Assembly: GCA_002938205.1 (NCBI GenBank)
Contig: PTKZ01000005.1
Span: 16,317-80,316, forward strand
Direction: 5' to 3'
From: Alphaproteobacteria bacterium MarineAlpha5_Bin5
Lineage (GTDB): Bacteria > Pseudomonadota > Alphaproteobacteria > HIMB59 > GCA-002718135
DNA length: 64,000 bases
This document shows, piece after piece, positions 1 through 64,000 of the stretch. How positions within the stretch are numbered: position 1 is the stretch's first letter; each line of letters starts with the position of its first letter. Both the position numbers and the translations under genes were made by a program. Below the pieces are notes generated by a model that was not told the DNA's origin, ran no database searches, and worked only from the letters and a program-made list of their open reading frames with translations.

Positions 1-1
1 G

Positions 2-73
2 CGTATCTATACAGCTAAAGCGATATACACTCCTAAGAAGCTGAAAAGTTGGTCTAGAAAACCAAATGATTGA
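2..73 (+). CDS. C-terminal fragment of an unidentified protein, truncated by window start
   Basis: Open frame RIYTAKAIYTPKKLKSWSRKPND* ending in TGA that overlaps the metX start. Confidence 0.4.
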   Translation, partial: RIYTAKAIYTPKKLKSWSRKPND

Positions 74-1214
74 GTCTAATATTATATATAATGACAAAAA
101 AGATTGTCAGATAATTAATTTTGAAAATATAAATTTTAAATTAGTATCTGGGCTATCTATACAACATTTAAAAATTGCCTTTAAAACATTTGGCGAACTT
201 AACGCAGATAAAACTAATGCTATATTAATATGTCATGCGTTAACAGGAGATCAGTATGTTACAGGAAAAAATCCAATTACCAACAAGGATGGTTGGTGGT
301 CTAGAATGGTTGGCCCAAATAAACCAATAGACACAAATATATTTTTTGTAATTAGCTCAAATGTTCTCGGAGGTTGTGCAGGTTCAACTGGTCCAAAGGA
401 AAGAAATCCAAAAACTAATAAACCTTACGGAGGGAACTTTCCTTCAATTACAATAAAAGATATGGTTAAGGCCCAAACTTATCTAATAGATTCATTAAAA
501 ATTAAAAAATTATTTTCAGTAATTGGAGGTTCTATGGGGGCAATGCAAGCTTTACAATGGTCTATAGATTACCCTGAACGGATTGAGACTATTATTCACA
601 TAGCTGGTGCACTAAAACACTCAACTCAAAATATAGCTTTTAATGAAGTTGGTCGTCAGGCAATAATGAATGATCCGCTATGGCTAAATGGAAATTATCA
701 TTTAGAAAACAAAGTTCCTGAAAGAGGACTTTCTGTTGCAAGAATGATAGGACATATAACTTATTTATCTGAAGATGCAATGCATCGTAAATTTGGACGT
801 AAACTTCAATCTAGAGATATTATTTCTTTTGGTTTTGATGCAGATTTTCAAATAGAAAGTTATTTACGTTATCAAGGAAGATCTTTTGTTGAAAGATTTG
901 ATGCTAATTCCTATTTATATTTAACAAGAGCAATGGATTATTTTGATCATTCTGATTCTTATCAAAAATCTATTGAATTTTCTTACAAACCGAATAACCA
1001 TATAAGATATTTGATAATATCTTTTACTTCAGATTGGTTATTCCCAACAAATGAAAATAAAACGATAGTTGAAACATTAAATTATTTATCAAAACAAGTA
1101 AGTTTTATAGAAATTGAGACAGACAAAGGACATGATAGCTTTCTATTAGATGAGCCTGAATTAGATTTTGTAACAAAAGGATTTTTAGAAAATAATAAGG
1201 TTTTAGATAAATGA
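66..1214 (+). CDS. metX: Homoserine O-acetyltransferase (alpha/beta hydrolase)
   Basis: Motifs CHALTGDQYV, GGSMGAMQALQW, DKGHDSFL; followed by metW. Confidence 0.93.
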   Translation: MIESNIIYNDKKDCQIINFENINFKLVSGLSIQHLKIAFKTFGELNADKTNAILICHALTGDQYVTGKNPITNKDGWWSRMVGPNKPIDTNIFFVISSNVLGGCAGSTGPKERNPKTNKPYGGNFPSITIKDMVKAQTYLIDSLKIKKLFSVIGGSMGAMQALQWSIDYPERIETIIHIAGALKHSTQNIAFNEVGRQAIMNDPLWLNGNYHLENKVPERGLSVARMIGHITYLSEDAMHRKFGRKLQSRDIISFGFDADFQIESYLRYQGRSFVERFDANSYLYLTRAMDYFDHSDSYQKSIEFSYKPNNHIRYLIISFTSDWLFPTNENKTIVETLNYLSKQVSFIEIETDKGHDSFLLDEPELDFVTKGFLENNKVLDK

Positions 1215-1894
1215 ACAAGAGAAAAAGTATAAGAAAAGATTGGAAATTGATTGAATCTTTAATAAGTCAAAATGCAAGATTGTTAGATATAGGTTGTGGT
1301 GAGGGTGAATTAATTCAACTATTAAAAAAGAATTTAAATGCAAACACTCATGGCATAGAATTAAATGCAGAACTTGCACAAAAAGCAATAGCAAAGGGTC
1401 TTAGCGTTATACACGGTGATGCTGAGAAGGATCTTAAACAATACTCTAATCAAAGCTTTGACTACGTAATTCTTAGTCAAACATTACAAGCAATGATGAA
1501 ACCTAGGGACATTCTTGCAGAGCTATTAAGAATAGGAGGAAAGGCTATAGTATCATTTCCAAACTTTGGTCACTGGAAAATTCGTCTTCAGCTTCTGTTA
1601 TTAGGCAAAATGCCTGTAACTGAAGGTTTACCTTTTGCTTGGTATGATACTCCAAATATTCATTTTTTTACATTAAAAGATTTTCAAAACTTATGCAAAG
1701 AAATGAATATTATAATTGAAAAAAGTATTGGACTTACTTCCCAAGGAAAACAATTTATTATCAAAAATAATATAATTAGTTCAAATTTATTTACACATGA
1801 AGCAATTTTCCTCCTAAGTTATCAAAATTTTGAACCAATAAAAATAAAAACTGCAAATAAAATTTTTGCAAAAAATTCTGCCATAGTTAGCTAA
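1211..1894 (+). CDS. metW: Methionine biosynthesis protein MetW (methyltransferase-like)
   Basis: LLDIGCGEGELI motif, SFPNFGHWKIRLQL; overlaps metX. Confidence 0.93.
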   Translation: MNKRKSIRKDWKLIESLISQNARLLDIGCGEGELIQLLKKNLNANTHGIELNAELAQKAIAKGLSVIHGDAEKDLKQYSNQSFDYVILSQTLQAMMKPRDILAELLRIGGKAIVSFPNFGHWKIRLQLLLLGKMPVTEGLPFAWYDTPNIHFFTLKDFQNLCKEMNIIIEKSIGLTSQGKQFIIKNNIISSNLFTHEAIFLLSYQNFEPIKIKTANKIFAKNSAIVS

Positions 1895-2658
1895 TGAGTA
1901 ATTTAAATATTAAAATAATTAAACAACTTAAGGATAATTACTCCTATATACTTTATAAAAAAGATAATGCGAATGCTACAATAATTGATCCAGCTGAAAG
2001 TTATAATCTTATAGATTATTTAAATAAAAATAATTTAATCTTACAAAATATATTAATTACACATCATCATCAAGATCACACTGGGGGTGTTGAAGGTTTA
2101 ATAAAACAATTTCCTTCAACAAAAATCTTTGCACCAAGCAAGTTAGAATTAAATTTAGTAAATATAATTAAAGAAGGAAGTATAATAAATACAAATATTA
2201 ATAATTTTTCTGTGATTGAGACTCCTGGACATACTATTGATCACGTTATTTTATATGACAAAGATAATAAAATTTTATTTTCTGGCGATACTCTGTTTAG
2301 ACTTGGATGTGGTAGAGTTTTTGAAGGAACTTATAATCAAATGTATAATTCTTTAAAAAAAATTAATTTATTAGAAGATAATACCACTATTTATTGCGGT
2401 CATGAATATACATTATCAAATCTTAAATTTCTCGAAACAGTATTTGTAAATCATGATGAATTAACAAAATTACGAAATATATTAGAATTAGAAATCAAAA
2501 TGAATGGCAGAACTATTCCTTTTAATCTCGCTAATGAAAAAAAAATCAATCCTTTTTTAAATCAGAATTCTATTTTAGCTAAAAAATTAAAAGTGGAACA
2601 AAAATTTTCTGATATTGAGCTATTTACTTTTTTAAGAGATAAAAAGAATCAATTTTGA
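1894..2658 (+). CDS. gloB: Hydroxyacylglutathione hydrolase (glyoxalase II)
   Basis: THHHQDHTGG, FSGDTLFRLGCGR, YCGHEYT motifs. Confidence 0.93.
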   Translation: MSNLNIKIIKQLKDNYSYILYKKDNANATIIDPAESYNLIDYLNKNNLILQNILITHHHQDHTGGVEGLIKQFPSTKIFAPSKLELNLVNIIKEGSIINTNINNFSVIETPGHTIDHVILYDKDNKILFSGDTLFRLGCGRVFEGTYNQMYNSLKKINLLEDNTTIYCGHEYTLSNLKFLETVFVNHDELTKLRNILELEIKMNGRTIPFNLANEKKINPFLNQNSILAKKLKVEQKFSDIELFTFLRDKKNQF

Positions 2659-2699
2659 CTAAATTTAAGGGAAATTTGGAATTTTTTAGTTCTTTTCAA

Positions 2700-2726
2700 T
2701 TGACTATTAGATTGGTTCATTATAAA
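2700..2726 (+). promoter_or_regulatory. Possible sigma70-like promoter for rplU-rpmA
   Basis: TTGACT (2700-2705) and TATAAA (2721-2726), 15-nt spacer (short), 24 nt upstream of rplU start. Confidence 0.35.
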
Positions 2727-2749
2727 TCCCGCTTTTCTTGAGATAGGCA

Positions 2750-3232
2750 ATGCTAGCAGTATTTAAAACAGGTGGAAAACAATATTCAGTTAAAGCTGGA
2801 CAAATTCTAAAAGTTGAAAAACTTAAAGGAAATAAAGGTGATAGTATTTCTTTTAAGGATGTACTTGCTGTATCTGATTCATCAAAAAGTACAATTGGCT
2901 CACCATTAGTTGAGGGAGCTAGAATAGAAGCAAAAATTCTTGATCAAATTCGTAACAAAAAAATCATAGTTTTTAAAAAAAGAAGACGTCAAAATTATAG
3001 GTCTACTCAAGGTCATAGACAATACTTAACTGTATTACAGATTCAATCAATTTCTTTAGGTAAGAAAAAATCTGAAACTTCAAAAAAAACTTTGGATAAA
3101 AAACCCAGTCAGAAAAAAACAAAAATGGAAACATCTTCTGCAAAAAAAGCAGCTCCAAAAAAAACTACGATAAAGAAAAAAAATATAAATAAAGTAGTTA
3201 AAAAAACGACAAAAAAAAAGGAAGTTAAATAA
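2750..3232 (+). CDS. rplU: 50S ribosomal protein L21 with Lys-rich C-terminal extension
   Basis: [17 protein letters not shown]... [16 protein letters not shown]; followed by rpmA. Confidence 0.95.
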
Positions 3233-3483
3233 TGGCTACAAAAAAAGCAGGTGGAAGCTCACGTAATGGCCGTGATTCTATAGGTCGCAGATTAGGTGTA
3301 AAAAAATTTGGCGGAGAAAATGTTTTATCTGGCAATATTATTGTACGTCAAAGAGGAACTAAATTCCACCCAGGTAATAATGTTGGAATTGGAAGAGATC
3401 ATACGATTTTTGCAACAATTAATGGTAAAGTTGCTTTTAAAAAAACACGCGTAAGAACTTACGTTTCTGTAATTCCCGCATAA
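3232..3483 (+). CDS. rpmA: 50S ribosomal protein L27
   Basis: [29 protein letters not shown]. Confidence 0.97.
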
Positions 3484-3493
3484 ATTATATTAG

Positions 3494-5608
<2,115 letters not shown>

Positions 5609-5609
<1 letters not shown>

Positions 5610-6862
5610 TGAATATTAAAGAAGAAATTTATGATTTAGGTAAAAATGCAAAAATTGCATCTCAAGAAATGGGATCATTGAATAATAAAAATAAAAATTT
5701 AGCCTTAGAAAATTTAATAAAAAATATTGAAAATTATTCAGATAAAATAATTAAAGAAAATAAAAAAGACTTGGCTATTGCTGAAAAAAATAACTTATCA
5801 TCATCAATTGTAAATCGACTTAAAATGAATAAAAATATGATTGAGGGATTAATAAAAAGTATTAAAGTAATTATAGATCTTCCAGATCCAGTGGGAAAAA
5901 CTTTAAGTGAATGGACGCAACCAAATGGTCTAAGATTTAGAAAAATTACTGTACCTCTAGGTGTTCTAGGGGTAATTTATGAATCAAGACCGAATGTCAC
6001 TGTTGACGCATCTTGCATTTCATTAAAATCAGGAAACGCTCTTATTTTAAGAGGAGGTAGTGATAGTTTTCATACAGCTCAATATTTAGTTAATATAATT
6101 TCTAAATCATTTAAGGATTCTGGACTTCCAAAAAATATTATTCAAATGATCCCTACTACTAATAGGGAAGCTGTTGATCATCTTTTACAAATGACTAAAT
6201 ATGTTGATGTAATTATTCCAAGAGGGGGCAAAAGTTTAATCAAAAAAATCAGATCAATTAGCAAAATTCCTGTTATTAAACATCTTGAAGGTATATGTCA
6301 TATTTATGTTGATCATGAAGCTGATATAGATATCGCAAAAAAGGTAATTTTAAATAGCAAACTAAGAAGACCAGAAATTTGCGGAGCTGCAGAAACAGTT
6401 TTAATTGATGAAAAAATAAAAAATAAAGCAATTGATTTAATAATGCCACTTAGAAATTTAGGATGTGAAGTTAGAGGAGATGCATTTATTCAATCACTTG
6501 ATAAAAGTTTTAAAAGAGCTAAAGATATTGATTGGTCAACTGAATATCTGGATAAAATTCTATCTGTAAAACTAGTTAATGGTATTGATAATGCAATAGA
6601 GCATATTAACACTTATTCTTCTAACCATACAGATTGTATAATAACAGAAAATGATCAAACTTTTAAAAAATTTTACAACAACATTGATAGTGCAATAATA
6701 ATTAAAAATGCCTCAACTCAATTTGCCGATGGTGGTGAATTTGGCTTTGGGGCTGAGATTGGTATTTCAACAGATAAATTACATGTAAGAGGACCAGTTG
6801 CTGCTGAACACTTAACTAGCTTTAAATATATTGTTCAAGGCAATGGACATGAAAGAACTTAA
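5609..6862 (+). CDS. proA: Gamma-glutamyl phosphate reductase
   Basis: GVIYESRPNVTVD, IPRGGKSLI, LRRPEICGAAETVLID; C-terminal EIGISTDKLHVRGPV. Confidence 0.96.
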
Positions 6863-7444
6863 TTGAAAAAAATTGGACTACTTGGAGGATCATTTGACCC
6901 ACCCCACAAGGGACATATTTATATTTCTTTGGAAGCAAAAAAAATACTAAAATTAGATGATATATGGTGGTTGGTTACTCCTCAAAATCCTCTTAAAATT
7001 GATAAACCTGCAATTTATAAAGAAAGAATAAAAAATTGTATAAATATCACAAAAAATTACCCAATAAAAATTAAAGAAATTGAAAAAAAAATTAATTCAA
7101 AATATTCTTATCAAACAATTAATTTTTTAAATTCTCACTATAAAAGTATTAAATTTTTTTGGTTAATGGGCGCTGATAATTTAATAAATTTTCATAATTG
7201 GCAAAATTTTAATGCTATTTTTAAAGATATCGCTATTGTAGTTTTTAAAAGACATGGATATAATAATAAAGCATTGAAAAGTCGTACTTCACATATTTAT
7301 AAAAATTTTAAAATTAATAATAAAAAATTGATATTTGAAGATTTCGTAAAATTACCTGCTTGGACAATAATTCAAAATAAGGAAATAAGAATATCCTCAA
7401 CTGATATTAGAAAACAACGTGAAAATTTGAGGTCCAAAAATTAA
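6863..7444 (+). CDS. nadD: Nicotinate-nucleotide adenylyltransferase (TTG start)
   Basis: MKKIGLLGGSFDPPHKGH, ISSTDIR. Confidence 0.92.
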   Translation: MKKIGLLGGSFDPPHKGHIYISLEAKKILKLDDIWWLVTPQNPLKIDKPAIYKERIKNCINITKNYPIKIKEIEKKINSKYSYQTINFLNSHYKSIKFFWLMGADNLINFHNWQNFNAIFKDIAIVVFKRHGYNNKALKSRTSHIYKNFKINNKKLIFEDFVKLPAWTIIQNKEIRISSTDIRKQRENLRSKN

Positions 7445-7793
7445 TACTAAAATAAATTTAACTGATCAAATTTATGGTATTTTAGATAATGCTAAAGCTG
7501 AAAATATTCAAATTGTTGATCTAAAAAATAAAACGTCAATTGCTGATTCATTTATTATAGCAACTTGTAGATCAACAAGACATGCTAATGCAACTGCTGA
7601 TGAATTAACAAGAAATTTAAAACAGCTTGGAATTAGTTGCCCTTCTCCAGAGGGTCGACCTAAATGTGACTGGGTAATTGTAGATGCAGGATCTATTATT
7701 GTTCATTTGTTTCGACAAGAAATAAGGGACTTGTATAATTTGGAAAAATTATGGGAAATTAATTTTGATTCTGTGGAAACAAAATTAGCATAA
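7440..7793 (+). CDS. rsfS: Ribosome silencing factor RsfS, apparent ATT start; not in supplied ORF track
   Basis: Hand translation INTKINLTDQIYGILDNAKAENIQIVDLKNKTSIADSFIIATCRSTRHANATADELTRNLKQLGISCPSPEGRPKCDWVIVDAGSIIVHLFRQEIRDLYNLEKLWEINFDSVETKLA*; GAGGT SD-like sequence upstream of ATT; nadD-rsfS order. Confidence 0.88.
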   Translation: MNTKINLTDQIYGILDNAKAENIQIVDLKNKTSIADSFIIATCRSTRHANATADELTRNLKQLGISCPSPEGRPKCDWVIVDAGSIIVHLFRQEIRDLYNLEKLWEINFDSVETKLA

Positions 7794-7818
7794 TGCTATG
7801 TATTGTTAAAAAATTTAT

Positions 7819-9111
7819 ATGATAAAAAAAATTCTTACTTTTGCAACTTATATAATAATTTTAATAAATTCATCTACTGTTTTTGGTGCGCCAAAAAGTA
7901 AATCAACATATGAGTATTTGGATTTATTTGGACAAGTATTTGATCGAGTAAAATCGTCATACGTAGAAGATGTGAGTGATAAAGAATTAATTGAAAAAGC
8001 TATAGATGGAATGCTCACAGGACTTGATCCACATTCAGGATACATGAATGAAGAAGTTTGGCAAGAAATGCAAATGGATACTCAGGGCAAATTTGGAGGC
8101 TTAGGAATAGAAATTACTATGGAAGAAGGGTTTGTGAAAGTTATTTCACCTATTGAAGATACTCCTGCTTTTAAAGCTGGTGTATTAGCTGGAGATTATA
8201 TAATCCAAATAGATGACACTCCTGTATTTGGCCTTACTCTTAACGAAGCTGTAGAGCTGATGCGGGGTGAAAAAGGATCTGCTATAACAATAACTATATC
8301 TCGAGCTGGTTTAGAGCCTTTTGAAATTAATATAGTAAGAGACTTTATAAAAATACGATCAGTCAAACACGAAATATATGATGATATAGGCTATTTAAGA
8401 ATTACATCATTTACAGAACAAACTGAGGAGGGTTTGATTAAATCAATAAATCAAATAAAAAAAGATCTAAATGAAAAAGAAAGAGGTTATGTTTTAGATT
8501 TACGTTCTAATCCTGGAGGTTTATTAACTCAGGCAGTTAAAGTAACAGATATTTTTTTACAAAGAGGTGAAATTGTTTCAACAAGAGGAAGAGAAAAAAA
8601 AGATATAACTAGATATAGAGCAAAAAATAAAGATGAAACAAATAGTAAACCATTAGTTGTACTAATAAATGGAGGATCTGCATCAGCATCAGAGATTGTA
8701 GCAGGAGCCTTACAAGATCATAGAAGAGCAATAATTATAGGAACCCAGTCCTTTGGGAAAGGTTCTGTTCAGACAATCATACCATTTCAAAAATCTAACT
8801 CAGAACAAATGTCAGGCATTAGATTAACTACTGCAAGATACTATACACCTTCTGGTAAATCTATCCAAGGTATGGGAATTACTCCTGATATAATTATAGA
8901 ACAAGGTGAATTTGAGTCATATGAATATAGAACATATTCTGAATCAGATTTGAAAGAATCTCTTGATAAAGAAGAAATAGATGAAACAAAAAATGAAGAT
9001 GATAGTGAATTATCGGAAAAAGAAAAAAGATTGGTAAGAGATTATCAATTAAAAAGAGCTTTAGATTTATTAAAAGGGATGAGTCTTTTTGAAGAATCTT
9101 TAGAAAATTAA
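7819..9111 (+). CDS. ctpA: Carboxyl-terminal processing protease (S41, PDZ domain)
   Basis: GLGIEITMEEG, PDZ, DLRSNPGGLL, GGSASASEIVAGALQDH, FGKGSVQT; N-terminal signal peptide. Confidence 0.94.
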   Translation: MIKKILTFATYIIILINSSTVFGAPKSKSTYEYLDLFGQVFDRVKSSYVEDVSDKELIEKAIDGMLTGLDPHSGYMNEEVWQEMQMDTQGKFGGLGIEITMEEGFVKVISPIEDTPAFKAGVLAGDYIIQIDDTPVFGLTLNEAVELMRGEKGSAITITISRAGLEPFEINIVRDFIKIRSVKHEIYDDIGYLRITSFTEQTEEGLIKSINQIKKDLNEKERGYVLDLRSNPGGLLTQAVKVTDIFLQRGEIVSTRGREKKDITRYRAKNKDETNSKPLVVLINGGSASASEIVAGALQDHRRAIIIGTQSFGKGSVQTIIPFQKSNSEQMSGIRLTTARYYTPSGKSIQGMGITPDIIIEQGEFESYEYRTYSESDLKESLDKEEIDETKNEDDSELSEKEKRLVRDYQLKRALDLLKGMSLFEESLEN

Positions 9112-9573
9112 ATGTCCAATAAATATAGAAAATGTGTTGGTATGATGATTTTAAATTCTAATAAAAAAATACTTGTTGGAAAAAGGCTTGATCATCCAAG
9201 TGGTTATTGGCAAATGCCTCAAGGAGGCATTGATGAAAATGAAAATCCTGAACAAGCAGTGTGGAGAGAAATGATGGAGGAAATTGGAACTAACAATGCA
9301 GAGTTATATAAAACTTCTAATCAATGGATTAATTATGATATACCGCAAGAAACTCTTAATCATTTGCCTTGGGGGAAAAAATATATTGGACAAAAGCAAA
9401 AGTGGTTTATTTTTAAATTTTCAGGAAATGATACAGATATAAATGTAGAAACTAAAAATCCTGAGTTCAGCAAATGGCAATGGATGGATAATAAAATACT
9501 AGTCGAAAATGCTGTTCCATTTAAAAGAAAAGTTTATCAATCTATTCTTAATGAATTTAAAGATTTATTCTAA
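9112..9573 (+). CDS. rppH: RNA pyrophosphohydrolase (Nudix)
   Basis: GYWQMPQGGIDENENPEQAVWREMMEEIG Nudix box. Confidence 0.92.
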   Translation: MSNKYRKCVGMMILNSNKKILVGKRLDHPSGYWQMPQGGIDENENPEQAVWREMMEEIGTNNAELYKTSNQWINYDIPQETLNHLPWGKKYIGQKQKWFIFKFSGNDTDINVETKNPEFSKWQWMDNKILVENAVPFKRKVYQSILNEFKDLF

Positions 9574-12500
9574 TCATTAATAGTTGATAAAAGCTCAACA
9601 TTTCCTCCCATAGCAACAATATTATTAGAAATACTATATTCATAACAAAACTTTTTTAGATATTCTGGACCACCTGCTTTTGGTCCTGTACCAGATTTAT
9701 GATGTCCGCCAAATGGCTGGGATCCAACTACAGCTCCTACTATATTTCTGTTTATGTATGTATTACCTACATTGGTATTATTTATGACAGTTTCAATAAC
9801 ACTATTTATCCTGCTATGAATACCTAATGTTAAACCATAATTTAAAGAATTAATTTGATTACATAATTCAACTAATTTTTTTGAACTAAATGACAATACA
9901 TGTAAAACTGGACCGAATATTTCTTCATTAATTTCATCTATATTATTAATTTCTATGATTGCAGGATTGACAAAATTGCCTTTCTCATACACTTCACTTG
10001 AGTGATATTTTTTATCAAAGCTATTAACATGAGCTAAGATTTTTTCTTTGGCAGAGAAATCAATAACAGGTCCAACATCAGTTGAAATAAATTCTGGATT
10101 TGAAATGGTTAATGAATCTACAGCTCCCTTAAGCATATCCAGAGTTTTTGCATAAACGTTTTCTTCAATACATAATATTCGACAAGCCGAACATCTTTGG
10201 CCTGCGCTGTTAAATGCTGAGTTTATAACATCTTCTACTACATGTTCTGTTAATGCAGAACTATCTGCAATAAGACAATTAAGACCTCCAGTTTCAGCAA
10301 TTAAGTTTATTAAATCAGATCTTTCATAAAGTTGTTTTTGAATGATTTTTGCAGTTTCTAATGACCCAGTGAAAACAACATTTTGTAAATTTTTATTATA
10401 AAAAATTTTCGGACCAATATCTTCTCCCCTTCCTAATATTAAAGCAGCAGCATTTTTTGGAAGACCTGCTTTTAATAATAGGTTAAAAATTACGTAACTC
10501 AGATTGGATGTCTGTTCTGCAGGTTTTGCTAAAACAACATTACCACAGACTAGTGCTGCAATTAACTGTCCAACAAAAATAGCTATCGGAAAATTCCAAG
10601 GACTAATAACACATGTTAAACCTCTAGCTTTGAGTTTATAAATATTTTTTTCACCAGTGGGTCCAGGCAAATTCTTATCTTTAAAGATTTTTTTAGATTC
10701 TTCTGCATAGTATCTACAAAAATCAATCGCTTCTCTAATATCATCTATAGAGTCTTGTATGGTTTTGCCAGCTTCCTTCACACAACAGGATACAAGCATA
10801 TGATAATTATTTTCAAGTAAATCAGCAAAAGCATTTACGATACCAACTCTTTTATCTATATTACTATTTTTCCATTCCTTGCAGTATGAAGATAGATTTT
10901 CTATTGCCAGTGTTACTATATTTTCATTTGCATAGTATACTTTGCCAATAATATTTGAATTTGAGTAAGGAGAAATAATGTTTTTTTCAATTTTGGTAAA
11001 ATAATTTTTACCATTAACAATACTACATGCTTGAACATTATGAATATTTTGTAAATTTGTAAACAATATAATATTATTCTCTTCAGTTAAATCAACCCCG
11101 GCAGAATTTTTTCTATCAAGAAAAATATCTTCTGGTTTATTTATTTGATTATTTTCAATTTTATTTAATTTTAATAAAGGTGATTGTATTAAGTTATTTG
11201 TATCCGTATTCTTTTTATTTAGTTGATGAATAAAAGAAGTGTTTGCTCCATTCTCCAAAAGTCTTCTGACAAGATAAGGTAGAAGATCATTATATCCACC
11301 AACAGGAGCATAAACTCGACAAGAGAAATTTTTATTATTTTTAAAATGATTATAAATTTCATCTCCCATTCCATGCAATTTTTGAAATTCATGTTGCTTT
11401 GATTGAAAAAGCTTCTGAACATAAGCAATTGTAAAAGCATTATGGGTAGCAAACTGTGGAAATATATTCTTTGATTTCTCAAGGATATGAGCACATTTTA
11501 AATAAGATAAATCTGTTATGAATTTTTTTGTATAAACAGGATAATTTTCTAGCCCTTTTTCTTGCGCAAGCTTTATTTCTGTATCCCAATATGCTCCTTT
11601 TACTAAACGAACATTCATTTTTTTGTTTAAAGCTTGAAGTTTATTATCCAGCCATTTTAGTACAAATATAGATCGTTGTTGATAAGCTTGAACTGCTATT
11701 CCAAAACCTGAATAATCCTCGCTTATTATATTATTATCTAAAATATTCTCGATTAAAAAAAGTGATAAGTTTAAACGATCTGCTTCTTCAGCATCAAAAC
11801 ATATATCCAAATTAAATACTTTTGCTAATTTTATTAATTCAATTAACTTTGGCAATAGTTCTTTTCTAAGCAATTCAAGTTTATTACGTTCATACCTTGG
11901 GTGTAATGCAGACAATTTTATTGAAATACTGTGTCTTTTCTTTGAAGATGATTTGCCAATAACGTTAATTGCATTTTTGTAATTTTCAAAATACCTATTA
12001 GCATCTGCATACGTTCTAGCACCTTCACCTAACATATCAAAAGAGTATGCATAAATTGATCCGTCTAATTTTGATGATAACTCTGATGCTCTATTAATAT
12101 CTTTTTCAAATATAAATTGTTTAGCAAGAATATTTATTGATTGCTTTATTATTGAGCGTAGTACGGGTTTACTAATTTTTTTTAAAACAGACATAAAAAT
12201 ATCCGTTTCTTTCAATTCTTCTTTTTTCAAAATTTTTCCTGTCATTAAAAAAGCAATAGAGGAAATATTAACAAAAATATTGTTGTCATTTTTTATATGA
12301 TCTCTCCATTGTCCTGATGGTATTTTATCTTCAATTAAATCATTAATGGTTTTATTATCCGGTATTCGTAACAAAGCTTCTGCAAGACACATTAATACAA
12401 TTCCTTCTGAACTTGAAAGATCAAACTCGTGCATTAATTTTTCAAAAGCGTTGTAGGAATTATATTGCTTCGCAGATTCTATAATATTTTTTGCTGTCTC

Positions 12501-12608
12501 TTTTATTTCTCTCTCATGATAAAGAAGATAATTGCTAATTTCTGGAACTAAAAATTCATGCGTTAATTTTATCTGTTCGGTAAACTTATTTTCAAATATT
12601 TCTTGCAT
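9570..12608 (-). CDS. putA: Bifunctional proline dehydrogenase / delta1-pyrroline-5-carboxylate dehydrogenase
   Basis: PRODH motifs (RLVKGAYWDTEIK, ATHNAFTIAY) and ALDH motifs (VISPWNFPIAIF, FTGSLETAK, AETGG, GQRCSACR). Confidence 0.95.
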   Translation of the reverse strand: MQEIFENKFTEQIKLTHEFLVPEISNYLLYHEREIKETAKNIIESAKQYNSYNAFEKLMHEFDLSSSEGIVLMCLAEALLRIPDNKTINDLIEDKIPSGQWRDHIKNDNNIFVNISSIAFLMTGKILKKEELKETDIFMSVLKKISKPVLRSIIKQSINILAKQFIFEKDINRASELSSKLDGSIYAYSFDMLGEGARTYADANRYFENYKNAINVIGKSSSKKRHSISIKLSALHPRYERNKLELLRKELLPKLIELIKLAKVFNLDICFDAEEADRLNLSLFLIENILDNNIISEDYSGFGIAVQAYQQRSIFVLKWLDNKLQALNKKMNVRLVKGAYWDTEIKLAQEKGLENYPVYTKKFITDLSYLKCAHILEKSKNIFPQFATHNAFTIAYVQKLFQSKQHEFQKLHGMGDEIYNHFKNNKNFSCRVYAPVGGYNDLLPYLVRRLLENGANTSFIHQLNKKNTDTNNLIQSPLLKLNKIENNQINKPEDIFLDRKNSAGVDLTEENNIILFTNLQNIHNVQACSIVNGKNYFTKIEKNIISPYSNSNIIGKVYYANENIVTLAIENLSSYCKEWKNSNIDKRVGIVNAFADLLENNYHMLVSCCVKEAGKTIQDSIDDIREAIDFCRYYAEESKKIFKDKNLPGPTGEKNIYKLKARGLTCVISPWNFPIAIFVGQLIAALVCGNVVLAKPAEQTSNLSYVIFNLLLKAGLPKNAAALILGRGEDIGPKIFYNKNLQNVVFTGSLETAKIIQKQLYERSDLINLIAETGGLNCLIADSSALTEHVVEDVINSAFNSAGQRCSACRILCIEENVYAKTLDMLKGAVDSLTISNPEFISTDVGPVIDFSAKEKILAHVNSFDKKYHSSEVYEKGNFVNPAIIEINNIDEINEEIFGPVLHVLSFSSKKLVELCNQINSLNYGLTLGIHSRINSVIETVINNTNVGNTYINRNIVGAVVGSQPFGGHHKSGTGPKAGGPEYLKKFCYEYSISNNIVAMGGNVELLSTIND

Positions 12609-12741
12609 TTATGATGGAATTTACAATAATTTTTAAAAAAATTTTTACTGATATTTGATGTAATTTATTAATATTTATTGTATTTAATGATTTAATTAGA
12701 AAATATTTTTGATATAATATAAAATAACACGAATTATTCTT

Positions 12742-13179
12742 ATGATAGATAAAATAGATGAACAAATTATCCAGTTTTTAGCGAAAAATGGACGGATAAA
12801 ATTAAGTGACCTTGCAAAAAAAGTAAATTTATCAATTTCACCATGTCAAGCTAGATTAAAAAAATTAGAAGATAAAAAATATATATTAGGATATCACGCA
12901 AGAGTAAATTATGAACAAATGCGAAAAGCACACATTGCATTCGTTCAAGTATCGCTATCTGATACAAGAGCATCAGCTTTAGAAAAATTTAACTTGGAGG
13001 TTTCAAAGCTTGAAAGTGTTGAACAATGTCATATGATTGCTGGTAATTTTGACTATTTATTAAAAGTAAGAACTAAAAATATTTCAGAATATAGAGTTTT
13101 GCTCTCAGAAAAAATATCGGCTCTCCCAAATGTTTCTTCAACTTCTACGTTTGTTTCAATGGAAACAGTTAAAGATTGA
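12742..13179 (+). CDS. Lrp/AsnC family transcriptional regulator, probable putA regulator
   Basis: N-terminal HTH (IIQFLAKNGRIKLSDLAKKVNLSISPCQARLKKLE), C-terminal RAM-like domain; divergent from putA. Confidence 0.9.
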   Translation: MIDKIDEQIIQFLAKNGRIKLSDLAKKVNLSISPCQARLKKLEDKKYILGYHARVNYEQMRKAHIAFVQVSLSDTRASALEKFNLEVSKLESVEQCHMIAGNFDYLLKVRTKNISEYRVLLSEKISALPNVSSTSTFVSMETVKD

Positions 13180-13180
13180 T

Positions 13181-14245
13181 CTATAAAGGTTTGTAATCAA
13201 TATTGTATTTAAAATATTTTGGTCCAACTAAATCAATAGCTTCTTTTGATCTCCATATAGGATCACAAGGAAGACCTAATATGTTGACTGCAAGACCATA
13301 TTTCATTGCCTCAGTAGTTACAGGTTCTCCGGTATTAGCGTCAAATAAACAAATTAAATCAGGTGTTGTAGCTAACACTTTCTCACCTTCCTTAGCAATT
13401 AAGAATTCATTTTGAAAATCAAGTTTAGCATTTCTTCCTACAAAATCACCAATTCCTTCTAATTTTACAACACCTCTCGTAAAGCCTTCACCTGCAGTTC
13501 TTTCAACATCTCTGACTCTTGCTTGAAATAAATGTTTTCCATTAAGTTCTTTTGCAAGCACTAGATATGCATTAAAAGAATGTTCTTTAACTATGCAACC
13601 AATATAATGAATTAAAGATAAACTGTTTTTAATTAAATATTTTTTACATTCTGCTGCTGTAACAGGATATAAGCTTACCATAGCAGATCCTCCCATTTGA
13701 ATTGTAAGAGCTCTTGCTAATTTTTCTGTCCATTGATTGCTAATAGTATCGAATGTAGCTCCGTTTCCTTTATCATCTATCATTGCCATTGGAGTTGCTG
13801 TGATTCCTCCTAATGTAAAAGAAACCATTTGTAATTCAGGAAAAGCTCTACCCATGGCATCACCATCAACAATAGGTAATCCCAATTTAGCTGCAGCAAC
13901 AAATGGAATTGTAGAATTTAAGCCACCTGCTTCAATACAAAGTATTGCGGAAACTTTTTTTTGCATTAATCTTTCCATCATAGAAACAAGTTGTGTAAAT
14001 TCATTTCCAGAAGGAAATTTTTCCATCATTACTGTAGGGGCGCCCATCATTGCTATTGGAAGTATTAGAGAGTCATCATCAAGTTCATCAACTTCAATAA
14101 CCTTTACTGGTTCAGCATTTTTTAGACATTGATTTGTCATTAATCTACCAACGTAAGGATCACCTCCACCGCCGGATCCAAGAACAGCTCCGCCAATCGC
14201 TATAGCCTCTAATTTACCCTTATCAACTAATGTTATCTTTTTCAT
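13181..14245 (-). CDS. DUF917 family protein (S-methyl thiohydantoin desulfurase-like family)
   Basis: GGAVLGSGGGGDPYVGRL, DGDAMGRAFPELQM, GEPVTTEAMKYGL; adjacent to HyuA-like gene. Confidence 0.83.
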   Translation of the reverse strand: MKKITLVDKGKLEAIAIGGAVLGSGGGGDPYVGRLMTNQCLKNAEPVKVIEVDELDDDSLILPIAMMGAPTVMMEKFPSGNEFTQLVSMMERLMQKKVSAILCIEAGGLNSTIPFVAAAKLGLPIVDGDAMGRAFPELQMVSFTLGGITATPMAMIDDKGNGATFDTISNQWTEKLARALTIQMGGSAMVSLYPVTAAECKKYLIKNSLSLIHYIGCIVKEHSFNAYLVLAKELNGKHLFQARVRDVERTAGEGFTRGVVKLEGIGDFVGRNAKLDFQNEFLIAKEGEKVLATTPDLICLFDANTGEPVTTEAMKYGLAVNILGLPCDPIWRSKEAIDLVGPKYFKYNIDYKPL

Positions 14246-15790
14246 TTATGATTTACTTTCCATCTTAAGATCACCAACAACAGTTACATTAATTAACAAA
14301 TTATTGCCCGGTAAATAGGATAGCGGCATATCTGAAACTGCTAAAACTTTAATTGTTTTAGGGTCAGCATTTCTTTCTATAGCAAGCTTTTTTGCCTCTT
14401 CAGTAACTTGATTAATTGCAGTTGCTCTATCAATTTTATTTTCAATTAATACAATCTTGGATACTTGACCACTAACTTGCGCAATTGCTGCACCAACAGC
14501 ATTTGCTAAATCATTGTGAGGTGGTTTTATAACTTCTAATCCATCAATTTCTTCAGCAAGCATAACACTTCCGCCCCCAACAGCAATTACAGGAATTTTT
14601 TGACTAGAAGTTCTTGCTCTTGCAACTCTATCTTCAACCATTTGATCTATTATATTAATTATCTCATCTTTATTAATAACATTAGGCGCACATTTAGTGC
14701 CTATTTTACATCTTCCATATGAGACAGCAATATCTGTAGCAGTAAGAATACTACCTCCAAAAACCATAGCTTTATCGGTTAATTCATGGCCTACAGACTG
14801 CGGTCCTACTGATGGACTTTCTTTATTAATTATAGATCCTCCTCCTAAGCCAAAACTTATTACATCTGGCATAGAAAAGTTAGTTCTTACATCAGCTACT
14901 GTAACAGAGGTACCTGCTTGTCTTGGAAATCCATCTTTAACTTCTCCAACATCTGTTGTTGTGCCGCCAACATCTACCACAAGAGCATTTTTTTCTTTTG
15001 ATAAAAAAGCAGCTCCTCTCATTGAATTTGTAGGTCCACAAGCAAAAGTCAAAACTGGTAAATCAATTACTTCAGATGCTTGAATTAAAGTTCCATCATT
15101 TCTTGTAAAAAACATAGGGCAATTAAAATTTAATTTTTTTCGAAGATCTTCGAATGAATCAACAACTTCTTTAGCTAATGGTTTAAGTGTTGCATTAATT
15201 AGTGCAGCGTTTTCTCTTTCTAATAATCCCATTCCTCCAATATTTTTACCAAGCGAAATATTTGTATCTGGTGAGTATTTTTTAATTATGTCATATGCCT
15301 GTTGCTCCATATCTCCTCTAACAGTTGCAAATACAGAACTTATTGCAATTTGATCACATCCAAGTACTTTTAACTTTTCTAATGCATCAATAATTTCTTT
15401 CTCTTCTAATTTTGCAATTTCACTTCCATCCATTTCAAAACCACCTTTGACAAGTTGAAAATTACCATTCATAGAATCAACTAGCTCTTTTGGCCAATCT
15501 GCAAAAGGTAAAATAGATCCTCCAGATGGTAAACATATTCTAATCAAACCTGTTTTTGCTAAATTCTTTCTTTGCACTATAGCATTAACAAAATGAGTAG
15601 TTCCAATAATCAATGCTTCTGCTTGAAATGATTCTATTGTTGCTTGTTTAAGAGTTGCTTTAATAGCATTTTCAACGCCTGATAAAATGTCGGGAGTAGT
15701 AGGCCTTTTGGATCCTCCTAAAAATTTCTCTGCTTGCATAACAACTGCATCAGTATTAGTTCCACCAACATCTACTCCGATTCTAATCAT
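14246..15790 (-). CDS. Hydantoinase/oxoprolinase A-like protein (short form, 514 aa)
   Basis: IGVDVGGTNTDAVV, ERENAALINATLKPLAKEV, VVDVGGTTTDVGEV, FGLGGGSII. Confidence 0.88.
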   Translation of the reverse strand: MIRIGVDVGGTNTDAVVMQAEKFLGGSKRPTTPDILSGVENAIKATLKQATIESFQAEALIIGTTHFVNAIVQRKNLAKTGLIRICLPSGGSILPFADWPKELVDSMNGNFQLVKGGFEMDGSEIAKLEEKEIIDALEKLKVLGCDQIAISSVFATVRGDMEQQAYDIIKKYSPDTNISLGKNIGGMGLLERENAALINATLKPLAKEVVDSFEDLRKKLNFNCPMFFTRNDGTLIQASEVIDLPVLTFACGPTNSMRGAAFLSKEKNALVVDVGGTTTDVGEVKDGFPRQAGTSVTVADVRTNFSMPDVISFGLGGGSIINKESPSVGPQSVGHELTDKAMVFGGSILTATDIAVSYGRCKIGTKCAPNVINKDEIINIIDQMVEDRVARARTSSQKIPVIAVGGGSVMLAEEIDGLEVIKPPHNDLANAVGAAIAQVSGQVSKIVLIENKIDRATAINQVTEEAKKLAIERNADPKTIKVLAVSDMPLSYLPGNNLLINVTVVGDLKMESKS

Positions 15791-15819
15791 TATTTTATCT
15801 TACACAGAGAAATATAATT

Positions 15820-16755
15820 TTAAACATTTTTTCTTTGCGACCATGAGTCTAGGGCAACAGCAATTACTATTACGAGACCTAAAATTATTCTTTGCCATAG
15901 TGGATCAACCTGTAGAAGATTGAAACCATTATTCATAAAAGCCAAAAAGAAGGCTGCTGCAACTGTACGCCAAATAGCACCTTTTCCACCCATAATAGAA
16001 GTCCCTCCAACAATAACTGCAGTTAAAACAGAAAATACAAAACTAAAATCATCAGAAGGTTGCGCTGATATTGATCTTGAAGAATTAACTATACCAGCTA
16101 ATGCTGCAGAGGCTCCTAATAAAATAAAGGTTGTTGCCTGAACCATAGGAACATTTATACCTGCTAACCTAGCAGCCTCTTGATTCCCACCAGTTGCAAA
16201 AACATTTCTTCCAAAACGAGTTCTGGTAAGAAGAATACTTGCAATAATTACTGTTATTAAAGCTATCCAAGTAGCTGAAGTAATATCAAAAAATTTTGTT
16301 CGGGCTATTTGTTGATAAGTATCAGTAACAGGTCTCATAAGTGATCTATCGCTTATTAAATAACCAAAACCAAAAAACATAAATGATGTTGCAAGAGTTG
16401 CAATAAAAGAGTTTACCTTAAAATACGTAACTACTATTGCATTAAAAGCACCTAATATAATTCCCAACCCTACTCCTCCAAATACACTTAAAAGAACATT
16501 ACCTGTTGCATTTTCAATATTAAGAGCAAATAAAGGTGCTACAACAAAAATTGCTGATATTGATATATCAAAATTACCAGATATTATTACGATAGTCATA
16601 AATGAAGCAGCAATTAAAATTGTCGATTGTTGATCAAGAAGATTTCTAATATTTCTTTCAGTAAAAAACCCTTCAGTGGTGAGAGCTAAAATTAAAAATA
16701 ATGATATTGTGATTACTGCTATTCCATATTTTCTTGATAATTCTATGATGTTCAT
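15820..16755 (-). CDS. Ribose-type ABC transporter permease
   Basis: RbsC-like: ISGNFDISIS, GRNVFATGGNQEAARLAGINV, VGGTSIMGGKGAIWRT. Confidence 0.92.
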   Translation of the reverse strand: MNIIELSRKYGIAVITISLFLILALTTEGFFTERNIRNLLDQQSTILIAASFMTIVIISGNFDISISAIFVVAPLFALNIENATGNVLLSVFGGVGLGIILGAFNAIVVTYFKVNSFIATLATSFMFFGFGYLISDRSLMRPVTDTYQQIARTKFFDITSATWIALITVIIASILLTRTRFGRNVFATGGNQEAARLAGINVPMVQATTFILLGASAALAGIVNSSRSISAQPSDDFSFVFSVLTAVIVGGTSIMGGKGAIWRTVAAAFFLAFMNNGFNLLQVDPLWQRIILGLVIVIAVALDSWSQRKNV

Positions 16756-16757
16756 AA

Positions 16758-18275
16758 TTAGTTTTTAAATGTTGCTTCCATAATAGTTTTTTTATTTATT
16801 GCTGATCCCTCTAATTCAGCGGAAAGCTTACCTCTTGACATTACCAAAACTCTATTAGACATTCCAATGATCTCTTCAATTTCAGAGGAAATCAATAGTA
16901 CAGACTCACCAACATCAGATAATTTGGCTATTAGTTCATAAATTGATTTTTTTGCACCTATATCAACTCCTCTAGTGGGTTCGTCAGCAATAAGAAGTCT
17001 TGGTTTACCCATTGCAGCTTTTGCAAATAATATTTTTTGCTGATTTCCACCTGACAAATATTGTACTTCAAAATCAACACCATTGTGCTTGACTGTTGTT
17101 TTATTACAAGCCTCAATTACATCAACTTTTTCCTTTTTTTTATTAACTCCATAAATTGATGAAAATTTTTTTAAATAAGGCAAAGATATATTTTCAATTA
17201 ATGATCGAGCTAAAATTAAACCTTGTGTTCTTCTTGATTCTGGAACCATTGCAATACCCATATCAATAGATTTATTAATAGAATTATTTTTTATTTCTTT
17301 TCCATAAAAATTAATTTTTCCTTTGTCAGGTTTTTTATCTCCAAAAATTGTAAGCGCTAATTCACTTCTCCCTGATCCAACCAATCCTGATAAACCTACT
17401 ATTTCACCTCTTTTTATTTCAAAAGAAATTTTCTCAAATTCATTTTTTCTGGTTAAATTTGATACTTGTAAAATTGTTTCAGAATTTTTACTAACAGGTT
17501 TAATTTTTGGAAACAAGTTGCCTTCTTCTTTTCCAGTCATTCCTTCAATCAAACTTTTTTTTGTTTCTTTTTTTGCAATATTAGTTCTAATTAATTGCCC
17601 ATTACGTAGAAGTGAAATTCTATCTGAAATACTCAAAACTTCCTCTAAAAAATGTGAGATATATATTATTGTAGTTCCAGTCTTAGCCAACGAATTTACA
17701 AGAAAATGGAGTTGTTCTGTTTCATTACTAGCCAATCTTGCAGTTGGCTCATCAAAAACTATTAAGCGCGCATTACTATTTAGCGCTCTCAATATCTCAA
17801 CTTTTTGTTGCTCAGCAACAGATAATGAGCCTACTATTGAATCAGGATTTAAAAACAAATTAAAACGGTTCATTACAGATAATACTTTTTCTTTTGTTTT
17901 TTTAGAAGAAACAAAAAATCCTGAAGTTAGTTCCCTTCCCATTGCAATATTATCTACAACAGTTCTGCTAGGTAAAAGAGAGAGTTCTTGAGAAATACCT
18001 ACAAGACCAAGATTAACTGATTGTACTGGTGAATTAATTTGGGATTCTTTCCCTTCGATTAACATCTGCCCAGAGTCTAGCTTATACGCTCCCAAAATTA
18101 TTTTACCTAAAGTAGATTTTCCAGCTCCATTTTCACCTACAAGTGAATGTATCTCACCCATTTTAAAATCAATATTACAATTGATTAAAGCTTTTGTAGC
18201 GCCAAAGCTCTTAGAAACATTTTTAAATGATATAAGAGCTTCAGCAGTTTTTTGATTTATATTTAACCGTCCCAC
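16758..18275 (-). CDS. Sugar-type ABC transporter ATP-binding protein (two ABC domains)
   Basis: GENGAGKSTL, second NBD GLVGSGRSEL, LSGGNQQKILFAK, DEPTRGVDIGAK. Confidence 0.94.
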   Translation of the reverse strand: MGRLNINQKTAEALISFKNVSKSFGATKALINCNIDFKMGEIHSLVGENGAGKSTLGKIILGAYKLDSGQMLIEGKESQINSPVQSVNLGLVGISQELSLLPSRTVVDNIAMGRELTSGFFVSSKKTKEKVLSVMNRFNLFLNPDSIVGSLSVAEQQKVEILRALNSNARLIVFDEPTARLASNETEQLHFLVNSLAKTGTTIIYISHFLEEVLSISDRISLLRNGQLIRTNIAKKETKKSLIEGMTGKEEGNLFPKIKPVSKNSETILQVSNLTRKNEFEKISFEIKRGEIVGLSGLVGSGRSELALTIFGDKKPDKGKINFYGKEIKNNSINKSIDMGIAMVPESRRTQGLILARSLIENISLPYLKKFSSIYGVNKKKEKVDVIEACNKTTVKHNGVDFEVQYLSGGNQQKILFAKAAMGKPRLLIADEPTRGVDIGAKKSIYELIAKLSDVGESVLLISSEIEEIIGMSNRVLVMSRGKLSAELEGSAINKKTIMEATFKN

Positions 18276-19246
18276 TCAGCAGTAAATTTAGAAATATTAT
18301 CTGTAGTCATTAAGCCTTCATCAGGAATTGAACTTAAAGGATCAATACCTCCTCTGTCTGTACCATTAAGAGCATCAACCATGGATTCCATTGCAAGTCT
18401 TCCTTCAGTTCCTGGTGCTCCAAATACACCTGCAAACCATGAGCCATCAGCAATACCTTTTATTGCTGGCGCAGATCCACCAAGACCGATTAACTTTACT
18501 TTACCGGTCATTCCTTCGTCAGCTAAAACTATAGCAGCACCTTGCATAGATTGATCGGCACCAACCATAACATCAAAAGATTTACCTGTGCTTAAAATAT
18601 CTTGAGTTGCTGCAATACCGCCATCAGGACCTAGATATTTACCTTCACCTTCAGCAACAACTTTTATATTTGAGTGATTTGAAATAACATCATCAAAACC
18701 TTGGCGAATTGCATCATCCAAAGGAATTCCCTTTATTCCATAAATAAATACAACTTCACAATTATCATCACCTTCACATGCTTTTACTGTTAGATTACCA
18801 TGTCTTGTTCCCGATCTATAAGGTGCTGCTAAAACTGAAGCTGCAATTCCGTCTACTTGTGGATCTGAGGTTGTTAAATCTGGTCCTACAACTTGATTAA
18901 GAACTACAATTTCAATGCCTGCAGCTATTGCTGATTCAATATCAGGAATTAATCCCACTCCGTAAATTGCACAAACAACTATACCGTCATACTTACCTGA
19001 TGCTATTGCATCTTGTAACTGAGCTGTCTGTTTTGCTGGATCAAATTGTGCATCAAATTCGGTTATGTTAATTCCATTTGCATTTGCTACAGCCTCCATC
19101 TCTCTTACTGATGCTGCCAACCAAGTATTAGCAGAACTCGCAGAAAGGTATGCTACTTCTTTTGCTAAAACAATTTTGTTGAAACTAAATATACAAATCA
19201 ATGAAAATAAAATTGAAAAAAATAAACTTTTTTTTCTATACTTCAT
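18263..19246 (-). CDS. Ribose-type ABC transporter substrate-binding protein
   Basis: Signal peptide then periplasmic-binding fold (FDPAKQTAQLQDAIASGKYDGIVV). Confidence 0.9.
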   Translation of the reverse strand: MKYRKKSLFFSILFSLICIFSFNKIVLAKEVAYLSASSANTWLAASVREMEAVANANGINITEFDAQFDPAKQTAQLQDAIASGKYDGIVVCAIYGVGLIPDIESAIAAGIEIVVLNQVVGPDLTTSDPQVDGIAASVLAAPYRSGTRHGNLTVKACEGDDNCEVVFIYGIKGIPLDDAIRQGFDDVISNHSNIKVVAEGEGKYLGPDGGIAATQDILSTGKSFDVMVGADQSMQGAAIVLADEGMTGKVKLIGLGGSAPAIKGIADGSWFAGVFGAPGTEGRLAMESMVDALNGTDRGGIDPLSSIPDEGLMTTDNISKFTAEWDG

Positions 19247-19333
19247 AATACCTCCTAAAAATGATTTTAAGCTAACATTTAAATAAATTTTCTACAACTT
19301 TATTCTTCTTTTATTAATTTAAGAATTCAAAAA

Positions 19334-20134
19334 TTAACTTACAACAATTCTATTTCCGAATGGATCTTCATCTTTAAATAATCCAAATTTTTCTATTTCT
19401 TTATTTGATGGGGATTCACAACTCCACTTTCTGCTAGGAATTAAGTTAAATCTTCTTTTTAAATTGGCATGATGTTCTGCTTTTTTCAATGCAGCTAAAG
19501 AAGGGTCGATTACTGGAACACCAATTTCTTCTTGCAAAGTTTTATAAAACCCAAATTCAGCTGTACATCCTAGTATGATTGATTCTGCGTAATCTTTTTC
19601 TACAGCTTTTCTTGATGCATCAATTAATAAATTTACAGTTCTTTGATGATCTTCTTGAAAATCATCTACACCGAGTCCAACATCATAAAACCCAGTAAGC
19701 TTATCACCATAACCATATTCGTGCACATTGCTTTTCATTTGATTAACCCATTTTCTTCTTCCAACAATTATTCCAAAATTGTTTGCTAAACTTAGAGCTA
19801 TTTCCATTGATGAATGGCATGGCGCAACTACAACCATATCACCTGAAACCTCCCTTGCATCATGAAGGGCAGTATCATAAAAACAGCCTATAGCTAATGC
19901 GTCAAAACCTTCTTTTTCTGCACAAACTGTAGCATTAATTATACCAGCAGTCGCTAGTGCTTCATAAGATCTATATTCAATATGTGAAAAACTTCCATTA
20001 TTATCTTTTAGAGAGGTTATATGAACTTCTGTATTTGAATCTTTTGTATCTTTAACCATATCCTCAAAAAGAACATCTAAACTATCTACTCCAACTGGAG
20101 TAAGATACATGATTTTTAATGGTTTATCTTTCAT
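19334..20134 (-). CDS. Asp/Glu/hydantoin racemase-like protein (start 20134 or 20164)
   Basis: LATAGIINATVCAEKEGFDALAIGCFYDTALHDARE; SIILGCTAEFG Cys motifs. Confidence 0.82.
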   Translation of the reverse strand: MKDKPLKIMYLTPVGVDSLDVLFEDMVKDTKDSNTEVHITSLKDNNGSFSHIEYRSYEALATAGIINATVCAEKEGFDALAIGCFYDTALHDAREVSGDMVVVAPCHSSMEIALSLANNFGIIVGRRKWVNQMKSNVHEYGYGDKLTGFYDVGLGVDDFQEDHQRTVNLLIDASRKAVEKDYAESIILGCTAEFGFYKTLQEEIGVPVIDPSLAALKKAEHHANLKRRFNLIPSRKWSCESPSNKEIEKFGLFKDEDPFGNRIVVS

Positions 20135-20247
20135 TCTTATAAGATTATATGAAGGAGAATACAAAATGCAATCAAATAATAATTTTTTAATAAAAATTTG
20201 TTTAATTATTTTATAATATTATATAATTTAAGTAAGAGTTTTATAAA

Positions 20248-21345
20248 ATGACAAATAAAAAAATTAACAAGCTTCAAGCTGCTTTAATTGATGAAAATCT
20301 TGACTTATTAGCGATCGTTCCAGGTTCAAATTTTTTATATTTAACTGGAGGCAATTTTCATCTTATGGAAAGACCAACAATTTTACTTATTTCAAAAAAC
20401 ATAAAACCAATTGCAATTTTACCAGTTTTAGAAGTTGATAGTTTTAATAAGTTAAAATTAGATGCTGATATTATTGAGTGGCAAGATAGTGATGGTTATC
20501 AATCAGCATTTAACAAAGCTTATGAGAAGTTGGCTCCAATCAAAAAAATAGGTATTGAGGGTCAGCGAATGAGAGTTTTTGAGTCACAGGCAATCGAAAA
20601 AGCTTTTAAAAATATTGAGATAATAAATGCTCACAAATTTATTAATAAAATTAGATTAAATAAAGATGAAGCAGAGATTAACAATTTACAAAAAGCAGTT
20701 AATATTGCCGAAACTTCATTAAAAGAAACTATAAAGTTTGTTGAAGAAGGTAAAACAGAAATTGAAATAAAAAATTTTCTTATTCAACAATTATATCGTT
20801 ATGGAGCAGAGGGAATTGCTTTTGATCCTATTGTTTTAGCTTCAGATAATTCTGCATTACCACATGGTCATTCGAGAAAAGATTATAAAATTCGTAATGG
20901 TGATTGTTTACTTTTTGATTTTGGTGCAACTGTAAATGGTTACCATTCAGATATAACAAGAACTTTTTTTGTTAAATCTGTATCAGATGAGCAAAAAAAT
21001 ATTTATGAAGCTGTTCTAAGAGCAAATCAAATTGGTATAGAAATATCAAAACCTGGATTAACTCTTCATGAACTTGATGATACTGTTTTAAAAAGTTTAG
21101 CTGATTCAAATTATAGGGAATTGATTGTTCATAAAACAGGACATGGATTGGGCTTGGACGTTCATGAAGATCCATATGTGATGAGAAAAAATCATGATGT
21201 GCTGGAAGAAGGAATGGTTATTACAATAGAACCAGGCTTATATAAAAAAGGAAGTCTTGGAGTGAGAATTGAAGATGATGTAGTTATTACGAAAAGTGGG
21301 TGCAAAAGCTTAACTACATTTCCAAAACAACTTACTATTATCTAA
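20248..21345 (+). CDS. M24 family metallopeptidase (Xaa-Pro dipeptidase/creatinase-like)
   Basis: LLFDFGATVNGYHSDITRTF, HKTGHGLGLDVHE, GMVITIEPGLY, GVRIEDDVVIT. Confidence 0.92.
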   Translation: MTNKKINKLQAALIDENLDLLAIVPGSNFLYLTGGNFHLMERPTILLISKNIKPIAILPVLEVDSFNKLKLDADIIEWQDSDGYQSAFNKAYEKLAPIKKIGIEGQRMRVFESQAIEKAFKNIEIINAHKFINKIRLNKDEAEINNLQKAVNIAETSLKETIKFVEEGKTEIEIKNFLIQQLYRYGAEGIAFDPIVLASDNSALPHGHSRKDYKIRNGDCLLFDFGATVNGYHSDITRTFFVKSVSDEQKNIYEAVLRANQIGIEISKPGLTLHELDDTVLKSLADSNYRELIVHKTGHGLGLDVHEDPYVMRKNHDVLEEGMVITIEPGLYKKGSLGVRIEDDVVITKSGCKSLTTFPKQLTII

Positions 21346-21353
21346 TAATCAAA

Positions 21354-21869
21354 TTATTTTTTTTTCATCTTCATTTGGTGAATAATAAAAAATGGAGCAA
21401 GAAGTTGAGCATAATTTTTAACATCACTAATACTTTTTTTATTATAGTAATTTTCTTTATGTAAAATATTTAAGGTGCCTAATACCTTTTTATTACTTAT
21501 AATAGGTATATTAATAATTGAGCCACATCCAAGTGATTTTATAACTTCATAATCAAAAAACAATTTTTTTATTTGATTAAAGTTAGAACCTAAAAATTCT
21601 TTTTTGTTTACTATGACTCTATTTGTCCAAGCATTTTTTGGTATAGGCTTAGTTCCTAATAAAGGATAAATTTTTTTATTATTTGAATAAACTCTTTCAA
21701 CATATTTTTCAGAATTATCAACTACCATTAGTGTGAATAACTTATGACCAACTGACTTTTTTATTGCAACATCGAGTTTTTTATAGAACACACTAGCTTT
21801 AAAATTTTTTGAATCAGATAATAGATTAACTATCTTTCTATTATTTTGGTTTAATTTCATCTTCTTCAT
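21354..21869 (-). CDS. GAF-domain protein
   Basis: LFTLMVVDNSEKYVERVYSNNKKIYPLLG, GCGSIINIPIISNKKVLGTLNILH; overlaps end of oppF-like gene. Confidence 0.75.
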   Translation of the reverse strand: MKKMKLNQNNRKIVNLLSDSKNFKASVFYKKLDVAIKKSVGHKLFTLMVVDNSEKYVERVYSNNKKIYPLLGTKPIPKNAWTNRVIVNKKEFLGSNFNQIKKLFFDYEVIKSLGCGSIINIPIISNKKVLGTLNILHKENYYNKKSISDVKNYAQLLAPFFIIHQMKMKKK

Positions 21870-22617
21870 CTGTTACTGTCGGAATAGCTCTGATTAAAGT
21901 TTTGGTATAATCACTTTTTGGTCTAGAAAATACTTCCATCGTTTTACCAAATTCATCAATTTTACCTTTATTCATTACCAATACCCTATTTGCAATATTT
22001 TTTACAACACTCAAATCATGCGTAATAAAAATATAAGTTAGATTAAATTTGTTCTTTATGTTTAATAGAAGGTTTAAAACTTTAGATTGAACTATTACAT
22101 CTAAAGCTGATGTAGGCTCATCAAGAATCAAAACTTTTGGTTCAGATGCCAAAGCACGAGCAATTGCAACTCTTTGCTTTTGACCCCCTGAAAGAGTATC
22201 AGGGTATCGATGCATAAATTCTGCGTCTAATCCTACATAAGAAAGAAGTTTTTCAACTCTATCTGAAATTTTGTCATTACTAACAATTTTATGAATTTTT
22301 AAAGGCAAAGAAATAGTATTATAAATTGTTTTTTTTGGATTTAGAGTAGACATCGGATTTTGTTGAACAAATTGTATAAGTTTTCTTAAATTCAAACTTC
22401 TGTTCGAAGACAACAAACTATCTTCTAACCATACTTCTCCATTATCTTGATTATAAATTCCAAGAATAATGTTTGCTAATGTTGTTTTTCCAGATCCAGA
22501 TTCTCCCACAATTGCAAAACAGTCGCTTTCTTCAATTTTTAAACTTATATTATCTAATGCTTGAACAATATTGCTTTTGATAATAAATTTTTTTGAAATA
22601 TTTTTTACTTCAATCAT
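21841..22617 (-). CDS. Dipeptide/oligopeptide ABC transporter ATP-binding protein
   Basis: GESGSGKTTLA, LSGGQKQRVAIARALASEPKVLILDEPTSALD. Confidence 0.93.
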   Translation of the reverse strand: MIEVKNISKKFIIKSNIVQALDNISLKIEESDCFAIVGESGSGKTTLANIILGIYNQDNGEVWLEDSLLSSNRSLNLRKLIQFVQQNPMSTLNPKKTIYNTISLPLKIHKIVSNDKISDRVEKLLSYVGLDAEFMHRYPDTLSGGQKQRVAIARALASEPKVLILDEPTSALDVIVQSKVLNLLLNIKNKFNLTYIFITHDLSVVKNIANRVLVMNKGKIDEFGKTMEVFSRPKSDYTKTLIRAIPTVTDEEDEIKPK

Positions 22618-22622
22618 AATAT

Positions 22623-23492
22623 TTATCTATGCGTATATTTTGCAATTGCTGCATAATCTGGTGAATCTTCATCAAATTTAGGCAATTGATTATTAGTAAG
22701 TTTAGGAATTGAATTTAATAGAGCTTTTGTATAGGGGTGACCAGGATTTTTAAAAACTTGATCTTTAGTTCCTTCCTCAACAATTACTCCTCTAAAAATT
22801 ACATAAACTTTTTCTGCAAATTTTCTAACAACACCCATATTATGAGTTATAAGCAATACAGCAGTATTAGTTTCTTGCGTTAAATCATGCATTAGATCCA
22901 AAGCCTGATTTTGTATAGTTACATCAAGAGCTGTACTAGGTTCATCCGCTAGTAGTAATTCAGGTTTGTTTATCATTGCCATTGTAATAACTACTCTTTG
23001 AGCTAAACCCCCACTTAATTGAAAGGGGTATGACTCCAAAACTCTTTCAGGATCTCTTATTGAAACTTTTTCTAAAGCTTTACTAGCGATAAAAAAAGAT
23101 TCTTTTTTTGACATAGGTTTGTTATTTAAATTTACCTCATAAAATTGATCTTTAATTTTAAAAACAGGATTAAGAGCTGCAATTGGATCTTGAAAAATTA
23201 TAGAAATATTATTTCCTCTAATTTTTTTAAATTCTTTTTGAGAAAGATTTAAAATATTTTTATCATTAAAAATTATTTTCCCTTTTTTAGTTACGTTTTT
23301 TTGATTAAGTAATCCTAAAATAAGTTTAGTAGTGACGGACTTACCAGAACCTGATTCTCCAACTAAAGCAACTTTTTCTCCTTTATGTAATTCTAAGTTA
23401 ATTTTTTTTAATACATAAGAAAGTCCTTCATACATTTTGAAAGATAATTCTAAGTCTTCAATTTTCAATAATTTATTAGACATCAACATCAA
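22623..23492 (-). CDS. Dipeptide/oligopeptide ABC transporter ATP-binding protein
   Basis: GESGSGKSVT, IFQDPIAALNPVF, LSGGLAQRVVI, ADEPSTALDVT, HPYTKALL. Confidence 0.93.
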   Translation of the reverse strand: MMLMSNKLLKIEDLELSFKMYEGLSYVLKKINLELHKGEKVALVGESGSGKSVTTKLILGLLNQKNVTKKGKIIFNDKNILNLSQKEFKKIRGNNISIIFQDPIAALNPVFKIKDQFYEVNLNNKPMSKKESFFIASKALEKVSIRDPERVLESYPFQLSGGLAQRVVITMAMINKPELLLADEPSTALDVTIQNQALDLMHDLTQETNTAVLLITHNMGVVRKFAEKVYVIFRGVIVEEGTKDQVFKNPGHPYTKALLNSIPKLTNNQLPKFDEDSPDYAAIAKYTHR

Positions 23493-24324
23493 ACATGTCT
23501 TTGAGACCGTCTCCTACTAAATTAAATCCAAGAACGACTATCAATATTGCAAAACCAGGGAAAAGTGAAAACCACCATGTATCAGGTAGCATAGAAGCAC
23601 CCTTTGCTACCATGGTGCCAAGGTCAGGAGTTGGAGGTTGTGCTCCAAGTCCTAAAAAACTTAAAGAAGATCCAACAAGAATAACAAAACCAAGATCCAA
23701 AGTTATTTTTGTTAATAAAGAAGGCAAACAATTAGGGAGAATTTCACGAAACATTATATGGATTTTAGATGCTCCCATAATTTCAGCTGCAACTATATAT
23801 CCTTCTGTTTTAATTGATCTGGTAATATTGTAAATTAATCTTGTATACCAAGGCCACCAAGCCATTGAAACTGCTATCATGGTGTATAATAAATTAGGTC
23901 TGTCCAATAAACCTATAATAGATAAAGCTAATACTAAAGCTGGTATTGCTAAAAAGACATCAGTGATTCTCATTAAAACCAGTTCTGTTTTTCTGCCGAT
24001 ATATCCAGCACATAATCCCATGGTAACGCCTATGGGCACAGCTATAGCTAAAACAACAATACCTAAAATAAGAGAGATACGATAACCAAATATACATCTA
24101 GTAAATATGTCTCTTCCTATTTTATCTGTTCCAAAAATATAAGTGGAACTTGGGGGTTTAGATTTATTTGCAAAATCAGTGAAAGGACCAACATGTTCTG
24201 GGAAAGGAGTTATGTATGGTGCAAAAATAGCTAATAAAACCACTACACAAACAATAATCAAACCAAAAATAGATAAAGGATTTCTGCTAAATTTATAAAA
24301 ATACTTTGATTTGAAAAAATTCAT
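23476..24324 (-). CDS. Dipeptide ABC transporter permease (DppC-like)
   Basis: FGTDKIGRDIFTR, EIMGASKIHIMFREILPN, LSFLGLGAQPPTPDLG. Confidence 0.93.
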   Translation of the reverse strand: MNFFKSKYFYKFSRNPLSIFGLIIVCVVVLLAIFAPYITPFPEHVGPFTDFANKSKPPSSTYIFGTDKIGRDIFTRCIFGYRISLILGIVVLAIAVPIGVTMGLCAGYIGRKTELVLMRITDVFLAIPALVLALSIIGLLDRPNLLYTMIAVSMAWWPWYTRLIYNITRSIKTEGYIVAAEIMGASKIHIMFREILPNCLPSLLTKITLDLGFVILVGSSLSFLGLGAQPPTPDLGTMVAKGASMLPDTWWFSLFPGFAILIVVLGFNLVGDGLKDMFDVDV

Positions 24325-24325
24325 A

Positions 24326-25342
24326 TTATTCCTTTATTGTTATTCTTGGATTTAAAAGTAAAACAAAAAAATCAACGAGCATATTAATAATAAGAAAAAA
24401 GGTAGTAATAATTAGTGCCGTTGCAATTATCCCATTTAAATCTTTAGCAAGAATTGTCTCTACTCCATATTTTGCCATTCCTGGCCAAACAAAAACTGTT
24501 TCAACTAAAAAAGCATTTCCTAACATAAAAGCAAAATCTAAACCTATTATAGTTACTGTAGGAATTGATGCAGGTTTTAAAGCATATTTAGTAGCAATTT
24601 TATATTCACTATAAGAATAAGATTTTGCAAATTCTATATATTGCTTCTCATAAATATCGCTTAAATTTGTTCTTGTTAAACGAGAAACATTACCTATTGC
24701 TGGCATTGCAATAGCAAGACCAGGTAAAAATAGATGAAAAAGAGCATCTTTAAAAAAATTTAGATCTCCTGCTATCAAAGAATCAATTAGTAAAAGACCA
24801 GTAACTATTTTAGGCGGATCTAAAGCTTCATCAAATCTTTCAGCGACTGGGAATATTGGTATCCAATAGGCAAATACCAACATTAATATAATTGCCCATA
24901 AAAAACTTGGGGTCACAACACCTAACAAAGAAATTATTCTTGCAATATGATCAACAAATGTATTTTTAAATTTACCTGATAAAATACCTAAGGGCATTCC
25001 AATTAAAATCATAAGAGTTCCTGACATAAGAACTAATTCAAATGTAGCAGGAAAATAACTAATTATATCTGTAAGAACAGGTCTTTTTGTATAAGTTGAT
25101 ATACCCAGGTCTCCTTGAAACAATTGTTGTATAAAAATTTTATATTGAATAAAAATTGATTCATTAAGATGTAATGTTTCTCTTAATTGCTCAACCATCT
25201 CCTTGGTTGCAAAAGGGCCAAGAGCTATTCTTGCTGGATCACCAGGAATTAATCTTGCAAGACAAAAAATAACTATTGAAACCCCAAAAAAAACAATAAC
25301 TGAAACAAAAATTCTTCTTAAAAAATATTGAGTAGTAGACAA
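24326..25342 (-). CDS. Dipeptide ABC transporter permease (DppB-like)
   Basis: LARLIPGDPARIALG, LGISTYTKRPV, VETVFVWPGMAKYG. Confidence 0.93.
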   Translation of the reverse strand: MSTTQYFLRRIFVSVIVFFGVSIVIFCLARLIPGDPARIALGPFATKEMVEQLRETLHLNESIFIQYKIFIQQLFQGDLGISTYTKRPVLTDIISYFPATFELVLMSGTLMILIGMPLGILSGKFKNTFVDHIARIISLLGVVTPSFLWAIILMLVFAYWIPIFPVAERFDEALDPPKIVTGLLLIDSLIAGDLNFFKDALFHLFLPGLAIAMPAIGNVSRLTRTNLSDIYEKQYIEFAKSYSYSEYKIATKYALKPASIPTVTIIGLDFAFMLGNAFLVETVFVWPGMAKYGVETILAKDLNGIIATALIITTFFLIINMLVDFFVLLLNPRITIKE

Positions 25343-25375
25343 AACAATTTAACCGCTATGATGTGTTTATAAACA

Positions 25376-25402
25376 TTAAAGGCCGGATAATCCGGCCTTT
25401 AA
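25376..25402 (-). promoter_or_regulatory. Intercistronic 12-bp stem-loop between SBP and permease genes
   Basis: TTAAAGGCCGGA-TAA-TCCGGCCTTTAA perfect inverted repeat directly downstream of the SBP gene. Confidence 0.7.
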
Positions 25403-25413
25403 AAGAAAAAAAA

Positions 25414-27012
25414 TTAATTTACTGCCATCTCTCTGAAAGATAAGTTTCTACCCATAGTACCATACCCTTGTTGAGTACTTGTAGTATCGGAATTAGAAAC
25501 ATTGCTTGAAATAGCTTGATAACCTACAAAATCAGTAATGAATAAAGTAATCGCATTATCAATCATAAGCTGATTAGCTGCTTGATAAATTTTTATTCTT
25601 TCTGCTTCATTTGTTTCGGTCCTCCCTTTTTCTAAAAGAGCATCTAGATCTGAATCATTAGCCCACTCAGCTGACATCCATGTTCCTCCTCTTGAAGAAT
25701 GCCATTGTGCATACATCAAAGCATCAGGATCAGGAACATTCGCTAGAACTGAAACAACAGTTGCATGTGGTGTATTTTCCCAACTAGCAACTTGTTCAGT
25801 AAATTTAGCCCAAGGTAACCCTGTAACAGTAGCATTAAAACCAAGTTCCATTGCATTAGCTTGCAGTTGAAGTGCCCAAGGTTCTTCATAAGGAACCTCA
25901 GCTATCCAAGCTAAATCTAAAGTATAATCGCCAGGATTATATTTACATTTTGCTAATTCTGCCTTAGCTTTGTCAATATCTCTTTCAATCGGTGATTTAT
26001 TAGGATCATACCCTAGAACACCAGAGATTAATGCTCCACTAGATTTTTGACCTGCAACCATACTCTCAGTAATTGCAAATGATTGATATAAAGCATCATA
26101 ATCATACGCTAACTGAATAGCTCTTCTACAATGTACATCATCAAATGGAGCTCTACGATTATTTAGTTTATTATACCAAGATCCAGGTCTGTTAATTTTA
26201 ACTAAATCAACACTATCTTCTTTTTCTAGCGCTGCAAGAACTTCATTTGGAAGCCACATGCTTGAAATTTCATGCTCACCTCTTACCAACAAAGTTTTAA
26301 TTGTAGCAGCTTCAACACTATATTTAATAATTACTTCATCTGGAGCTTTTGGATTGTGTCCTTGAAAATAATTACTATTTTTTGTTAAAACTGTTTTAAC
26401 ATTTGGGTCATGTTGAGTAATCTTATAAGCACCAGTACCAGCTGAAGTAGTAAGAAGATAAGCTTCTCCATAATCCCCATTATCACCATAATTGCCATCA
26501 GCAGTATTTGCTTGAACGTCATCCTTGTCAACTATAGCAAGGCGCATAAGACTTGCAACTAAAGGTGCGAAAGGTTCAGTTGTTTTAAATTGCACTGTAT
26601 TTGAATTTATAGCTGAAACACTTTCAACTGTTCCAAACAAAAAAGAAAAACCTTGTCCCATATCCATTAATCTATTGAATGAATAAACAACATCATCTGC
26701 ATCCAGTACATTACCGCTATGAAATTTAATTCCATCTCTTAATGTGATATTAAGGGTTGTGGCATCTGCATATTCCCAGCCACTGGCAAGTAACGGAACC
26801 AGTCCTCCACCATTTTTTCCTTCATCAACTAAAGCATCATATGTGTTAAACATAATAATAGAGTCAATATTATCAGAAAACTTTGCAGGATCAGCTTCTC
26901 CAATTGCTGCTTCATCGGTTCTTAATACTGTTTTCGCATTTACAAATGTAAATGAAAAAAAGATAATAAAAAAAGAAAGCAAAATTGCTTTTAAACAATT
27001 TGTTATTTTCAT
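25414..27012 (-). CDS. Dipeptide/oligopeptide ABC transporter substrate-binding protein
   Basis: Signal peptide, SBP_bac_5 type sequence (LNITLRDGIKFHSGNVLDADDVVYSFNRL); ATG at 27012 preceded by GGAGGG. Confidence 0.92.
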   Translation of the reverse strand: MKITNCLKAILLSFFIIFFSFTFVNAKTVLRTDEAAIGEADPAKFSDNIDSIIMFNTYDALVDEGKNGGGLVPLLASGWEYADATTLNITLRDGIKFHSGNVLDADDVVYSFNRLMDMGQGFSFLFGTVESVSAINSNTVQFKTTEPFAPLVASLMRLAIVDKDDVQANTADGNYGDNGDYGEAYLLTTSAGTGAYKITQHDPNVKTVLTKNSNYFQGHNPKAPDEVIIKYSVEAATIKTLLVRGEHEISSMWLPNEVLAALEKEDSVDLVKINRPGSWYNKLNNRRAPFDDVHCRRAIQLAYDYDALYQSFAITESMVAGQKSSGALISGVLGYDPNKSPIERDIDKAKAELAKCKYNPGDYTLDLAWIAEVPYEEPWALQLQANAMELGFNATVTGLPWAKFTEQVASWENTPHATVVSVLANVPDPDALMYAQWHSSRGGTWMSAEWANDSDLDALLEKGRTETNEAERIKIYQAANQLMIDNAITLFITDFVGYQAISSNVSNSDTTSTQQGYGTMGRNLSFREMAVN

Positions 27013-27142
27013 AATTCCCTCCAAAAAAAATTTTTTAAATTCTAATTTATAAAAAAACCAGAATTTGTATAAATTATATTCAAATCCTAGCTTAATTATA
27101 AAAAAATTTAAATATAAATTAACTTTTTAAATATAAATAAAT

Positions 27143-28849
27143 TTAATTGTAATGCTTATAATTTTTTATTACGTATTCTTTTGATAAATACCCTTGTTTC
27201 AAGTCATTTTTTATCTTTGTAATTTTTCTTTTATAAGGATCACCATAACCTCCTCCACCACCAGTTAGAAAAGTAATTTTATCACCCTTTTCTAGTTTAT
27301 AGCCTGATTTTTTAGGCATATAAAATTTTTCTCCATTTTTTTTAACTATTTCAACATTATTTGCTCTTCCTTCCTTACCCTTATTAATTCCCCAAGGTGG
27401 AAATTTTGTTCTTTCTACAACAGTAGTAATAAATGTATCTTCAAGCATTTCAAATTCTAAATCTAATCCAAGTCCTCCTCGAAATTCTCCTGCTCCACAT
27501 GAATCTTTGGCTAATTCAATTTTTTTTATTAACCACGGATTTCTTGACTCCCATATTTCAGTTGGAGATATTCTTGTACCCGCTGAATTATGATGCATTG
27601 AAGTAACTCCATCTCCGCCATAAAAACCTCCCTGACCAACTGGATGAGGAGCACCATCTGCCCACGGTTCACCATCTTTATCTCTTTTGCCCCACCAAAC
27701 AGCTGCAGCTAAGCACCCGCCACTACTTGCTGGAAAAGCTTGGGGTAAATTTTCAGATAATATTTTATAGATTATTTCTATTACTTGAAGGCCAGGCCAT
27801 CCATTTAAAAAACATGGAGCTGGTGAAATAGGATCAAACATTGATCCTTTTTTTGTTTTTATAACTAAAGGTCTAAAAAATCCTTCGTTAGGTTGCTCGC
27901 CATTTCCAGCCATCATACTAAACGCAACTCTAGCTTTTGAAACTGTAGAAGGTAATGGACAATTAATAGGACCATTTTGTTGATCTGGTACCTCTGTAAA
28001 ATCTAAAATTAGATTCGAATCTTTAACTTCTATAGATATTTTAAATTTTACTGTACCTTCATCAACACCATTACTATCCATCTGACCAAAACCTGCGTAA
28101 GTACCATTAGGAATTTTTTTTAAACTTTTTCTAACAAGTTTTTCTCCATGATTATAAATTTCAAAAACCGAATTATAAAAAAGTTCATAACCAAATTTAG
28201 TTACGATCCTTTTCAAAGCATTTGCACCAGCTATAACTCCATTTAGCTGCGCATTTAAATCTCCAACTATTGCCTTTGGAACTCTAGTATTAGCTACTAT
28301 TAATTTATAAATATCTTCTACTAATTCTCCTTTTTTATAAAGTTTAAGCCCGGGGTAGATAGTTCCTTCTTGAAATACATCAACAGTATCTGTTGAATAT
28401 GGTTCCTTGCCACCTGTATCAAGCCAATGTGCTTTTATAGCTGTATATCCAATAAGTTTTTTCTCTAAAAATACTGGTTTGACTAATGCTGCATCTTGAG
28501 AGTGTGAGCCTGAGCCATAAGGATTGTTATATATTATAATATCTCCATCAAATAAATGATCCTCCCCACCGACCTCCTTCACTGCTTCTTCTACACAAAA
28601 ACTTAATGTGCCCATAAAACCTGGAAGACTAGGTGATTGTGCAAGCATACAGTAATTTTTATCATAAATAGCACTAGCAAAATCCAAAACCTCATAAATT
28701 ATAGGTGAAAAAGAAGATCGTATTAATGCTTTTTTCATTTGTTCAGCAGCAGAATTCAAACTATTTCTAATAATCTCAGTTGTGATTGGATCATTTGAAG
28801 TACTGCTATTTTTATCAAAAATTTTCGATTTAAATATATTTATAGTCAT
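27143..28849 (-). CDS. Hydantoinase B/oxoprolinase family protein (HyuB-1)
   Basis: DPITTEIIRNSLNSAAEQMKKAL, NNPYGSGSHSQDAALVKP, GGAGEFRGGLG, GGGGGYGDP. Confidence 0.93.
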   Translation of the reverse strand: MTINIFKSKIFDKNSSTSNDPITTEIIRNSLNSAAEQMKKALIRSSFSPIIYEVLDFASAIYDKNYCMLAQSPSLPGFMGTLSFCVEEAVKEVGGEDHLFDGDIIIYNNPYGSGSHSQDAALVKPVFLEKKLIGYTAIKAHWLDTGGKEPYSTDTVDVFQEGTIYPGLKLYKKGELVEDIYKLIVANTRVPKAIVGDLNAQLNGVIAGANALKRIVTKFGYELFYNSVFEIYNHGEKLVRKSLKKIPNGTYAGFGQMDSNGVDEGTVKFKISIEVKDSNLILDFTEVPDQQNGPINCPLPSTVSKARVAFSMMAGNGEQPNEGFFRPLVIKTKKGSMFDPISPAPCFLNGWPGLQVIEIIYKILSENLPQAFPASSGGCLAAAVWWGKRDKDGEPWADGAPHPVGQGGFYGGDGVTSMHHNSAGTRISPTEIWESRNPWLIKKIELAKDSCGAGEFRGGLGLDLEFEMLEDTFITTVVERTKFPPWGINKGKEGRANNVEIVKKNGEKFYMPKKSGYKLEKGDKITFLTGGGGGYGDPYKRKITKIKNDLKQGYLSKEYVIKNYKHYN

Positions 28850-28972
28850 GTATTTTTTATTATTATTAATATTTATTTATATTTAAAATTTTTTTTTATA
28901 TTTAAATTTTTAACCTTCTTGTAACAAAAATTGTTGAAATCTAAATTGCTTCTGATAGCTTATTTCAATCAT

Positions 28973-31012
28973 ATGAGTTCTAGAATTGGTGTAGATATTG
29001 GTGGTACCTTTACTGACTTCATTGTTTATGATGAATTAGGAGACAAGGTAATAATTGATAAAATTCCAACAACTCCAGAATCTCCAGAAAAAGCTGTTAT
29101 AGAAGTAATAAAAAGAAATCTTAATAAAGAAGAGCTAGAAAAAGTAGATTTTTTTCTTCATGGCACAACTGTTGGATTAAATTCATTACTGGAGAGGAAA
29201 GGGTCTAAAGTTGGGTTATTATGCACAAAAGGATTTAGAGATATACTTGAAATTAGAAGAGGAGACAGAGATGAAATGTATAATTTATTTTGGCAACCAG
29301 CACCTCCACTTGTTCCTCGTTTTTTAAGATTAGAAATAGATGAAAGATTATATGCTGATGGAAGTATAAATAAAAAAATTAATACTGATGAAATCAAAAG
29401 TGCATCTAAAAAGTTTATTGAGGAAGGTGTTAATAGTGTTGCTATAGCTTTTATTAATTCATACACAAATAAAGATCATGAATTAGAGGCAAGCAAAATA
29501 TTAATTGAATCAGGATTTAACGGTCAAATATCCTTATCTTCAATGGTTTCTGGTGAATATAGAGAATATGAGAGAACCACAACAACTGTTATTGATGCTT
29601 TTGTAAAAGCTAGAATGTCAAATTATCTAAATACCTTAAAACAAAGTCTAAATGATCTTGGTTATAAAGGATCATTTTTGGTAACACGGTCTGGAAGTGG
29701 ATCTATGACATTCGATGAAGCAGAGGATCGTCCATTCGAGACAATCATGTCAGGACCTGTAGCTGGAGCAGAAGGTGCTGGGGAACTTTCAAGAAAATTA
29801 AACAATACTAATATGGTTACAGCGGATGTTGGTGGAACAAGTTTTGATACATGCTTAATAATTGATGGTAGACCTCAAATTCAGTTTGAAGGAAAAATTG
29901 TAGGATTACCAGTTCAATCCCCCTGGGTAGATGTAAGATCTATTGGTGCCGGTGGTGGTTCCATAGCATACTTAGATGAAGGGGGTTTAATAAGATCAGG
30001 TCCTCAGAGCTCTGGAGCATTACCAGGTCCAGCATGTTATGATAGGGGAGGTAAAGAACCAACTACAACTGATGCTGCATTTTATTTAGGTATGCTTGGA
30101 GAAGGCAAACTTGCCTCAGGGTTACAATTAAATAAATCTTTAGCTGAAAAAGCATTAAATTCAGTAGGTGAAAAAATCAAATTATCAGCGTTTAAGACAG
30201 CTAAAGGTATTTTACAAATAAGTAGTGCCAATATGGCAGATGCTATTAGAGAAATTACAATAGAACAAGGAATTGATCCGAGAGAATTAAAATTATTAGC
30301 ATTTGGAGGTGCTGGACCATTAATGTCAAATTTAATAGCTCAAGAACTTGATATTAAAGAAATTATTATTCCACCTTACTCAGGAAATTTTTCTGCATGG
30401 GGTTTGCTGGGCGCAGATTTGTTACAGATGAATGCTAAAACTAAAATTCTTCGTTTGTCAGAAGAATCAATAAAAGATTGCAATGTTATTCTTGATGAAT
30501 TGTTTGAAGAATTGCAAAAAAGACAAAAAATAGATTTTGATACATCTAATCAAATAAAGGATATAGCTCTTGATATGCGATGGATGGGTCAAGAACATAC
30601 TATTACATTAAAATTAGACAGCGAAAAAGATGGTAAAATTAATTTAAAAGCAGAAGAAATAAAAAATCTTTTTATGAAAGAATATCAGCGTACTTTTGGT
30701 AGTAAATTAGATACAATTATTGAAATTGTTTCTACAAGAGCATCTTTGAGAGTTCCTCTTCCAAGAAAATCAGAAACTGGAAACATTAAGGAAGAAAATA
30801 TTGAAATAAGCAAAGATAAAATTCAATGTTTTTCATTTAATAAAAATGAAATTATTGATTTTGAAATAATTTCTAGATCAAACATCGATTCAAATTTTAC
30901 TGGTCCAAAAATTATTGTTGAGAGTACAGCCATTACATATGTTGATGTAAATTATGATGTAAGAAAAGATGCTAACAACAATTTAATTTTAATTAATAAG
31001 GATATGAAATAG
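28973..31012 (+). CDS. Hydantoinase A/oxoprolinase family protein (HyuA-1)
   Basis: RIGVDIGGTFTDF, HGTTVGLNSLLERKG, VTADVGGTSFDTCLI, LAFGGAGPL; start 28973 preferred over 28931. Confidence 0.93.
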   Translation: MSSRIGVDIGGTFTDFIVYDELGDKVIIDKIPTTPESPEKAVIEVIKRNLNKEELEKVDFFLHGTTVGLNSLLERKGSKVGLLCTKGFRDILEIRRGDRDEMYNLFWQPAPPLVPRFLRLEIDERLYADGSINKKINTDEIKSASKKFIEEGVNSVAIAFINSYTNKDHELEASKILIESGFNGQISLSSMVSGEYREYERTTTTVIDAFVKARMSNYLNTLKQSLNDLGYKGSFLVTRSGSGSMTFDEAEDRPFETIMSGPVAGAEGAGELSRKLNNTNMVTADVGGTSFDTCLIIDGRPQIQFEGKIVGLPVQSPWVDVRSIGAGGGSIAYLDEGGLIRSGPQSSGALPGPACYDRGGKEPTTTDAAFYLGMLGEGKLASGLQLNKSLAEKALNSVGEKIKLSAFKTAKGILQISSANMADAIREITIEQGIDPRELKLLAFGGAGPLMSNLIAQELDIKEIIIPPYSGNFSAWGLLGADLLQMNAKTKILRLSEESIKDCNVILDELFEELQKRQKIDFDTSNQIKDIALDMRWMGQEHTITLKLDSEKDGKINLKAEEIKNLFMKEYQRTFGSKLDTIIEIVSTRASLRVPLPRKSETGNIKEENIEISKDKIQCFSFNKNEIIDFEIISRSNIDSNFTGPKIIVESTAITYVDVNYDVRKDANNNLILINKDMK

Positions 31013-31014
31013 AT

Positions 31015-32733
31015 ATGGAAAATCAATTACATCATTATAAGTGCGGTATTGATAGAAAAGCTGAAAGAGATGATGTTGATCCAGTTACAACACAAATTAT
31101 AAGAAATTCTCTTAACTCTGCCGCAGAACAAATGAAAAGGGCTTTGTGCAGAACTGCAATGTCCCCTGTAATATATGAAGTTTTAGATTTTGCTGGTGCT
31201 ATTTACGATAATCATATGAGACTTCTTGCTCAAGCACCTAGTCTTCCTTTGTTCATGGGAACTTTGAATTTTTGCATAGAAGAAGCTGTAAAGGGAGTTG
31301 GTGGCGAAAAAAATTTAAATGATGGAGATATAATTATCTATAACTCACCTTATGGAACAGGTTCTCATCCTCAAGATGCGGCTTTAGTGGCACCAGTTTT
31401 TTTTGAAAATGAATTAATTGCATACACAGCTATAAAAGCTCATTGGCTTGATATAGCTGGGAAGGAACCATATTCAACAGATACAGTAGATGTTTTTCAA
31501 GAAGGAACTGTTTATCCAGGTGTTAAATTATTTAATAAGGGAGAGCTTGTAGATGATATATACAAAATGTGTATAGCAAATAGCCGTGTTCCAAATTCTG
31601 TTGCAGGAGATATAAATGCGCAGGCTATTGGAGTTAAAGCTGGTGCAACTGCATTAAAAAGAATTCTTTCTAAATATGGAATAAAAAAATTCAGAGCTGC
31701 AGCAGAATCTATTTTTGATGCAGGCGAAATGATTGTTAAAAATTATTTAAAAAAAATACCTAACGGTGAATATTCTGGATCTGGTCAAATGGATAGCAAT
31801 GGAGTTGAACCTGGCAATGTGCCTTTTGATATAAAAGTAATTATTGAAGATGAAAAGGTTATATTAGACATGTCTGAAGCACCTCCTCAACAAAATGGTC
31901 CTATTAATTGCCCATTACCTTCTACAGTATCAACTGCTAGAGTGGCAATGAGTATGCTTGCTGGCAGTAATGAAGCTCCGAATGAAGGATTTTTTAGACC
32001 TATAGAAGTTATTACAAAAACAGGAACACTTTTTCATCCAGTATCTCCTGCTCCAGTTTTTTTATATGGCTGGCCTGCACTTCAAGCTATGGAAGTGTTT
32101 TATAGAGCTTTAGGTTCAAAATTTCCTGAAAAAGTTCCAGCTAGTAGTGGAGGCTGCATCAATGCCATAGTTTGGTGGGGGATTAGAGAAAAAAATGGTG
32201 AACCATGGGCAGATGGTGCTCCTCATCCAGTTGGTCAGGGTGCTAGCAGTTTTGGTGATGGAGCTACATGTCTACATCATGCTGAATCAGCAACTAGATT
32301 TGCTCCAGCAGAAGTTTGGGAAAATAGGAATCCCTGGTTAGTTAATAGAGTCGAGTTAATTAAAGATAGTGGTGGTGCTGGTCAATACAGAGGAGGACTT
32401 GGAGTAAACTTAGAATTCACTATGCTTGAAGATTCATATGCTACAACTGTGTGTGAAAGAACACAATTACCTCCATGGGGGCTGAATGGTGGAAAAGAAG
32501 GACTTGCTAATAACTGCTACGTAATCGAAGAAAATGAAAAAATTACTGAAAAGCCTAAAGCTACAAGGGTTCATGTAAAAAAAGGAAATAGAGTTTTAAT
32601 ACAATGTGGTGGTGGCGGTGGATATGGTAATCCTAAAGAAAGAAGTTCAGAAAAAATTCTGGATGATTTAAAACAAGGTTATATTTCAAAAGAATATATC
32701 AAAAAATTTCATCCAGAAGTAAGTATAAGTTAA
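31015..32733 (+). CDS. Hydantoinase B/oxoprolinase family protein (HyuB-2)
   Basis: DPVTTQIIRNSLNSAAEQMKRAL, NSPYGTGSHPQDAALVAP, GGGGGYGNP. Confidence 0.93.
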   Translation: MENQLHHYKCGIDRKAERDDVDPVTTQIIRNSLNSAAEQMKRALCRTAMSPVIYEVLDFAGAIYDNHMRLLAQAPSLPLFMGTLNFCIEEAVKGVGGEKNLNDGDIIIYNSPYGTGSHPQDAALVAPVFFENELIAYTAIKAHWLDIAGKEPYSTDTVDVFQEGTVYPGVKLFNKGELVDDIYKMCIANSRVPNSVAGDINAQAIGVKAGATALKRILSKYGIKKFRAAAESIFDAGEMIVKNYLKKIPNGEYSGSGQMDSNGVEPGNVPFDIKVIIEDEKVILDMSEAPPQQNGPINCPLPSTVSTARVAMSMLAGSNEAPNEGFFRPIEVITKTGTLFHPVSPAPVFLYGWPALQAMEVFYRALGSKFPEKVPASSGGCINAIVWWGIREKNGEPWADGAPHPVGQGASSFGDGATCLHHAESATRFAPAEVWENRNPWLVNRVELIKDSGGAGQYRGGLGVNLEFTMLEDSYATTVCERTQLPPWGLNGGKEGLANNCYVIEENEKITEKPKATRVHVKKGNRVLIQCGGGGGYGNPKERSSEKILDDLKQGYISKEYIKKFHPEVSIS

Positions 32734-34812
32734 ATGTATAGAGTAGCAACAGATGTTGGAGGGACATTTACAGATTTAGTTTATTTTGAAATAGATCAAT
32801 CAACAGGAAAAGCTCTTAAAATAAAGACAGCTAAAAGCGATACAACTCCAAGTAGTTATGAAAAAGGTGTATTTGATACAATTAATAAAGTTAATGTTAA
32901 TATTGAAAAATCTATTTTTTTTGCCCATGGAACAACAGTAGTTATTAATTCAATAACTGAAAGAAAAGGTGTTTTAACAGGATTAATTACAACGCAAGGT
33001 TTTAGGGATAGTATTGAAATTGCTAGAGGAGACAGACCCGATTTTTTTAATTTGAGATATCAAAAACCAAAACCATTTGTTTCTCGATATCTTAGAGCGG
33101 AAGTTCCAGGAAGAATAGATTTTTTAGGAAAAGAGTTAATCCCTTTAGACTTAGCTAATTTAGATTCAATATTAGAAAGTTTTAAAAAACATAAAGTTCA
33201 GTCAATTGCTGTTTGCTTAATTCATTCATACGCAAATTCATCTCATGAAAAAAAAGTTGTCGAACATATAAAATCGAGCTGGCCAGAAATAGATGTTGTA
33301 GCTTCTCATCAAATAACAAGGGAATGGAGAGAATATGAGAGAACAAATACTACAGCTTTATGTGCGTATGTTAAACCAATAGCAAGAAATTATTTGGACA
33401 AATTAAATAAAAGATTAATAGAATCAAATTTTAAAGGGAATCCATATGTAATGCAATCAAATGGCGGTATTGATACTTTTGAATCTACAAAAAATATACC
33501 ATTAACAATGATAGAATCAGGACCAACAAGTGGGGTTTTAGGTGCTGCTGAATTAGGTAAATTAATAAATGAAAAAAATATTATTACTTTAGATGTTGGA
33601 GGAACAACTGCTAAATGCTCTCTTATAGAAAGTGGAAATGTAAAAATTAATACAAATTATTGGATTGAAAAAAATCGTTTATCAGCTGGTTATCCGGTAA
33701 TGCTACCTGTTGTGGATATTGTAGAAATTGGAAATGGAGGAGGAAGTATTGCATGGGTGGACAATTATAATAAATTACATGTTGGTCCTCAAAGCGCTGG
33801 TGCAGACCCTGGACCAGTTGCTTATGGTAAGGGAGGTACTTTAATAACAACAACGGATGCAAATTTGATTACAAACAGAATTAATCAAAAATATTTTTGT
33901 GGAGGTGAAATTGAAGCAGATATGAAAGGAGTAAATAATAATATCGAATCTCTGTCCAAAAAATTGAAATTTACAAATGAAGAAACTGCAAGAGGCATTA
34001 TTCGAATAGCTAATAATAACATGATAAATGCCTTAAAATTAGTATCTGTAAATAAAGGTTATGACCCAAGAGAATTTACTTTGGTAGCTTTTGGGGGAGG
34101 GGGAGGTATGCACGCAACTTCTCTTGCTAAAGAGTTAAATATCCCAAAAGTAATTATACCAGTTAATTCATCTGTCTTTTCTGCATGGGGAATGCTGATG
34201 AGTGATTTAAGAAGAGATTATATTTTAACCAAATTAACAACAATGAATGAAGATGCGGCTGATGTTTTAAATAAAACTTTTAATGATATGGAGAGCCAAG
34301 CAATAGCGAGCTTTAATAAAGAAAATATTTCAAAAGATTTAATTTCCTTCCAAAGATTTGGTAGTTTTAGATATTTAGGGCAAGATCATTCTGTTGAAAT
34401 TTCTGTTGATAATTTAAACTTTGATAAAAATTCAATTGAAAAAATAATTAATGATTTTCATAATCAATATGAAAAAGAATTTACCTATAGATTAGATAGT
34501 CAAGTTGATATGATTCAGTTTCATTTAGTTGCTTTTGCAAAAATTGATAAACCAGATCTGCAAGTGAGAGAAAAAACAGGAATTCCAATAGAAAAAACAA
34601 TTAAAGAAAAGAGAAAGGTTGATTTTGATCAAATGGGTATACATAACTCCAATATTTATGACTTTGATTTATTAGAGCCTGAAATGGAATTTAATGGTCC
34701 TGCAATTGTTGAAGATCCCAGTACTACTGTTGTAATTTTTCCTGATCAAAAATGTAAAGTAGATGACTATGCTAATTTACACATTTCAATTTTTGGAGAA
34801 AAGAATGAATAA
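32734..34812 (+). CDS. Hydantoinase A/oxoprolinase family protein (HyuA-2)
   Basis: RVATDVGGTFTDLVY, HGTTVVINSITERKG, ITLDVGGTTAKCSLI, VAFGGGGGMHA. Confidence 0.93.
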   Translation: MYRVATDVGGTFTDLVYFEIDQSTGKALKIKTAKSDTTPSSYEKGVFDTINKVNVNIEKSIFFAHGTTVVINSITERKGVLTGLITTQGFRDSIEIARGDRPDFFNLRYQKPKPFVSRYLRAEVPGRIDFLGKELIPLDLANLDSILESFKKHKVQSIAVCLIHSYANSSHEKKVVEHIKSSWPEIDVVASHQITREWREYERTNTTALCAYVKPIARNYLDKLNKRLIESNFKGNPYVMQSNGGIDTFESTKNIPLTMIESGPTSGVLGAAELGKLINEKNIITLDVGGTTAKCSLIESGNVKINTNYWIEKNRLSAGYPVMLPVVDIVEIGNGGGSIAWVDNYNKLHVGPQSAGADPGPVAYGKGGTLITTTDANLITNRINQKYFCGGEIEADMKGVNNNIESLSKKLKFTNEETARGIIRIANNNMINALKLVSVNKGYDPREFTLVAFGGGGGMHATSLAKELNIPKVIIPVNSSVFSAWGMLMSDLRRDYILTKLTTMNEDAADVLNKTFNDMESQAIASFNKENISKDLISFQRFGSFRYLGQDHSVEISVDNLNFDKNSIEKIINDFHNQYEKEFTYRLDSQVDMIQFHLVAFAKIDKPDLQVREKTGIPIEKTIKEKRKVDFDQMGIHNSNIYDFDLLEPEMEFNGPAIVEDPSTTVVIFPDQKCKVDDYANLHISIFGEKNE

Positions 34813-36463
34813 ATTGAACATAGATCCAATTACATCTGAAATTATTCAAAGCTCTTTACAGGCTGCATGTGATGAAATGTTTGTTGCAATGAGAAAAACT
34901 GCAATGAGTTCAATTATTTATGAAGTTTTAGATTTTGGTACTGCTGTAACAGACTCCAAAGGTAATATTGCTGCTTCAGGAGCTGGTATTCCTGCCTTCA
35001 TAGCCATGTGTGATAAAGCTGTTCAAGCCGTTATTAAAAAATATGATGATTCTGAAATTAAAGAAGGAGATGTTTTTGCAACTAATGATCCTTATAATGG
35101 TGGAGTTACACATTTAAATGATGTTATAGTAGTAATGCCTGTATTTTCTGGAGATGAAAAAATTGCTTGGACAGCAAATATTGCTCATTGGCCCGATCTT
35201 GGTGGAATGGCACCAGGTGGAATTTCTGCAGATGCTAAAGAAATATTTCAAGAAGGACTTCAATTACCTGTTATTAAAATGATTAGTGAAGGTAAACCTA
35301 TTCAATCTGTCATTGATATTATTACTGCCAATAGTCGTGTTCCACAATATACGCTTGGAGATATGTGGGCAGCAATAGCATCAATAAGAGTTGGAGAAAA
35401 AAGAATTAAGGATATAGCTTCTAAATACGGAAAAGATACTTTTAAGCAATCAGTTCAACTTTTCATGGATTATGGAGAAAATGCTTCCTTAGATGCTTTA
35501 TCTAAATTACCGCATGGTAAATTTCATGGAGAGGATTTACTTGATGATGGTAGGAAAATTCAAGTTGATGTAACCATAAATGAAAAAGAGTTTATAGTTG
35601 ATTTAAGAAATAATCCTGCGCAAGATGAAGGTCCTAATAATGCTTCTTATGATGGAACAGTTGTATCCGCACAAATGGCATTCAAAGGTATAACCTCAAG
35701 TGATTTTGTATGCAATGCAGGAACTTTTCGTCCATTAAAAGTCATATGTGATGAAGGTTCTATGTTTAATCCAGTTAGACCAGCAGCTCAAGGTATATAT
35801 TATGAAACAGACATAAGATCTTATGATTTAATTTGGAAAACTATTTCACACTTAAATCCAGATAAATCTTCTGCAGGAAGCTTTGCCTCTATTTGTGGAA
35901 CTTTTATGGGTGGACAACATCCTGATACTGGAGCTACATTTATTATTATAGAGCCTCAGGTAGGTGGCTGGGGAGCAAGTAGTGTAAGTGATGGATGTAA
36001 TGCTAATTTTTCTGCGTTTCACGGAGATACATTTAATACACCTGCAGAAATTTCAGAAGCGCGCCATGGTGTTTACGTTGATCAAATGAGACTAACTGAT
36101 GAAGATGGTGGTGAAGGAAAATTTAGAGGAGGGAAAGGAATTGTCATGGATTATAGAGTCAGATCTAAAAATGCTTGGGTATCTGTTGCCTATACCAGAT
36201 CAAAAAGTCTTCCCTGGCCTTTAGATGGAGGTAATGAAGGAGGGTCAAATTATATTGAAATTATAAGAAAAAATGGAAAAAAAGAAAAATACTCAGTAGT
36301 TACAGGACTCTCCCTAGAACCTAATGACGTAGTAAGAATTCATACAGGAAATGGCGGAGGATGCGGTAACCCTAAGGAAAGAGATCGTAATCTTATAAAA
36401 GAAGATTTACTTAATGAATACATAACTAAAGAACAAGCTCAAAAATTTTATAACTTCAAATAA
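34805..36463 (+). CDS. Hydantoinase B/oxoprolinase family protein (HyuB-3)
   Basis: DPITSEIIQSSLQAACDEMFVAMRKTAMS, NDPYNGGVTHLNDV; ATG 34805 preceded by GGAGAAA. Confidence 0.92.
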   Translation: MNKLNIDPITSEIIQSSLQAACDEMFVAMRKTAMSSIIYEVLDFGTAVTDSKGNIAASGAGIPAFIAMCDKAVQAVIKKYDDSEIKEGDVFATNDPYNGGVTHLNDVIVVMPVFSGDEKIAWTANIAHWPDLGGMAPGGISADAKEIFQEGLQLPVIKMISEGKPIQSVIDIITANSRVPQYTLGDMWAAIASIRVGEKRIKDIASKYGKDTFKQSVQLFMDYGENASLDALSKLPHGKFHGEDLLDDGRKIQVDVTINEKEFIVDLRNNPAQDEGPNNASYDGTVVSAQMAFKGITSSDFVCNAGTFRPLKVICDEGSMFNPVRPAAQGIYYETDIRSYDLIWKTISHLNPDKSSAGSFASICGTFMGGQHPDTGATFIIIEPQVGGWGASSVSDGCNANFSAFHGDTFNTPAEISEARHGVYVDQMRLTDEDGGEGKFRGGKGIVMDYRVRSKNAWVSVAYTRSKSLPWPLDGGNEGGSNYIEIIRKNGKKEKYSVVTGLSLEPNDVVRIHTGNGGGCGNPKERDRNLIKEDLLNEYITKEQAQKFYNFK

Positions 36464-36502
36464 CAATTTATTTTTTGTTAATATTAATCAAAAATATTAT
36501 AT

Positions 36503-37609
36503 TTATAAAATTGTAAACAAAGGTTTGCCTAATTTTTTTTCATTTACTGTAAGCCCCAATCCAAATTTATCCGATGCTACAAAATTACCATTTTTTCTTT
36601 GAGGTGAATCTTTAGAATAATTTATTTTATTATAGCTATTAAAATCAGTTGATGAAAAACGATATTTTTCAGGAGTGCTGTGAGCAAGATGTGATATTGC
36701 TGAAGTTGCAATATCTCCTCCCCAAGAATCTTCAATTGTCATTGCTATTCCTAATTCAACGCACAAATCACGCAACAATCTACTTTTAGTTAATCCTCCA
36801 ATTTTGCTTATTTTGATATTTATTAAATCCATAGCTTTATCATTATAAGCTTTTAATAATGCATCTACGGAATCTATTGTTTCATCTAAAATAAAAGGTT
36901 TATTCGTTTTTTTTCTAACTGATAAATTTTCTACATAAGAAATACAAGGTTGTTCAATATAAATATTTAAGTCTTTTGTTGCATTAATAACATTTAAAGC
37001 GTCATGCATTAACCACCCTGTATTAGCATCTGCAACTAAGACATCATTTTTATTTAAAATAGATCTTACAAGCTTTATTCTTTCAATATCTTCATCTGGC
37101 TTGCCACCTACTTTTAGTTGAAATTTTTTATAACCTTCTTTTTTGTATTTCTTAACTTTTTTTGACATCTGTTTAGAATCTTCTTGCGATATTGCTCTGT
37201 ACAATTCTACATGTTTGCCAAATTTACCTCCCAATATTTTCCAAAGTGGTTGCTTAGTATATTTTCCTAATATATCCCAACAAGCCATATCAATTGGCGA
37301 TTTTACATAATTATGACCCTTTAAGTGTCTGTCCATTTGTTGATTAATATCATTAAGATTAGTAGGATCTTTGCCAATGAGAGATTTTCCAATTTTTTTA
37401 ATACCAGTTCTCACCCCTTCTGGATAAGCTGGTAAATATGCTGGCCCAAGTGTACATACTTCTCCAAATCCAATAATATGTTTATTTGTATTAATTTTAA
37501 CTATAGTTGAATCGAAAACTGACACAGAATTTTGATGGGACCAATTATAACTTCCTTCCTTCAAAGGTAAGTCTAACTTATAAACTTCTATAGAATCAAT
37601 TTTAATCAT
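36503..37609 (-). CDS. Enolase-superfamily enzyme, mandelate racemase/muconate-lactonizing subgroup
   Basis: KFQLKVGG, VADANTGW, YIEQPC, FILDETID motif series. Confidence 0.85.
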   Translation of the reverse strand: MIKIDSIEVYKLDLPLKEGSYNWSHQNSVSVFDSTIVKINTNKHIIGFGEVCTLGPAYLPAYPEGVRTGIKKIGKSLIGKDPTNLNDINQQMDRHLKGHNYVKSPIDMACWDILGKYTKQPLWKILGGKFGKHVELYRAISQEDSKQMSKKVKKYKKEGYKKFQLKVGGKPDEDIERIKLVRSILNKNDVLVADANTGWLMHDALNVINATKDLNIYIEQPCISYVENLSVRKKTNKPFILDETIDSVDALLKAYNDKAMDLINIKISKIGGLTKSRLLRDLCVELGIAMTIEDSWGGDIATSAISHLAHSTPEKYRFSSTDFNSYNKINYSKDSPQRKNGNFVASDKFGLGLTVNEKKLGKPLFTIL

Positions 37610-37760
37610 TTCTATACTTCTACAACTATTTCACTTATCTAAACATTAATATTTAATACTAAAAAAATTAATATCCATAGATTTAGTAGTTAAAATTACT
37701 AAAAAAACACCAATAATTATTTTTAAAGTGGAAAAGTTAAAAAAGACTATTATTTAAAAA

Positions 37761-38158
37761 TTAAATCTTTTCATAAAATGAAGAATTTAAAGCATCAACT
37801 TTTGCCTTAGCAACTAATAGTTGATTTTTTGAATCTGCTGAATCTTTATTTTCTAATTCCTGCATTTCTTTTTCAATTGAATTTTTATCTAATGTGTTCA
37901 TTTCATCAACACCTTCTGCAAGAACAATGCATTTTTCAGGATTAATTTCAACAAAACCACCAGCGACAAAGAATGACTTCAGTAAATTCTTATCTTCTCC
38001 ATAGATCATTATACGACCTGGTCTAAGAGATGATAATACTTTGCTGTGACCGGGAAGTACACCAATATCGCCATCCTTTCCTGGAACAATAATCATTCCA
38101 ACATCATCATTAAAGATGAGTTTTTCAGGGGAAACTAAATCAAAATTTATTTTTGCCA

Positions 38159-38159
<1 letters not shown>
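37761..38159 (-). CDS. atpC: ATP synthase F1 epsilon subunit
   Basis: INFDLVSPEKLIFNDDVGMIIVPGKDGDIGVLPGHSKVL; end of atp operon. Confidence 0.95.
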
Positions 38160-39595
<1,436 letters not shown>

Positions 39596-40495
39596 TTAAA
39601 CTGATTCAGCCCCTGAAATAATTTCAATTAATTCTTTTGTTATAAACGCTTGTCGTGTTCTATTATATTTTAAAGTTAAACTATCTATCATTTCACCTGC
39701 ATTTCGAGTAGCATTATCCATCGCTGCCATACGAGCACCTTGTTCTCCAGCATCACTTTCTAACAATACTTTAAAAATCTGAATAGATACATTTTTAGGT
39801 AGTAAATCTTGAAGAATTGTTTCTTCATCAGGTTCATAAGCATAAATTGCATTTGTTGATGTTTCTTCATTTGAAGTTTTTTTATCGTCAGAAGAACTTG
39901 AAACATCTAGTGGTATAAGTTGTTGTTGTGTTACTTCTTGAGTAATAGCAGACTTAAATTTGTTGAAAACAAGAATACATTTATCAAATTTACCTTCAAA
40001 ATATAATTCTTGTAATTTCGTTGAAATAGAAAAGGCTGCTTCATAACCCGTACTTGAAACATTCATATCTACAAAGCTCTCAATAATTTTATCTTTCATT
40101 ACGCGGTTAAAAAAATCTCTAGTCTTTTTTCCAACTGGTAATAATTGAACTTTCTTATTTTGAGACTCAAGAGATTGAATTAATTTGTAAGTTTCTTTAT
40201 TAATACTACTATTAAAGCCTCCGCATAAGCCTCTATCAGCACTTACTGGTACGATAATATAATTTTGATCATTTCCTGTGCCTGTTAAAAGTTTAATTAT
40301 ACCTTCACCAGATGCTGCGGATGAGGCTAAAGATGATAACATTTCTTCCAAACGTGAAGAGTAAGGACGTGCCGCCTCAGCCTTTTCTTGTGAACGACGC
40401 AGTTTACTAGCAGCAACCATTTTCATAGCAGAAGTTATTTTTTTTGTAGATCCAACAGAATTAATCTGCATTTTTATATCTTTAAGGCTTGGCAT
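39596..40495 (-). CDS. atpG: ATP synthase F1 gamma subunit
   Basis: MPSLKDIKMQINSVGSTKKITSAMKMVAASKLRR; SDRGLCGGFN. Confidence 0.97.
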   Translation of the reverse strand: MPSLKDIKMQINSVGSTKKITSAMKMVAASKLRRSQEKAEAARPYSSRLEEMLSSLASSAASGEGIIKLLTGTGNDQNYIIVPVSADRGLCGGFNSSINKETYKLIQSLESQNKKVQLLPVGKKTRDFFNRVMKDKIIESFVDMNVSSTGYEAAFSISTKLQELYFEGKFDKCILVFNKFKSAITQEVTQQQLIPLDVSSSSDDKKTSNEETSTNAIYAYEPDEETILQDLLPKNVSIQIFKVLLESDAGEQGARMAAMDNATRNAGEMIDSLTLKYNRTRQAFITKELIEIISGAESV

Positions 40496-40498
40496 AAA

Positions 40499-42034
40499 TT
40501 AATTAGTTGAAAATTTCTCTACCAATCCATCAAGAATAGATTTTAGTTTGTCGTCGTTATCTTTGGATAGCTCTTTTTCATTAGCTATTGATTCTAGTAA
40601 ATCGGTATGATTAGATCGAATCTCTGTTAGAGCTTCAGATTCAAAACGAACAACATCGTTAACTCCTATTTTGTCCAAGTATCCTCTAACACCCGCATAG
40701 ATTGAAACTACTTGTTCTGGGACTGTTAATGGTGAATATTGACCTTGTTTTAAAATCTCAACTAGACGGGCACCACGATCCAATAATTGTTTAGTAGAAG
40801 CATCCAAATCAGATGCAAACTGAGCAAATGCTGCCATTTCACGATACTGGGCTAATTCTAATTTAACTGGACCAGCAATTTTTTTCATTGCTTTTGTTTG
40901 AGCAGCAGATCCAACTCGACTAACGGATAATCCAACATTAATTGCAGGACGTATTCCCGCAAAAAATAAATTGGTCTCCAAGAATATTTGTCCGTCCGTA
41001 ATTGAAATAACATTTGTTGGAATGTAAGCAGATAAATCACCAGCTTGAGTTTCAATAACGGGAAGAGCTGTCAAACTTCCTCCACCGTGTTCTTCACTCA
41101 TCTTAGCAGCTCTTTCTAGAAGACGACTATGAATATAAAAAACATCACCTGGATAAGCTTCTCGTCCTGGTGGTCGTCTTAAGAGTAATGACATTTGCCT
41201 ATAAGCAACAGCTTGTTTTGATAAGTCGTCATAAACTATTAAACCATGCATGCCGTTGTCTCTAAAAAATTCACCCATTGTGCATCCTGTATAAGCAGAT
41301 AAAAATTGAAGAGGAGCTGGTTCAGAAGCAGTTGCAGATACAACAATTGTATATTCCATTGCACCATTATCTTCTAATGTTTTCACAATCTGAGCAACTG
41401 TTGATCTTTTTTGACCAATAGCAACATAAATACAGTATAACTTTTCTTTTTCATTTGTAGATTTATTAACTGTCTTTTGATTAAGAATGGTATCTATAGC
41501 AACAGCAGTCTTACCAGTTTGTCTATCACCAATAATTAATTCTCTTTGACCTCTGCCAATGGGAACTAAAGCATCAAGTGCTTTAATGCCAGTTTGCATA
41601 GGTTCTGAAACACTTTGGCGTGGAATAATTCCTGGTGCTTTTAATTCAATTCTTCTTCTATTTGTAGATTGTATTGGTCCCTTACCATCAATGGGATTAC
41701 CTAACCCATCTACAACACGACCTAACAATTCTTTACCTACCGGTACATCAACAATCTCTCCAGTACGCTTAACTGTATCACCTTCTTTAATACCTGTATC
41801 ATCTCCAAAAATAGAAACACCAACATTATCCATCTCAAGATTAAGAGCCATACCTTTAACACCACCTGGAAATTCAACCATTTCACCAGCCTGAACTTGA
41901 TCCAAGCCATAAACACGCGCAATTCCATCTCCAACACTTAGTACTGTACCAACTTCTGCTACATCAGCCTTTGTTTCAAAATTTGCAATTTGATCTTTAA
42001 TAACTGATGAAATTTCTGCTGCTTTTATTTCCAT
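40499..42034 (-). CDS. atpA: ATP synthase F1 alpha subunit
   Basis: [42 protein letters not shown]. Confidence 0.98.
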
Positions 42035-42591
42035 TACGCCCCCTTAATTGCGATCTTTAGTTTATTAATTTTATTTATTAGTGAAGTATCAATCATTTTT
42101 GAACCTACTTTAACAATTAATCCTCCTATAATATTTTTATCAACATCAAAATTTAATGAAAGTTTATCTCCCAAAATATTTTTCAATTGATTTGTAATGT
42201 TAGTTTTCTGCTCATCATTTAATTTATCTGCTGAAGTAACATCAGCTAGTACATCTCCCCTTTTTTGAGAATTAATATTTATAAATTGACTAATTATAGA
42301 AGCAAGATTAGAAAATCTTTTATTTTTTTCAAGAACTTTTAGAAAAGTTGAAGTTAGTTTGTTTGCATTAATTTTTAGCAACAACTTATCTAAGATACTA
42401 AGTTTATCTTGAGAACTAACTAAGGGACTTTTAATAACTAGATTCAAATCTTTATTTTCTTTTAATAATTTTTTTAATAAAGAAAGATCACTTAAAACAG
42501 GATCGACCAATTTTTTTTCTGAAGCTAAATCATATAAAGCAGAAGCATATCTATCTGATATTAGATCTCCAGAAGCTAATTGTGATGTCAT
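42034..42591 (-). CDS. atpH: ATP synthase F1 delta subunit
   Basis: Position at head of atp[39 protein letters not shown]. Confidence 0.94.
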
Positions 42592-42713
42592 CTTATAAGT
42601 CTCCGTTATAGGAATTGAGAAAGGGTCTTACCATATCAGAAAAAGTAGGTAAACTCTCAGTTTATGTGGCAAATATGTTAATTTGGTTAATTTGTAAAAC
42701 AATTGTGGGTAAA

Positions 42714-44666
42714 TCATAAAAATGAGTAGGGATCAACATCAATAACTAGTTTTATTGACGAAGGTATCTTTAATGAAGCAATCATTTCCTTGGTAACTAA
42801 ATTAAGATTTTTTCTACTTTTTCCCTTCATAAGTATCCGGTATCTATATTGCCCTCTAAGCAGATTTAAAGGAGCTTCAACTGGGCCCAAAATATCAATA
42901 TTTTTTACATTTGATTTTATTTGCGTTAATTTTAATGCATATTTTTCCACATTCGATTTTGATGGTCCAGAAATAATTATTGAAGTCATGCACCCAAAAG
43001 GAGGAATCGCAAATTGTTTTCTTTCTTCTAAAGCATTATTAATAAATGTATCTCGATCTCTTTTTTCAATGGATTGAATAATATTTTGTTCAGGATAATA
43101 AGTTTGGATCATTACTTTACCTTTTTGTTTTGTGCGACCAGCTCTTCCACTTACTTGCTGTAACAAGTTATATGTTTTTTCTATAGCTCTTAAATCACCT
43201 CCAAAAAGTCCAGCATCTGCATCCACGACTCCTACAAAAGATAAATTTGGGAAATCATATCCTTTAGCCATAATTTGCGTTGCAACTATTACATCAATTT
43301 TTTTGTTTGAAAAACTTTCAATCAATTTTTTTATTTTTGCAGGTGAATTAACAATATCGCTCGACATAACTTCAATTATTATCTTTGGAAAAAGAGAATG
43401 TAATTCTTCTGCTACACGTTCAACGCCAGGACCAATAAATTTAATACTATCTTTATTGTTACATTTTGGACATTGTGTAGTAGGCAATTGAATAGTACCA
43501 CAATGATGACATAATAAACGATTTTTTTTCTGATGCATCACAAGCCAAGAAGAGCATTGTTCACACTGATGTCTAAATCCACATTCAGTACACAAACTTA
43601 AAGGAGAATAACCACGCCTATTTAAAAAAACTAATGCTTGCTCCTTTTTATCTAAGCATTTTTGAATTTCTTTTGTCATTAAAGAAGAAATCCAGGTATT
43701 TTTTCCTAATTTATTTTTTGTTAAATCAATAAGCTCTACATTTGGTAAAGGGATACCCGAAAACTGTTCTGATAAAAAAATATGATTATACTTGCCAACT
43801 CTTACATTATTTATTGTTTCTAAAGAAGGTGTCGCTGAAGTTAAAATGAGGCCACATCTAAGAATTTTTGACCGAACAACGGCAAGATCTCGTGCTTGAT
43901 ACCGAATATTATCTTCCTGTTTATAAGATGGATCATGTTCCTCATCGATAGTTATAATTCCAAGATTAGTAAAAGGAAGAAATAAACTAGAACGAGCACC
44001 AATAACGATTAATGGTTGTCCTAAATAACAACGATGCCAAATTTCTTTTCTTTTTTTTGGTGAAATTTTGGAATGCCATATATCAACATCTATGCCAAAG
44101 CGTTTATTAAAACGTTGTTCTAGTTGTGGGGTTAAACTAATTTCAGGGACCATTATTAATATTTGTTTTTCTTGCTTTATGTATTTTTCAATAAGATCAA
44201 AATAAACTTCTGTTTTACCAGAACCGGTTACTCCTTCTAAAACAATAGGTTTATGTGAGGTATTTAATAATTTAATGATATTTTTTTTTGCTTTTAATTG
44301 CTCCTGATTTAATTTTACTTTCTTAATATTAAAAACATTTTTTTCTTCATTATTAAATTTGTAATTTACTACATCTTTGTTAATTAAAAATAATTTTAGC
44401 ACTAACCCTAATGGCGCTAGAGTATAATTATGTATCCATTTGATAAAATCTAACGTAAATTTATTTAATTTTATATTATTAATAACTGTATTAATTTGTT
44501 TTATTTTATATTTAGGCTTAACAACATTTATATTCCAAACAATTCCAACTTCTAATTTTTTCCCAAATGGCACAATAACAACTTGACCTTCTGTAATTGT
44601 ATGATCCTTTGTTTCATAAGTAAAAACCTGATCAAATGGTTTAGTAACAATAATATTGCAATACAT
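42714..44666 (-). CDS. priA: Primosomal protein N' (replication restart helicase)
   Basis: GVTGSGKTEVYF, DEEHDPSYKQ, zinc-binding cysteines, QVSGRAGR. Confidence 0.96.
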   Translation of the reverse strand: MYCNIIVTKPFDQVFTYETKDHTITEGQVVIVPFGKKLEVGIVWNINVVKPKYKIKQINTVINNIKLNKFTLDFIKWIHNYTLAPLGLVLKLFLINKDVVNYKFNNEEKNVFNIKKVKLNQEQLKAKKNIIKLLNTSHKPIVLEGVTGSGKTEVYFDLIEKYIKQEKQILIMVPEISLTPQLEQRFNKRFGIDVDIWHSKISPKKRKEIWHRCYLGQPLIVIGARSSLFLPFTNLGIITIDEEHDPSYKQEDNIRYQARDLAVVRSKILRCGLILTSATPSLETINNVRVGKYNHIFLSEQFSGIPLPNVELIDLTKNKLGKNTWISSLMTKEIQKCLDKKEQALVFLNRRGYSPLSLCTECGFRHQCEQCSSWLVMHQKKNRLLCHHCGTIQLPTTQCPKCNNKDSIKFIGPGVERVAEELHSLFPKIIIEVMSSDIVNSPAKIKKLIESFSNKKIDVIVATQIMAKGYDFPNLSFVGVVDADAGLFGGDLRAIEKTYNLLQQVSGRAGRTKQKGKVMIQTYYPEQNIIQSIEKRDRDTFINNALEERKQFAIPPFGCMTSIIISGPSKSNVEKYALKLTQIKSNVKNIDILGPVEAPLNLLRGQYRYRILMKGKSRKNLNLVTKEMIASLKIPSSIKLVIDVDPYSFL

Positions 44667-44736
44667 TAGGCGAATTTAGTTTAATATTTCATAATCTTAA
44701 CTTTTTAAATATCACGTATATGATATACAGCAATCA

Positions 44737-45399
44737 ATGAAATTTTTTGTTGATACAGCCGATATAAAGCAAATTGAAGAATTAATACCGACAGGCTTTG
44801 TGGATGGAGTTACAACAAACCCTTCATTGATTGCAAAAAATGGGGATGATATGGCAAAAACTATTAAAGCCATTTGTTCAATTGTTTCAGGGCCTGTCAG
44901 TGCAGAAGTTACTGCTACAGATTTTGATTCTATGCTTGAAGAGGGTAAATATTTAGCATCATTGGCAAAAAATGTAGCTGTTAAAGTGCCGTTAACTATG
45001 CATGGATTAAAAGTATGTAAAGCACTTAGAGAACAAGATACAAAAGTAAATGTAACCTTATGTTTTTCTGCTACGCAAGCTCTATTGGCAGCAAAAGCAG
45101 GGGCTTCTTTCATATCACCATTTGTAGGTAGATTAGACGATATTGGTGAAAAAGGAATGGATTTAATTGAAGATATTGTTGTTATTTATGAAAATTATGG
45201 ATTTGAGACAGAAGTTCTTGTTGCATCTGTTCGCACTTCTCAACATGTTATTGATGCTGCAGTTATTGGTGCTCATGTGGCAACTCTTCCTCCAAAAGTT
45301 ATCCATGAACTCTATGAACATCCTCTAACTAAAAAAGGACTTGATGCTTTTTTAGATGATTGGAAAAAAACTGGTCAATCAATTTTACCTAAAAAATAA
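44737..45399 (+). CDS. Fructose-6-phosphate aldolase/transaldolase-like protein
   Basis: [42 protein letters not shown]. Confidence 0.93.
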
Positions 45400-46064
45400 T
45401 GACAAAAAAATATGGCAAAAACTCTCCTGAAGAGCTTGTCATTAGTTATCTAAAAAAAAATAAAAATTTTTTTATTCAATATCAAGAACTAATAAAAGAA
45501 TTAAATTTTCCACTTAAAGATAAAAGCTCAGAAAAAGTGGTTGATTTAGAAGCGTATCGTTATAAAAAAATATCACAACAAAATATTGATTTACAAAATC
45601 AGATAACAAAAATTCTTATTGCAGGAAAAAACCATCAAAATGCACAGAAAAGAATATTAAGATCAACTCTACGTATTTTAAATACAAAATCATTATCTAA
45701 ACTTATTGATGTAATTATTAATGATTTAAAAAATATTTTAGCCTGTGATGTTGTTAATTGTTTTACAACAAATAATAATTTAAAAATAGAGAATCTTAAT
45801 AAAATCGATTCTCGAATTGCACAAAGTTATTTTAAAAATAATTCTTTAACAAACTTAAATCAAAATCCAAAAGGAATCCTGTTATTTTTTCCAAATAAAT
45901 CAAAATTAATTAAATCTTATATTCTTTTAAAAATTGTTTATGACAATAGTTATCTAATAGTTGCTATGGGATCAAAAAATAAAGAAAATTTCACACCGGA
46001 TATGCAAGTTGATTTAGTAGAATTTTTAATCAAAATTATTGAGATAAAACTAAAAATAACATGA
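45399..46064 (+). CDS. DUF484 family protein
   Basis: PEELVISYLKKNKNFFIQYQELIKELNFP and GAF-like remainder; position after transaldolase. Confidence 0.8.
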   Translation: MTKKYGKNSPEELVISYLKKNKNFFIQYQELIKELNFPLKDKSSEKVVDLEAYRYKKISQQNIDLQNQITKILIAGKNHQNAQKRILRSTLRILNTKSLSKLIDVIINDLKNILACDVVNCFTTNNNLKIENLNKIDSRIAQSYFKNNSLTNLNQNPKGILLFFPNKSKLIKSYILLKIVYDNSYLIVAMGSKNKENFTPDMQVDLVEFLIKIIEIKLKIT

Positions 46065-46243
46065 TGAGAAGTATTCTTGTTTTTATTAGTTTATTTTTGA
46101 TAAGTAGTTCGTCATATAGCCAATCTTCAAATGAAGATGAAGTGTGTGAATGGATAATTGAAGAACCTTTACAAGAATATTTAGATGATCCTAAATTTAA
46201 ATTTCCTACAAAATTACCCGATGGAAATTATCAACCTAATTAA
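46061..46243 (+). CDS. Small secreted/periplasmic hypothetical protein (60 aa)
   Basis: Signal-peptide-like N-terminus; ATGA overlap with DUF484 stop. Confidence 0.5.
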   Translation: MMRSILVFISLFLISSSSYSQSSNEDEVCEWIIEEPLQEYLDDPKFKFPTKLPDGNYQPN

Positions 46244-46382
46244 AAAATTCCTTATAACTAACTATATAATTATTTTTAGCCTACCATTTAGAAAAACAAT
46301 TTCTTTAATAAGTCATGTTGCAGATCATTAATTATGAGGTTTAAATAAAATAAATAAAATGTAGTGTTAATAAAAAGCTGAT

Positions 46383-47696
46383 ATGTCTTCAAAATCTTCA
46401 ATTAATAATATCGTAAAATTATCTATCCCTATATTTTTTGCAAATCTTGCAATTCCACTGGTAGCTATTGTTGATACAGGTTTAATGGGCAATCTTGAAA
46501 ATGCTAGTTATTTGGTAGCTACCAGTATTGCTTCAAGTGTATTCTCGATGATTTTTTGGAGTTTTGGTTTTCTGCGAATGGGAACTGTTGGTATGGTAGC
46601 GCAAGCACATGGATCAAATCAATCTCATGAAATCATTAATTTAGTTTTAAGAAATATTGTATTTGTTTTTATTATCTCTCTATTTTTGATTTTTCTACAA
46701 ACCTATATTTTTAAACTTGCTTTATTAATTTTTGATTTATCACCTGATACAAAAAAATATTTTAAAGATTATTTTGATATACGTATTTATTCTTCCTTCG
46801 GTGAACTCACTATATTTGTCATTACAGGTTTATTTATTGGTTTACAAAAAACAAGAACCTCTAGTATTCTTGTGGGTTTTTTTTCTTTTACTAATATTAT
46901 TTTCAGTCTAGTTTTTGTAGTTTATTTTAATTTAAATGTTAAAGGAGTTGCACTTGGTACCTTAGTATCTTCAACTCTTACATCTATAATTTTTTTATTT
47001 TTTACTTTCTTTGAATTTAAAAAAATTACAAATTTAGATTTGAGTTATAAAAATATTTTTAATATTAATAAAATGAAAAATATTTTTAATATTAATTTAA
47101 ATATTTTTATTAGATCAATACTTCTTACGTTTTCTTTTCTATTTTTTACCTATCTTAGTAACTCTATTGGCGAAGATGTTGTAGCTGCCAATACTATATT
47201 AATCAATCTCATCATGCTTTCAGCTTTTATTCTTGATGCCTATGCATTTTCAACAGAAGGGCTAATAGGTTATTCAATTGGATCTAAAAATAAAAAATTA
47301 TTAAAAGAAATTATCAAAAACTCTTTTATTCTAAGTAGCTCTACAGGGCTAATAATTTCTTTTGGGTATTTTTTAGGTAAAAATCATTTTATAGAAATAA
47401 TGACTGACTTAGAGAGCATCAAGATCATTTGTTTATCATATTCAGTATGGATTGTAATAATTCCTTTCATTTCTTCTTTTTGTTACCAATTTGATGGCAT
47501 TTTTACTGGTGCATCTAAAACAAAAGAACTTCGAAATGCTATGATCATGTCTGTCAGTATTTATTTATTAACAGCTTTTTTTCTAGTCAATTTTTTTGGC
47601 AATTTAGGTTTATGGATATCATTAAGTATTTTCTTTATTTTAAGAGGTTTAACTTTGTTTTTATATCTTGAAAGAATTTACAAAGCTGTAATATAA
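46383..47696 (+). CDS. MATE family efflux transporter
   Basis: IPIFFANLAIPLVAIVDTGLMGNL, multiple TM segments. Confidence 0.92.
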   Translation: MSSKSSINNIVKLSIPIFFANLAIPLVAIVDTGLMGNLENASYLVATSIASSVFSMIFWSFGFLRMGTVGMVAQAHGSNQSHEIINLVLRNIVFVFIISLFLIFLQTYIFKLALLIFDLSPDTKKYFKDYFDIRIYSSFGELTIFVITGLFIGLQKTRTSSILVGFFSFTNIIFSLVFVVYFNLNVKGVALGTLVSSTLTSIIFLFFTFFEFKKITNLDLSYKNIFNINKMKNIFNINLNIFIRSILLTFSFLFFTYLSNSIGEDVVAANTILINLIMLSAFILDAYAFSTEGLIGYSIGSKNKKLLKEIIKNSFILSSSTGLIISFGYFLGKNHFIEIMTDLESIKIICLSYSVWIVIIPFISSFCYQFDGIFTGASKTKELRNAMIMSVSIYLLTAFFLVNFFGNLGLWISLSIFFILRGLTLFLYLERIYKAVI

Positions 47697-47708
47697 AAAT
47701 AAGAAAAG

Positions 47709-49106
47709 TTAAATATGAATAGCTCTTCCTACAATATTCATCGCTGCTTCTTTAACAGCCTCACTAGTGGTTGGATGTGCATGACAAATACGTGCAATAT
47801 CTTCAGCGCTACCTCCAAATTCCATTGCGGTTACAATTTCAGCAATTAATTGGCCAGCATCATGTCCAATAATATGAGCTCCAAGAATTTGATCTGTTTT
47901 AGAATCTGCTAAAATTTTTACAAAACCATCTGTTGATGAAGTAGTTAAAGCTCTGCCATTTGCCATAAAAGGAAATTTACCAACTTTATAATCAATATTT
48001 AATTCTTTTAATTGCTCTTCTGTTTTTCCAACAGAGGCAATTTCTGGGTTAGTATAAACAATTGCTGGAATAGCATCATAATTAATATGTGTTTTTTGAC
48101 CTTTTATTATTTCAACACATGCAACACCTTCTTCTTCAGCTTTATGTGCTAACATTGGACCAGGCACAACATCTCCTATAGCATAAATTCCTTCAACTGA
48201 TGTTTGAAAATTTTTACCAATTTCTATTGAATTATTATTAGTTAATTTAATACCAATATTTTCAAGATTCAATCCTTCTGTATTTGGTTTTCTTCCAACA
48301 GACATCAGAACAATTTCGTATTTTTCTTTTAGTTCTTTTTTATCAAAAGATTGCATTTTGACTTCAACTCCGCTTTTGCTAACTTTTGTACTTGTAACTT
48401 TATGAGATAATTTAAATTCTAAACCTTGTTTTTTAAGAGATTTCATAAACTCTGTAGCAATCTCATCATCCATTGTAGGAACAATACGATCAAGTGCTTC
48501 TACAACAGTCACTTTTGATCCAAAACGACACCACACAGACCCCATTTCTAAACCGATATATCCACCACCAATAACAAGAAGTGTTTTTGGTACTTTATTA
48601 AGAGATAGGGCTCCTGTAGATGTTACGATTTGTTTTTCATCAACTGCAATATTTGGAATCGCAATTGAGGATGAGCCTGTAGCAATAATAAAATTGTTAG
48701 CTGATACAGTAATTTCTTGTTTTGAATTTTTTACTGAAATTGTATTTTTATCAACAAAAGTTGCAGTGCCGGGAATATGTATAATGTTATTTTTTTTAAA
48801 CAAAAACCCAATTCCTGTAGTTAGTTTTTTGACAATTTTCTCTTTCCGCTGCATTAATTTTGTAACATCAAGATCAACTTTAGTTGCTTTGATACCATGC
48901 TCTTCAGCATGATTTGATATCTCCATAAATTTTTCAGAAGAGTTCAGTAAAGCTTTTGATGGAATACATCCTATATTTAAGCAGGTTCCTCCGAGAGTGG
49001 ATTCTTTTTCAATACAAGCTACTTTCATTCCAAGTTGTGCTGCTCTTATTGATGCAACATAACCTCCTGGTCCAGCACCTATTACAACTAAATCGAAATC
49101 ATTCAT
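47709..49106 (-). CDS. lpd: Dihydrolipoyl dehydrogenase
   Basis: GGTCLNIGCIPSKALL, GGGYIGLEMG, HAHPTTSEA. Confidence 0.96.
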   Translation of the reverse strand: MNDFDLVVIGAGPGGYVASIRAAQLGMKVACIEKESTLGGTCLNIGCIPSKALLNSSEKFMEISNHAEEHGIKATKVDLDVTKLMQRKEKIVKKLTTGIGFLFKKNNIIHIPGTATFVDKNTISVKNSKQEITVSANNFIIATGSSSIAIPNIAVDEKQIVTSTGALSLNKVPKTLLVIGGGYIGLEMGSVWCRFGSKVTVVEALDRIVPTMDDEIATEFMKSLKKQGLEFKLSHKVTSTKVSKSGVEVKMQSFDKKELKEKYEIVLMSVGRKPNTEGLNLENIGIKLTNNNSIEIGKNFQTSVEGIYAIGDVVPGPMLAHKAEEEGVACVEIIKGQKTHINYDAIPAIVYTNPEIASVGKTEEQLKELNIDYKVGKFPFMANGRALTTSSTDGFVKILADSKTDQILGAHIIGHDAGQLIAEIVTAMEFGGSAEDIARICHAHPTTSEAVKEAAMNIVGRAIHI

Positions 49107-50327
49107 TTAAAAACCGAGAAGTTTTGATGGATCTTCAAGAAGATTCTTTATACTAACTAAAAATCCAACACTTTCTTTTCCGTCAATAATACGGTGATCA
49201 TAACTTAAAGCCAAATACATCATAGGCCGAACAACAATTTCATCATTTACTACAACAGCTCTTTTTTGAATATTATGCATTCCTAAAATACCAGATTGTG
49301 GTCTATTGATTATTGGTGTGCTTAACATCGAACCATATACACCGCCATTAGATATTGTGAATGTTCCACCTGATAAATCATCCATTGATAAACTTCCTTC
49401 TTTTGCTTTTGTGCTTAATTCAACAATAGTTTTTTCAATGGTCCCAAATGTCATTTCATTGGCATTTTTTAGTACCGGCACAACTAAACCTTTTTCTGTA
49501 CCAACAGCAATACCAATATCAAAATGATTTTTATAAATTATATTATCATCACGTATTTCAGCATTTACCGCAGGATATTCTTGAAGACTTGTCACAACAG
49601 CTTTAACAAAAAAAGACATGAATCCTAATTTAACACCGTTACGTTTTAAGAAGTCTTCTTTTTTTGATTCACGAATTTTCATAATGTTTGACATATCAGC
49701 TTCGTTAAATGTTGTAAGAATTGCAGCAGTATTTTGAGCTTCCTTAAGTCGATTAGCTATAGTTCTCCTAATTTTAGACATCCTAATAATTTCTTCTCTT
49801 TCTTTAGAGGTTTTGTGATTGGATGATTTATTACTCATAAATTCTAAAACATCCTCTTTTGTTAAGCGACCATCATTCCTTTTTGAATTAATAGATGACA
49901 CATCAAGATTGTTTTCTTCAATTAATTTTTTTACTGATGGTGATAATTTACTAATATCAGTTTTTATTTTAATTTCTGCCTTCTCTTCACTTTCACTATT
50001 ATGTGATATTGTATTTTCATTTTTTATTAAATTTTCTTTATGATTAGTAACATCTTCTTCTTTAATTTGAGATTGTTTAACAGAGTCATCTGAATCTCCA
50101 ATAATCGCAAGAACTCCTCCAATATTTATATCAGTTCCTTCTGCTACTTTAATTTCTGATATAACACCAGCACTGGGAGCTGGAACTTCAACGGTAATCT
50201 TATCAGTTTCTATTTCTACGAGAGGTTCATCAATTTCAAATGATTCACCTTCCTTTTTTAGCCATTTAGATACAGTTGCTTCAGTAATTGACTCGCCTAA
50301 GTTTGGAACTATTAGTTGAACAGTCAT
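49107..50327 (-). CDS. sucB: Dihydrolipoyllysine succinyltransferase (2-oxoglutarate dehydrogenase E2)
   Basis: [15 protein letters not shown] lipoyl motif, [12 protein letters not shown]. Confidence 0.95.
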
Positions 50328-50354
50328 TTTATACTATTTATCATTTTAGTTTCG

Positions 50355-53255
50355 TTATTCAATCGGGAGTTTATATTTAACAAGAGAAACACCATCTTCT
50401 TCATCAATAATTTCTTTCATCCTTGCTTCTACTGCAATACGTATTAAGTTTTTTTGATTTGCTAAATGTCTATCAAAAACTCCAGTTGCAGGAGAAGCGG
50501 CTGCTTTTCGACCAATGAAATGAAGATTGGTATTTTTTGATTTAACTTTTTCTAAAACAACTTCAATTCTACTTTTTACAAATTCCCATGCCCCCATATT
50601 TTTTGGTTCTTCTTGACACCAAACAATTTCACAATCTGAAAACTTTTCTATTTCTTCTTGTAAAGTTTTATAAGGAAACGGATAAATTTGCTCTAGTCTT
50701 ATTATATGAATAGTCTTTAATCTTAGTTCATTAATTCGATCTTGTAGTTCAAAATAAATTTTTCCTGAACATAAAATGATTCGTTTAATATTTTTTATAT
50801 CTTTATTTGATAAAGGATTGCCTAACACACGGTGAAAAGTTGACCCATTTATAAAATCTTCAATTGAAGAAGTATTTGATTTATGTCGTAAGGTAGATTT
50901 AGGAGTCATCAAAACTAAAGGTTTACGAAAATCTCTCAACATCTGTCTTCGCAAAATATGAAAATAGTTTGCGGGGCTAGTACAATTTGCAACTTGAATA
51001 TTATCTTCGGCACACATTTGTAAAAATCGCTCTATCCTTGAACTGGTATGTTCAGGCCCTTGACCTTCATGGCCATGAGGTAATAAAAGTGTTAACCCAG
51101 ACATTCTAAGCCACTTTCTCTCTCCAGTTGTAACAAATTGATCTATGATAGTTTGAGCTCCATTAGCAAAATCTCCAAATTGAGCTTCCCAAATCACTAA
51201 AGTTTTTGGATCTGTTTGAGAGTATCCATATTCAAATCCAAGAACTCCAAACTCTGAAAGAAAGCTATCAACTATTTCAAAAAGACCTTGCTCATTTCTA
51301 AAATGCCTAAGAGGGACAAAACGATCTTCATTTTTTTGATCATATAAGACTGCATGGCGTTGACTAAATGTACCTCTTCCAACATCTTGACCAGATAAAC
51401 GGACACCATAACCATCTTTTAGTAAAGTAGCAAAAGCAATGGCTTCTGCTGTAGCCCAATCAATATTTTTTCCTTCAGCAATAGACTGGTGTCTGTCATT
51501 AAAAATTTTTTTAATTCTCTTATGAATATTAAAATTATCAGGAATTTTATGTATTTGTTCTGCAATACGCTTAAGATCATTTATGTCAACTGATGTTTTT
51601 CCTCTTCTTGCGTCGAAAGAAGCTGTTTTAAATCCTGACCATGTACCATCCAACCAATCAGCTTTGTTTGGTTTGTATGCTTTTGAAGAATCGAATTCAT
51701 CATTAAGAAATTTATTAAAGTTTGTTTTAATATCGTTTGCTTCTTCTTGATTCAAAATTTTCTCCTTAAATAATTGTTCTTCATATATTTTAAGTGTTGT
51801 AGGATGATTTTTAATTGTCTTATACATCAATGGCTGAGTAAATGATGGTTCATCTGCTTCATTGTGTCCAGAACGACGATAACAAAACATATCAACAACA
51901 ACATCTTCTTTAAATTTATTTCTATAATCTGCTGCAAGCCTAGAAACATGTACTACTGCTTCAGGATCATCTCCATTAACATGAAATATTGGAGCTTGAA
52001 CCATTTTTGCAATTTCTGTGCAATATGGTGCTGAACGACCATAGTGTGGTGTAGTTGTAAATCCGATTTGATTATTAATTACAAAATGAATGGTTCCACC
52101 TGTTCTAAAACCTCTTAATTGTGACATTGCAAAAGTTTCAGCTACAACACCTTGCCCAGCCATAGCTGCATCACCGTGAATTAATAATCCGAATACTTTA
52201 TCTGTTGTTTTATCTTTTAAAAGAGTTTGTTTTGCTCGCACCTTACCGATCACAACTGGATCAACTGCTTCAAGATGTGAAGGATTAGGTGTTAATGACA
52301 AATGTATTTTATGTCCATCAAATTCTCTATCACTAGAAACACCAAGATGATATTTAACATCACCAGACCCTAGTACTTCGTTGGGATCATTAAGATCTCC
52401 TTGAAATTTTGATAAAATACCTCGATAAGGCATTCCCAAAACAGCGGCTAACAATGTTAGTCTACCTCGATGTGCGGTACCAAAAAATATATTTTCTATA
52501 CCAGATAAGGATGATTGTTTTACTATCTGTTCTATTCCAGGTATCATTGATTCCCCACCTTCTATACCGTACCTTTTTGTTCCTAAAAATTTTTTATCTA
52601 AATATTGTTCAAACAATTCTGATTCAGCTAATCGTTTGTATATTCCTTTTTTTCCATTTGATGAAAAAACTGTTTTGTTGTGCACTTCTTCTATTCTTTC
52701 TTGTACCCATTGTTTTTGTTCAGGAGATTGAATATGCAAAAATTCTACACCAATAGATGCAGCGTAAGTTTCATCTAATATTTTTATAATCTCTCTTAGT
52801 GATGCTTTTTCTAAACCCAAACTTCCATCAATAAATATTAATCTATCGAAATCAGATTCTGTAAAACCGTATGATTTGTAATCCAATTCAGGATGATAAT
52901 TTTTCTCTTGTAGTTTTAACGGATCTAAATCAGCGATTAGATGTCCGTTAATACGGTACGCACGAATTAATCTTAGTGCTCGAATTGAATCAAGTGTTGA
53001 ATTTTTAAAACTATTTAAATCAACTGTTCTTGAAAAACCTATAGCTTTTTCAAAAGAAACATTATCAATAACATTTGTGGATCTTTTTTTCCATTTAGGA
53101 CCACCAAAATCACCTAAAATAGAAAGTTCATCTTCTTTAAAGGTTGAAAAAAAATTTCTCCAACTTTCATCAATTGTTTGAGGATCATTTTGATATTTAA
53201 AATACAGCTCAGCAACATATGGTGCATTTGCACTATTTAAAAAGCTATCGTTCAT
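50355..53255 (-). CDS. sucA: 2-oxoglutarate dehydrogenase E1
   Basis: IRALRLIRAYRINGHL, GTAHRGRLTLL, GDAAMAGQGVVAET, LLPHGHEGQGPEHTSSR. Confidence 0.97.
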   Translation of the reverse strand: MNDSFLNSANAPYVAELYFKYQNDPQTIDESWRNFFSTFKEDELSILGDFGGPKWKKRSTNVIDNVSFEKAIGFSRTVDLNSFKNSTLDSIRALRLIRAYRINGHLIADLDPLKLQEKNYHPELDYKSYGFTESDFDRLIFIDGSLGLEKASLREIIKILDETYAASIGVEFLHIQSPEQKQWVQERIEEVHNKTVFSSNGKKGIYKRLAESELFEQYLDKKFLGTKRYGIEGGESMIPGIEQIVKQSSLSGIENIFFGTAHRGRLTLLAAVLGMPYRGILSKFQGDLNDPNEVLGSGDVKYHLGVSSDREFDGHKIHLSLTPNPSHLEAVDPVVIGKVRAKQTLLKDKTTDKVFGLLIHGDAAMAGQGVVAETFAMSQLRGFRTGGTIHFVINNQIGFTTTPHYGRSAPYCTEIAKMVQAPIFHVNGDDPEAVVHVSRLAADYRNKFKEDVVVDMFCYRRSGHNEADEPSFTQPLMYKTIKNHPTTLKIYEEQLFKEKILNQEEANDIKTNFNKFLNDEFDSSKAYKPNKADWLDGTWSGFKTASFDARRGKTSVDINDLKRIAEQIHKIPDNFNIHKRIKKIFNDRHQSIAEGKNIDWATAEAIAFATLLKDGYGVRLSGQDVGRGTFSQRHAVLYDQKNEDRFVPLRHFRNEQGLFEIVDSFLSEFGVLGFEYGYSQTDPKTLVIWEAQFGDFANGAQTIIDQFVTTGERKWLRMSGLTLLLPHGHEGQGPEHTSSRIERFLQMCAEDNIQVANCTSPANYFHILRRQMLRDFRKPLVLMTPKSTLRHKSNTSSIEDFINGSTFHRVLGNPLSNKDIKNIKRIILCSGKIYFELQDRINELRLKTIHIIRLEQIYPFPYKTLQEEIEKFSDCEIVWCQEEPKNMGAWEFVKSRIEVVLEKVKSKNTNLHFIGRKAAASPATGVFDRHLANQKNLIRIAVEARMKEIIDEEDGVSLVKYKLPIE

Positions 53256-53305
53256 TAATTTTTGTATTATATTAAAACCATTAATACTAATAATATTATT
53301 CTAAT

Positions 53306-54190
53306 TTAAGTATACCATTTTTGCATTTCATTATTCATTGTCTGACCCATTTTAGCTGGAGATGTTGTTACCACCACCCCGGCAGATTTTAGTGCTTTAA
53401 TTTTAGAATGAGCAGTACCTTTTTCTCCGGTAATTATTGCTCCGGCATGACCCATCCGTTTTCCTTTAGGTGCTGAAATACCAGCAATAAAGGCAGTAAT
53501 TGGTTTTTTAATTGTAGTACTTGATATAAATTCTGCCGCATCTTCCTCAGCTGTTCCTCCAATTTCACCAATCATTAAGATGCCTTTTGTTTGTTCGTCT
53601 TTTAAAAATAAATCTAAACAATCTATAAAATTAACACCATGAACAGGATCGCCACCAATTCCAATACATGTAGTTTGACCTAATCCTATCTCAGATGTTT
53701 GCCATACTGCTTCATAAGTAAGTGTTCCTGATCTACTAACTATCCCTATCTTTCCTGGTTTATGAATAAATCCAGGCATAATACCAATCTTACATTCTCC
53801 TGGCGTTACAATACCTGGACAATTAGGACCAATAAAATATGTTTTTTGTTCAATAACTCTTTTTTTGATATCTACCATATCCAAAACAGGTATGCCTTCA
53901 GTAATACAAATAATTATTTTTATTTTCGTATCTAATGCTTCATGTATTGCTTGACTAGCAAACTTGGCTGGCACATAAATAACGGTAGCATCTGCTTGCG
54001 TGTCATCAATAGCTTCCTGAACAGTATTAAAAACAGGAAGATTTAAATGTACTGATCCACCTTTCCCAGGCGTAACCCCGCCAACCATGTTTGTTCCATA
54101 ATCTAATGCTTGCTTGGAGTGAAAGGTTCCTTGAGAACCAGTAAATCCCTGACATATTACTTTTGTATCTTTATTAATAATAATCGACAT
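53306..54190 (-). CDS. sucD: Succinyl-CoA synthetase alpha subunit
   Basis: [30 protein letters not shown]. Confidence 0.97.
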
Positions 54191-54191
54191 A

Positions 54192-55376
54192 TCATTCTGC
54201 TAGTTCTACTGCTTTTTTAGTTGCTTCAGTAAAGTCATCAATAGAAATTAATCCTAGTGAAGATTGATTAATAACATCTCTACCTATTGAGGCATTTGTT
54301 CCTTGAAAACGAACTACCAAGGGAAGTTTAAAATTTAGTTCCTTAACTGCTTCTACAATACCTTTAGCTATCATGTCACAATGAATAATGCCTCCAAATA
54401 TGTTTATAAGAACAGACTTTACATTAGGATCGGATTGAATAATTTTAAATCCTTTAATAGCCCTGTCCTTATTTGCAGTTCCTCCTAGATCTAAAAAATT
54501 CGCGGGTTCTTTACCAAATTGCTTAATAATATCCATGGTTGCCATTGCTAATCCAGCACCATTGACCATGCAACCAATTGAACCGTTTAGTTTAACATAA
54601 TTCATACTATTTTCTGCTGCTTCTAATTCGAGAGGATCTTCCTCAGTTAAATCCTTTAAATATTCAAATTCAGGGTGTCTAAATAGTGCATTATCATCAA
54701 GATTAATTTTTGCATCTAATAATACAAAGTTTCCAGTTGTATTTAACACTAAAGGATTAATTTCAATAGTTGATGCATCAATACTTTTAAAACTTTTAAT
54801 TAGTTTGAAAACAATTTTTGAAAATTCAAAAAATTGACTATTTGTAAATCCTAATTTTGTTTCTAATTCTTTTGGTATTTCTTTTTCTTCAAAATTCTCA
54901 AAATATATTTTAAATATTTTTTCAGGATTATGCTTTGCTACTTCTTCTATATCCATACCGCCCTCAGCTGAAACGATCATCATTAATTTTGATGAATTGC
55001 GATCAACTAATAAACTTAAATAAAATTCTTTATCTATTTCACATCCTTCTTCAATAAAAACACGGTTAACTTTTTTCCCATTCTCTCCAGTTTGTTTTGT
55101 AATTAATGTATTGCCCATCATAGATTTAGCAATTTTGGAAACATTTTCTTTCTCAAATACTACCTGCACCCCGCCTTTGTCATTAAATGGATTTTTAAAA
55201 TAACCTGCACCTCTCCCTCCAGCATGAATTTGAGATTTTATGACCCACGGCGGTCCTTGTAACTCCAAAAGATCTTTTTCAAGACTTTGTATTGAGTTCT
55301 CGTAAGACTGTCCTTTAAGTATTGGTAAATCAAATTTTTTAAGTATATCCTTTGCTTGATATTCGTGAAGATTCAT
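54192..55376 (-). CDS. sucC: Succinyl-CoA synthetase beta subunit
   Basis: [43 protein letters not shown]. Confidence 0.97.
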
Positions 55377-55439
55377 ATTTGTATTCTATATTTTAGTATT
55401 CTTATAATTAAATGCTATCAATAATTATTCGCTGATGAA

Positions 55440-56393
55440 TTATTTTTTAATTAATTTTTGTGCCAAATTAGTAAGAGTTTTAACTGTTTTAATCGAGTTA
55501 TTAAATAGCTTCTTTTCTTCTGCTTTTAGTTTGAGTTCAACAACTTTTTCAACGCCTTTCTTACCAATAATAGCTGGAACTCCTACATATAAACCTCTTA
55601 CATTGTATTCGCCGTTAAGATAAGCGGCACAAGGCAAAATTCTTCGTTGATCTTTAAGATAAGATTCAGCCATAGCAATAGCAGATGATGCAGGTGCATA
55701 AAATGCTGAGGATGTTTGCATTAAACGATTTATTTCTCCCCCACCATCTCTTGTTCTGTCAACTATTTCATTGATCCTTTTTTTAGTTGTCCATTTCAAA
55801 CTGATCAATTCAGGAACTGGGATTCCTGAAACTGTTGCATATCTTACTAAAGGAACCATAGAATCACCATGTCCACCTAATACAAAGGCACTTACATCTT
55901 CAATTGAAACATTAAATTCTTTAGATAAAAAATATTTTAGCCGTGCACTATCTAATACTCCTGCCATTCCAACACACATATTGGTTTTTAAGTTTGACGA
56001 TTTTTGTAAAATACTTACCATAGCATCCAAAGGATTTGTAATACAAATCACAAACGCCCTAGAACAATACTTTCTTATTTCTTTGCCAACCTTTTGAATG
56101 ATAATAGAGTTTTTTTCCACTAAATCATCCCTTGTCATACCAGGTCTACGTTGAAAACCAGCAGTAACTATAACTACATCTGCATCTTTTAAATTTTTAA
56201 AATTTTTAGATCCATTAATATTTGAATTAAATGATTCTATAGAAGAAGATTGAGCAAGATCAAGAGCCTTGCCTTTGGTCATTCCTTCAGCAATATCAAT
56301 TAAAACAACATCAGCTAATTCTTTTAATCCTATTAAATGTGCTAAAGTTCCGCCAATGTTGCCTGCTCCAACAAGAGCAATTTTTTTTCTCAT
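55440..56393 (-). CDS. mdh: Malate dehydrogenase
   Basis: [47 protein letters not shown]. Confidence 0.97.
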
Positions 56394-56411
56394 TTGAGCC
56401 CTATACTAGAA

Positions 56412-57206
56412 TTATAATTCTGTAACAATAGCCTTCTTTAAATCCGCAATTGCTTTTGCTGGGTTAAGACCTTTGGGACATGAGTGTGTACAGTTCATAA
56501 TAGAATGACAGCGATATAATTTCATAGAATCATTTATGTCTTTTAATCTATTTTTTCTTTCTGAATCTCGAGAGTCATTTACCCATCTTGCTGCTTGCAA
56601 TAAAACTGCAGGACCTAAATATTCATCACTATTCCACCAATAACTTGGACATGAAGTTGTGCAACAAAAACAAAGCACACATTCCCATTGACCATCTAAT
56701 TTTTCTCTATCTTTTGGACTCTGCTTTTTTTCTTCTAATTTATTTGATTCATTATTTTCAAGATATTTTTTTCTTTTAAGCCAAGGTTTAATAGATTCAA
56801 GTTGATTGTATGCTTTACTTAAATCGGGTACTAAATCTTTAATAATGGGCATATGAGGTAAGGGGTAAATTTTAATATCACCCTTGACTTCACCTATTGG
56901 TTTTAAACAAGCTAAAGTATTTATACCATCTATATTCATAGCACATGATCCACACACACCTTCACGACATGATCTTCTAAAAGTAATAGTTGGATCAATT
57001 TCATTCTTTATTTTCATCAAAGCATCTAAAACCATTGGTCCACATTTTTTTTGATCTATTTCATAAGTATCAAGACGAGGGTTTTCGTTATTTTCAGGAT
57101 CCCAGCGGTAGATAATTAATTTTTTTATATTCTCCAAATTTTTATAATTTTTGTGATAAATACCTTCCTTGACAATAGAATTTTTCGGAAGTGTGAACTC
57201 AGCCAT
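56412..57206 (-). CDS. sdhB: Succinate dehydrogenase iron-sulfur subunit
   Basis: [46 protein letters not shown]. Confidence 0.97.
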
Positions 57207-59000
57207 TTAATAAACTCGCTTTTTTGGTGGAATGGATTCAATATGGTTTGTAAGTGTATTCATATGAACTGACTTTGTGCCCAAAGATACCTTACCATCT
57301 TCACTTAACCATGAAAGTGAATGAACCAACCAATTTTCATCATCTCTATCTTTATAATCTTCTCTAGAATGAGCTCCTCGACTTTCTTTTCTATTAAGAG
57401 CTGAATGAAGAGTAACCTTAGCCTGCGCTATTAAATTGTTCAACTCAAGAGCTTCTGTTAAATCAGTGTTAAAAATTAACGATTTATCTTTTACACTCAT
57501 ATTTTTCATTGATAATTCCACTTTTTTAAACTCTTCAATTCCTTGAGAAATTAATTCTTCATTTCTAAAAACTGAACAATTGTTTTGCATTATTTTTTGC
57601 ATATATTGTCTTATTTCACCTGTAATTAAATCTCCTTTGTTATAACGAATATTATCAAAACGCTCTAAAATTAAATCTGTTGAACTCTTTTTTACACTTA
57701 ATTTTGCTGAATTAGGTTTCACTTTTTCTTTTGCAGTAATACTTGCGGCTTTACCAAATACAATTAGGTCAATTAAAGAATTTGTGCCAAGACGATTTGC
57801 GCCATGAACAGATACACAAGCAGCTTCGCCAATCGCCATTAAGCCTTCACAAATGTTGTCAGGATTTTCTTTAGTTGGATTTAGAACCTCAGTTCTAAAA
57901 TTTGTTGGAATTCCACCCATATTGTAATGAACTGTTGGAAGAACTGGTACTGGTTCTTTTGTTAAATCAACCCCAGCAAATATTTTTGCAGTTTCTGAAA
58001 TGCCTGGTAAGCGCTTATGTAAAGTTTCTTTATCTAAATGTTCTAAATGCAATAAAACATGATCCTTGTTTTCTCCACAACCTCTTTTCTCTTTAATTTC
58101 AATAGTCATAGCTCTACACACAACATCTCTTGAGGCTAAATCTTTTGCATTTGGTGCATATCTTTCCATGAATCTTTCTCCATCACAATTAGTTAAATAG
58201 CCTCCTTCTCCACGTGCTCCTTCAGTAATTAAAACACCAGCTCCATAAATACCTGTTGGATGAAATTGTATAAATTCCATGTCAGATAAAGGTAAGTTCT
58301 GTCTAAGAACCATAGCATTCCCATCTCCTGTACAAATATGAGCACTTGTAGAAGACGAATAAGCTCTTCCATATCCGCCTGTTGCAATGATTGTCTGATG
58401 TGCAAGAAAACGATGTATCATTCCATCTTCTAAACTCCACACAACTACCCCAGAGCAATTCTCATTAGTATCCATTAATAAATCTAAAACAAAATATTCA
58501 ATAAAAAACTCTACTTTATGCTTGAGCGATTGTTGATACAAAGTATGTAACAAAGCATGACCAGTTCTGTCTGCAGCAGCGCAAGCTCTCATTGCAGGTG
58601 CACCTTCTCCATTTTTAGTTAAGTGGCCACCAAAAGGCCTTTGATAAATTTTTCCATCTTCAGTTCTGCTGAAAGGCATTCCATAGTCCTCTAGTTCAAC
58701 TACAGCTTCAGGTGCCTTTGAACATAAATATTCAATGGCATCTTGATCACCAAGCCAATCAGAACCTTTAACGGTATCATACATATGCCACTTCCAACTA
58801 TCTTCACCCATATTACCAAGTGCTGCTCCTATACCTCCTTGTGCAGCTACTGTGTGACTTCTTGTTGGAAAAACTTTTGAAATACAAGCTGTCTTTAGCC
58901 CCAATTCAGCTGATCCTAAGGTAGCTCTTAAACCAGAACCTCCGGCACCAATTACCACCACATCATAATGATGGTCAATAATTTCATAAGATTTACTCAT
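57207..59000 (-). CDS. sdhA: Succinate dehydrogenase flavoprotein subunit
   Basis: [55 protein letters not shown]. Confidence 0.97.
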
Positions 59001-59332
59001 GCAAATAATATTATTTTTAAAGTTGATAAAGTTATTAAAAATATAAACACATAAGTGATTATATTAATTAATAATTTAATATAATTTCTACTGTCTCTTG
59101 AATAAATATAATCTTCTATAATTGTTTCACATCCAAGTTTTCCATGTATAAGCATTGCAATAATCATAATATAAAAAAGAAATACATTAAATATTGAGCT
59201 AAAAAAAAATATTACTTGATCATAGCTCATTGATATTAAAGAAATACTTTTATAAACAAACCAGAAAGTAAGTGGTATTAATATAAATGCTGTAATTCTT
59301 TGTACAATCCATTTCTTGGTATAGTTTTTCAT
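58997..59332 (-). CDS. sdhD: Succinate dehydrogenase membrane anchor subunit
   Basis: [42 protein letters not shown] overlap with sdhC makes 59332 the likely start rather than 59434. Confidence 0.85.
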
Positions 59333-59700
59333 AATAAAAACCAAACTAAAATTGAAGAAAGCATCGTTAAAAAAAGAACCATATATGCCGAAAAATATAC
59401 TGAATTCAAATCCATACCAATACCAAAAGACCAATAAAGATATCGCACTCCATTAAATAAGTGATAAAAAATTGTTATTGTCCAAATAAATAAAATGAAT
59501 CTAAAAAAAATGTTTGCTGATATAATTTCAAAAACAAAATAATAACTTGGCAATAATGCAAATAAGCAAAACCATAAGGCAATTAATATTGATCCAATAC
59601 TTAAACTAATTCCAGTAAATCTATGAAAAATAGAGAAAACGGAGGTTAAAATTTTTTTATAAATTGAAAGATGTGGGGATAAAGGTCGATTACTTCTCAT
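59329..59700 (-). CDS. sdhC: Succinate dehydrogenase cytochrome b556 subunit
   Basis: RPLSPHLSIYKKILTSVFSIFHRFTGISLS, YHLFNGVRYLYWSFG. Confidence 0.94.
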   Translation of the reverse strand: MRSNRPLSPHLSIYKKILTSVFSIFHRFTGISLSIGSILIALWFCLFALLPSYYFVFEIISANIFFRFILFIWTITIFYHLFNGVRYLYWSFGIGMDLNSVYFSAYMVLFLTMLSSILVWFLL

Positions 59701-59802
59701 TGAGTAGTTTTGTTTAAGAGGACTTATAAACCATAACTATATTTTTTTTGCAGAATTTCAAAAAAAAATATCATTAGTGTAAATCAATTAATTTACTAGC
59801 TT

Positions 59803-59823
59803 ATGTGAATAAACCTGTGGATA
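59803..59823 (+). promoter_or_regulatory. Two tandem DnaA-box-like motifs upstream of sdhC
   Basis: TGTGAATAA (59803-59811, exact to TGTGNATAA) and TGTGGATAT (59815-59823, one mismatch), beside a T-rich run. Confidence 0.35.
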
Positions 59824-59926
59824 TAATGGATATATTTTTTTTTTTTCCTTATTTTTAGCCAAAAAAGATAAATAAAAAAACGGTTATTTATTGAAAATTT
59901 ATTTAATTACTATTAATTTAAATAAA

Positions 59927-60074
59927 GCCGGATCTGAACTCTGTTTCTTTGCTTCGGAGGAACGCCAGGAAATATCAACCTTCATTCCCGCCGTTTGATG
60001 GTTGCTGAGTTTTTACTTAACTAGAGAAGTGTCTGCCAAGGTACAGGCTAGTAGAGTGTGGTTCGGCTTTTTTT
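59927..60074 (+). ncRNA. Candidate structured noncoding RNA, family unknown, ending in an intrinsic terminator-like U tract
   Basis: GCCGGATC pairs with GGTTCGGC across 141 nt, ACTCT/AGAGT extends it, internal hairpins GTTTCTTT-GCTTC-GGAGGAAC and GTCTG-CCAAGGTA-CAGGC, then TTTTTTT; no ORF; locally higher GC than neighbours. Confidence 0.6.
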
Positions 60075-60455
60075 ATTTTAAATTTTCTTCAAAAAAAATT
60101 TTCATTTTCTCAGCATGTTCATTTAGATATTTGAACATTGCATCAATATGATAGGCATTTGGCACTAACCAAAAACTTAATTTAATATTGTTTTCTTTTG
60201 ATGGAAAATAAACATTTTGCCAATTCTCCAAATGGTATTTTTCTGAAGGAAAGTTTTCACATAAAATACTTGATGTGTAGTTTTTAATTACATTTGCTTC
60301 AACTTTTGCGCTCTATGTGTTGGGAAGAGAGTTTTAATGTAGTCCACAGGTGTAATCCATATTCAAAATGCTTGCAGCAATATAAAAACCAATTCCAAAA
60401 TACACCATAAACGCAACTATGAAAAATGAACTAATAAATATTATAGTTTTTTCAT
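60073..60455 (-). pseudogene. Frame-disrupted ORF, hypothetical membrane-anchored protein
   Basis: ATG overlaps zapE stop (ATGA). Coherent protein needs three frame shifts: MKK/TIIFISSFFIVAFMVYFGIGFYIAASILNMDYT/PVDYIKTLFPTHRAQK/VEANVIKNYTSSILCENFPSEKYHLENWQNVYFPSKENNIKLSFWLVPNAYHIDAMFKYLNEHAEKMKIFFEENLK*. Confidence 0.55.
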
Positions 60456-61492
60456 TGTGAAGGTTTTATAATTGTCATTTCGTATAATCTACTTGCAGTT
60501 CTATCAAATTCTTTAGACATAGCTTTTATTCTGCATAATGAAGCAATTGGGGTTTCAGCTAATAAAACTACAGAACAATTTTGGTTATAAAGCATATCAA
60601 TTAAGCTAATAAAACGCCTGCATTGATCAGCTTTATCAATAGATAATTGTGGAACATTTTTAATAAAAATTAAACTAAAAATTTCTGCAATGTTTTTATA
60701 GTCTTCATGACCAAGATTGTTGTTACATAACTTTTCAAAACTACATAAAGCTACATTTGATGAACAAGTATCTATTACAAAACTTCTACTTTTTGTTTTA
60801 ATAGTTTTTGACATCAACGATGATGTATCAACAAGGCGTTCAAATAATTTATTAAATTCTTCGTTAGTATCATTATTTATAGGAGTAAAATAGGTTTTTG
60901 ACTGATTTAATGTCAATCTTCTATAATCTATATTATTACCAATCTTAATAAGATTATAATGCTCCATGATATAATTAATAAATGGAATAAAATCATTATG
61001 TTGTAAGCCTTCTTTGTACAAATCCTTAGGATGAAAATTAGAAGATACTATTATAAATATTTTATTTTTTTCAAATAATGTAAATATTTTTTTTATGATT
61101 AACGCATCTACAATATTAAAGATGTGCATTTCATCAATAAAAAGAATTTTAACATTTAATGAAATTTTTTTAATATATCTCTCTAGTTTTTTTTCTTTGT
61201 TATCCTTCGTATTTATTTTAGAATGCACTTCACTCATTAAATGATTGAAATGAATTTTCTTTCCAACTTTTGTAAATTGACAAATTAAGTTTAGCAAAAA
61301 TGTTTTTCCTGTGCCAACACTGCCATGAACATAAACTCCTTTCTTTTTGTTTTTTTTAAAAATTAATGATTTTTTATTTGAATTGATCCAAGTCCTACTA
61401 ACTTCCTTTAATAATTTTATCTGCTCTAAATCTTTTTTAATAAAATTATTGCTTACAAAACTTTCGTAATGATCAATTATGCTAAAACTCAT
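60452..61492 (-). CDS. zapE: Cell division protein ZapE / AFG1-like ATPase
   Basis: KGVYVHGSVGTGKTFLLNL, ILFIDEMHIFNIVDA, SRLYEM. Confidence 0.9.
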   Translation of the reverse strand: MSFSIIDHYESFVSNNFIKKDLEQIKLLKEVSRTWINSNKKSLIFKKNKKKGVYVHGSVGTGKTFLLNLICQFTKVGKKIHFNHLMSEVHSKINTKDNKEKKLERYIKKISLNVKILFIDEMHIFNIVDALIIKKIFTLFEKNKIFIIVSSNFHPKDLYKEGLQHNDFIPFINYIMEHYNLIKIGNNIDYRRLTLNQSKTYFTPINNDTNEEFNKLFERLVDTSSLMSKTIKTKSRSFVIDTCSSNVALCSFEKLCNNNLGHEDYKNIAEIFSLIFIKNVPQLSIDKADQCRRFISLIDMLYNQNCSVVLLAETPIASLCRIKAMSKEFDRTASRLYEMTIIKPSQ

Positions 61493-61632
61493 TTATCTTT
61501 TCCTAAAAATTTTAATAGATTTCTAAATGTTTCTTCTTCGGACTCAGTAAGCTTAACTTTAGATTTTTTTTTTCTTAATCGTCTATATTCAGCTAAAAGA
61601 AATTTTATACTATCTGAAACTTTTTCATTCAT
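61489..61632 (-). CDS. Small hypothetical protein (47 aa); not in supplied ORF track
   Basis: MNEKVSDSIKFLLAEYRRLRKKKSKVKLTESEEETFRNLLKFLGKDK*; ATGA overlaps with both MFS stop and zapE start. Confidence 0.6.
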   Translation of the reverse strand: MNEKVSDSIKFLLAEYRRLRKKKSKVKLTESEEETFRNLLKFLGKDK

Positions 61633-62822
61633 GGTAATTTTTTATATAATGGCAGTAAAGTTGAAAATATTATAATTAATCCACTAATAAACACGATTGT
61701 TAATATCCCAAATCCCCAATCAATCAAATATCCAAAAACTAGAGGGGATAAAGCACTGGCTAAAACACCTCCTGCATGAAGCAGAGCTTTAACTGTGCCT
61801 AAGCTTTCAACTCCATATATTTCTGCCCACAAAGCACCAAAAAAAGGAATGGTAATTCCAAAATTTAAACCATAAAAACACATGTAAATAATAAAAAAGA
61901 AGTAATTATCAAAAAATAATAAAATTGAAATACATACAAAAAGTGGGAAAAGTCCGGTTAATACTGTTTTACGAGTATTAAATTTATCAATTATAGGTCC
62001 TCCAATTAAAAGACCAGCAATAGAAAATAGACCAACTAATAAATAACCCTTGCCAAGCATTTCCATACTCCAGCCTTTTTGATTAAAAATAAATATCTGA
62101 TGAAACATTAAGCCTGTTGAGATAAAAGATGGCGCAATTGATAGAGGAAGATAAGTGTAGAACTTGCTATTTGTAATTACTTCTCTAGTTTTCCATTTTT
62201 TATTTAAATTTTCATTGCTAATAGTTTTTTTAAAATTAACATGTCTTCTAGACTGGTTGCTTAATGCAATAAATAACAATGGTATAAATAATAAAATAGT
62301 AAATGATGCTATTAACCAAATTTCATTAATACTATAATTTTTCATTAAATTAATAACAATAATAGGCAAAAACATAACACCAATCATACCGCCTAAAGTA
62401 GCTATAGAAATTGCCTTACCACGATTTTTGCCAAAATATCTTGCCATAGTTGTTTCTCCTGCATGTGACATAGCTCCTTGACCAAAAAAACGTAAAGCAA
62501 ATATAATAAAAAAAAGAAAGGCCAAATGCTTAAATAGAAAAAACATTCCTAAGCAAGCTAGAAAAATTCCAATGCTTACTATAAAAGAATAAAGTCTTAA
62601 ATCGATATAATCAATTAATTTTGCAAAATTAATTAATAAGATTGAGCTTAATGTAGTAGCAACTGCATAAACAAAGCCAAATTGACCATCAGTTAAATTA
62701 TAGTGAGTGCGTATTTCAATATTAAATAATGAAATAAAAAATGTTTGCCCATAACTAGCAAAAAAAATAATTAGAAAACCATATATTAATAATTTTGGAT
62801 CATATAAAAAAAAATTTTTCAT
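61629..62822 (-). CDS. MFS transporter
   Basis: About 12 hydrophobic segments; RFFGQGAMSHAGETTMARYFGKNRGKAISIATLGGMIG. Confidence 0.88.
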   Translation of the reverse strand: MKNFFLYDPKLLIYGFLIIFFASYGQTFFISLFNIEIRTHYNLTDGQFGFVYAVATTLSSILLINFAKLIDYIDLRLYSFIVSIGIFLACLGMFFLFKHLAFLFFIIFALRFFGQGAMSHAGETTMARYFGKNRGKAISIATLGGMIGVMFLPIIVINLMKNYSINEIWLIASFTILLFIPLLFIALSNQSRRHVNFKKTISNENLNKKWKTREVITNSKFYTYLPLSIAPSFISTGLMFHQIFIFNQKGWSMEMLGKGYLLVGLFSIAGLLIGGPIIDKFNTRKTVLTGLFPLFVCISILLFFDNYFFFIIYMCFYGLNFGITIPFFGALWAEIYGVESLGTVKALLHAGGVLASALSPLVFGYLIDWGFGILTIVFISGLIIIFSTLLPLYKKLP

Positions 62823-63026
62823 TTACATTATCTCAATAAATCGTAAGGAAATTGATTTAGTATTAATGATAATTTTTAAATTAAATACTGGACATAAATT
62901 TTTAAAACGTTGACGATTTGGTAAATTTACAGTTTTAAAATGAAGATTATCGTATCCAAAAAAAGAAATCTGCCCTATATTTTCATAATATTTTTTGTAT
63001 AAGCTAGACTTTCTTCGAATTGGCAT
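62823..63026 (-). CDS. Small basic hypothetical protein (67 aa)
   Basis: TAATG overlap with udg stop, directly abuts MFS start. Confidence 0.5.
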   Translation of the reverse strand: MPIRRKSSLYKKYYENIGQISFFGYDNLHFKTVNLPNRQRFKNLCPVFNLKIIINTKSISLRFIEIM

Positions 63027-63703
63027 TAACGCTCTATAGTTTTCTTTATTTTTTTTAATAGTGCTACCATTTTTTTTATATCTATACGACCAGTATTTAC
63101 ATTACGAGGACTGGGATGATAACTGCCTATAAGTAGCTTATTATCTGGAAGTAAATATTGTTCTCCATGTTTAAAAACAAAATGTTTGCTTTTAATTTCA
63201 TAGTCCTCTTTATAAAAATTCAAACATGCATCAAAGGCTATTTTACCTAAAGCAACAATGGTATTAATTTTTTTTAAAAACAGGATTTCTTTTCTAAAAT
63301 ACTGAAAACATGTTTTTAATTCAATTGAAGTTGGCTTATCTCCAGGTGGAACACATTTTAATGCAGCTGTTAAATATAAATTATTAAGTTGAAGTCCATC
63401 ATTGCGACTAATTGATATAGGTTGATTTGCAAACCCAGTCTTATAAAGACATTTAAACAAAAAATCTGCTGATTTGTCGCCAGTAAATACACGGCCTGTT
63501 CTATTGCCTCCATGTGCCGCAGGTGCTAACCCAATCATAAGTAACTTTGCATTTTTATCTCCATATCCGGTAATAGGTTTGCCCCAATAAATTTCATTTA
63601 TATACTGGCGTCTTTTTACAGTAGCAATTTTTTCTCGAAAATTAACAAGACGATTACAATGCCTACATTGTATAATTTTATTATTTAATTTTGTTAATGT
63701 CAT
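63026..63703 (-). CDS. Uracil-DNA glycosylase, family 5-like (UdgB)
   Basis: GLAPAAHGGNRTGRVFTGDKSADFL, GSYHPSPRNVNTGR, Cys residues. Confidence 0.88.
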   Translation of the reverse strand: MTLTKLNNKIIQCRHCNRLVNFREKIATVKRRQYINEIYWGKPITGYGDKNAKLLMIGLAPAAHGGNRTGRVFTGDKSADFLFKCLYKTGFANQPISISRNDGLQLNNLYLTAALKCVPPGDKPTSIELKTCFQYFRKEILFLKKINTIVALGKIAFDACLNFYKEDYEIKSKHFVFKHGEQYLLPDNKLLIGSYHPSPRNVNTGRIDIKKMVALLKKIKKTIER

Positions 63704-63734
63704 GTAGATTAATCATCTATAGTATAGGCGTGTT

Positions 63735-64000
63735 ATGAATGAAAGAGCAAAAGCAATTTTAGACTTTTGGTATATTCAATCTAGTATCAAAGATTGGTTT
63801 ACCAAAAATAATGAATATGACGAAAAAATTAAAATATTTTTTTTTGAAGATTTTCAAAAAGCAATTAAAAATGAGTATGATGAGTGGCAAGATAACCCGG
63901 AAGAATGTGTAGCATTAGTTATATTACTAGACCAGTTTTCTAGGAATCTTTATAGAAATAGCGAAAAAGCGTTTTCACAAGATTATAAAACTCGTCTAAT
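63735..64000 (+). CDS. DUF924 family protein, truncated by window end
   Basis: MNERAKAILDFWY...WFTKNNEYDEKIKIFFFEDFQKAIKNEYDEWQDNPEECVALVILLDQFSRNLYRNSEKAF. Confidence 0.85.
   Translation, partial: MNERAKAILDFWYIQSSIKDWFTKNNEYDEKIKIFFFEDFQKAIKNEYDEWQDNPEECVALVILLDQFSRNLYRNSEKAFSQDYKTRL

Follow-up and report, generated by a model that had tools for sequence, protein, structure and literature searches.

Between sdhC and zapE, the window (the whole 64,000-nt stretch of DNA analysed here) almost certainly carries a real stand-alone non-coding RNA gene that represents a new family. Its best overall explanation, to which we assign a probability of roughly one half, is a stand-alone, trans-acting structured RNA of about 141 nt that would be bound by a protein and belong to an undescribed family. 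The protein-binding mode itself is tentative, and we infer it from two things, the conservation pattern of the RNA and the absent Hfq. Judging from the genome searches, the RNA family does not extend beyond a single family of marine Alphaproteobacteria, and the clade appears to be HIMB59/AEGEAN-169-type bacterioplankton (compare PMC10308909).

The initial annotation had described positions 59927-60074 as an ORF-free segment less AT-rich than its flanks and as an unassigned structured RNA gene. Both descriptions hold. The segment contains no ORFs, and the GC content of the RNA is 48.2%. The 200 nt on its upstream side have 17.0% and those on its downstream side 24.5%, and the window as a whole has 30.5%; 99.8% of the window's 141-nt stretches are less GC-rich. 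In a shuffle test, the window RNA alone folded at -45.8 kcal/mol (z = -2.1), with 5 of 200 shuffles as good, and twelve members of the RNA family gave z values from -1.7 to -4.5. The assignment as a gene is borne out by the lack of an Rfam match together with conservation, covariation, strand and promoter evidence. The parts of the locus are as follows:

59891..59896, + strand: -35-like element TTGAAA; TTGAA(A/T) recurs upstream at a nearly constant spacing in 28 dereplicated relatives, within variable surrounding DNA
59912..59917, + strand: -10-like element ATTAAT (TATAGT, TGTAAT or TATTAAT in relatives); the hexamer ends about 10 nt before P1
59927..60067, + strand: structured non-coding RNA gene, from P1 to P1', with homologous copies in 80 of the order's 162 genomes and a covarying fold
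59927..59934, + strand: 5' strand of P1, GCCGGAUC, with C-G to U-A double changes
59936..59941, + strand: 5' strand of P2, GAACUC; can pair with GAG(U) over 4-9 bp in every one of the 49 distinct sequences
59944..59972, + strand: P3 hairpin, UUUCU..GCUUC-GGAG-GAACGC..AGGAAA, 99.5% of cells paired
59956-59959, + strand: invariant GGAG loop of P3
59976..60004, + strand: P4 hairpin, whose lower stem and apical pair covary
59987-59993, + strand: near-invariant P4 loop, CCCGCCG
60007..60012, + strand: 3' strand of P2, GAGUUU, between P4 and P5; partner of (A)CUC
60021..60051, + strand: P5 hairpin, CUAG-AGAA-GUGUCU-GCCA-AGGUAC-AGG (or AAA)-CUAG, 100% of cells paired and almost invariant
60060..60067, + strand: 3' strand of P1, GGUUCGGC, which shares the double changes of its 5' partner
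60068..60074, + strand: U7 run after P1, a possible 3' end

A blastn search recovered the segment in 22 other genomes within the genus, with identities of 78-81%. Covariance model R1 located exactly one copy per genome in 80 of the 162 genomes of the order, and the carriers cover each of the six genera in the window's family, with none in the sister family. Where listed completeness was at least 90%, the RNA was present in 10 of 10 genomes of this family, and R1 found none in ten genomes of the sister family. Covariance model R2, run with sensitive filters and no positive control in that run, gave no hit in any of 20 genomes from the sister family; that family's syntenic sdhC region, in which the neighbours differ, did not yield the RNA. 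The other 383 sampled alphaproteobacteria also lacked it, R2 matching only two family members among the 385 sampled. Of seven non-carrier genomes of the same genus that were checked, six lacked a proper sdhA in the assembly and one had it only as a fragment, which makes it probable that these assemblies simply miss the locus. When a collection covering 84,980 species was scanned with a sequence pattern, 93 loci came up, the marine alphaproteobacterial ones being from single-cell genomes, MarineAlpha5 bins and similar sources. The pattern matches in unrelated taxa that were scanned with the covariance models gave no model match, and viral contigs contributed two pattern matches only, both without model support. 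By this pattern search, the RNA is absent from the other bacteria and archaea of the collection. Sharing throughout the family implies that the RNA very likely does something important.

The 49 distinct sequences share a fold in which P1 closes the molecule, P2 encloses P3 and P4, and P5 follows. In these sequences 94.7% of the proposed pairs are formed, against 88.8% in shuffles (0 of 500 as good), the covariation score is 0.202 against 0.094 after shuffling, and pairing drops to at most 44% once the 3' side is slid. P1, the terminal stem GCCGGAUC/GGUUCGGC that had already been noticed in the window, is conserved, as are the two hairpins named with it (one UUUC-rich, one GUCUG...CAGGC). Its GCCGGAU/GUCCGGC pairing covaries, the most distant genus having GCUGAGU/ACUCAGC. 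In the relative L059 the model picked the wrong P1, and the GCCGGAU that fits its 3' UGUCCGGC sits 25 nt further upstream. The lower stem of P4 is paired in 46 of 49 sequences against 31.7 expected, with C-G, U-A, A-U and G-U at the ext1 pair and 0 of 500 shuffles as good, and the apical pair is formed in 47 of 49 against 35.7 expected, with A-U, U-G and U-A variants. P5 contains a tandem G-U/U-G.

One helix of the initial annotation, ACUCU/AGAGU, did not survive the comparison: a GAG partner occurs there in only 11 of the 49 sequences, which makes the helix wrong or at best species-specific. It is replaced by P2, in which (A)CUC pairs with the GAG(U) between P4 and P5, a pairing possible in all 49 sequences. 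P2 is mostly invariant, and a hand count found changes on one side only; the double changes that the automatic count gave for helix 2 stem mostly from subgroups being offset by one column in register. Conservation is too high for covariation in P2, in P5 and in most of P3. In the window, the P2 fold is near-isoenergetic with the minimum free energy structure (-44.4 against -45.8, a cost of 1.4 kcal/mol). RNAalifold returned it unprompted, from an alignment that had been fitted to the model and so favours this fold. The U7 run is present in the window as noted initially, but a large subgroup of relatives lacks it; no intrinsic terminator hairpin was found at the 3' end of the RNA, nor any unstructured seed region within it.

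Read on the + strand, the proposed pairs comprise 138 G-U cells against 2 A-C cells, which fixes this strand, because the G-U cells would become mismatches on the other. An A precedes the RNA at -1 in 23 of the 28 dereplicated relatives, which, together with the conserved -35/-10-like elements, argues for a transcription start at P1. The RNA would be transcribed from a sigma70-like promoter of its own, with the start at P1 or immediately before it. A hidden leader peptide after GGAGGAA was considered and rejected, as the start codon is not conserved and the near-identical L014 and L018 differ by 1-nt indels; such indels between close relatives, along with stops, speak against coding. At the level of sequence comparison, then, base-pair counts, covariation and the conserved promoter establish the strand and the fold and argue for a discrete start.

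The genes around the RNA lie on the opposite strand:

59329..59700, - strand: sdhC (PF01127), first gene of the divergent sdhCDAB operon and the constant neighbour by synteny
60073..60443, - strand: remnant of a convergent alpha/beta-hydrolase gene; amino acids 6-98 and 288-329 align and the middle is missing
60452..61492, - strand: zapE/AFG1-like ATPase (PF03969)

In 20 of 20 extended relatives from six genera the RNA occupies the same position, flanked by sdhC on one side and by the 3' end of the hydrolase gene on the other. It is separated from sdhC by 227 nt, lies on the opposite side of the gap and abuts the hydrolase stop codon. The interval had initially been described as sdhC-zapE. Both genes are indeed there, and the neighbour named zapE is an AFG1/ZapE ATPase, but the immediate neighbour in relatives is the alpha/beta-hydrolase gene, which has decayed in the window. 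This hydrolase (Pfam Peptidase_S9/Abhydrolase, about 330 aa) is intact in relatives such as L073 and L056; in the window, residues 99-287 are gone, the reading frame is interrupted and a 52-codon ORF is left. zapE stands beside the hydrolase gene in most relatives, and was not found in the 7-kb regions of L054, L058, L059 and L060 (G127, G132, G061, G133), some of whose ends may be cut. Since the neighbours on both sides lie on the other strand and none follows downstream on the RNA's own strand, the RNA is not a riboswitch or leader and has no cis target.

Searches against Rfam 15 (4227 families) gave no match at the gathering score in the window, so the RNA is not already described there. 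With the locus alone at E<=10, nothing convincing appeared in the RNA, and six divergent homologues had no match for it at E<=3; across these searches every hit was at chance level or a tRNA elsewhere. The early suggestion of a known family, 6S or a marine IMES type, therefore found no Rfam counterpart. The 6S model (RF00013) matched neither the RNA region nor the rest of its own genome at E<=10, nor any of 61 relatives (families f1 and f2) at E<=1, in a search that did match Caulobacter and E. coli but in which the model, not a very sensitive one, matched only 5 of 14 controls with the filters used. The proposed 6S-like architecture also fails, since the comparative fold is multi-branched and has no long hairpin with a large central single-stranded bubble; a 6S-like role is, on sequence grounds, neither shown nor excluded. 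tmRNA and SRP RNA have no match at the locus and are encoded elsewhere in the window's genome, so the RNA is neither of them. This genome (G000) holds two alphaproteobacterial tmRNA matches, at C33:4455-4752 and C55:12473-12762 (L171, L172), of 234 and 222 bits and both far over the cut-off, which represent either a real duplication or a mixed assembly. We found no account of the family in the open-access literature.

Neither Hfq nor CsrA was found in 21 relatives. With 6S undetected as well (61 relatives), the known riboregulator set of the order is notably reduced. A CsrA sponge of the CsrB/RsmZ type was rejected on the missing CsrA and on the single GGA loop without repeats, and an Hfq-dependent sRNA on the missing Hfq, the lack of a terminator hairpin and a U-run that is not universal. 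The locus does have what marks stand-alone structured ncRNA genes in general, namely a covarying fold, promoter-like elements of its own and independence from its neighbours.

How such an RNA might work can be outlined from its conserved parts. P1 would hold the ends together and give a compact, stable RNA, whose recognition surface may consist of the P3 loop GGAG, the P4 loop CCCGCCG and, in P5, the internal loop and the GCCA loop. The GGAGG of P3 could kiss the CCGCC of P4, a loop-loop contact possible with one A.G mismatch; both sequences are invariant, which makes covariation uninformative. The RNA would act in trans in a house-keeping-like manner, and its partner would most likely be a conserved protein, whether of the ribosome, RNA polymerase or a dedicated RNA-binding protein, as opposed to Hfq-assisted antisense pairing. 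A bolder version, which we regard as unlikely, is a new class of house-keeping RNA-protein particle in a clade without recognisable 6S, Hfq or CsrA: the RNA would be essential or nearly so, would have taken over global control of transcription or translation, and would present Shine-Dalgarno-like and anti-Shine-Dalgarno-like sequences through a P3-P4 kissing-loop fold.

An RNA that pairs with mRNAs through its C-rich and G-rich loops (CCCGCCG, GGAG, GCCA), independently of Hfq, is a possible but less probable reading. The loops are accessible and invariant, GGAGG is a perfect Shine-Dalgarno/anti-Shine-Dalgarno complement, and a stand-alone gene with its own promoter would suit a regulatory sRNA. 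However, Hfq was not detected, the RNA has neither a seed region nor a terminator hairpin, and CGGCGGG, the complement of the P4 loop, occurs nowhere else in the 64-kb window, such GC-rich sites being rare at 30% GC. Complementarity of the conserved loops to the rRNA operon was not clearly above shuffles. Pairing of the P4 loop with AACGGCGG, which we take to be 23S helix 68, was rejected: the site is present in the 23S of relatives, and the pairing is short, at chance level and not extended in other genera. Because the loops are invariant, the ends closed and a terminator hairpin lacking, we moderately favour a protein-bound RNA over an antisense one. It is improbable that the RNA is a functional 6S stand-in, or a 6S diverged beyond recognition, that binds RNA polymerase. 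The failure of RF00013 to match the relatives fits this idea, as do closed ends and a single copy, which suit an abundant RNA, but the branched fold speaks against it, the 6S model recovers few of its controls, and the sister family has neither 6S matches nor the RNA, so the missing 6S match is not specific to carriers.

Very little speaks for the two remaining readings. A cis element on the - strand, either a riboswitch-like leader of the sdhCDAB operon or a 3' UTR of the hydrolase gene, would account for the constant position between two - strand genes in all relatives examined; it is most improbable given the G-U pairs, the promoter-like elements conserved on the + strand and the distance to sdhC, and a riboswitch or cis leader was rejected on the strand evidence. 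That the segment folds by chance within a GC island, or serves as a bidirectional terminator for two convergent genes, is hardly credible. The modest z of -2.1 for the window sequence alone and the contact with the hydrolase stop codon might suggest it, but conservation across six genera with covariation already contradicts this reading, and a terminator needs neither three near-invariant hairpins nor a promoter.

The protein-bound, trans-acting RNA that we prefer would belong to a common ocean group, the HIMB59/AEGEAN-169-type bacterioplankton, whose gene regulation has hardly been explored. An RNA beside the sdh operon that is present once per genome throughout the family and is almost invariant, with Hfq, CsrA and 6S not found, points to an unrecognised regulator, and the covariance model and alignment allow it to be searched for in existing metatranscriptomes.

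Among known RNAs, 6S RNA is similar in size class, closed ends, stand-alone gene and single copy, and differs in that the RNA described here is multi-branched and without a 6S sequence or structure match in the window or the 61 relatives. Structured RNA candidates of 'Ca. Pelagibacter ubique', for instance the SAR11_0636 three-stem motif, were reported by Meyer et al. 2009 (PMC2704228). They too are GC-rich islands between genes, in a marine alphaproteobacterium with a streamlined genome, and the SAR11_0636 motif is thought to be separately transcribed, with a conserved stem in a three-stem junction. Their neighbours, however, are hypothetical proteins, rhtB, pntA and rnhB, and in a sequence comparison made through the Rfam scan only there was no match. 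Ms1 RNA of mycobacteria, which binds the RNA polymerase core (PMC4191392), is alike in idea as a lineage-specific structured RNA of bacteria without a recognised 6S; its hosts are unrelated. Yfr103 and other lineage-specific marine bacterial ncRNAs (PMC5069720) are also strongly structured, clade-restricted and of no known function, whereas Yfr103 is cyanobacterial, 290-328 nt long and multicopy. The alpha_tmRNA (RF01849) and the small SRP RNA (RF00169) are house-keeping RNAs of the same genome at other loci. The general kind, a stand-alone structured bacterial ncRNA, is already known, while the family itself is new and clade-specific.
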